Below, in pieces: positions 1 through 33,693 of a stretch of 33,693 nt of DNA; position 1 is the stretch's first letter, and each line of letters begins with the position of its first letter. The stretch lies in contig CAKZKH010000052.1 in the NCBI GenBank assembly GCA_937122485.1, positions 1-33,693 on the forward strand, in the 5' to 3' direction. The notes under the pieces were generated by a model. That model saw nothing but the letters and a program-made list of their open reading frames with translations, was not told where the DNA came from and ran no database searches. Position numbers and translations under genes: made by a program. Source of the DNA: an uncultured bacterium (GTDB taxonomy: Bacteria; Bipolaricaulota; Bipolaricaulia; Bipolaricaulales; Bipolaricaulaceae).

Positions 1-15
1 TGGCCTTGAGGAGAT

Positions 16-75
16 GGCCACCGGAGGGTTCCTTTGAAGCTATCTCAGTTTGAAGGAGGAACCCCACCGATGGCC
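16..75. repeat. imperfect inverted repeat before transposase remnant
   Basis: Bases 16-38 and the reverse complement of 52-75 share the core GGCCA..CGG..GGGTTCCT..GAA with a few mismatches and gaps. The arms flank a short spacer and lie directly before the decayed IS256-type reading frame. This could be a terminal or subterminal repeat of the element, or a chance hairpin. No matching copy is visible at the other end. Confidence 0.3.
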
Positions 76-460
76 GAAGGGATCTTCTGCGCAAGTACCG
101 GGAGGACACGAAGGTGGACGCCTCGGCCTGGTCCTCCTCATCCAGGAGCTCCGTGGATGCGGAGGTGAAGGAGAACACCCCCGGCCGAGCGATAGGAGCG
201 AACGTCCGCTCGCCTCATGTACCGCAACGGCTACCGCGGAAGACGGTGGGACACCCGAGTAGGCAGGGGTGACGCTCCGGATCCCCAAGGTTCGGCAAGG
301 GAGCCACTTCCCGGCGTTGGTTGAGGCCCGGCGGAGGACGGAGAAGGCCCTGTCGCGGGGATCTTCCCGAGCGCGGTCGGCGCTACGGCTGATCGGGACG
401 GTCCTGGAGGAACAGGGAGGCCAGTGGCTGACCGTGGGCTGGTACTTCAGCTTGGGGTCC
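70..460 (+). pseudogene. decayed IS256-family (Mutator-type) transposase remnant
   Basis: Pieces of an IS256-type transposase can be read in order, but in different frames. From 81 the reading is DLLRKYREDTKVDA (frame 3). From 217 it is MYRNGYRGRRWDTRVG (frame 1), the hallmark N-terminal motif of the family. From 269 it is TLRIPKVRQGSHFPALVEA and then RRRTEKAL (frame 2). Only a few codons later comes SALRLIGTVLEEQGGQWL, then a Y-F-S-L ending. That stretch resembles the extreme C-terminus of these proteins, which ends near FPNEAS.LRLV..VL.E....W....Y. The central part with the DDE catalytic residues, usually about 250 residues, is therefore missing. An AAGGAGG-type site at 54-59 precedes the ATG at 70. 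With several frameshifts and an internal deletion the element cannot encode an active transposase. The family call rests on motif memory, not a search. Confidence 0.75.
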
Positions 461-870
461 AGGGCCGCCCTCTACGGGAGCTCCCCGGCGGAGCTCGAAG
501 TCCTTGCCCTGGAGGTCCCGAAGGAGGTGATCGCTGTCTGGCTCGTCACAACCGATGAGGAACCCCATGTACAGCGCTTGCCGGGACGTAACCCAAGAAA
601 CGCTCGGAACTTCCGGCCCTCTCCCAGGCCCTGTCTTCGCTCGCTGGGGTAGAGAAGGTAACGGCGATTCTCTCCGACAAGGAGGGCACCAGGAAAAACG
701 TCCTTTGACCGCTGCGGACGGGGAGCATCTCACCCTGACTGCGGTTCTCGACCCCCCTCATCCGTAAGCCCGTGACAGACTGAGCAAGTCCTGGGACGAT
801 GCTTGTCCGGGTGGCGGTTCAAACCCCAGCCCCCGGTCGCCCCAGATCGCAAAGAAGGGGACCTGAAGCA
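461..870. other. intergenic stretch, no recognisable gene
   Basis: Open frames exist on both strands, but none has a convincing start, Shine-Dalgarno site or known motif. The most protein-like piece is 592-708 (+), which follows a stop and reads KKRSELPALSQALSSLAG and onward to a TGA. It could be the tail of a decayed gene joined by a frameshift to the frame at 480-570. It is not identified. The stretch is probably further debris next to the transposase remnant. Confidence 0.4.
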
Positions 871-907
871 AGGAGAAAAGAAGCGGGGCCGCGCACAGCG
901 GCCCCGC
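871..907 (-). terminator. rho-independent terminator of the VWA/RTX gene
   Basis: Bases 883-891 (GCGGGGCCG) pair perfectly with 899-907 across a 7-base loop. Read on the minus strand the stem is followed by TTCTTTTCTCCTT. It lies 20 bases past the stop codon of the minus-strand gene ending at 927. There is no U-rich tract on the plus-strand side, so it acts on the minus strand. Confidence 0.85.
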
Positions 908-926
908 CGGACTTACTCCACTCTTT

Positions 927-3032
927 CTACGGGTCGGCCTTGACTTGCGGTGGGCGATTCACATTCGTGACCTTGATGCACAGAACGTCCTCGGCGATCG
1001 CCCCGCAGGGGTCCATGACCCGCAGAACCAGCGTCACCATGATGTGGTCGCAGCCTTCCACCTCGGGAGCGACGAAGATCGGGCACAGGGTGTCGTCCCC
1101 GATGAGCAGGCCCGCGCTGGCGGTCCAGCTGTAGGTAAGCTTCTCCCCGTCCGGGTCCCCGGCCTTGGCCAGGATGGCGATGCGGCCGCACTCGGGCACG
1201 GTGAGGTCCGGACCGGCATCGGCCCAGGGTGGGCGGTTCACGTTGCGCACGTACACGCGAACCGTGTCCTGAACCTCAGCCCCACAGACATCGCGCACCT
1301 TGAGGACCAGCTCCACGAACTCCCCCTCGCACTTGCTGGTCAAGGGGGCCGTGTACACTGGGGAGAGGGCCGTGGGGTTGTCCAACGAACCCCGGCCGCA
1401 GGGAACGATCCACAGGAAAGTGAGGGGCTCACTGTCCGGGTCGGCGGCACAGGCCATGAGCTTGACCTTGCCCCCCTCGTCCACCATGAGGTCTGGGCCG
1501 GCGTCCACCACCGGCGGCCGGTTCACGTTGCGCACGTGCAAAAGCAGCTTGTCCACGCTTCTGGCCCCGCAGGCGTCCTCGGCCGTGACGGTGATCTCCA
1601 CCATCTCCCCCTCGCAGGGGAGGACCCAGGGAGCGAAGTACGTGGTCTCTACACCGTTGGGGTCCGTGAAAAACCCCTTAGGGGCCGACCAGGTCACTTT
1701 GACCGGGTCGCCGTCGGGATCGTAGATCTCCGCCCGGAGCACAATGCACTCCCCCTCGTTCACGGCCTTCACCGCTTTGGGGGCGGCGAGCACAGGGGGC
1801 TGCTGCCCAGGCGGGACAGCCGTGGGACACTTGGTTGCAGGAACTGGGGCTGGCGGCGGGCACGGCAAACACAGGCCCTCGTCGAACACCCTGTTCTTGC
1901 CTGGGCCGCCGTCGATTTTGTTGCAGCCCGGACCCCCCAGGATCAGGTCGTCGCCTAGGCCCCCACACAAGATGTCGTCGCCGGCTTCGCCTTCCAGGCG
2001 GTCATCGCCCTCCTCCCCGTAGATCACGTCGCACCCGGTACCCCCAAGGAGGAGGTCGTTCCCCGCACCCCCCAGGATGAGGTCGTCCCCATCCCCACCT
2101 TGCACCAGGTCGTCTCCCGCTCCAGCGATGACCAGGTCGTTTCCGCCGAACGCGTAGATCTGGTCTTTACCTCCAAGGGCGAGGATGAGGTCGTTGCCCG
2201 AGGTCCCAAATAGCACGTCGTCCCCGTCCGTCCCCACGAGGACCTTGGCCGGCGGGTTGGCCTCCAGGAACTTCAGGATCAAGTCCCACATGGCGTCGCA
2301 GGTGGGGTAGGGGAGGTGCTTGACCAACAACTGAAGGATGTCCGTACTGACTTTGTACTTGGTCAAGCAGGTGGGCAGGGTAGGCGCCGGAGGCGTGGGG
2401 GGAAGGGTAGGCAACCCCAAAAGCTCGCGGAACAGTGCCGCCAACTCCCCCGGGTCTTTGACCAACACGAACCGGCCCTTGCCCGCCGCGGCGATGGCGC
2501 GCAGGGCCTTCTCCTCCTCGGGCTTCACGGCCAAGGCCACCACATCCACGGTGTACCCCGCTGCCGCCAACTTGCGGGCCTCGGCCTCCGGGTTCCCCCC
2601 GCAGGTCTCCACCCCGTCGGTGAGAAGCACCACCCGGGCAGGAGCGGGAACGCTGCCCGCCACAAACTTCAGGGAGGAGGCCAGCGGGGTCTTCCCTTTG
2701 GCCACGAGGCCCTTGATCCGGGCCACGATGCTCGCCCGCTCGGTCGCGGTGTAGGCCTTGAGCGGGTAGAGGAGTTCAATGTCCTTACAGCTTGCAGCCT
2801 CCGAGGTCTTGACCACCCGGTGACCGAACACCACCACCGCAAAGGCTGTACCTTCCGGCAACCCCTCCACGGTTTGCACCAAAGCGTCTTTGGCAAACTC
2901 GAACTTCGTGACGCCATTGTGGGGCAGGTTCATGGAGTCGGACGCGTCCAAGATGAAGGCGATTCGCACCGGATCAGCCCAAACCGGAGCCGCCAGAGCT
3001 ACGAGCGCTGCACCCAATACCATCCATCTCAT
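927..3032 (-). CDS. secreted VWA domain / RTX Ca-binding / Ig-like repeat protein
   Basis: The product is 701 residues. The start is the ATG at 3032, with AAGGAGG 5 bases upstream; a longer frame reaches 3086 but lacks such a site. Residues 1-19 form a Sec signal peptide (MRWMVLGAALVALAAPVWA). Residues 22-205 are a von Willebrand A domain with the metal site DASDS (29-33) and LLTDGVETCGG. Residues 264-385 carry about a dozen RTX-type nonapeptides (GGxGxDxU), which bind calcium in known proteins. About 413-697 holds three Ig/PKD-like domains, each closing on NVNRPP. The domains are cysteine-rich (about two per repeat), suggesting disulfides outside the cytoplasm. The chain stops at NVNRPPQVKADP, where a fourth repeat would begin. 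A role in surface adhesion or matrix binding is inferred. It lies downstream of dprA and a strong terminator follows it. Confidence 0.85.
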   Translation of the reverse strand: MRWMVLGAALVALAAPVWADPVRIAFILDASDSMNLPHNGVTKFEFAKDALVQTVEGLPEGTAFAVVVFGHRVVKTSEAASCKDIELLYPLKAYTATERASIVARIKGLVAKGKTPLASSLKFVAGSVPAPARVVLLTDGVETCGGNPEAEARKLAAAGYTVDVVALAVKPEEEKALRAIAAAGKGRFVLVKDPGELAALFRELLGLPTLPPTPPAPTLPTCLTKYKVSTDILQLLVKHLPYPTCDAMWDLILKFLEANPPAKVLVGTDGDDVLFGTSGNDLILALGGKDQIYAFGGNDLVIAGAGDDLVQGGDGDDLILGGAGNDLLLGGTGCDVIYGEEGDDRLEGEAGDDILCGGLGDDLILGGPGCNKIDGGPGKNRVFDEGLCLPCPPPAPVPATKCPTAVPPGQQPPVLAAPKAVKAVNEGECIVLRAEIYDPDGDPVKVTWSAPKGFFTDPNGVETTYFAPWVLPCEGEMVEITVTAEDACGARSVDKLLLHVRNVNRPPVVDAGPDLMVDEGGKVKLMACAADPDSEPLTFLWIVPCGRGSLDNPTALSPVYTAPLTSKCEGEFVELVLKVRDVCGAEVQDTVRVYVRNVNRPPWADAGPDLTVPECGRIAILAKAGDPDGEKLTYSWTASAGLLIGDDTLCPIFVAPEVEGCDHIMVTLVLRVMDPCGAIAEDVLCIKVTNVNRPPQVKADP

Positions 3033-3108
3033 GGGTTCCTCCTTGTTCCCACATTGAGCCTTGCCCCACGACGGGACAGTCGACACCTTTTCATGGGAAT
3101 CCGAGGAC

Positions 3109-3114
3109 AGTATA
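3109..3114 (-). promoter_or_regulatory. candidate -10 box for the VWA/RTX gene
   Basis: TATACT on the minus strand lies in the 114-base gap between the dprA stop and the ATG at 3032. No good -35 hexamer sits at 16-18 bases upstream, so this is only a candidate. Confidence 0.3.
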
Positions 3115-3146
3115 AGGGGAAGGTCGGTCCTGATCTGTAACGCAGG

Positions 3147-4214
3147 CTACACCCGGCCGTACTTCCGCCCGGGGAACTCGCCAATCAACCCTGCCAACTC
3201 CAACTCCAAGAGGATTTGGGCCACCCGGGCATGGGAAAGGCCCGAGCGCTCCACCAGCTCGGAAGGGTCCAAGGGTTCCTGGGCCAGAAGGTCGTACACT
3301 TTCCGGACCTCGGGTTCCAAGTCGGGCTGGCGGCGCTCCCGGGTGAACAGGGGCACGAGGCCGAGCTCGCTCAACACGTCCTCGGCGGAGGTCACGACCC
3401 TGGCCCCTTCTTGGATGAGGCGGTTGGTGCCGGCCGAGGCCTCCGAGGTGATGGGACCGGGCACGGCCATGACCTCTTTGCCTTGTTCCAGGGCGTAGTC
3501 TGCGGTGACCAGGGCGCCGGAGCGCAGGGGGGCCTCCACCACAACCACGGCCAGGGACAACCCGGCGATGAGGCGGTTGCGACGGGGAAAGGACCAGTTG
3601 GCCCCCGGCATGTTCCAGGGAAACTCGGTGAGCACGGCCCCGCGGGAACGGATTTGCTCCACCAGGCGCTCGCTTCCCGCAGGATAGATGCGGCCCAGGC
3701 CTGTGCCCAGAACCGCGACTGTCCGCCCGGCGAGCAGAGCCCCCTGGTGGGCCGCGGTGTCAATCCCCGGGGCCAAGCCCGAAACCACCGTCACCGCACG
3801 GGAAGCTAGTTCCTCCCCAAGCTTCTTGGCCACAAGCCGGCCGTAGGACGAGCACCGCCGCGTGCCCACCACGGCCACGGCCACACGGTCCTCCGGCTTC
3901 CACTCCCCCAGCTGGTACAGCACGGGCGGGGCCGTGGGAAGGTCCCGCAGGGGATCAGGGTAGTTCGGATCGTCCCATGTGAGGACGGCAGCCCCAGCCC
4001 GGGCGACCCGATCCAGCTCCCTTGAGGGATCCGATTCCTTCCGCTCGCGAAACACGGCCTCACCGAGCTCCTCCCCCAGCTCCTCGGGTTGACCCTTGCC
4101 CAGGGCTTCCCAGGCCTCCACAGGTCCCCCGCAGTGCTCCAAGAGCAAGCGAAGCCGGCGGGGCGTCAAGCCGGGCAACAGGTTCAGTCCAACCCAGGCC
4201 AGCTTCCGGTCCAT
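3147..4214 (-). CDS. dprA: DNA processing protein DprA
   Basis: The product is 355 residues, the usual length for the family. DprA binds incoming single-stranded DNA in the cytoplasm and loads RecA during natural transformation. Residues 1-60 form a SAM-like N-terminal domain (LNLLPGLTPRR). The Rossmann-like core shows VVGTRRCSSYG (115-125), SGLAPGIDTAAHQG (145-158), FPRRNRLIAG (209-218) and SGALVTADYALEQGKEV with VPG (232-253). Residues 300-355 are a winged-helix tail (GLSHARVAQILLELELAGLIG). The ATG at 4214 is chosen because the family begins near LAWVGLNLLPGLTP. The frame stays open to 5150, but that part is the antisense of the WD40 gene. The Shine-Dalgarno is weak. It is transcribed divergently from the WD40 gene, with a 63-base gap between the start codons. 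Confidence 0.95.
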   Translation of the reverse strand: MDRKLAWVGLNLLPGLTPRRLRLLLEHCGGPVEAWEALGKGQPEELGEELGEAVFRERKESDPSRELDRVARAGAAVLTWDDPNYPDPLRDLPTAPPVLYQLGEWKPEDRVAVAVVGTRRCSSYGRLVAKKLGEELASRAVTVVSGLAPGIDTAAHQGALLAGRTVAVLGTGLGRIYPAGSERLVEQIRSRGAVLTEFPWNMPGANWSFPRRNRLIAGLSLAVVVVEAPLRSGALVTADYALEQGKEVMAVPGPITSEASAGTNRLIQEGARVVTSAEDVLSELGLVPLFTRERRQPDLEPEVRKVYDLLAQEPLDPSELVERSGLSHARVAQILLELELAGLIGEFPGRKYGRV

Positions 4215-4277
4215 CACCGGCGATGGTAGCCCGCCCGGTGCCCGAAGGGGTACACTAAGGGTTTGAAGGAGGTCACC

Positions 4278-5249
4278 GTGATCAGAATATTCCTTCTGGC
4301 TGTGGGCCTGGGGAGTGTTTGGTGCATAAGCTCCGGCCAAGTGATTCAAAGCGAGTATGGGTACCATGAGCATGCCCTGGCTGTGTTGGGCCCCGACACT
4401 TTTGCTGTGGCCCAAAGCCGCACAGTGGAAATTCGCTCTTGGACGAACCCTGCCCGCCCGATTCGGACTTTGCCCGCGGCACCGGGGATTATCTGCAGCC
4501 TGGCCTCCACACAAGACGGCAAACTCCTCGCCGCTGGGGACTTGGACGCCAACATCACGGTGTGGGAAGTGGCCACCGGCAAAGTGGTGTGGACCAAGTA
4601 CGCCCACAAGTTCACGGTGTGGACGCTGGCTTTCTCCCCGGACGGGACCCTCCTGGCCTCGGGATCGTTTGACGCCACGGTGCGCCTGTGGGATACCCGC
4701 ACCTGGATCGAGGTGGGCGTGTTCATTGATCCCAAGCTGGTGGACCCCGAATACAAGGATCGGGCCCACGTGGGCTGGGTGCGGTGTATCACGTTCTCCC
4801 CGGACGGAAAAACCCTGGCCACCAGCGGCTGCGACGGGTTCATCCGCATTTGGAACGTGGACACCCTCCGCCTGCGCCGCGATCCCATCCAGGCCGGGAT
4901 CAACGTGTACTCCTTGAGCTTCTCCCCCGATGGCCGCTACCTCGCTTGCTCCAACAACCCCGGAGAAATCCGGATTTACAGGACCGACACCTGGGAACTG
5001 GTCCGCGTGTTTCGGGAGGGGCTGCGGGGCTCCATGTACGCGGTGACGTTCTCCCCCGACGGGAGACTCGTGGCGAGCGGTGGGTACGGCAAGAGGCTGG
5101 AAATCTACGACGTCGGCACGGGCCAAAAAGTGACGGAGTTCAGGGGTCACGAGGACGACATTTGGGGCGTGGCCTTCTTGCCCGACGGGAAGAGGTTGAT
5201 CACCACTTCGAGGGACCTGTCCATCCGCCTTTGGCGCCTGGGGAGCTAG
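4278..5249 (+). CDS. secreted WD40-repeat protein
   Basis: The product is 323 residues. The start is the GTG at 4278 with AAGGAGG at 4266-4272; a TTG at 4263 would lie inside that ribosome site. The N-terminus (MIRIFLLAVGLGSVWCISSG) is a signal peptide, possibly with a lipobox-like cysteine. The rest is about seven WD40 blades. Repeated hallmarks are FSPDGTLLASGSFDATVRLW, FSPDGKTLATSGCDGFIRIW, FSPDGRLVASGGYGKRLEIY and the final blade FLPDGKRLITTSRDLSIRLW. Length and count fit one closed seven-blade propeller. WD40 propellers are protein interaction scaffolds; the partner is unknown. An extracytoplasmic location is inferred. TACACT at 4251-4256 could be a -10 box, without a clear -35. The uracil-DNA glycosylase gene follows with a slight overlap. 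Confidence 0.88.
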   Translation: MIRIFLLAVGLGSVWCISSGQVIQSEYGYHEHALAVLGPDTFAVAQSRTVEIRSWTNPARPIRTLPAAPGIICSLASTQDGKLLAAGDLDANITVWEVATGKVVWTKYAHKFTVWTLAFSPDGTLLASGSFDATVRLWDTRTWIEVGVFIDPKLVDPEYKDRAHVGWVRCITFSPDGKTLATSGCDGFIRIWNVDTLRLRRDPIQAGINVYSLSFSPDGRYLACSNNPGEIRIYRTDTWELVRVFREGLRGSMYAVTFSPDGRLVASGGYGKRLEIYDVGTGQKVTEFRGHEDDIWGVAFLPDGKRLITTSRDLSIRLWRLGS

Positions 5250-5983
5250 AGCGGTTAGCTCGACGCGTCCAGCACTGCAGGAAGTGCCCCCGGTTGGTGG
5301 CCTACCGGGAAGAAGCAGCCTGGCGCAAGCGGGCTGCTTACCATGGCCAACACTACTGGGCTCGGCCTGTCCCAGGATTTGGAGACCCTCGGGCCGGCAT
5401 TCTCGTCGTGGGCCTGGCCCCGGCAGCCCATGGGGCCAACCGTACGGGGCGGATGTTCACGGGGGACGGGCCCAGGGGAGCGGGCGACTTCCTCATGGCT
5501 GGGCTCCACCGTGCGGGCCTGGCCAATCAGTCATTTTCGCAACGCCGCGGCGACGGCCTGGTGCTGCAAAACGTCTACCTCACGGCCGTGGTGCGCTGCG
5601 CCCCTCCCCAAAACCGGCCCACCTCGGAAGAGATTCGCAACTGCATCCCCTTCCTTGAGGAAGAGCTTCGGGTTCTCCCCAACGTTGGCGCGATTGTGAC
5701 CTTGGGCCGAGTGGCGTTTTTAGGTACCCTGACGGCGCTTGAACACTTGGGTTACCCACGGAGTCGTTCCCTCTTTGCTCACGGGCAGACCTTGAGGGTC
5801 GGTCCCCAAGGCCCCTTGGTGATCGCTTCCTATCATCCTTCCCGACAAAACACCCAGACCGGGCGGCTCACCCCGGGGATGTTGGACGCGGTCCTGAACG
5901 TGGCGGTGAAAGCCCAAGAAGAGGGGGCCGCAGGCGCGGCCCCCTCACCAGAATCCTCGAAGGTTAGAAGCCTAGGGCCTTGA
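5231..5983 (+). CDS. family 5 uracil-DNA glycosylase (UdgB-like)
   Basis: The product is about 250 residues. It removes uracil and other deaminated bases from DNA as the first step of base excision repair. Motif 1 is GLAPAAHGANRTGRMFTGD (61-79), typical of family 5, which lacks the active-site Asp/Asn of other families. Motif 3 is SYHPSRQN (200-207). Cysteines 16, 19, 123 and 138 fit the [4Fe-4S] cluster ligands. The start is uncertain: no ATG or GTG occurs between the WD40 stop and the conserved CRKCPRLV. TTG at 5231 is the best placed in-frame start and overlaps the WD40 gene by 19 bases, with no good Shine-Dalgarno. The last 20 bases overlap the convergent gene ending at 5964, and the opposing gene's terminator lies within this coding sequence. 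Family 5 enzymes are common in thermophiles. Confidence 0.9.
   Translation: MAPGELERLARRVQHCRKCPRLVAYREEAAWRKRAAYHGQHYWARPVPGFGDPRAGILVVGLAPAAHGANRTGRMFTGDGPRGAGDFLMAGLHRAGLANQSFSQRRGDGLVLQNVYLTAVVRCAPPQNRPTSEEIRNCIPFLEEELRVLPNVGAIVTLGRVAFLGTLTALEHLGYPRSRSLFAHGQTLRVGPQGPLVIASYHPSRQNTQTGRLTPGMLDAVLNVAVKAQEEGAAGAAPSPESSKVRSLGP
5911..5946 (-). terminator. terminator of the 5964-6626 gene, inside the UDG gene
   Basis: Bases 5921-5931 (GAGGGGGCCGC) pair perfectly with 5936-5946 around a 4-base loop, an 11-bp stem. On the minus strand it is followed by TTCTTGGGCTTT and begins 17 bases past the stop at 5964. It lies entirely within the 3' coding region of the uracil-DNA glycosylase on the other strand. 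The plus-strand side has no U tract. Stem and tail resemble the terminator at 871-907. Confidence 0.65.
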
Positions 5984-6626
5984 AGATGGGTTCCCAGTTC
6001 AGGGCCTTCAGGAAGGCCTCCACGGTGTCCAGCTTGAACGAGGCCGCCAGGGTGAGGAGAAGGTTCTCAATGCCTTCGGCCGGGGAGGCCATGACCATGG
6101 CGGTGAGGAGCTCCGGCGTCAAACCCAAAAGCTTGAGGGAGTCGGCAAGGGTGGGGTTGGTAGTGAAGAAGGTCGTCAGCATGTTGGAGAACCCCTGAGG
6201 AGAGGCCTCGCGCAGGGCCACAAGGCCGGAGGAGAGGACCTTGATGAGAGCGGAGAGGTTGCCGAAGTAGGGCAAGCCCGCCGCACGGCCGTCCACCAGC
6301 CACATCACCAACACCGGCTTGGCCGCGGCCGGCTGCCACCGCAGCTCCACAAACCCGTCCTTGACCAGGCTGCCCCCCAGCGCAAGCTCCGTGGCGTTTG
6401 TCCCACCGGCAAGAACCTTGAACCCGCCACCGACTTCCAGCTTGCCCAGGAGGGTCACCGGCTGGTCAAACTCGACCTTCAGGCCTGTGACAGCCTTGCC
6501 GGTCTTGTTGAGGAACCAAGCTACAGCGCGGGCCTCACTGGGGAAAAACCTCATTTCCACGGCCTGAGAAAAGGCCAAGGCCCCCAGGCCTAGCACCAAA
6601 CCGAATACCACAATCGCCCTGTTCAC
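5964..6626 (-). CDS. secreted protein of unknown function
   Basis: The product is 220 residues. The start is the GTG at 6626 with GGGAGGTGG at 6634-6642. The N-terminus (MNRAIVVFGLVLGLGALAFS) is a signal peptide. The first half (about 22-110) is beta-rich with alternating hydrophobics (GKAVTGLKVEFDQPVTLLG, GFVELRWQP), like a small beta-sandwich. The second half is helical and rich in Leu, with Thr-Pro helix caps (LLGLTPELLTAM, FKLDTVEAFLKALNWEP). No known family is recognised. The gene is monocistronic, with its own terminator at 5911-5946, and its 3' end overlaps the uracil-DNA glycosylase by 20 bases. Confidence 0.75.
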   Translation of the reverse strand: MNRAIVVFGLVLGLGALAFSQAVEMRFFPSEARAVAWFLNKTGKAVTGLKVEFDQPVTLLGKLEVGGGFKVLAGGTNATELALGGSLVKDGFVELRWQPAAAKPVLVMWLVDGRAAGLPYFGNLSALIKVLSSGLVALREASPQGFSNMLTTFFTTNPTLADSLKLLGLTPELLTAMVMASPAEGIENLLLTLAASFKLDTVEAFLKALNWEPIFKALGF

Positions 6627-6771
6627 GGATCTACCACCTCCCATAGAGAAGTTGCCCAATTGTACGGAGGGCGGCCATGGCAAGCAAACTTCCAGGGCGT
6701 CGGGCAAGTTTGCCTTATCAGCACGGGGCAGGACCCGACGAGCTATACTTGCCCTCCCGAAGGGAGGGCCT

Positions 6772-7995
6772 TTGAAAAGGACAACTACCCGGGTAATCCC
6801 CCGCAACGTGTGGGCCGCCAGCCTCACCAGCTTCTTCATGGACATCTCCTCGGAAATGCTGTTCAACCTTGTGCCTCTGTTCTTGGCCAACGTGCTGGGG
6901 GTCAAGGGGACGTTCATCGGCCTGATCGAGGGCGTGGCCGAGTCCACAGCCTCCCTGCTCAAGCTCTTTTCCGGGCGGATTTCCGACCGGCTGCGCCGGC
7001 GCAAGGGGCTGGCTGTGGCGGGCTACGGAATCTCCGCCTTGGCCAAGCCTTTCCTGTACTTCGCAAGCTCGTGGGGGGCGGTGGCCGCTGTGCGCTGGGC
7101 CGACCGCGTGGGCAAGGGGATCCGCACTGCCCCGCGCGATGCGCTGTTGGCCGACTCCACCCAGGCCGAGCGGCGGGGCCTGGCCTTCGGATTCCACCGG
7201 GCCGCCGACACAGCCGGAGCCCTCCTGGGCGTCCTGGGGGCCCTCCTGGCCGTGGCCATGACCCAAGGAGGAACAACCCTATTGCAGGTGCAGACCTTCC
7301 GGGTGATTGTGCTGGTGAGCATTGTTCCTGCCGTGCTCGCGGTGATGGCGTTGGCGGTCCTAGCCCAGGAAGTCCGCTTGATCAAGAAACAATCCCCTTC
7401 CAAACTAAGCTTCAGAAACTTGGGCAAGCCTTTCTTGCTGTTTTTGGCCATCGTGGGGACGTTTGAGCTGGGCAACTCGGCCGACGCCTTCCTGGCCCTG
7501 CGGGCGCAAACTTTGGGGGCCAACGTGCTCGCCATCCTGGGCATGATCGCCACGTTCAACCTTGTGTACGCGCTCATTTCCACTCCCGCTGGAGCTCTCT
7601 CCGACCGCCTTCCCCGCAAGTTCCTCATCGTGGGGGGCTGGTTGTTTTACGCGCTGGTGTACTTGGGTGTCGGGTTGGCTCGGCACAGCTGGGCGATGTG
7701 GGTGCTGTACATGGCCTACGGGGCGTACTACGGGGTGGCCTACGGTGTGGCCCGGGCGCTCATTGCCGACTTGGTTCCCCCCGAGCTGCGGGGGACCGCA
7801 TACGGGGCATACAGCATGGTCGTGGGAGCCATGGCCTTGCCGGCCAGCCTCGTGGCCGGAGCCCTGTGGGATCGGTTCGGGCCGGAGTCCCCGTTCTACT
7901 TTGGGGCTGGGCTGGCCTTGATCGCGGCTCTGGCCTTGTGGGTGTGGAGCCCCACTACACGAACTGCTCCCCGGGGTAGCGGCAGTACCCGTTGA
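6772..7995 (+). CDS. major facilitator superfamily transporter
   Basis: The product is 407 residues with about 12 membrane segments. MFS proteins move small solutes or drugs across the inner membrane using ion gradients. The loop between segments 2 and 3 carries the signature GRISDRLRRRKG, and its half-molecule echo is GALSDRLPRKF. DRVGKGIRTAPRDAL (about residues 111-125) and ELRGTAYG (near 340) are typical of the tetracycline/multidrug-like branch often called YfmO or YxiO-like; the substrate is not known. The start is the TTG at 6772 with GGAGG at 6763-6767. An earlier in-frame start at 6652 would add a non-conserved, charged leader. TATACT at 6744-6749 may be a -10 box. The last 41 bases overlap fmt on the other strand. 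Confidence 0.88.
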   Translation: MKRTTTRVIPRNVWAASLTSFFMDISSEMLFNLVPLFLANVLGVKGTFIGLIEGVAESTASLLKLFSGRISDRLRRRKGLAVAGYGISALAKPFLYFASSWGAVAAVRWADRVGKGIRTAPRDALLADSTQAERRGLAFGFHRAADTAGALLGVLGALLAVAMTQGGTTLLQVQTFRVIVLVSIVPAVLAVMALAVLAQEVRLIKKQSPSKLSFRNLGKPFLLFLAIVGTFELGNSADAFLALRAQTLGANVLAILGMIATFNLVYALISTPAGALSDRLPRKFLIVGGWLFYALVYLGVGLARHSWAMWVLYMAYGAYYGVAYGVARALIADLVPPELRGTAYGAYSMVVGAMALPASLVAGALWDRFGPESPFYFGAGLALIAALALWVWSPTTRTAPRGSGSTR

Positions 7996-8872
7996 CGAAG
8001 TCCCGCCCGGTGATCACCCGGCACCCCGTGGGCTGGATGAGCAGCACTTCCAAGACCCCGTCCCCCGCAGCCACAAACAGGCCGTGCTTGTCGGGGAGGA
8101 TCGTCCCAGGCAGGGCCTGCGGTCGGGATCGATCCACCAAGTTCGTCTTGTGGACCTTGACCAAGACGTCCCGGAGGGTGGTGTGGGCTCCAGGCCAGGG
8201 GTTCGTTCCCCGCACCAGGTTGTGAATCCTTGGGCAGGGCCATTCCCAGCGAATGCGGCCGTCTTCCTTGGTGAGCTTGGGGGCCAAGGTCCCCTCGACC
8301 GGCTGGGGTTGAGGAACGAGTTTCCCGGCGACATAGCCCTCGATCGTCTCCACGATCAGCTCGGCCCCCAGGGCGGCCAGGCGCTTCTCCAATTCCCCTG
8401 CCGTCTCGTCGGGGCCGATGGCCGTCTTGGCCTGAAGAAGAATGGGCCCTGTGTCCATCCCTTCGTCGAGCACAAACGTGGTGATGCCCGTTTCCCTTTC
8501 CCCCTGGATGATGGCCCAGTTGATGGGGGCTGCCCCGCGGTACAGGGGAAGAAGCGAGGCGTGGATGTTGACACAGCCCAGGCGGGGCAAGCGCAGCACA
8601 TCCGTGCGCAGAAGCTGCCCAAACGCGGCCACCACCAACAGGTCCAGGTTCAGCTCCCGCAGGCGGGCCAGCACGTCAGGCTTGTTGATGGACTTGGGCT
8701 GGAGCACCGGAAGGCCCAGCTCCAGAGCCTTGACCTTCACCGGGGGCGGGGTGAGCTCCAGGCCTCGGCCTGCTGGTCGATCGGGCTGGGTGATCACCAG
8801 TTCCAGCCCGTAGGTCTCAGCCAAGCGCACCAAAGCAGGGACCGCGAACGTTCCCGTTCCAGCAAACGCCAC
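7955..8872 (-). CDS. fmt: methionyl-tRNA formyltransferase
   Basis: The product is 305 residues. It transfers a formyl group from 10-formyltetrahydrofolate to Met-tRNAfMet to make the bacterial initiator tRNA. The catalytic trio is visible: N102 and H104 in VNIHASLLPLYRGAAPINWA, and D140 in DEGMDTGPIL. The C-terminal OB-like domain starts near residue 205 (LTKEDGRIRWEWP). The GTG at 8872 lies 2 bases past the def stop, so translation is probably coupled. A CTG two codons earlier would restore the usual MRxxFxGT spacing and cannot be excluded. The last 41 bases overlap the MFS gene. Confidence 0.96.
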   Translation of the reverse strand: MAFAGTGTFAVPALVRLAETYGLELVITQPDRPAGRGLELTPPPVKVKALELGLPVLQPKSINKPDVLARLRELNLDLLVVAAFGQLLRTDVLRLPRLGCVNIHASLLPLYRGAAPINWAIIQGERETGITTFVLDEGMDTGPILLQAKTAIGPDETAGELEKRLAALGAELIVETIEGYVAGKLVPQPQPVEGTLAPKLTKEDGRIRWEWPCPRIHNLVRGTNPWPGAHTTLRDVLVKVHKTNLVDRSRPQALPGTILPDKHGLFVAAGDGVLEVLLIQPTGCRVITGRDFVNGYCRYPGEQFV

Positions 8873-8874
8873 CC

Positions 8875-9387
8875 TCAGATTTGCTTGAGCGAAGGCTGCC
8901 CCTCCTTTCCTCTCTCCCGCACTTGCTTGTAGGCCCGCAGGACGCTGCGTCGCTCCTCGGCCGGCAAGTGGTCCACGTACAACACCCCATCCACGTGATC
9001 GATCTCGTGCTGGATAACCCGGGCCTCCAGACCCTCAAGCTTGAGCTCCACAGGGTTTCCTTGCTCGTCCTGGGCTTGGAGGACCACCCACTCGGCCCGG
9101 GGCACGTCGCAGTCCACACCCGGCAAGGACAGGCAGGCCTCGGAGTCCACCACGAGTTCGGGGGAGCGCTGTGTGATCACTGGGTTGAGCAGGACCTTCT
9201 CCTCGTCGCCGAGGCGTACGAGGATGACCCGGTAGGGCAGCCCGATTTGGTTGGCCGCCAGACCAAGGGCATGGACCTCGTGAAAGGCCTTTCGCAGGGC
9301 GGCGCTGGCCTCGGCCGCCTCCGGACTTCCCGGGCGCACGGGGAGGGCCGCCCGGCGCAGATGGGGATCAGGGTATAACTTGACCAT
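8875..9387 (-). CDS. def: peptide deformylase
   Basis: The product is 170 residues. It is a metalloenzyme that removes the formyl group from nascent proteins, the partner reaction to Fmt. The motifs are GLAANQIG (42-49, motif 1), EACLS (83-87, motif 2, usually EGCLS, with metal ligand C85) and QHEIDH (126-131, motif 3, with ligands H127 and H131 and catalytic E128). The Gly-to-Ala change in motif 2 is a mild deviation. The start is the ATG at 9387 (MVKLYPDPHLRR), the family's usual N-terminus; the frame is open further upstream, but that part overlaps recG. It heads a def-fmt operon and is divergent from recG. Confidence 0.96.
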   Translation of the reverse strand: MVKLYPDPHLRRAALPVRPGSPEAAEASAALRKAFHEVHALGLAANQIGLPYRVILVRLGDEEKVLLNPVITQRSPELVVDSEACLSLPGVDCDVPRAEWVVLQAQDEQGNPVELKLEGLEARVIQHEIDHVDGVLYVDHLPAEERRSVLRAYKQVRERGKEGQPSLKQI

Positions 9388-9391
9388 GGTC

Positions 9392-9420
9392 TTGGCCCCG
9401 TCCGAGGGGCCGCTTATTAT
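9392..9420 (+). promoter_or_regulatory. candidate recG promoter
   Basis: TTGGCC (9392-9397), a 17-base spacer and TATTAT (9415-9420) lie just before the recG ATG at 9434. The transcript would begin about 7 bases before the start codon, barely including the GAAGGG at 9422-9427. Confidence 0.5.
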
Positions 9421-9443
9421 AGAAGGGCAGGAAATGCCGACAA
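9416..9443 (-). promoter_or_regulatory. candidate def-fmt promoter
   Basis: On the minus strand TTGTCG (9443-9438), a 16-base spacer and a perfect TATAAT (9421-9416) precede the def ATG at 9387. The -10 box overlaps the -10 box of the divergent recG promoter, so the two polymerases would compete for the site. Confidence 0.6.
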
Positions 9444-11707
9444 AAAGGGAAAGTCTTCCCGCCCGGGTGGAGCTCGTCCGCAAGGTGTTGGAGCTTGAGC
9501 GCAAGAAGGGGTTCACCGACCGGGCGGTGGTGGGGGGCCTGGAGGCCTTCCTGCGAACCCAGCTCCCCGAAGCAGGCCCGGTGCTCGCCGGCTACCGCTC
9601 ATGGCCAGCCCCACAACGGGCCCAGGCCGTGGCCATCTTGGAACGGAGAATTCAGGACGTGGCCCAAGGAAAACAAGCCCTTCAACTGCCCCGGATCACG
9701 GAGCTCCCCGGCGTTGGACCCAGGCGCGCTGAGCAACTGGCAAAGCTGGGAATCCAGACCGTGGAGGATCTGCTCACCTTCCTCCCCCGCCGCTTGGAGG
9801 ATCGATCGGTGCTCAAGCCCATTGGGCAGGTCCGAGACGGAGAAACGTGCTTGATCGAAGGCACCGTGCGGGTCAAGGCCCGGTCCCAGGTGCGGCCCAG
9901 GCTGGAACTCCTCAAGGTGGCCGTGGATGACGGAACGGGAATCCTGTACGCAATCTGGTTCAACCAACCTTGGAGGGCCGACCAACTCCAACAGGGACAA
10001 CGCTACGCCCTGTACGGGAAGGTTCAGCTCCGGTTCGGGGAGCTGCAGATGGAAAACCCCATTTGGGAAAGGGCGGGGGTGCGCAGGCTCACCGGGCGGC
10101 TGGTGCCCATCTACCCCAGCACCGAGGGCCTTTCCCAGCCCGTCCTCCAGGGCCTGATCCGCAAGGCGCTCGGCTCGTGGGGGGAAGAACTGGCCGATGT
10201 TGTCCCCGAAAGGATCCGCCAAGAGAACGGGCTGCTCCCGCGCCGGGAGGCCCTGAGGAAAATTCACTTCCCCCGCAGCGGGGAGGAGTTTCAAGAGGCC
10301 CGCAACTCCCTGGCCTTTGAGGAACTTTTTCTTCTTCAGGTGGGGGTGCTCACCCGCCGCAAGGAACAGGCCCGCCGGGGACGGATGCTTTCCCCCCCCG
10401 CGGGCGCCCTGACCCAATTCCTGGGTTGTTTGCCCTACCTGCCTACCCCATCCCAGCGCCGGGCCCTGGAGGCCATCCACGAGGACCTCCAAGCGCCCTA
10501 TCCCATGCTCCGGCTTCTCCAGGGGGACGTGGGCTCGGGCAAGACCGCCGTGGCCGCCGGTGCGTGCGCCCTGACCGCTTCCGCGGGAGCTCAGGCCGCG
10601 GTGATGGCCCCCACCGAGATCCTTGCCGACCAGCACTTCCTCTCCTTCTCGGCCATCCTAGACAAGCTGGGGATCCGGGTGGACCGCCTGATCGGTAGCC
10701 TGACCCACAAGGAACGCAAGAGGGTGTTGGCAGACGTGGAGTCAGGCAAGGCCCAGGTGGTGGTGGGAACCCACGCCCTGATTCAGGAAGACGTGGTGTT
10801 CAAGGACCTCGGGCTTGTGGTGGTGGACGAACAGCACCGGTTCGGGGTGATCCAGCGCGCAGCTCTGGAGCACAAGGGAGAGGGAACCAACGTTCTGGTG
10901 ATGTCCGCCACCCCTATCCCCCGCACGATCGTGCTCACCTTGTACGGGGAGTTTTCCCTCTCGGTCCTAGAGGAGATGCCCGCCCCGCGCGGCAAGGTGC
11001 GATCCGTGGAAGTCCCTCCTCAGCAGCGGGAGGAGGTGTACAGGGAGGTAGCCCAGCTTCTGGAGCGGGGAGAGAAGGGGTACGTGATTTTCCCTGTTGT
11101 GGAGGAGTCCGAGGACCGGGACCTCCGGGCCGCTGTGCAGGGCTTTGGGGAACTCCAGGCCCGCCTGGGGAAGTTCGGGGTCGACCTTGTCCACGGGCGA
11201 ATGACCCTGGAGGAGAGGCGGGCGGCCATGGCCCGGTTCCGGACCGGGGAGATCCGGCTGCTGGTGGCCACGACGGTTGTGGAGGTGGGGGTGGATGTGC
11301 CCGATGCCTCGTTCGTGGTCATTGAACACGCCGAGCGGTTTGGCTTGGCCCAGCTCCACCAAATCCGGGGCCGCATCGGTCGGCGCGGGCAGCCGGCCTG
11401 GTGCTACGCCATCGCCGATCCTTCCACCGAGGAGGCTCGGGAGCGCCTCGCCGCCTTCACAAGCCACAACGACGGATTTACCATTGCCGAGGAGGACTTG
11501 CGGATCCGTGGGCCCGGCGACCTGTTGGGCACCGAACAGTCCGGTTTCCTGGCCCAGTTCCGGGCAGCCGACCTTGCCAGGGACCTGCCCCTTCTGGAAA
11601 GGGCCCGTGCCGAAGCGTTACGATTGGTGGACCAAGGCGTTCCTCAGCCCGTGGCCCATGAGGTGAACCGGCGGTTTGGAAAGAGCCTGGAGCTGTTGGG
11701 AGTGTAA
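9434..11707 (+). CDS. recG: ATP-dependent DNA helicase RecG
   Basis: The product is 757 residues. RecG remodels stalled forks and branch-migrates Holliday junctions. Residues 1-80 form a helical N-terminal extension absent from the E. coli type (about 690 residues) and known from Thermotoga RecG. The wedge/OB domain starts near LPGVGPRRAEQLAKLGI. Helicase motifs are GDVGSGKT (364-371, Walker A), DEQH (465-468, Walker B), MSATPIPRT (490-498), TTVVEVGVDVPDA (motif V) and QLHQIRGRIGRRG (motif VI). The start is the ATG at 9434 with GAAGGG at 9422-9427; a TTG at 9380 would run back over def. It is the first gene of recG-gatC-qng1-tgt. Confidence 0.96.
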   Translation: MPTKRESLPARVELVRKVLELERKKGFTDRAVVGGLEAFLRTQLPEAGPVLAGYRSWPAPQRAQAVAILERRIQDVAQGKQALQLPRITELPGVGPRRAEQLAKLGIQTVEDLLTFLPRRLEDRSVLKPIGQVRDGETCLIEGTVRVKARSQVRPRLELLKVAVDDGTGILYAIWFNQPWRADQLQQGQRYALYGKVQLRFGELQMENPIWERAGVRRLTGRLVPIYPSTEGLSQPVLQGLIRKALGSWGEELADVVPERIRQENGLLPRREALRKIHFPRSGEEFQEARNSLAFEELFLLQVGVLTRRKEQARRGRMLSPPAGALTQFLGCLPYLPTPSQRRALEAIHEDLQAPYPMLRLLQGDVGSGKTAVAAGACALTASAGAQAAVMAPTEILADQHFLSFSAILDKLGIRVDRLIGSLTHKERKRVLADVESGKAQVVVGTHALIQEDVVFKDLGLVVVDEQHRFGVIQRAALEHKGEGTNVLVMSATPIPRTIVLTLYGEFSLSVLEEMPAPRGKVRSVEVPPQQREEVYREVAQLLERGEKGYVIFPVVEESEDRDLRAAVQGFGELQARLGKFGVDLVHGRMTLEERRAAMARFRTGEIRLLVATTVVEVGVDVPDASFVVIEHAERFGLAQLHQIRGRIGRRGQPAWCYAIADPSTEEARERLAAFTSHNDGFTIAEEDLRIRGPGDLLGTEQSGFLAQFRAADLARDLPLLERARAEALRLVDQGVPQPVAHEVNRRFGKSLELLGV

Positions 11708-11709
11708 CG

Positions 11710-11997
11710 GTGATCGACGACGAAACGCTTGAGCGGATCGAGACCCTGGCTGGGCTGCGTCTCTCTCCCCAACAGCGGGAGAAGATGCGCCAGGACTTGT
11801 CCCGAATCCTTGCGTACTTCCAGAAGCTCCAAGAAGTGCCCACCGACAGCGTACAACCCTTCGACCCGCTGGCCGGCCAGACCAACGCCTGGAGGGAAGA
11901 CGTACCCCGGCCTTCGCTGCCCAGGGACCAGGCCCTGGCCAACGCCCCTGCAACCCGCGAGGGTCACTTCTTCGTTCCCCCGGTGTTCGAGGAGTAA
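11710..11997 (+). CDS. gatC: Asp-tRNA(Asn)/Glu-tRNA(Gln) amidotransferase subunit C
   Basis: The product is 95 residues, the usual size. GatC stabilises the GatA-GatB complex that amidates mischarged Glu-tRNAGln or Asp-tRNAAsn. The family pattern is clear: ETLERIETLAGLRLSP, then RQDLSRILAYFQKLQEVPTD, then PSLPRDQALANAP and a C-terminal GHFFVPPVFEE. The GTG at 11710 is preceded by GGGAG, 7 bases away, within the end of recG. gatA and gatB are not in the window, so the complex is encoded elsewhere in part. Only two bases separate it from recG. Confidence 0.94.
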   Translation: MIDDETLERIETLAGLRLSPQQREKMRQDLSRILAYFQKLQEVPTDSVQPFDPLAGQTNAWREDVPRPSLPRDQALANAPATREGHFFVPPVFEE

Positions 11998-12004
11998 AGC
12001 TACT

Positions 12005-12940
12005 GTGCGGGAAAACCCTGTCCGAACCAGCGCCCGGTTCGTTATGGGTCAGGCCCAGGGGGTCCGGCTGGATGCCCAAGCTCTAGACCGCCTTGCCCAG
12101 GAACTTCTTGGCTTGCCCCCGAACGCCTGGGAGGGCCGCTACCACTTCCGCGGCGAGGAAGAGCTGACCCTGCGCTACCTTTTGGTGCTGGACACCCTGA
12201 ACTACTGCTTCTGGCCAGACAAAAGTTGGCACGTGGTCGGGCCGGAGGGCGAACGGCTGAGCGGCTACGTCGCCCTGGCCTACGCCCTCCGCCGCGCCGC
12301 CGAAAATGCCCCCGAGTTCTTTGATCCCCAACACTTGGCCCACCTGGACGAGCCGGCGCTGCGGGACGTCTTGGGGGCCATCCCCCTTCTTCCTTGGCGG
12401 GTCCAAGGCTGCCGGGAAGTGGGGCGGGTGTTGGTTCAGTGGGGCTCGGCCCGGGCCTTCTTTGCGGCCGCCCGGGGCTCGTGCTTCCGCCTGGTGGAGC
12501 TCCTCACCGCCCACCTCCCCTCGTTCCGGGACAGCGCGGTCTACCGCGGCCGCTGGGTGTGCTTCCACAAGCGGGCCCAAATCCTGTGCGCCGACCTTGC
12601 GGGGACTTTCGGCGAACGAGGCCCTGGCGCCCTCGAGGACCTGGCCTGGTTGACCGCATTTGCCGATTACAAGCTTCCCCAAATCCTCTGGGCCCGGGGG
12701 GCGTTGGTGCCCCACCCCCGCCTGGCCCAGCGCATTCTCGCCAAGGAGGAGATCCCCGCGGGAAGTCCAGAAGAGGTGGAGATCCGCGCGGCCACGGTGT
12801 GGGCAGCCGAGGAGTTGACCCAGCGCCTCCAGGCCCAAGGCCGAACGATCCGGGCTTTCGAGGTGGACTGGTTGCTGTGGAACCTCTCCCAGAGCCTGGT
12901 CTCTGTCCCCCACCACCGCACCCGGACGCGGGCGTACTGA
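12005..12940 (+). CDS. queuosine 5'-phosphate N-glycosylase (Qng1, DUF2419)
   Basis: The product is 311 residues, the normal length for the DUF2419/Q_salvage family (human QNG1/C9orf64; a bacterial member from Sphaerobacter has been studied). Family members hydrolyse queuosine 5'-phosphate to release queuine for reuse. Visible family blocks are YHF (46-48), LDTLNYCFWPD (62-72), HKRAQILCADL (188-198), LTAFADYKLPQILW (216-229), GSPEEVEIRA (253-262) and EVDWLLWNLSQ (286-296). The GTG at 12005 has GAGGAG 10 bases upstream, in the end of gatC. The next gene, one base away, is tgt, which would insert the released base into tRNA. The tight pairing strongly supports the function. Confidence 0.88.
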   Translation: MRENPVRTSARFVMGQAQGVRLDAQALDRLAQELLGLPPNAWEGRYHFRGEEELTLRYLLVLDTLNYCFWPDKSWHVVGPEGERLSGYVALAYALRRAAENAPEFFDPQHLAHLDEPALRDVLGAIPLLPWRVQGCREVGRVLVQWGSARAFFAAARGSCFRLVELLTAHLPSFRDSAVYRGRWVCFHKRAQILCADLAGTFGERGPGALEDLAWLTAFADYKLPQILWARGALVPHPRLAQRILAKEEIPAGSPEEVEIRAATVWAAEELTQRLQAQGRTIRAFEVDWLLWNLSQSLVSVPHHRTRTRAY

Positions 12941-12941
12941 C

Positions 12942-14138
12942 GTGAGCATGGAGTTCCAAGTCCTCCACAGGGTTGCGGGAAGCGAGGCCCGGCTGGGCCT
13001 GCTGCGCACAGCCCACGGGGACATTCGGACCCCGGCGTTTGTGGCCGTGGCCACCCGGGGCACGGTAAAAGCCCTGTCTGCAGAAGACGTGGCTGCCCTG
13101 GGTGTAGAAGTGTTGATCGCCAACACCTATCACCTGGCCTTGCGGCCCGGGGCCGAAGCGGTCGCGGCCCTGGGGGGCCTGCATGGGTTCACCGGGTGGA
13201 AAGGCCCGTGGTTCACGGACTCCGGGGGTTTTCAGGTCTTCTCCTTGGGGGCCGGCAAGGTGCACGGGGTGGGCAAGATCGCCTCCATATTTCCCGGAGA
13301 GGCCTCAGCCCGGCCGGTGGGGGAGTCCCTGGTGGAGCTCACCGAGCAGGGGGCCAAGTTCCGGTCCATCGTGGACGGCGGGTGGGTGTTGTTCACCCCC
13401 GAGGAGGTTATACGCCTGGAGCGGCTGTTGGGGGCGGATGTGATCCTCCCCTTGGACGAGTGCACCTCGCCGTTTCACGACGAGGTGTACACCCGGCAGG
13501 CCATGGAGCGGACCCATCGCTGGGGGGAGCGGGCGCTGCGGGCCTTCGAGCAGACCCAGGGGCTTGGGCCCAATTCCCACCAAGCCCTGTGGGGCATTGT
13601 GCAAGGGGGGGCGTACGAGGAGCTGCGGCGCACCTCGGCCCGCACCATTGCCTCCCTGGGCTTCCCCGGCTTCGCCATTGGAGGCTCCTTGGGCAAATCC
13701 AAGGAGGACGTACGCAACGTATTGGCCTGGTCGGTAGCCGAACTCCCTACCCACCGCCCGCGGCACCTTTTGGGCATCGGCGCGGTGGAGGACATCTTGA
13801 TGGCCGTGCAGTACGGGATGGACACCTTCGACTGCGCGGCGCCCACCCGGCTGGCCCGCAACGGGGCCTTGCTCACGTTCTCCGCTGAAGGATTTAAGCT
13901 CAACATCGACAACGCGGCCTACCGCACCGACCCCCGCCCCATCGAAGAAGACTGCGACTGCCCCACGTGCCAGCGCTATTCCCGGGCCTTCCTGCGCCAC
14001 CTGCTGCGCTCGGGCGAGCTTTCCTACTTCCGGTTGGCCACCGTGCACAACCTGCGGTTCATGGTCCGGCTCATGGACCGGGTACGGGCGCGCTTGGCCC
14101 AGGGCCGCTTGCCCACGGTCCAAGCCCTGCAGGGCTGA
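12942..14138 (+). CDS. tgt: tRNA-guanine transglycosylase, probably queuine-using
   Basis: The product is 398 residues, slightly longer than the usual 370-380. TGT swaps G34 of tRNAs with GUN anticodons for preQ1 (most bacteria) or queuine (eukaryotes and salvage bacteria). Active-site pieces are TDSGGFQVF (92-100), LDECTS (171-176), IVQGG and MDTFDCAAPTRLARNG (293-308). Zinc ligands are C338, C340, C343 and H369. Two features depart from the E. coli type. An insertion of about 25 residues follows FSLGAGK (about 104-128). The substrate loop reads AIGGSLGKSKED (245-256) where preQ1 enzymes have GGLAVGEP. From memory, both resemble chlamydial and Patescibacteria-like TGTs. The start may be the GTG at 12942 or the ATG at 12948; translation is likely coupled to qng1. 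Confidence 0.95.
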   Translation: MSMEFQVLHRVAGSEARLGLLRTAHGDIRTPAFVAVATRGTVKALSAEDVAALGVEVLIANTYHLALRPGAEAVAALGGLHGFTGWKGPWFTDSGGFQVFSLGAGKVHGVGKIASIFPGEASARPVGESLVELTEQGAKFRSIVDGGWVLFTPEEVIRLERLLGADVILPLDECTSPFHDEVYTRQAMERTHRWGERALRAFEQTQGLGPNSHQALWGIVQGGAYEELRRTSARTIASLGFPGFAIGGSLGKSKEDVRNVLAWSVAELPTHRPRHLLGIGAVEDILMAVQYGMDTFDCAAPTRLARNGALLTFSAEGFKLNIDNAAYRTDPRPIEEDCDCPTCQRYSRAFLRHLLRSGELSYFRLATVHNLRFMVRLMDRVRARLAQGRLPTVQALQG

Positions 14139-14183
14139 ACGGGCCTGGTCGCGGGCCCTCTGGCCAACGAGCTTGGTTTTTCA

Positions 14184-14189
14184 TATATT
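14184..14189 (+). promoter_or_regulatory. candidate -10 box, leaderless arrangement
   Basis: TATATT stands 8 bases before the ATG at 14198, which has no Shine-Dalgarno. The start of transcription would fall at or next to the start codon. A -35 at the right distance is poor (CTGGCC). Confidence 0.4.
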
Positions 14190-14197
14190 CCCTGTCC

Positions 14198-15136
14198 ATG
14201 AGCCCGCGTTTGTTCGGCCTCTTGCTCGGGACCCTAGTCGGCGTGCTGGCGGGGGTGACGCTTCAAGCCACGGCCCAAGAGTTTGAGCTGAATGCGGAAA
14301 ACGGCTGGTGGCCAAGGGAGAACACCCCTGCGGGTCGGAAACCCTCGGGGAGAATAGCGGTCTCCATCGCCGGGGTGGGCAACTTCACGGTCGAGGCCTC
14401 CGCCGTGCGCACGGTGCGGCCCGACGTCTTCCAACAGGGCCACTTTTCCGTGTTTGACCTCCTGGTGCACCTGGGCGAGCGCGGGGCCATCCGCCTGACC
14501 TACCGGTTTGCCGAAGACATGGCCACCCACGTGATTGAGGACCTCAACGGGCAGAGCGGGTGGTGGTACGAAGCCCACTACGCCGGGGGAGGATTTGAAT
14601 CGAACGCGGTGCGCATGGACCTTTACCCGGTCAAGGACGGCACCCGGGTGCGTTTCTTCCGGGAGGATGCCAAGAGGCTCGCCGAGTTGTACGCGGCGTT
14701 CCGGGCCGAAGTGGCCCGCTGGCGGAACCACGGAAACCGTACGATCATTCCCCAAGTGCTGATCCGCGGGCCCAACTGGACCCTGACCTTCAAGGACGTG
14801 GAGGTGCGGCCCTTTGACTGGCGCGGGGACGTCCTCCAACCGGGCGTGGTCACCGCCCTGGACGTGCTGTTGAGCTTGGGCGAACAAGGACTGTTGGCAG
14901 CGCTCAAGCTCACCTGGTACCCCAAAATCGGCCGGGCCGATCCCATCGACAACTTTTTTGTGGAGCTCATCGCCGCAGGCGGGAAGTCCGCCCAAGCCGT
15001 GGGAAGCTGCGGGTTCATCTACGAGGTTGGGGAGTCCACCTTCCGCCAGTTCAAGGGCAACTTTGTGCACATGGCCTCGGATGTCCGGGTCATCCTGTGT
15101 CCGGAGTACATGGAGTGGTCCTGGAGGTGCTTGTGA
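14198..15136 (+). CDS. secreted protein with duplicated DUF4430-like domain
   Basis: The product is 312 residues. The N-terminus (MSPRLFGLLLGTLVGVLAG) is a signal peptide or anchor. The body holds two similar units. The first runs from about 60 (VRPDVFQQGHFSVFDLLVHL, then LGERGAIRLTYRF). The second runs from about 205 (VLQPGVVTALDVLLSLGEQG, then LLAALKLTWYP). Each ends in a Tyr/Trp-rich strand region with long aromatic loops (NGQSGWWYEAHYAGGGFESN). The pattern of a helix starting with VxDLL followed by beta strands and a G-W motif recalls DUF4430 domains, which are surface ligand-binding modules. That similarity is weak and from memory. It overlaps the DUF4405-like gene by 4 bases (GTGA), so the two are co-translated. 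Confidence 0.7.
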   Translation: MSPRLFGLLLGTLVGVLAGVTLQATAQEFELNAENGWWPRENTPAGRKPSGRIAVSIAGVGNFTVEASAVRTVRPDVFQQGHFSVFDLLVHLGERGAIRLTYRFAEDMATHVIEDLNGQSGWWYEAHYAGGGFESNAVRMDLYPVKDGTRVRFFREDAKRLAELYAAFRAEVARWRNHGNRTIIPQVLIRGPNWTLTFKDVEVRPFDWRGDVLQPGVVTALDVLLSLGEQGLLAALKLTWYPKIGRADPIDNFFVELIAAGGKSAQAVGSCGFIYEVGESTFRQFKGNFVHMASDVRVILCPEYMEWSWRCL

Positions 15137-15429
15137 GCGGGCGCACGCGGTTGGCTGTAAACACGGGCATCGACTGGCTTCTCATCCTCACCGGCCTTCC
15201 CTTGGCCGTTTCCTCGCTTCTCCTTTGGGTGGTCTTCCCCCGGGGGTTTTACGCCCACCGCCTGCTTTGGCGGGAAATCCACCTTTGGTCCGGACTGGCT
15301 TTTGGGGTGCTGAGTGCCCTCCACTTGGCCTTGCACCTTCCCCAGCTTTGGCGGTGCACCAAGGCCCTGGTATTGCCCTCTTCAAGGAGAGGTCCGCGTG
15401 ACTCGACGTGCTCGCCAACCGGGCTTTAG
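15133..15429 (+). CDS. small membrane protein, DUF4405-like
   Basis: The product is 98 residues. The GTG at 15133 overlaps the previous stop codon and has GGAGG at 15123-15127. Two membrane helices are clear (TGIDWLLILTGLPLAVSSLL and the segment around 52-70), with histidines at 50 (REIHLWSG), 64 and 68 (LHLALHLP). This resembles DUF4405 proteins, which look like half of a cytochrome b561-type bundle and may bind haem through such histidines. Haem binding is an inference. The last 32 bases overlap the acyltransferase gene, so the C-terminal 20 residues are probably a poorly constrained tail. Confidence 0.65.
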   Translation: MSGRTRLAVNTGIDWLLILTGLPLAVSSLLLWVVFPRGFYAHRLLWREIHLWSGLAFGVLSALHLALHLPQLWRCTKALVLPSSRRGPRDSTCSPTGL

Positions 15430-16459
15430 GCAGCGGTGGAAGGCGATCCTCCATCAGCTGCGCCAGGCCTATGAGTCGGGGGACGTGCGTTCCTTGCGCA
15501 CGCTGTGGTACCAGGGCCTTCGGGAGCCCGGGGTGGGGTGGGCTTTGCGTTTGTTCAACCGGATCTATCCCCTGCAAGCCATCTTGGACGTCGCTGACGA
15601 GCTCAACGGGAGGATGGCGGAGGAAGGGCTGGCCCGGGCCTCGCGTTGGCTTTTGGAGGAGAAAGTTGTGCACTGGAGGGCCGAGGTGCCGCCGGCCACG
15701 CAGGCCGTGTTGGCCCACCGGCCCGTGGTCATTTATGGCAACCACCCCAGTCTTCTTACCCTGTTTTTGGTTTCCTCCCAGGTGGACCGGCCGGATTTCC
15801 GCGTGGTGGCCGCCAGCTTCCTGGAACGCTTCTTGCCGGGCTTTGCCCCTTACGCTTATGCCGTGGAACTGCCGGTGAGGGACTGGTGGAGGCAATTTTG
15901 GGAGGGGGGGCTGCAGCGGCTGGTCGTGGTGTATTGGGTAACGCGGCTCCGGCCCGTGCCCCCGAAGACCCGGGCCAAGGAGCTCAACCGCATGACCTTG
16001 AGGAAAAGCATTGAGCATGTCCGCGACGGCGGGGCTTTGCTCATTGCCCCTCAGGGCTGGAGTCGAACCACGCGCCGGTGGTACCCCGGTCTGGGCATCA
16101 TCCTCCAGGACTTGGCCAAGAACTCGGGCCCCAACCCTTTGTACCTGGTGGCCTACCATGAGGAGAACTCCACCGATGCCCTGGTTCATGCCTTTCTGGC
16201 CGGGGGGGCCCGATCCCGCCGAGTTCTCGATCGGCTGAAGCGCGATCCCGTGAAGATCACGTTCTCCCAGCCCCGGGTCCTGGTGCCTGCCGAACTTCTG
16301 GAGGGCTCGCCGGCCGACCTGGTGGAAAGGCTCCGCCGGGACTACGAGGCGATGTTCTCCTGCGGGAGGGGGCCCGGCTATGGGCCTCTGAGGCTGAAGC
16401 GCAGGGTATATCCCTGCTCCGCTGCCACTGCCTCCAAGCCCCGCCGCAGCGCTCCGTAG
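15398..16459 (+). CDS. PlsC-like acyltransferase
   Basis: The product is 353 residues. The GTG at 15398 has AAGGAGAGG at 15384-15392. Residues 110-119 (VVIYGNHPSL) match the catalytic NHxS block of glycerolipid acyltransferases, but the usual Asp four residues after His is not evident (NHPSLLTLF). The later block GGALLIAPQGWS (211-222) sits where FPEGTRS normally lies. An N-terminal helical region of about 100 residues precedes the domain. A role in acylating a membrane lipid or lipid precursor is inferred; the divergent motifs mean the acceptor may be unusual. The final 82 bases overlap the minus-strand gene ending at 16378, and the last 27 residues look unconserved. Confidence 0.68.
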   Translation: MTRRARQPGFRQRWKAILHQLRQAYESGDVRSLRTLWYQGLREPGVGWALRLFNRIYPLQAILDVADELNGRMAEEGLARASRWLLEEKVVHWRAEVPPATQAVLAHRPVVIYGNHPSLLTLFLVSSQVDRPDFRVVAASFLERFLPGFAPYAYAVELPVRDWWRQFWEGGLQRLVVVYWVTRLRPVPPKTRAKELNRMTLRKSIEHVRDGGALLIAPQGWSRTTRRWYPGLGIILQDLAKNSGPNPLYLVAYHEENSTDALVHAFLAGGARSRRVLDRLKRDPVKITFSQPRVLVPAELLEGSPADLVERLRRDYEAMFSCGRGPGYGPLRLKRRVYPCSAATASKPRRSAP

Positions 16460-16785
16460 TCGAACTGAACGCTGTACCTCTTGCCAAGGAGGTTCAGTTC
16501 CTCTGCAAGCCGGCCCTCCCTTGGTCCTGGGGTCAGGGACCCCACCTCCACCCGCGTCCCCACCCCTGCCTCCGGCGACATTCCCAGTCCTGTCTCCACC
16601 AGCTGCTCGCTGTACAGGATCTCCCGAGCTTGGGCGTCCACCCTGAACCGGGCTCGGTACACAACCCGGCGTTTGCCCAACAGGACTCGGCGCTCGGCGA
16701 GAACCTTGGTGTACAGGATCTTGTCCCCTTCCTGTCTAAGCTCACCGCCCTGACCCTGCAAGAACTGCCTCAATGCCTCGATCAT
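16378..16785 (-). CDS. hypothetical protein, third gene of the PC4-like operon
   Basis: The product is 135 residues. The ATG at 16785 overlaps the upstream stop as ATGA and has a G-rich site (AGGGGGG) before it. There is no signal peptide or membrane segment. The N-terminus is helical (MIEALRQFLQGQGGEL). The middle is strand-rich with basic residues (LAERRVLLGKRRVVYRARF, then RVDAQAREILYSEQL). The C-terminus is helical (YGALRRGLEAVAAEQGYTL). No family is recognised. Co-translation with the VOC and PC4-like genes supports it being real. Its 3' end overlaps the acyltransferase gene by 82 bases. Confidence 0.7.
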   Translation of the reverse strand: MIEALRQFLQGQGGELRQEGDKILYTKVLAERRVLLGKRRVVYRARFRVDAQAREILYSEQLVETGLGMSPEAGVGTRVEVGSLTPGPREGRLAEELNLLGKRYSVQFDYGALRRGLEAVAAEQGYTLRFSLRGP

Positions 16786-17198
16786 GCGCACCCCCCTGTG
16801 CGGTGAAAGACCCTGCGCGCTTGAGGATTCAGGAACCGCTGGAATTCTAAGGTGTACCCCCCAGGATCGCGGCAGAAGAACCGTTCAATTTGGAGCTCAG
16901 AATTGATCTGGATAGGGGTGAGGCCTTGGGCTCCTGCCTGGCCAGCCCTTTCCCACCAGCCCGTCAAATCGTCGGTCACGATGGTGATCAGCACCGCACT
17001 TTTCTCCTGGGGGCGGTGGTAACCCCGTTGGCCGTCCACCAATCCAAGATAGCTTCCCTCCCCCAAGCGCAAGATCTTGGCCCAGCCCTGGTCCACCACC
17101 ACGGGGAAGCGCAGCCCCTCGGCCCAGAAGCGCATCGCGGCCTCAAGGTCGTGGTAGTACAGGTTGACCAGGGTGGCCGAAGGCTCAGCAGGGCTCAT
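16782..17198 (-). CDS. VOC (glyoxalase/dioxygenase) superfamily protein
   Basis: The product is 138 residues, one VOC module pair. The fold pattern is clear: ATLVNLYYHDLEAAMRFWAE, GWAKILRLGEGSYLGLVD, AVLITIVTDDLTGWWERA and FFCRDPGGYTLEFQRF. The family covers glyoxalase I, bleomycin resistance and extradiol dioxygenase proteins. The final strand keeps the C-terminal metal-ligand Glu (TLEF), but the first His position reads as Asn (LVNLYYHD), so metal binding is doubtful. The substrate is unknown. The ATG at 17198 overlaps the upstream stop as ATGA. Confidence 0.82.
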   Translation of the reverse strand: MSPAEPSATLVNLYYHDLEAAMRFWAEGLRFPVVVDQGWAKILRLGEGSYLGLVDGQRGYHRPQEKSAVLITIVTDDLTGWWERAGQAGAQGLTPIQINSELQIERFFCRDPGGYTLEFQRFLNPQARRVFHRTGGCA

Positions 17199-17404
17199 TC
17201 TTCCTGCTTCAGGGCTTCGATGAGGGCCTGGCGAAGTTCCCAAGGGAGGGCGACGCCCTTTTTGGTGGGCAGCCACTTCCCGTCCTCGCTCAAGAAAAAC
17301 TGGCGGAAGTCCAGGTACTCTTTGCCTCGAAATTGGGTACGGCGCACGACCACCTTCTGCCCCTCGCCGCGCTCAAACTCCACAATCGTTCTCTCTTCGT
17401 CCAC
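17195..17404 (-). CDS. PC4/YdbC-like single-stranded nucleic acid binding protein
   Basis: The product is 69 residues, the normal size for bacterial PC4-like (YdbC) proteins. These bind single-stranded DNA or RNA as a dimer through a curved sheet. The diagnostic part is VVVRRTQFRGKEYLDFRQFF, then DGKWLPTKKGVALPWEL and a closing helix (LRQALIEALKQEE). The GTG at 17404 is chosen because AAGGAG lies exactly 6 bases upstream. The frame is open with protein-like codons to about 17560, and a TTG at 17461 would add 19 residues. TACAAT at 17430-17425 (minus) may be the -10 box. It is the first gene of a three-gene unit joined by ATGA overlaps. Confidence 0.8.
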   Translation of the reverse strand: MDEERTIVEFERGEGQKVVVRRTQFRGKEYLDFRQFFLSEDGKWLPTKKGVALPWELRQALIEALKQEE

Positions 17405-17583
17405 CTTGCGCTCCTTGCCGGGCCATTGTACCTCACCGTCACGCTTCTCCCCGATCGGCAAGATGACGCCGAAGGGCTGGGCATTGGAGAACCCGCCGTA
17501 GGTTCCTCCAAGAGGCGTGACTTGGGCACTGGTCCCGTCTGGCGGATGGAGTTAGAACCGTGAGAGCCGGCACAGAGCCCGGG

Positions 17584-18450
17584 TTACTGGTCCTTTGCCG
17601 ACTCCTGTTGAACCCCAGCGAGAAAGGCGAACACCTTTGCGGTCATCTCATCGCCGGGAAGCCCCAGGTCCCGGTTGACGCCCTCGTGGTCCTTGTCCGC
17701 GGCGTGGTAAAGCTCGACCCTTACTCCAGCATCTCCAAGGGCGGTGGCAAAGTTCAGGGAGATCTCCCGGGACATCGCGCGCACACCTGCATAGACGATG
17801 AGGAACGGCGGAATCCCCTTGCCAGGGGCTACGTGAGTTATGGGTGAGGCCTTTTGCCAAACCTTTGGATCCCGGCCAAACGCCTGAAGGTAAAGAAGGG
17901 AGACCAGGCCTCCTCTTGCCAGGTGGGCGGGGATGTCGTATCCGGCGCCATCCAGGCAGACCACACCAGCAATAATGCTCAGAGGGAGTCCATGGGCGCT
18001 CAGGTAGGACTCGTCCGTGGCCACAAGGGCCACAAGATGCGCGCCTGCGGAGTGACCGATGAGAAAGAGTTTGCTCGGGTCCCCGCCGTACTCAGCGATG
18101 TTTTGGTGGATCCAGGCTATGGCGGCGGCCACGTCCTGAACGTGGGCGGGGTGAGTGACCGTGGGCGACAGCCGGTAGTTCACGCTGACCAGGAGGTAAC
18201 CCGCGTCCGTGAAGGCCTGGGGTTTTACGCCCACGTTTCTTTTGTCACCCCCCTGCCATCCCCCGCCGTGGACCCAGACGACCACGGGAAAACCGGCCCC
18301 TGTCTGGGGCACATAGAGGTCCAAAGAGGTCAAGGAGGAGGGTGTTCCGGGCCGGTGGACGTATTGGATGTCCCGCACTTCCCGCCACTCCCCTACTGCA
18401 GGGAGCGGCAAAATGAGCACGAAGAAGAAAGGAGCGATAAGCCTCTTCAC
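17584..18450 (-). CDS. secreted alpha/beta hydrolase (esterase-like)
   Basis: The product is 288 residues. The N-terminus (MKRLIAPFFFVLILPLPAVG) is a signal peptide. HGGGW (61-65) forms the oxyanion hole, GHSAG (132-136) holds the nucleophile S134, and DKDHEGVN (252-259) holds H255. This is the carboxylesterase/HSL-like arrangement. The catalytic acid, usually an Asp about 30 residues before His, is not obvious: the region reads YAGVRAMSREIS, with Val and Arg where Ala-Asp is expected. An alternative acid (E229) may serve. The substrate is unknown. The GTG at 18450 lies 6 bases after a good -10 box with no Shine-Dalgarno, so the mRNA is probably leaderless. Co-transcription with the PC4-like operon downstream is possible. 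Confidence 0.82.
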   Translation of the reverse strand: MKRLIAPFFFVLILPLPAVGEWREVRDIQYVHRPGTPSSLTSLDLYVPQTGAGFPVVVWVHGGGWQGGDKRNVGVKPQAFTDAGYLLVSVNYRLSPTVTHPAHVQDVAAAIAWIHQNIAEYGGDPSKLFLIGHSAGAHLVALVATDESYLSAHGLPLSIIAGVVCLDGAGYDIPAHLARGGLVSLLYLQAFGRDPKVWQKASPITHVAPGKGIPPFLIVYAGVRAMSREISLNFATALGDAGVRVELYHAADKDHEGVNRDLGLPGDEMTAKVFAFLAGVQQESAKDQ

Positions 18451-18456
18451 CTGTAA

Positions 18457-18485
18457 ACTCTAGCCCACTGGGCGACGGGGCACAA
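18457..18485 (-). promoter_or_regulatory. promoter of the esterase-like gene, leaderless type
   Basis: On the minus strand TTGTGC (18485-18480), a 17-base spacer and TAGAGT (18462-18457) are followed after 6 bases by the GTG start at 18450. Transcription would start at the start codon. Confidence 0.55.
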
Positions 18486-18576
18486 CTGCAAACTGCGGCA
18501 CCAGGGGAAGTGGGAGGCTCGGCGCGCCTTTGTGGGAAAACCCAGCAGACTCGAGCTTTTACCGAAATGGGGCAGC

Positions 18577-19152
18577 CTACACTGGGGGTGAGCTAAGAAC
18601 CTCGGCCATTTGGCGGCCGAGGTCCCGGGCGGCTTGCACCAGCTCAGGAAGGTCCCGCACGTGCCGGCCCGGCCCACCCACCGCCCCCTTCACCGTGAAC
18701 ACCTTGGCCTGCGAACTCCCTGGAGGACCCGCAAACTTCCCCAACTCCCGCAGCGCTTCATCCGGACTTCCCCTCCCCGACAGAACAATCAACCCAAAGC
18801 ACCGGGCCTTCGGCCTCCGCCCGTGGGTGAACAGGAAAAACGTCCTATCAAGGAAAGTTTTCATTTGAGCGGATACGCTGCCAAAGTAGACTGGGCTGGC
18901 AAGGATGACCCCGTCGGCCTGGCTGAACTTCTCCAGGATCCACACCCCGTCGTCGTCCTCCAGACACTTGGGGACTTCGCGGCAGTTGCCGTGGGCTTGG
19001 CACGGGCCGATCTTGTACTGGTTCAGGACGACTTTTTCGGTGGCGATACCCCGGGCGGCAATCTCTTCCAGCGCTTGGTCGATGAGGTAGTTCGTGTTGC
19101 CTTGAACCCTCGGACTTCCCCCCAACGCCAAAACCTTGAGGGAGCTCTTCAT
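18577..19152 (-). CDS. NADPH-dependent FMN reductase family flavoprotein
   Basis: The product is 191 residues. The ATG at 19152 has GGAGG 6 bases upstream. LALGGSPRVQGNTNYL (8-23) is the FMN phosphate loop of the flavodoxin-like fold, and ASPVYFGSVSAQMKTFLDR is the isoalloxazine-side loop. Residues 50-63 (PCQAHGNCREVPKC) align with the compact cysteine motif of iron-sulfur flavoproteins, normally C-x2-C-x2-C-x5-C. The second Cys is His here, so a standard [4Fe-4S] cluster is doubtful. It probably reduces quinones or other electron acceptors in the cytoplasm. It is the last gene of the long minus-strand unit, 22 bases after the dihydrolipoamide dehydrogenase stop. Confidence 0.85.
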   Translation of the reverse strand: MKSSLKVLALGGSPRVQGNTNYLIDQALEEIAARGIATEKVVLNQYKIGPCQAHGNCREVPKCLEDDDGVWILEKFSQADGVILASPVYFGSVSAQMKTFLDRTFFLFTHGRRPKARCFGLIVLSGRGSPDEALRELGKFAGPPGSSQAKVFTVKGAVGGPGRHVRDLPELVQAARDLGRQMAEVLSSPPV

Positions 19153-19174
19153 CCTCGACCTCCGCAAGTATAGG

Positions 19175-20530
19175 CTAGGCCGTGTGTAAGGGGCGGCTCA
19201 GGGCCGCCAAGACGGCCTCCCACAGGGCCTCGGGGAAGGTGGGATGGGCGTGCACGGCCGCGGCGAACTCCTCCAGTGTAAGGTTCTTCTCCACAGCCAG
19301 GGTTGCCTCTGCAATGAGATCCGAGGCGTGGGGGCCGATGATCTCGGCGCCCACAACCCGGCCGGACTCGTCGGCGGCAATCTGGGCGTAGCCCTCGGGC
19401 TCGCCCTCGGCCCAAGCCCGACCCAAAGCCCCAAAGGGAAACCGGCCCACTTTGAGACCGGGCCCTTCAGTTTTGCCCACCAGGGCCACCTCCGGCTGCG
19501 TGAAAATGGCTTGGGGAACGAAAAGCTCGTGCTGGGAGACCTCGCGACCCGCCAGGTGGTCCGCCAACACCAACCCCTCGTGGGAGGCCTTGTGGGCCAG
19601 AAGCCAACCGCCCCGGAGGTCGCCAATGGCGTAAATCCCAGGCGCCGCCTGGAACCGCTCGTCGGTGACCACAAACCCCTTGTCGGTTGAAATCCCCACT
19701 GTCTCCAGGCCCAGCCCCTGAAGTTGGGGCTTGCGACCCACCGCCACCAGCACCACCTCGGCCGGAATTCCCTCGGTTCCCGATGGGGTGCGCACGACCA
19801 CGGTTTCCCTGCCCAGACCCTCAGCTTGGCAACTCAGCCGGATCTCGATGCCTTGCTTTTTGAGGGCCTGGCGGAGGAACATCTCGCCCCGGCGGCTCAC
19901 GCCCACGCCGGGAAGCAAGGTGTCCATCATCTCCACCACGGTCACTTGGCTGCCCAAGCGCCGGTAGATCGTGGCCATCTCCAGGCCAATCACTCCACCG
20001 CCCACCACAACCAGCCGCTCCGGCACCTTGTTGAGCATGAGCGCGTGGTCTGAGGACCAAACACGCTCGCCCTCGAAGGGAAGCCCCCGAAGTTCGACCG
20101 CGGCGGAACCTGTGGCCAGCACAATCGCTTGAGCGGCGAGCTCCCACTCGCCCTGCCCGCCGCGAATCCGCAGCTTGCCCGGCCCGATCAACGAGGCCTG
20201 GCCCTGCACCACCTCCACCTTGGAGGCCGCAAGCAACTTTTCAATTCCGGAGCGGAGCTGGGCCACCACCTCCCCCACCCAGGCCCGCAACCCAGCGAGG
20301 TCCACGCGGGTCTCCACGCTTAGGCCCATTCGGGCGTAGGTTTCCCTGCGGGCCAGAACGTGGGTGGCCGAGTACAGGGCTTTGGTGGGGATGCAGCCCC
20401 AGTTGAGGCAAGTGCCCCCAAGGTGGGCTCGTTCGACGAGGACGCACTCCAGGCCCAGTTGCCCGAGCCTGCGGGCGGTCACGTACCCGGCGGGGCCCCC
20501 GCCCACCACAGCCACCTGCACGCGGTCCAC
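19175..20530 (-). CDS. lpdA: dihydrolipoamide dehydrogenase (E3)
   Basis: The product is 451 residues. It reoxidises protein-bound dihydrolipoamide with NAD+ in 2-oxoacid dehydrogenase or glycine cleavage complexes. Visible are the FAD loop VAVVGGGPAGYVTARRLG (7-24), redox disulfide GGTCLNWGC (C41, C46), NAD loop VVVGGGVIGLEMA, second FAD motif GIYAIGDLRGGWLLAHKA, and catalytic HPTFPE (H429, E434). No E1, E2 or glycine cleavage gene is in the window, so the partner complex is elsewhere. The start is uncertain: GTG at 20530 is used, GTG at 20521 is also possible, and GTG at 20560 would overlap tyrS. Confidence 0.93.
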   Translation of the reverse strand: MDRVQVAVVGGGPAGYVTARRLGQLGLECVLVERAHLGGTCLNWGCIPTKALYSATHVLARRETYARMGLSVETRVDLAGLRAWVGEVVAQLRSGIEKLLAASKVEVVQGQASLIGPGKLRIRGGQGEWELAAQAIVLATGSAAVELRGLPFEGERVWSSDHALMLNKVPERLVVVGGGVIGLEMATIYRRLGSQVTVVEMMDTLLPGVGVSRRGEMFLRQALKKQGIEIRLSCQAEGLGRETVVVRTPSGTEGIPAEVVLVAVGRKPQLQGLGLETVGISTDKGFVVTDERFQAAPGIYAIGDLRGGWLLAHKASHEGLVLADHLAGREVSQHELFVPQAIFTQPEVALVGKTEGPGLKVGRFPFGALGRAWAEGEPEGYAQIAADESGRVVGAEIIGPHASDLIAEATLAVEKNLTLEEFAAAVHAHPTFPEALWEAVLAALSRPLHTA

Positions 20531-20540
20531 CCGAGCCGTC

Positions 20541-21743
20541 CTAGAGCACGAGCCGGACAAACCGGCGCCGGCCGGCCCGGAGGATCATCCCCGACCGGAC
20601 CTCGATCCGATCCTGGGGGGACTGAACCTTGCGGGCATCGAGCTGGACCCCACCCTGCTCCACCAACCTGCGGGCCTCGGACCGCGAGCCCGCCACCCCC
20701 GTGGCCACCAACAAGTCCACTACCCCAATCTGACCATCCTCGTCCAGAATGTCCCCCACTTGGACCTCGGCCATCTCCTCCGGGGGGAGCTCCTCTTCAA
20801 AAACGCGCTCGAAGTGGGCCTGGGCTCGCTCTCCAGCCTCGGCCCCGTGGAACTGGGCCACGATCGTGCGCGCCAGACGCTTCTTGGCCTCCTTGGGATG
20901 GAGCTGGGCCACCTCCTCCCACGGCGTCTCCGTGAGCAAGGTGTAGTACTGGGGCATGAGCTCGTCCGGCAAGGACATGATCTTTCCGAACTGCTCCTCC
21001 GGGGGTTCGGCCACCCCAATGTAGTTGCCCCGGGACTGGGACATGGCGTGAACCCCGTCGGTGCCAATCAGCAACGGCATGGTCAAGATGACCTGGGGCT
21101 CCTGCCCATAGGCCTCCTGAATGTCGCGCCCGATGAGCAGGTTGAACCGCTGATCGGATCCTCCCAGCTCCACGTCGGCCCGGACCATCACCGAATCGTA
21201 GGCCTGGGCCAGGGGGTACAGAAACTCCATGATCGTGATCGGGCTCCCTTCGCGAAACCGCCGGGCGAAGTCGTCCCGCTCCAGCATCCGGGCCACGGTG
21301 TACCGGGCCGTGAGGCCGATCACCTGGGCCAGGGTGAGGTTCTCCAGCCACTCCGAGTTGTGGCGAACCTCGGTGCGGCGAGGGTCCAGGATGCGGAAGG
21401 CCTGCTCCCGGTAGGTCTTCATGTTGCGTTCAATCTCCTCCGGCGACATGGGATCGCGTGTCTTGGACTTGCCGGAGGGGTCGCCGATTCGGCGGGTGAA
21501 GTCCCCCACCACCAGCACCGCGGTGTGCCCCAAGTCCTGGAAGGCCCGGAGCTTGCGCAACACCACAGCGTGGCCCAGGGTGAGGTGCGGCGCGGAAGGG
21601 TCAATCCCCAACTTCACCCGCAGGGGCCGCTTCTCCTTGAGCGACCGCTCCAGTTTGGCCTCCAATTCCTCCCGAGGGAGGAACGTCTCCGCGTTCTTCT
21701 CGATCACCTGCAGCTGCTCTGCCACTTGTCGGGCTATGTCCAT
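20541..21743 (-). CDS. tyrS: tyrosyl-tRNA synthetase with altered KMSKS motif
   Basis: The product is 400 residues. It charges tRNATyr with tyrosine. The class I HIGH motif is PHLTLGH (52-58). The tyrosine pocket shows YPLAQAYDS and ELGGSDQRFN (about 176-201), typical of the TyrZ-type branch. Residues 312-400 include an S4 RNA-binding domain (DLLVATGVAGSRSEARRLVE). The KMSKS loop reads HAMSQSRGNYIG (232-243), so both lysines are replaced (A233 and Q236). Other signature residues are intact, and this is probably the working enzyme unless a second tyrS exists. It starts 6 bases after the gyrA stop, without a clear Shine-Dalgarno. Confidence 0.94.
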   Translation of the reverse strand: MDIARQVAEQLQVIEKNAETFLPREELEAKLERSLKEKRPLRVKLGIDPSAPHLTLGHAVVLRKLRAFQDLGHTAVLVVGDFTRRIGDPSGKSKTRDPMSPEEIERNMKTYREQAFRILDPRRTEVRHNSEWLENLTLAQVIGLTARYTVARMLERDDFARRFREGSPITIMEFLYPLAQAYDSVMVRADVELGGSDQRFNLLIGRDIQEAYGQEPQVILTMPLLIGTDGVHAMSQSRGNYIGVAEPPEEQFGKIMSLPDELMPQYYTLLTETPWEEVAQLHPKEAKKRLARTIVAQFHGAEAGERAQAHFERVFEEELPPEEMAEVQVGDILDEDGQIGVVDLLVATGVAGSRSEARRLVEQGGVQLDARKVQSPQDRIEVRSGMILRAGRRRFVRLVL

Positions 21744-21749
21744 AGGCTG

Positions 21750-24146
21750 TTACACCACCACCGCTGACACCACGGTGTCCCCAGGGTTCACCTCGATCAG
21801 GCGCACACCCCGCGCGTAGCGAGAAAACACGCTGACCTGGGACACCGGGAAACGAATGACCTTGCCCCGGGCCGTGGACAGCGCCACTTCGTCCTCCTCA
21901 CCCACCAGCAAGGCGGTAACCAGTTGCCCCACGTGCTCATCCAGTTTGATCCCAATCACCCCGCGTCCCCCTCGGCGTTGGATCGGGAACTCCGGAAGCT
22001 CCACCCTCTTGCCCGAGCCCAGCTCCGTGACGAACAGAAGCTTGCGCGTCTCGTCCTTGGCCAAGGAGACCAAACTCACCACCTCATCCCCTTGGGCGAG
22101 GTGGATGCCGATCACCCCTTTGGAGGGACGGCGGGTCACCCGCACCTCTTCCTCAGCGAACCGTATCGTCTGACCCCACCGTGTGGCCAGAAGCACTTGT
22201 CCGCTCCCTTGGGTTCGGGCCACGTCCACAAGGTGATCTCCTTCGGGGATGGAGTGGGCGATGATCCCCTTGGAGTGGGCATTGGCGTAGTCGGAGACGG
22301 CGTTGCGGTTGACGATGCCCTGAGCTGTGCCCAACAGGACGAACTCCGCGTCGTACCCGTCCACAGGGAGAACGGCCTTCACCTCTTCGTCCAAAGCCAT
22401 CTCCAGGAACTGACGGAGGTTCTTGCCGGCCGAGTCCCGCTCGGCCAGCTCCAGGCGGGACAGAGGCAGGCGGAACACCCTTCCCCGGTCGGTGAACACG
22501 AGGAGCTCCTGGTGGGTGTGCCCAGCGACCATGGTGCGGAGGAAGTCCCCCTCCTTGGGGCGGATGCCGATCACCCCTTTGCCCCCGCGGCTCTGGGCGC
22601 GGTAGGCCTCGCACTCCGTGGTGTTCACGTAGCCCTTGGCCGTGACGCACAGGATCACGTCCCGCTTGGGGACCTCCGGCTCGCCCAGGGCCTCCTCCCC
22701 CCCGGGGTCGACAATGCCCGTCCGCCGGGCGTCCCCGTACCGCTCAGCTATGGCTTTGAGCTCCTCCCGGATGATGTTGTCGAGCAGGGTGGGGTGGGCC
22801 AGGACCGCTTGGTACTCGGCGATTCGAGCGTTGAGCTCCCCAAGTTCCTCGTCGATCTTGCGGCGCTCCAATCGGGTGAGCTGGGAGAGCCGCATTTTCA
22901 GGACGGCGTCGGCCTGCTTGGGGGAAAGCCCGATTTCCGCGGCCAGGAGGGCCTCGGCTTGGGCCGGTTCTGCGGCCGCGCGAATGATCTCAATGACCTG
23001 ATCCAAGTTTTCCAGGGCCTTGTTGTAGCCCTCGAGGATGTGGGCCCGCTCCTGGGCGTTCTTCAGCCGGTGCTCGGTGCGGCGGCGGACCGTGGCCCGC
23101 CGGAAGTCCAGGAAGGCCTTGAGCATCCGGGGAAGGGACAGGGTGCGCGGGCTGCCGTCCTGGATGACGAGGAAGTGGCAGGAGAAGGTGCGCTCCAGGG
23201 GGGTGAGCTTGTACAGCCGCTGGAGGATGCGCTCAGGGGTGGCATCCCGCTTGAGCTCGATGACCACCCGCAAACCCTCGCGATCGGACTCGTCCCGGAG
23301 GTCGGTGACCCCCTCCAGTTCCCCGTCCTTGACTCGGGCGGCAATGGACTCGATGATGGTGGTCTTCCGGACCTGGTAGGGAATCTCCGTAATGACGATC
23401 CGGTCTTCTTCGATGAACGCCCGGCCCCGGAGGGTGAACCGCCCTTCCCCGGTGCGGTAAGCCTCCCGGATGCCTTCCCGGCCCACGATGACCCCCCCGG
23501 TGGGGAAGTCCGGGCCGGGGAGCAAGGGCAAAAGCTCATCGACTTCAGCTTGGGGATGGTCCATGAGGTACAACGTGGCCGCCACCAGCTCCCGCAGGTT
23601 GTGAGGGGGGATTTGGGTGGTCATCCCCACGGAGATGCCCCACGCCCCGTTGGCCAGCACGTGGGGGAACCGCACGGGCAGGACCTCGGGTTCCTCCAGG
23701 GAGCCGTCGAAGTTGGGGAGGAAGTCCACCGTATTCTCGTCGAGCTCATCTAAGAACTCCTGGGCGATGGGAGCCAGCCGGGCCTCGGTGTACCGCATGG
23801 CCGCGGGCTCGTCCCCATCGATGGACCCGAAGTTCCCCTGGCCGTCCACCAGGGGGTAGCGGGTGGAGAAATCCTGGGCCAACCCCACCATAGCCTCGTA
23901 CACCGCGGCGTCCCCGTGGGGGTGGAACTTACCCATCACCTCACCCACGATGCGGGCCCCTTTGCGGTGGGGCTTGCCCGGGGTGAGCCCGAGCTCCCTC
24001 ATCCCGTAAAGGATCCGCCGCTGCACCGGCTTCAGACCGTCCCGCACGTCGGGAATAGCTCGGCCGCGGATCACCGAGACGGCGTAGTCGATGTACGACT
24101 GCTCCATCTCGTCTTCGATGAAGGCGATTTCGATGCGTTCAGACAT
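21750..24146 (-). CDS. gyrA: DNA gyrase subunit A
   Basis: The product is 798 residues. It is the DNA cutting and rejoining subunit that with GyrB introduces negative supercoils. The N-terminus is classic ([20 protein letters not shown]). The active-site Tyr is Y119 in [10 protein letters not shown]. The quinolone region reads [17 protein letters not shown]: positions equal to E. coli S83 and D87 are A80 and E84. The C-terminal beta-pinwheel starts near 505 with a GyrA box QSRGGKG (518-524). A second box-like QRRGGRG (723-729) opens a later blade, and weaker echoes ([15 protein letters not shown]) open two others. gyrB is not adjacent. It sits inside an operon, 35 bases after the LolA-like gene. 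Confidence 0.97.
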
Positions 24147-24181
24147 GGATCGCTCGATGTTACGTCAGGAAAAGCGTTTTT

Positions 24182-24913
24182 TCAACTTCGGGGCTTGCCC
24201 AGCCGGTCCGGATCAAACGCCTCGTCGGGCACAGGGACGAAGCCCACTTCCCGGATGAACAGAAAGGTCCGGTTGCCCTCGATCAATGCGTTCTCCACCA
24301 CCTGTTCCCGTACGTACACGTCCCCGTTGAAGTCCGCGTAGGCCGTGAAGCGGACCCGGTACAGGACCACGCCGGTGACCGCCAGGAGCCGCAACTCCAC
24401 CGGCCTGTTGGTGCGGGGATCCACAAGGACTACCACGGTCTGGAAGGCCACTCCAGGGTTGATGGCCCGCACTTCCAGCTCCACCTGGGGCTGGCCTTCG
24501 GCCGTTTCCGTCTCCCGGCGAGCGGTGATCCGGTAGTCCCGGGCCAGCCGTACCCCGGCGATTTGGGCCACTGCCGCATCCCCAAACGCCGCTTGCGCCC
24601 CGCTGGTCCGCAACGGGGTGGCCAGCTCCGGTTGCCAAAAGAACGTGCCCCGGGGGGTGATCAAGAACACCTGCCCGGCCAGCTCCGCCGGCTGGAGAAA
24701 CTCGATGCGCACGTAGCCCTCGCCCTGGATGTCCTTGAAGGCCAGCTTGAGCTCCGCTTCCTCCACCATCCCATCGCTCTCGGCCCGCACAAGCACCGTA
24801 AGCTGGCTGGCTTGAACGTCCAGGAACCGAACTCGATCGAGCTGTTCAAGGTCGAGCTGGGCTAGACCCACCAAACCCCAAGTGACCACAACGGCCAAAC
24901 CCCAAAGCCTCAT
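24182..24913 (-). CDS. LolA-like outer membrane lipoprotein-sorting protein (COG2834)
   Basis: The product is 243 residues. The N-terminus (MRLWGLAVVVTWGLVGLAQL) is a signal peptide. The body has the open beta-barrel pattern of LolA/LolB-like proteins: RIEFLQPAELAGQVFLI, then a Trp/Pro region (TPRGTFFWQPELATPL), LARDYRI, and paired strands ending in NRTFLFIREVGF. Members carry lipoproteins or other lipids between membranes. The ATG at 24913 has GAGGAGG upstream. It lies 14 bases after an FtsX-type permease of an ABC transporter, a common pairing for this family. This supports a lipid or lipoprotein export role and an outer membrane. Confidence 0.8.
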   Translation of the reverse strand: MRLWGLAVVVTWGLVGLAQLDLEQLDRVRFLDVQASQLTVLVRAESDGMVEEAELKLAFKDIQGEGYVRIEFLQPAELAGQVFLITPRGTFFWQPELATPLRTSGAQAAFGDAAVAQIAGVRLARDYRITARRETETAEGQPQVELEVRAINPGVAFQTVVVLVDPRTNRPVELRLLAVTGVVLYRVRFTAYADFNGDVYVREQVVENALIEGNRTFLFIREVGFVPVPDEAFDPDRLGKPRS

Positions 24914-24927
24914 GCAGTTCCTCCTCT

Positions 24928-26136
24928 TTACACAGCCCGCAGTGCCTCAGCCACGTTGAGGCGCGCGTTCTTCCACCCGGGATAAACACTGCTTGCGGCC
25001 GTGGCCAGCAGAGCAAGGAGAAAGGGAACGACCAACGTCTGAAGTCCCACAGCCACCCGAATGGGTTGGGGCATGGTGCCCCCGGGGGGGACGAAGGTCA
25101 ACCCTAGGGCGTTGAAAACCAAGCCCAAAAAGATACCGCCCATCACTCCAGCCAGCCCGCCCAGGAACCCCACAGCCATCCCTTCCAACACGAAGTTCCC
25201 AAACACCCGGCTCCAGGGGACCCCCAGGGCCCGCACCGTGGCCACCTCCCTCGTCCGTTCCAAAAAAGAGATCGTCAACACCTCCAGCACGCTGAAGAAC
25301 ACGAGGACGAAGATCGCCAGGGAGGTCAGCCCCGAGAAGGCGCGCCAAAACGTGCCGATGGACTCAAAGAACGGGCTTAGGTCTTGCCAGGTGCGGACAG
25401 AGAAGGACAACCCCGCGTCTTTGAGCCTCTGCTCCAATTGGGTTCGCACCTGGGGAGCCTCGGCAAGGTCCTCGATCCAAATGAGAACCCGCTCCACCCC
25501 CGTGGTGCGCACCAGGCGCTGGGCGAACCCCAGAGGAACCAACGCGAACCGCTCCTCGAGCTGGGCGTTGCTCAGTCGAAGCGTGCCCACCACGGTCACG
25601 GTGGAGGCGTTGAGGGTGCCGTTCACAGTGCCTGCCGCCACGTTGACCGTGTCCCCCGGGCGCAAGTTGAGCTTTCCGGCCAACCGCTCCCCCAGCACGA
25701 CTTCCCGCGCCTCGCGTTCCGCCAAGGGCCGGCCAGCCACGAGCATACAGACGTAATCGGCCATGCAGTCCTCGGGGACCACCCCCCGGGCCAGGAGCAG
25801 CGTGCTGCCCTTCTCGTTTCCGATGAGCCCCGCGAAGTTGAGCTGGGGGCTTATCCGACTCCCTTCCACGGTGCGGACAAGCCCCACCACCTTGTCCAGG
25901 TCGCTTGGGGAAATCAGGGCCTCCAATCCCGAGGCCCGCCCCTCCAGAACCCGGGCATCCCCCACCTGAAGGGCCCCGAGCTCGAGGGCCAGGGACCGCT
26001 CGGTGGACCGCAACGCCTCGGCCACGAACCCCAGCACAAACGAAAGGAGCGTAACCCCCACACCGATCACGAGCAGACTGAACAGCGTGCGCCGCCGATT
26101 GCGAAACACGTTGCGCAAAGCCAGTTTGAGGTTCAT
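24928..26136 (-). CDS. FtsX-family ABC permease, LolC/E-like (second copy)
   Basis: The product is 402 residues with four membrane helices: one at the N-terminus (RRTLFSLLVIGVGVTLLSFV) and three near the C-terminus. Between helices 1 and 2 lies a periplasmic domain of about 220 residues. The coupling region reads FLERTREVATVRALGVPWSR, the usual FtsX/MacB signature. It presumably pairs with the permease encoded upstream and the ATPase to extract lipoproteins from the inner membrane. The ATG at 26136 has GAGGA 7 bases after the preceding stop. The two permeases share layout and signature (CTDs LERTREV...RALG) and probably arose by duplication. Confidence 0.88.
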   Translation of the reverse strand: MNLKLALRNVFRNRRRTLFSLLVIGVGVTLLSFVLGFVAEALRSTERSLALELGALQVGDARVLEGRASGLEALISPSDLDKVVGLVRTVEGSRISPQLNFAGLIGNEKGSTLLLARGVVPEDCMADYVCMLVAGRPLAEREAREVVLGERLAGKLNLRPGDTVNVAAGTVNGTLNASTVTVVGTLRLSNAQLEERFALVPLGFAQRLVRTTGVERVLIWIEDLAEAPQVRTQLEQRLKDAGLSFSVRTWQDLSPFFESIGTFWRAFSGLTSLAIFVLVFFSVLEVLTISFLERTREVATVRALGVPWSRVFGNFVLEGMAVGFLGGLAGVMGGIFLGLVFNALGLTFVPPGGTMPQPIRVAVGLQTLVVPFLLALLATAASSVYPGWKNARLNVAEALRAV

Positions 26137-26143
26137 AGGGTCC

Positions 26144-27352
26144 TCACACCGTGCGCAACGCTTCCACCACCGACAAGCGGGCCATCTGCCCCGCAGGGAG
26201 AAGGGCCGACACCACGGTGGAAAGGAGGCTCACCAACAAGGGAACCCCAAAGACGAGAGGGGTGAAGTCCACCCCCAAGGTCACCGCTTGAACTGTCCCC
26301 GGGGGTCGCCAGGGGATCGCGGCCGCGTTGAACGCCAAAGAAAACGCAACACCCAGCAACAGGCCCACCAGTCCTCCAACCAAGCCCAGCCCTGCGCCCT
26401 CGAGGAGGAAGAGGCGGAACACCTCCTGCCCCAGCGTGCCCAAGGCTCTCAGCGTCCCCACCTCCCGCGTCCGCTCCAGGAAAGAAAGCGTCAGCACCTG
26501 GAGGACAATGAAGAAGACCAAGACGAATACCGCGGCGATGAGAAAACCAAACAGGAGGTCGAAGAAGCTCGCCAGCTGACGGTAGAACGGGGACAGAACG
26601 TCCCAGGTGCGCGCCTCCAGGGTGAAACCCTGGGCGGGCAGACCTCGGTCCAGCTTGCGGGCCGTGCCCCAGGTCTGCCGAAGAGAACGCAAGCCCAGCA
26701 CCACCCGGTCCACCCCCCTCGTGTTCAACAGCGTTTGGGCCAGGGAAAGAGGGACAAACACCTGCGATCGCTCGACCTCCGCGGAGGAGAACCGATAAAT
26801 CCCAACCACCTCGGCGGGGAGGACGTTGAGCGCCCCGGCGGCGGTGGTGGCCGTGAGGTTCACGAAGTCCCCGGGCCTGAGCCCCAGTTCCTCAGCCAGG
26901 ACCTGGCCCACAAGGACAGCCCCTAGATCGCTGGAGCGGAGGCCCCGCCCGCCCACCACCAGGCCGTTGTAGTCCAACACCGGGTTCTCAGGGACGACCC
27001 CCAACCCCCGCACCGTTGCCGTCCTCCGGCGAAAGGTTAGCAAGGAGGAAAACCCCAATTGAACCGTGGAGCCTCGCACCTCAGGGAACTGGGCAACCCA
27101 CCGGGTCAATAGCTCTTGGTCCTCCGGCCCGATGAGGTAACCCAACCCCTCGGAGTCGCCCTCGAACAGGGCTCGATCGGCGATCTGGATGTTGCCGTAC
27201 TGCTGGACCGTCGTTTGTTGAATCAGGGCTTTGGAGCGCTCCACAAACCCCAGGACCACCAGGGACAGGGAGCACCCCAAGCTGACGATGGCCAAAGCCA
27301 ACAAGGTCCGGCGCCGGTTGCGGCGCAGGTTACGCAGGGCGATCCGCCACAT
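26144..27352 (-). CDS. FtsX-family ABC permease, LolC/E-like (first copy)
   Basis: The product is 402 residues with the same plan as the next gene: an N-terminal helix (RRTLLALAIVSLGCSLSLVV), a large outer domain, and three C-terminal helices with FLERTREVGTLRALGTLGQE. The ATG at 27352 has GGAGAGG just before it and is preferred to an upstream in-frame start at 27403. It overlaps the ATPase gene by 23 bases. The closing sequence LSVVEALRTV resembles LNVAEALRAV of the second permease, so the two proteins are probably paralogues acting as a heterodimer. Confidence 0.88.
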   Translation of the reverse strand: MWRIALRNLRRNRRRTLLALAIVSLGCSLSLVVLGFVERSKALIQQTTVQQYGNIQIADRALFEGDSEGLGYLIGPEDQELLTRWVAQFPEVRGSTVQLGFSSLLTFRRRTATVRGLGVVPENPVLDYNGLVVGGRGLRSSDLGAVLVGQVLAEELGLRPGDFVNLTATTAAGALNVLPAEVVGIYRFSSAEVERSQVFVPLSLAQTLLNTRGVDRVVLGLRSLRQTWGTARKLDRGLPAQGFTLEARTWDVLSPFYRQLASFFDLLFGFLIAAVFVLVFFIVLQVLTLSFLERTREVGTLRALGTLGQEVFRLFLLEGAGLGLVGGLVGLLLGVAFSLAFNAAAIPWRPPGTVQAVTLGVDFTPLVFGVPLLVSLLSTVVSALLPAGQMARLSVVEALRTV

Positions 27353-28061
27353 ACCTCTCCCCTTGGATCTTTCCGTCGCGGATGTCCAGCACCCGCTGGG
27401 CATAGGGCGGGACCGCCGGGTCGTGGGTGACCACCACGAACGTGACGCAATGCTCTCCGTTGAGGTTTTGGAGCAGCCCCATGATCTGCTTGCCGGTCGT
27501 GGAGTCGAGGTTGGCCGTGGGTTCGTCGGCCAGGACCACCCGGGGCTGCGTCACCAGGGCCCGGGCGATAGCTACCCGCTGACGTTGCCCTCCCGAAAGC
27601 TCATCGGGCCGGCGGCGCCCCAACCCATCGAGGCCCACCTCCTCCAACAACGAACGTACCCGCTGCTCCCGCTCCTGGCGGCTCAAGTTGAGAAGGAGCA
27701 AGGGGTACTCCACGTTCTCTGCGGCGGTGAGCACGGGGATGAGGTTGAACGTCTGGAAAACCAGACCGATCCTTTGTCTCCTCAGAAAAGCCAAATCCCG
27801 CTCCGAGAGCTTGCTTGTGGGCTTGCCTTCGAACAGAACCTCCCCTTGACTGGGGCGGTCGATGAGGGCCAGCAAGTTCAGCAACGTGGTCTTGCCGCTC
27901 CCAGAAGGACCGTTGATGACCACAAAGTCCCCTTGGGTGGACAGGAAGTCCACCTCATCCAGGGCCTTCACCTTCTCTTTGCCCAGGGCGTAGATCTTGG
28001 AGACCTTTTGAGCTTGAAGGACCGGGTCCCCTCGGGCGTAGCAGAAACCTTGACCGTTCAT
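27330..28061 (-). CDS. ABC transporter ATPase, LolD/MacB type
   Basis: The product is 243 residues. Walker A is GPSGSGKTTLLN, the Q-loop VFQTFNLIPVLTA, the signature LSGGQRQRVAIARAL, Walker B VVLADEPTANLDS and the switch His VVTHDP. The LIPVLTAAENVEYPLLL stretch is typical of the LolD/MacB group. It powers the two FtsX-type permeases encoded after it. The ATG at 28061 has GGAAGG 5 bases upstream. A C-terminal tail beyond LDIRDGKI is short and overlaps the next gene. It heads the long minus-strand unit running to 18577. Confidence 0.94.
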   Translation of the reverse strand: MNGQGFCYARGDPVLQAQKVSKIYALGKEKVKALDEVDFLSTQGDFVVINGPSGSGKTTLLNLLALIDRPSQGEVLFEGKPTSKLSERDLAFLRRQRIGLVFQTFNLIPVLTAAENVEYPLLLLNLSRQEREQRVRSLLEEVGLDGLGRRRPDELSGGQRQRVAIARALVTQPRVVLADEPTANLDSTTGKQIMGLLQNLNGEHCVTFVVVTHDPAVPPYAQRVLDIRDGKIQGERYVADRPA

Positions 28062-28109
28062 GACTGCCTTCCTAGCGGAGAAGCTGCCGCTTCGAGTTCA
28101 TCGGCGTTC

Positions 28110-28115
28110 ATTATA
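28110..28115 (-). promoter_or_regulatory. candidate -10 box of the lipoprotein-sorting/gyrA operon
   Basis: A perfect TATAAT on the minus strand lies 48 bases before the ATPase start. No consensus -35 is found at 16-18 bases. It sits in the 95-base region between the divergent ATPase and membrane-methyltransferase genes and probably drives the whole operon. Confidence 0.5.
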
Positions 28116-28156
28116 CGGGCTGGCCTTGGCCCCACCCTTTCGGGTACGTTGGACCC

Positions 28157-29908
28157 GTGCGTCGGGTCTTCGTGAGCGTCGCCTTGGGGCTGGTGGGGGC
28201 TGGCCTGTTTGCCACCATCTTGGCCCTGATCGGTCCGGGAGCTGTTGCGGCCCAATTGCGAGCCCTGGGCTGGGCGGGCTTCCTGGCGATGGGGGCCAAC
28301 GACCTGTTGGCCACGGCGTTCTGGGTTCTGAGTTGGGGCGTGCTCCTCCGGGGGTACGGGGTTCGTTTGGGGTGGGGGCAAGTGGCCGGGGCCAGCGCCG
28401 CAGGCTTCGCCCTGTCCTACTTGACCCCTGTGGCCTACGTGGGAGGGGAGCCGGTGCGGGCTTGGCTTGTCACGACCAAGTCCGGCCGATCCTGGACCAC
28501 CGCCTTCGCCTCCCTGTTCGTGGACCGGCTCCTCGCGGGGGTGTGTCTTGTCCTGTTTGCCCTCCTCGGGGGCGGGGCACTCCTCAGCTCCAATCTCTTG
28601 GCTCCCCAAGCCAAGGTTCAAGTGGGATTGGCCTTGTTCCTCGTGACCCTGGCCGTGGCCCTGGGGCTCCTCAGCTTTGCCCGCAACTACGGCTGGCTTT
28701 CCCGAATCGTGGCAGCCCTGGGCAGGCTGAGAAAGACGTGGAGCAAACCCCAACGGTGGGCCGAGCGGATTCGTCAAATGGAAAGCGAAGTGTACCTCGC
28801 GTTCTCCCGCAACTGGGCCACCACCGCGCTGGCCTTTCTTCTCCAGCTGCTCAGCTTTGTCTGCACCTACTTGCGGCCCCAGATCTTCTTCTACTTCGCG
28901 GAGGGGCGGCTGTTCTCTTTTCCCCAGTTGGCAGCGTACTTCAACCTTAATGCCATCCTCACCACGGTCCTGTGGCTCACTCCCGCCGGCTTAGGGACCG
29001 CCGAGGGTGGCCGCATTGGAATCCTTGGGCTGGTGGGCATCGTCCCGGCCACGGCCCTGGCCTTTTCCCTCACAGTGCGGTTCTTGGAGCTCCTGGTGGT
29101 GGGGTGCGGCCTCCTTTACCTGTTCCGGGAGGGGGTTATCCGGCTCACCCTCCCTGCCCAGGCCAGAGCTCGGCCCAAGGCCTTTTGGGCCACTGTGCGC
29201 GGCGCCTTGGAAGTGGGCAGTCTGTGGGTGTACGGGTACGTCCTGCCCACCCGGTACCTACCCCGCCTGTTCGCTTGGCGGTACCGCCGCCCGGATCCCT
29301 GGGATTACGCCTCCAGCCCGTACGAGAAGGTCAAGTACGGGCGAAAGTTGGCGATCCTGCCGCGAAAGCCCAACCCAGAGGATCCCCCCTACGCCCGGGC
29401 TTTGGACGTGGGGTGTGGAGAGGGGTTTTTCTCCGCGCTGCTGGCCGAGCGCGGGGCAGCCCGCCACGTCGTGGGCCTGGACTTTGCCCCCCCAGCCCTG
29501 GAGCGAGCCCGCGCCCGCTGGGCCCACCTCAAGCAACTGGAGTTCGTCCTCATGGATGCGTCCAAGGAACTCCCCGACGGGCAGTTCGACCTCGTGGTGT
29601 GCTCGGAAGTCCTGTACTACCTGGGGAGAGGAAACCTGCGCAAGCTGGCCCACCGAATTGCCTCCCGGGTGGCCGTGGGGGGACATGTCGTCCTAGTGAG
29701 CGCCTGGCCGGCTGGGCGGGTGATCCACCGCCCGTTTGTGAAGCTACCGGGGTTTTGCGTGGTGGAGGAGCACGTGGAACTGGACTCCCGCCGTCCTTAT
29801 CTCATCACGTGCCTGGAACGAAGGTTGGAAGCGGACGGGCCGGGGCGGTGTACAGGGCGTAGAGCTCCGTTGAACGGACAAAGCTGGCCAGGAACTTACC
29901 GTTGGTGA
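28157..29908 (+). CDS. LPG-synthase-type membrane domain fused to NodS-like methyltransferase
   Basis: The product is 583 residues. Residues 1-330 hold about eight membrane helices of the lysylphosphatidylglycerol synthase TM / UPF0104 type, with the landmarks SYLTPVAYVGGEPVRAWLV (about 91-109), FVDRLLAGV and LTPAGLGTAEGG (about 275-286). Such domains are proposed flippases or glycolipid-handling proteins. Residues 380-552 are a class I SAM methyltransferase: a NodS-like lead-in (DPWDYASSPYEKVKYGRKLA), motif I LDVGCGEGFFS (416-426), then VVGLDFAPPALERARARW and DLVVCSEVLYYLG. The last 31 residues look unconserved and overlap the deacetylase gene by 104 bases. The GTG at 28157 has no clear Shine-Dalgarno; TACGTT 7 bases upstream may be a -10 box. 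The fusion and the facing PIG-L gene suggest work on a membrane sugar lipid. Confidence 0.82.
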   Translation: MRRVFVSVALGLVGAGLFATILALIGPGAVAAQLRALGWAGFLAMGANDLLATAFWVLSWGVLLRGYGVRLGWGQVAGASAAGFALSYLTPVAYVGGEPVRAWLVTTKSGRSWTTAFASLFVDRLLAGVCLVLFALLGGGALLSSNLLAPQAKVQVGLALFLVTLAVALGLLSFARNYGWLSRIVAALGRLRKTWSKPQRWAERIRQMESEVYLAFSRNWATTALAFLLQLLSFVCTYLRPQIFFYFAEGRLFSFPQLAAYFNLNAILTTVLWLTPAGLGTAEGGRIGILGLVGIVPATALAFSLTVRFLELLVVGCGLLYLFREGVIRLTLPAQARARPKAFWATVRGALEVGSLWVYGYVLPTRYLPRLFAWRYRRPDPWDYASSPYEKVKYGRKLAILPRKPNPEDPPYARALDVGCGEGFFSALLAERGAARHVVGLDFAPPALERARARWAHLKQLEFVLMDASKELPDGQFDLVVCSEVLYYLGRGNLRKLAHRIASRVAVGGHVVLVSAWPAGRVIHRPFVKLPGFCVVEEHVELDSRRPYLITCLERRLEADGPGRCTGRRAPLNGQSWPGTYRW

Positions 29909-30782
29909 CCCGTTGGGAGGAGTAGGCGCGCACCGCCGCCAACTTCAGCTTCACCAGCTCGGGGGTCAGCTCCTTGGTACGCCAGGTCCACTGCCCCAAG
30001 GTGGGGGGAGGGTCGAGCTGGAGGGCCACGTTGAGGCGCCGGGGGCTGGGCCAACTGGGGGCGTGAACCAAGTACAGGCGCATCTCCGGGCTCTCCTCAA
30101 GCCCGGCCTTGAGGACAGCGGCCACCGTAAACTGCACCGAGGCCCGATGGTCGGGGTGACCGTCCTCCGGGTGGGGTAGGTACACCACCGTAGGAGAGAA
30201 CGCCTTCATGATCTCGGCGAGGACATCGGTGAGGGTCTCCCCTGTGTAGGGAGCCCCGGGGCGGTAGCTGTTGGTGTAGAAGGCGGCCTGGGCCTTGGTG
30301 AACGGGCTCCGATACACCTCCTTCCAGTTCTTGTTCGTGAGGGAAGAGAGGCCTTGGTCGGGGAAGCCCAGAAACAGGGCGTGGTTTTTGGGGAGCCCCA
30401 ACACACGCAGGGCATTCACGGCCTCCTTTTGGCGACGGTACCCCAGGGCCCGGTAGTCCACAGCCCGGTGAAGGGGGTTGCCCGTGAGAAGACGTTTGGC
30501 CGCGCTGTTGGCGTCCCCATTGGTCAGGAACACCACCAGGACCTGGCTCTTGTGCTCAAGAAGCCGAGCGATTGTGCCCCCCAAGGCCAGCACCTCGTCG
30601 TCCGGATGAGGAGCCACGATAAGGACGCGCTGCACGCCCTGCTGGGGAAGGGGCACTTCCCCCCGGGGCGGGGCGGGAATCCACCACACCCCCAACGTGG
30701 GATGGGGCACCCCGGGTACCAACCCCAGACCCACGAAAGCCAGCAGCGGAACCCCCCACACCCACCGTCTCACTCGCCGCAT
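29805..30782 (-). CDS. membrane-anchored PIG-L family deacetylase
   Basis: The product is 325 residues. The N-terminus (MRRVRRWVWGVPLLAFVGLG) is a signal anchor with positive charges first, suggesting the domain faces outward. The zinc motifs are APHPDDE (58-63, here H59-P-D-D-E63) and HPEDGHPDH (204-212). PIG-L/LmbE enzymes remove N-acetyl groups from GlcNAc-containing lipids and small sugars. The ATG at 30782 lies 7 bases after a strong -10 box and has only AGGG before it, so the mRNA is probably leaderless. Its 3' end overlaps the methyltransferase fusion gene by 104 bases. Confidence 0.9.
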   Translation of the reverse strand: MRRVRRWVWGVPLLAFVGLGLVPGVPHPTLGVWWIPAPPRGEVPLPQQGVQRVLIVAPHPDDEVLALGGTIARLLEHKSQVLVVFLTNGDANSAAKRLLTGNPLHRAVDYRALGYRRQKEAVNALRVLGLPKNHALFLGFPDQGLSSLTNKNWKEVYRSPFTKAQAAFYTNSYRPGAPYTGETLTDVLAEIMKAFSPTVVYLPHPEDGHPDHRASVQFTVAAVLKAGLEESPEMRLYLVHAPSWPSPRRLNVALQLDPPPTLGQWTWRTKELTPELVKLKLAAVRAYSSQRVTNGKFLASFVRSTELYALYTAPARPLPTFVPGT

Positions 30783-30789
30783 GGCCCTG

Positions 30790-30818
30790 TATATACACCT
30801 CAGGGACCTCCCAGGCAA
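30790..30818 (-). promoter_or_regulatory. promoter of the PIG-L gene, leaderless type
   Basis: On the minus strand TTGCCT (30818-30813), a 17-base spacer and TATATA (30795-30790) are followed after 7 bases by the ATG at 30782. Both hexamers are close to consensus and spacing is ideal. Confidence 0.65.
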
Positions 30819-30832
30819 CAGGCGAGCGCCGC

Positions 30833-30838
30833 TATATC
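30833..30838 (+). promoter_or_regulatory. candidate -10 box of the ROK gene
   Basis: TATATC ends 9 bases before the GTG at 30848, and no Shine-Dalgarno is present. No good -35 is visible. The arrangement again suggests a leaderless or near-leaderless mRNA. Confidence 0.4.
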
Positions 30839-30847
30839 ATCGCCCCC

Positions 30848-31762
30848 GTGAGAAATGTCGTAGCGGTGGACATCGGAGGAACGCGAACCCGGGTGGCTGC
30901 CCTGGAACAAGGCCAAATCAAAGCCCGCCGGTCGTTTCCCACTCAGAGCCTGGTCGAACTGAAGGTAGGCTTGGACCAGGTCCTCCAGGAGGCGGGCTGG
31001 GCCAAACCCCAGGCCATCGGCGTGGCCGCGGCCGGGCCGGTGGATATGCGGTCGGGCCAGCTTCTCAATCCCCCCAACCTACCCCCCGGCATGCGGACTG
31101 CCTCGGTGGGGACCGAACTTCAAGCCACGTTTGGCTGCCCGGTGTACGTGGCCAACGATGCCACCACAGCCGCGATCGGCGAGCTCGAATACGGGCACAA
31201 AGCACAGGACTTTGTGTACATCACCTGGTCCACGGGCATTGGTGGGGGGATCGTGTGCGGGGGACGGGTGGTGTGGGGGGCCACGGGCCAGGCCGGGGAG
31301 ATTGGCCACATGGTGATCCGTCCCCGCGGCCCCCGGTGTGGGTGCGGAAAGCGGGGGTGCCTGGAAGCCCTGGCCGGGGGGGCCGGCCTAGCCAAGGCTG
31401 CACGTCGTCGGTTTGGCCAGGCGATCTCGGCCCGTGAGCTGGTCACCCTGGCCCAGAAGGGAAATCCCCAGGCTTTGGAGCTTGTAAAGACCGCTTGCCA
31501 AGCCATGGGCCAGGCCGTGGCGCTCCTCTGGGAACTGCTGGAGCCTGAGCTGTTCGTGTTCGGCGGAGGCTTCACCGGATCCTGGGACCTCCTGGCCCCC
31601 CGGGTATTGGAGGCTGCACGCCCCCTGGCCCGGGGCTCCCTTCGCTTGGCCGTCACCCCGTTGGGGGACGACGTGGGGCTCCTTGGCGCTTCTGCCCTGT
31701 GGAAGCACATTTCCCCGGATTGGGGCGCCCTCCAAGCTGGAAGAGTCAGAACCCCAGGGTGA
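30848..31762 (+). CDS. ROK-family sugar kinase (glucokinase-like)
   Basis: The product is 304 residues. ROK kinases phosphorylate glucose, N-acetylmannosamine or similar sugars with ATP. The phosphate loop is VDIGGTRTR (7-15), the catalytic Asp is D104 in VANDATTAA, and the ATP motif is STGIGGGIV. Zinc ligands are H154 (GEIGH) with C164, C166 and C171 in CGCGKRGCLE. There is no N-terminal helix-turn-helix, so it is a kinase and not a ROK repressor. The sugar cannot be read from sequence. It starts with GTG at 30848, divergent from the PIG-L gene. The last 17 bases overlap the convergent gene ending at 31746. Confidence 0.92.
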   Translation: MRNVVAVDIGGTRTRVAALEQGQIKARRSFPTQSLVELKVGLDQVLQEAGWAKPQAIGVAAAGPVDMRSGQLLNPPNLPPGMRTASVGTELQATFGCPVYVANDATTAAIGELEYGHKAQDFVYITWSTGIGGGIVCGGRVVWGATGQAGEIGHMVIRPRGPRCGCGKRGCLEALAGGAGLAKAARRRFGQAISARELVTLAQKGNPQALELVKTACQAMGQAVALLWELLEPELFVFGGGFTGSWDLLAPRVLEAARPLARGSLRLAVTPLGDDVGLLGASALWKHISPDWGALQAGRVRTPG

Positions 31763-32543
31763 TATCGGTGGTGAGCCGCTCGAGCCCGTGGGGGCCCAGG
31801 CTGACCCCGACGGAGAGGGACCAGGGCTTCTGTCGAGCCACAATGGTGAGTCCTGAGGTCCAGGGCTCACCGGCTCGCAGGGCCAGCCTCCCCTGAACCC
31901 GCAGGCGAGGACCGCCGTACGTGACGGACAGAGACTGAGAAACCTTGGGGAAGAAGGATAAGAAAGTGACGATGGAGGTGGCTGCCTCCTCGGCCCCGAG
32001 CTCCAGGCTGGCCGCGCGATCGGACCAGGTCAAGGTGCCCCACCGCGGACCGCTCCAGCCAACTCGCAGCTCCCCTGGGGAGAGCCCGCCCGGAAAGGAG
32101 AAGTCCACCCCTGTCCCTACCCAGAACGGACCCACCTCCATCCGCCCGGTGACCGAGCCGAACCCTCCCCATACCCGGGCCCCCAGCACGTCGTAGACCG
32201 TGACTTTGCCCCCGGCTTGGAGGGCCAGGTCCCCGAGCGGGGTGACGACCGCCCCTTTCCAAGAACTGGACGCGGCCAAGTTCAACCGCCCTGATGCCAA
32301 CAGGGCCGCCTCCAGGTGGAAGGAAAAAGGAGCAAGGCTGACCCCCAAGGAGCCTGTGGCCCTCCGGAATTTCAAAGGAAGAACATCCCACTCCGCCCTT
32401 CCCACCAGGGCGACCTTCCCCAGGTCCTGGGACAACGTGAGCCAGCCTGCCCCTCGGGCTGCGAGCGGTCCTACTTCCAGGCGGGTTCCCAGTTCTCCTC
32501 CCAGACAGACCCATGCCGCGGCCAAAACGAGGAGAGCTTTCAT
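31746..32543 (-). CDS. secreted beta-rich protein, possible outer membrane barrel
   Basis: The product is 265 residues. The N-terminus (MKALLVLAAAWVCLGG) is a signal peptide; the Cys after VC-L is not in a proper lipobox. The rest is a run of amphipathic beta strands with alternating hydrophobics and tight Gly turns (GSLGVSLAPFSFHLEAALL, LALQAGGKVTVYD, GFGSVTGRMEVGPFWVG, SQSLSVTYGGPRLRVQGRL). It ends in DITLGF, with the terminal Phe typical of Bam-assembled barrels. Function unknown. The ATG at 32543 overlaps the trmB stop as ATGA with GGAGG upstream. The 3' end overlaps the ROK gene by 17 bases. Confidence 0.72.
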   Translation of the reverse strand: MKALLVLAAAWVCLGGELGTRLEVGPLAARGAGWLTLSQDLGKVALVGRAEWDVLPLKFRRATGSLGVSLAPFSFHLEAALLASGRLNLAASSSWKGAVVTPLGDLALQAGGKVTVYDVLGARVWGGFGSVTGRMEVGPFWVGTGVDFSFPGGLSPGELRVGWSGPRWGTLTWSDRAASLELGAEEAATSIVTFLSFFPKVSQSLSVTYGGPRLRVQGRLALRAGEPWTSGLTIVARQKPWSLSVGVSLGPHGLERLTTDITLGF

Positions 32544-33472
32544 CGCTCCTCCAGCCGTTTTGCACAAGCCAAGACCGAGCGTTTCACGGCCGGAGTGCGG
32601 AACGGCAGGGTCGCCTCGTCGAGCTTAACCATGGTTCCCCCTTTTTCCCGGACCACCAGCAAGAAGTACTGCTGCTGGAAGTCCCCGTCGGTGGCGAATG
32701 ATCTAAACAGTGTGGATTTCCCGTCTGGGCTGAGGAAGCCCTCCTTGACGAAGAACGCCCCGCCGCCCCAGGCCTCCTTGAGCCCGGTGAGCTGGGCCAA
32801 GGAGCGGTGGGGGTCAAAAGGCACAGGCACTTTGGCGTGGGGCACAGCTCCCTCCGCGATTCGGTGGACTTGGCCCTTGGGCCCCCGACGAGCCACCAGG
32901 CGCCAGATGGTACGCCCAAACTTGCGCCAGCGCACTTCGTACCGGGTGCCCGGGCCGCGCTGGGGCACGACCTCCGGTCCCTGCACGGCAAAACCGTTCT
33001 CCTGGAGGAGACCCGCCGACTGCCGGGCATAGTCCTCAACATCGGTTACCAGGACAAACTCCCCTTGGGGAGCAAGCACACCCGAGAGGATGCACACAAA
33101 CTCGCGGTCGACCAAGCGGCGGTGGGCGTGGCGGGCCTTGGGCCACGGGCAGGGGAAGTGGACGTAGACGCGGTGGACGGACTCGTCGGCGAACAGCTCG
33201 CGCAGGGCGAATTTCCCGTCGGTCAACACCAAGCGCACGTTGGTGGCGCCCGCAGCCGCCAGCTTCCGCGCCGCCTTGGTCACGCAGGTGAGGCTGGTTT
33301 CAAATCCCACCCAATTCCAGTCCGGATATTGGAGGCAGGCCTCGGCAAGAAACTCCCCGTTGCCAAACCCCACCTCCACAGCCAGAGGCGCTTGTCGAGA
33401 GAAAACCTTGTGCCAACAGAGCGAGAGAGCAGTCCAGTGCCTTGGGCAAAGGACGTAGGGAAAGAAGACCAC
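32540..33472 (-). CDS. trmB: tRNA (guanine-N7-)-methyltransferase with C-terminal extension
   Basis: The product is 310 residues against 210-240 in most bacteria. TrmB methylates N7 of G46 in the tRNA variable loop. Motif I is EVGFGNGEFLAE (33-44). The substrate loop reads FPCPWPKARHAHRRL (106-120), where the family has FPDPWPKxRHxKRR, so Asp has become Cys. TDVEDYA follows near 143-149. About 100 extra residues follow residue 210 (from GPKGQVHRIAEGAVP), like the C-terminal region of thermophilic TrmBs. The GTG at 33472 is the only usual start after an in-frame TAA. GAGGAGG lies about 20 bases upstream, with a perfect 8-bp hairpin in between. Confidence 0.92.
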   Translation of the reverse strand: MVFFPYVLCPRHWTALSLCWHKVFSRQAPLAVEVGFGNGEFLAEACLQYPDWNWVGFETSLTCVTKAARKLAAAGATNVRLVLTDGKFALRELFADESVHRVYVHFPCPWPKARHAHRRLVDREFVCILSGVLAPQGEFVLVTDVEDYARQSAGLLQENGFAVQGPEVVPQRGPGTRYEVRWRKFGRTIWRLVARRGPKGQVHRIAEGAVPHAKVPVPFDPHRSLAQLTGLKEAWGGGAFFVKEGFLSPDGKSTLFRSFATDGDFQQQYFLLVVREKGGTMVKLDEATLPFRTPAVKRSVLACAKRLEER

Positions 33473-33492
33473 AGGTGAAGCTTACTTCACCT
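33473..33492 (-). promoter_or_regulatory. hairpin between Shine-Dalgarno and start of trmB
   Basis: AGGTGAAG (33473-33480) and CTTCACCT (33485-33492) form a perfect 8-bp stem with a 4-base loop. On the mRNA the first arm overlaps the GGAGGT ribosome site and the second ends right at the GTG. Folding would either hide the ribosome site or bring it close to the start. The effect is inferred. Confidence 0.45.
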
Positions 33493-33518
33493 CCTCTAGC
33501 GCCACGAGCTGGCACGAT

Positions 33519-33538
33519 AGCAAAGGGCAGACTTTGCT
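33519..33538. repeat. 7-bp inverted repeat upstream of trmB
   Basis: AGCAAAG (33519-33525) pairs with CTTTGCT (33532-33538) across 6 bases. It lies between the ABC permease stop and trmB on the minus strand. No T tract follows, so it is a weak candidate for a terminator or processing site. Confidence 0.3.
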
Positions 33539-33609
33539 GGCAAAGGTCGCATGCAGGACACCGTCGGCGTTGGGCGCTGGGCAAACCCGTTGGGGCGATG
33601 TTTTCCAGC

Positions 33610-33693
33610 CTAGCGGCGGTAGGCCCAGGCGGTGAGACGGCCCTCCAGCACAGCAAATAGGGCGTAAAGCCCAATCCCCAGAGCGGCGATGAC
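33610..33693 (-). CDS. partial: C-terminal end of an ABC transporter permease
   Basis: Only the last 27 residues are in the window: VIAALGIGLYALFAVLEGRL followed by TAWAYRR and a TAG. A final membrane helix followed by a short amphipathic stretch with LxxLExRLxxW and basic residues is typical of SsuC/TauC/ThiX-type permeases. The substrate cannot be told from this piece. The gene starts beyond the window edge. Confidence 0.5.
   Translation of the reverse strand, partial: VIAALGIGLYALFAVLEGRLTAWAYRR

Follow-up and report, generated by a model that had tools for sequence, protein, structure and literature searches.

A recurrent gene pair of a secreted tandem transcobalamin-like protein and a mini DUF4405 membrane protein as a possible electron-transfer module in Bipolaricaulota

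Three overlapping genes, specifying an exported protein, a very small membrane protein and an acyltransferase-like protein, lie together in the genome of an uncultured member of the Bipolaricaulota, which raises the question of whether they form a functional unit and what such a unit would do. The stretch analysed, referred to here as the window, is contig CAKZKH010000052.1 (C52) at its full length of 33,693 nucleotides, from a source genome of 1.54 Mb and 96.27% completeness. The nearest named relatives of the window gene 1 are from Bipolaricaulota/Acetothermia. An earlier note on this DNA had described three genes overlapping by 4 bases (gene 1/gene 2) and 32 bases (gene 2/gene 3), and the open reading frames listed in Table 1 bear this out; the alignment of gene 3 with its closest homologues runs from residue 1. 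A queuine tRNA-ribosyltransferase gene is the upstream neighbour of gene 1, and the next reading frame downstream, at 16378–16791, lies on the opposite strand, runs into the end of gene 3 and was without a Pfam match.

Table 1. Features of the three-gene locus, in window coordinates.
Feature	Position	Strand	Description	Basis
Gene 1	14198..15136	+	312-aa secreted protein, tandem transcobalamin-beta-like beta-grasp, unnamed family	Reading frame, homologues, structure model
Gene 1, unit 1	14339..14677	+	Residues 48–160, motifs GWWY and RMDxYPVKD	VIA-align, alignment
Gene 1, unit 2	14735..15133	+	Residues 180–312, with R209, D211, C271, H291, W309 and C311	hhalign, model, alignment
Gene 2	15133..15429	+	98-aa membrane protein, DUF4405, predicted b-haem cytochrome half	PF14358 match, dN < dS
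H50 codon, gene 2	15280..15282	+	Predicted haem ligand	H-x13-H in 8/8 partner proteins
H64 codon, gene 2	15322..15324	+	Predicted haem ligand	H-x13-H in 8/8 partner proteins
Gene 3	15398..16459	+	353 aa, LPLAT-like family, probably separate function	17-row alignment, weak PF01553 matches in relatives
Altered HX4D motif, gene 3	15743..15760	+	H116 to T121	Both invariant in 17 rows

Gene 1 carries a signal peptide at about residues 1–26, as judged by eye, and matched no Pfam or NCBIfam family at E-values up to 5. Among 21 relatives scanned, no family was common to two, and searching PDB sequences with a profile of gene 1 returned nothing up to E 10. Matches were obtained in 13 of 60 near genomes (counting its own and two short ones) and, by profile search, in 20 of 100 phylum genomes, its own included and one (G005) being a short partial match. 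An alignment-based search of contigs yielded 23 gene 1 loci, where a single-protein query of the same contigs yielded none; the labels of the matches, which are those of the depositors, include Myxococcota and Bathyarchaeota.

The structure model of gene 1 (mean pLDDT 89.4, pTM 0.86) comprises two beta-grasp units with the same order of strands and helix. Comparison of unit 1 with unit 2 by hhalign gave a probability of 96.9% and an E-value of 1.6e-10, centred on R-x-D-...-G-...-D-x-L-x-x-L, and the internal duplication noticed earlier is thus upheld by both sequence comparison and model. With VIA-align, unit 1 reached Z-scores of 9.0–10.5 against the beta-domains of transcobalamin, haptocorrin and intrinsic factor and against bacterial 3u7z, followed by the next match at 6.8; fold families missing from the VIA-align list were not counted as evidence. 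Foldseek alone ranked transcobalamin first (E 1.2e-3, with nothing below 0.001). The model further places a hairpin (strands 100–105 and 110–116, identified by strand order only) after helix 85–94 and before strand 122–127, and a hairpin after the helix defines the transcobalamin-like clade in the sections of PMC1796856 that treat it, where ligand binding is proposed. Over 21 aligned rows, T110, W123, Y124, R139, D141, P144 and K146 of unit 1 and R209, D211 and W309 of unit 2 are invariant, with C271 and H291 conserved in at least 90%; in a 10-row alignment, C271, W309 and C311 are invariant. The label "DUF4430-like" in the earlier note agrees with the fold, but the DUF4430 profile matched none of the 21 family members and none of the 100 phylum genomes, and gene 1 is therefore named transcobalamin-like by fold and not assigned to DUF4430. 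In its model, this secreted protein has two copies of a fold that binds vitamin B12 in animals.

Gene 2 had been called DUF4405-like, and this identification held, with 43.2 bits against PF14358 at a cut-off of 26.7 (E 5.7e-11); matches above the cut-off were also found in L055, L064 and L081. DUF4405 is assigned to the cytochrome b family in the pertinent part of PMC5898192, and the parts of PMC11334425 on these proteins describe purification with haem b for one DUF4405 protein as well as for its relative FezC, the latter modelled as a homodimer. The 98 residues of gene 2 contain two hydrophobic segments, as seen by eye, rather than the six transmembrane helices in one chain of a six-helix, four-His DUF4405 cytochrome, so that a cytochrome built from it would require a homodimer. 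Of the three His that had been taken as conserved, two are: H50 and H64 are kept in all six bacterial partners of gene 1, H68 is replaced by N or R in some of them, and H42 is variable. The H-x13-H pattern is common to these six and to the two archaea-labelled partners. Neither archaea-labelled protein matched DUF4405 at E up to 1, and Ni_hydr_CYTB was matched at E 0.085 and 0.54; homology to gene 2 is not claimed for them, as the alignment does not superpose the His and the likeness relies on His spacing.

The small gene also seems to be under purifying selection, in line with what had been asked of it. By the NG86 method, dN was lower than dS in all eight computable pairs of 15 (two had no dS and five were lost to an N), for example 0.213 and 1.105 for L065–L081 and 0.532 and 1.471 for the window–L064, with some pairs near saturation. 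A counter-signal comes from L064: in three of the five pairs with this sequence, first codon positions are not more conserved than third positions (0.46 and 0.48 for the window, 0.44 and 0.51 for L065, 0.41 and 0.45 for L109), whereas second positions in these pairs are better conserved, at 0.62 to 0.70.

Whether the genes belong together was assessed from their recurrence. DUF4405 was matched at E up to 0.001 in 28 of the 100 phylum genomes, and six genomes have both it and gene 1 (G000, G009, G017, G077, G079 and G094); in each of these, DUF4405 was matched once, at a gene adjoining gene 1. The bacterial pair loci are the window, L064, L065, L081, L109 and L111, from six genera, and their gene 1 proteins constitute one tree group with support of 95/92. 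At two of three archaea-labelled loci, a membrane protein with H-x13-H is encoded directly upstream of gene 1, with a 4-base overlap in L077. The 4-base overlap of gene 1 and gene 2 is seen again in L064 and L081 and is absent in L065, L109 and L111; gene starts in all genomes other than that of the window are approximate, as genes there were called with a simple ORF picker, which also missed a DUF4405 gene in L116. Gene 3 relatives, by comparison, adjoined gene 1 nowhere outside the window, either in the genomes searched or in the gene 1 neighbourhoods. The pair of gene 1 and gene 2 is thus conserved and the trio is not a unit, and by the conservation check that the earlier note proposed only the pair survives. 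No description of the pair was found in open-licence PMC papers on DUF4430, DUF4405, both kinds together, Bipolaricaulota and cytochrome b, Acetothermia and heme, or heme auxotrophy in uncultivated microbes; in a table of PMC12727194, DUF4405 and transcobalamin-like kinds are both named, in separate rows. As a side observation, an aldehyde ferredoxin oxidoreductase gene lies near the pair on the other strand in two loci (L081:9861–11609 and L111:3419–5368), together with a small gene that is MoaD-like by eye, likewise on the other strand.

Gene 3 belongs to a family present in 19 of 60 genomes, its own included, several of which have more than one copy. PlsC enzymes carry an HX4D catalytic motif, in place of which gene 3 has NHPSLLT, with HX4T invariant in the 17 aligned rows. 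The changed motif reported earlier is therefore real. PF01553 gave weak matches in seven of the 17 family members (best E 0.0015), the window protein has no Pfam match and does not reach the PF01553 cut-off, and no PDB match fell below E 0.12, the value for the best one, a plastid glycerol-3-phosphate acyltransferase. The model of gene 3 alone, at a pLDDT of 39.6, was set aside. In the single-contig genome G004, the nearest gene 3 relative is about 56 kb from gene 1; a weak gene 3 match upstream of gene 1 in L071 was identified as an MFS transporter and rejected. That all three genes constitute one lipid-modifying or envelope module, to which the overlaps of 4 and 32 bases would point, is extremely improbable, given that no gene 3 relative adjoined gene 1 outside the window in the genomes searched. 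Gene 3 is probably a neighbour with a separate function and no conserved link to the pair, and its 32-base overlap may reflect shared transcription in this species. The earlier suggestion of a membrane redox or lipid-modifying module accordingly loses its lipid half, the gene 3 family being separate and often multi-copy, and keeps its redox half through the recurrent DUF4405 pair, the purifying selection that seems to act on gene 2 and the haem b of other DUF4405 proteins.

For genes 1 and 2, the reading that we favour, at a probability of about 0.42, is a minimal transmembrane electron-transfer pair, in which a b-type cytochrome would serve a secreted ligand- or metal-binding protein. Gene 2 would be a half-size b-type cytochrome with H50 and H64 on one helix; as these lie fourteen residues apart, a pair of haems, stacked across the membrane, could be bound by two copies of gene 2 together. 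Gene 1 would be exported and would hold a ligand or metal in its tandem units, and on contact between the two proteins this ligand would take electrons from the cytochrome or give them to it. The pair would probably pass electrons to an acceptor outside the cell. Elsewhere in the phylum, a small DUF4405 gene adjoins genes for a membrane 4Fe-4S protein and a cupin (L115:1372–2896 and L117:297–1851), which is perhaps another small redox module and agrees with a redox role for such proteins; L118 has no such arrangement near its DUF4405 gene.

What speaks most against the cytochrome reading, and most invites one of haem capture, is that genes for haem synthesis were not found. Neither HemB nor ferrochelatase was matched in the six pair genomes (completeness 69 to 96%), so that haem would be imported or gene 2 would work without it; any haem in these genomes is probably scavenged. 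HemB was matched in none of the 20 gene 1 genomes and in six of the 80 others (Fisher p 0.60), and as it is missing in 94 of the 100 phylum genomes, its absence is not peculiar to gene 1 carriers. We also observe that HemB is found in six of the 100 genomes while DUF4405 is found in 28, and members of this phylum may commonly use haem that they do not make. Flavinylation-linked electron transfer was rejected, since ApbE was matched in none of the six pair genomes.

These findings bear on two further readings. In one, gene 2 is a mere membrane anchor or partner of gene 1 and binds no haem, as the lack of matches to HemB and ferrochelatase in the pair genomes and to cytochrome bd in any of the 20 gene 1 genomes would allow. 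We consider this quite unlikely, because counterparts of H50 and H64 persist in all eight partners at 28–50% identity to gene 2 (five measured) and haem b was demonstrated in another DUF4405 protein (PMC11334425, in the part cited above). In the other, the cell is a haem auxotroph in which gene 1 binds external haem or another tetrapyrrole and passes it to the His pair of gene 2, its sister clade doing the same with a transporter. The fold of a tetrapyrrole binder and a His pair kept where haem synthesis was not found, along with the HemB and ferrochelatase counts, suit this reading, which we nonetheless regard as unlikely, both because the HemB absence is general to the phylum and because the permease of the sister clade resembles MacB and LolCDE. 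MacB and LolCDE are export or mechanotransmission machines and are not known to act as importers.

That sister clade consists of 15 gene 1 relatives (L066–L076, L079, L110, L112 and L056; for example L075:886–4633) that adjoin a gene for the MacB-like permease and fall into one tree group with support of 100/99. Of the 15 loci, 13 also encode a LolD-like ATPase together with a secreted OB-fold protein, and ten an Rrf2 regulator, some contigs ending early. The permease has an invariant Cys in a GCPY motif (15/15), the OB-fold protein an invariant CxxxC (13/13), and Rrf2 three invariant Cys in the 11 aligned proteins, which include those of L082 and L085 from outside the 15. All 15 gene 1 proteins of this clade contain an extra [PA]HxH loop (13 PHxH, two AHxH), which none of 12 other gene 1 proteins has, L085 having PYDH near that place. 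Omitted from the tree and from this count were L082 and L086 (partial, with Rrf2 upstream), L113 and L114 (identical to loci L066 and L070) and short duplicate loci. Three genomes (G077, G079 and G094) have one gene 1 copy of each kind. In the window itself, genes for a LolA-like protein, two MacB/FtsX permeases and an ABC ATPase follow in series at 24182–28061; this cluster resembles a Lol-type lipoprotein system and is apparently distinct from the gene 1-linked transporter.

The ABC-linked cluster has the look of an envelope system for metals or redox chemistry that has yet to be described. This prompts a reading of metal handling, in which the HxH loop, the CxxxC and the permease Cys would serve to trap copper or iron, with reduction of the metal in the pair version. 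The invariant residues just listed, those of Rrf2 among them, argue for it, as do the title of 3u7z (putative metal-binding protein) and the link of FezC to iron in ferrosomes made in the FezC sections of PMC11334425. It is unlikely all the same, given that all six pair proteins are devoid of the HxH loop and that the conserved Cys may form disulfides. At four gene 1 loci (L080, L083, L084 and L085), neither a cytochrome nor an ABC permease directly adjoins; in L083 a larger ABC permease is encoded further downstream, as are two ATPases, and L085, a Myxococcota locus, has Rrf2 upstream. With these and the 15 relatives that have a permease instead, redox partnering is not universal to the family. 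A broader and doubtful proposal is that of a new class of envelope system, in which an ancestral tetrapyrrole or metal binder has taken two unrelated partners, a homodimeric mini-cytochrome or a MacB-type ABC transporter, in organisms unable to make haem.

The fold also calls for a comparison with vitamin B12 scavenging, which the SLBB sections of PMC1796856 propose for SLBB proteins that are secreted and have CbiO/CbiQ genes nearby. This is very unlikely for gene 1: the partners seen are not CbiO/CbiQ, its own genome has no match to PF02310 (B12-binding), and no cobalamin riboswitch was found in the window or in 20 searched neighbourhoods. PF02310 is missing in 13 of 20 carriers and in 36 of 80 others, a difference that is not significant (Fisher p 0.14).

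The pair brings together two kinds of orphan protein, the transcobalamin-like domains of bacteria and the mini DUF4405 cytochromes, and at about 410 residues together it is small enough to test what is held by relatives of the B12-binding domain in bacteria. Haem in gene 2, if real, would mean that haem chemistry takes place in a lineage in which genes for haem synthesis were rarely found. The switch of partner with loss or gain of the HxH loop is a natural experiment on the residues that suit each partner, and the new class of envelope system, if true, would give haem auxotrophs a way to capture a redox cofactor from outside and put it to use.

Among known systems, gene 3 is closest to PlsC/LPLAT acyltransferases (PF01553), with which we take its NH-x-S motif and a later xPxG motif to agree; it differs in having HX4T instead of HX4D and in the lack of a Pfam match for the window protein. 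In MsrP–MsrQ, a periplasmic protein is served by a membrane b-haem protein, as would be the case in the proposed pair, but gene 1 has no molybdopterin domain in Pfam; MsrQ is discussed in the cytochrome sections of PMC11334425. Gene 1 is similar to the transcobalamin-like SLBB clade, as presented in the corresponding part of Burroughs et al. 2007 (PMC1796856), in its beta-grasp with extra strands after the helix, its export and the nearby ABC genes of some lineages. It departs from that clade in having two units per chain and no DUF4430 profile match, and in being partnered by a small cytochrome or a MacB-like ABC transporter, not by CbiO/CbiQ or an alpha/alpha toroid. Gene 2, finally, has 98 residues where the relevant part of PMC11334425 describes a six-helix, four-His DUF4405 protein, the six pair genomes have no ApbE match, and its partner is SLBB-like, not a flavoprotein or a ferrosome; it shares with DUF4405/FezC cytochromes the DUF4405 match and the paired His, and the haem sites of FezC were likewise predicted to arise through homodimerisation.
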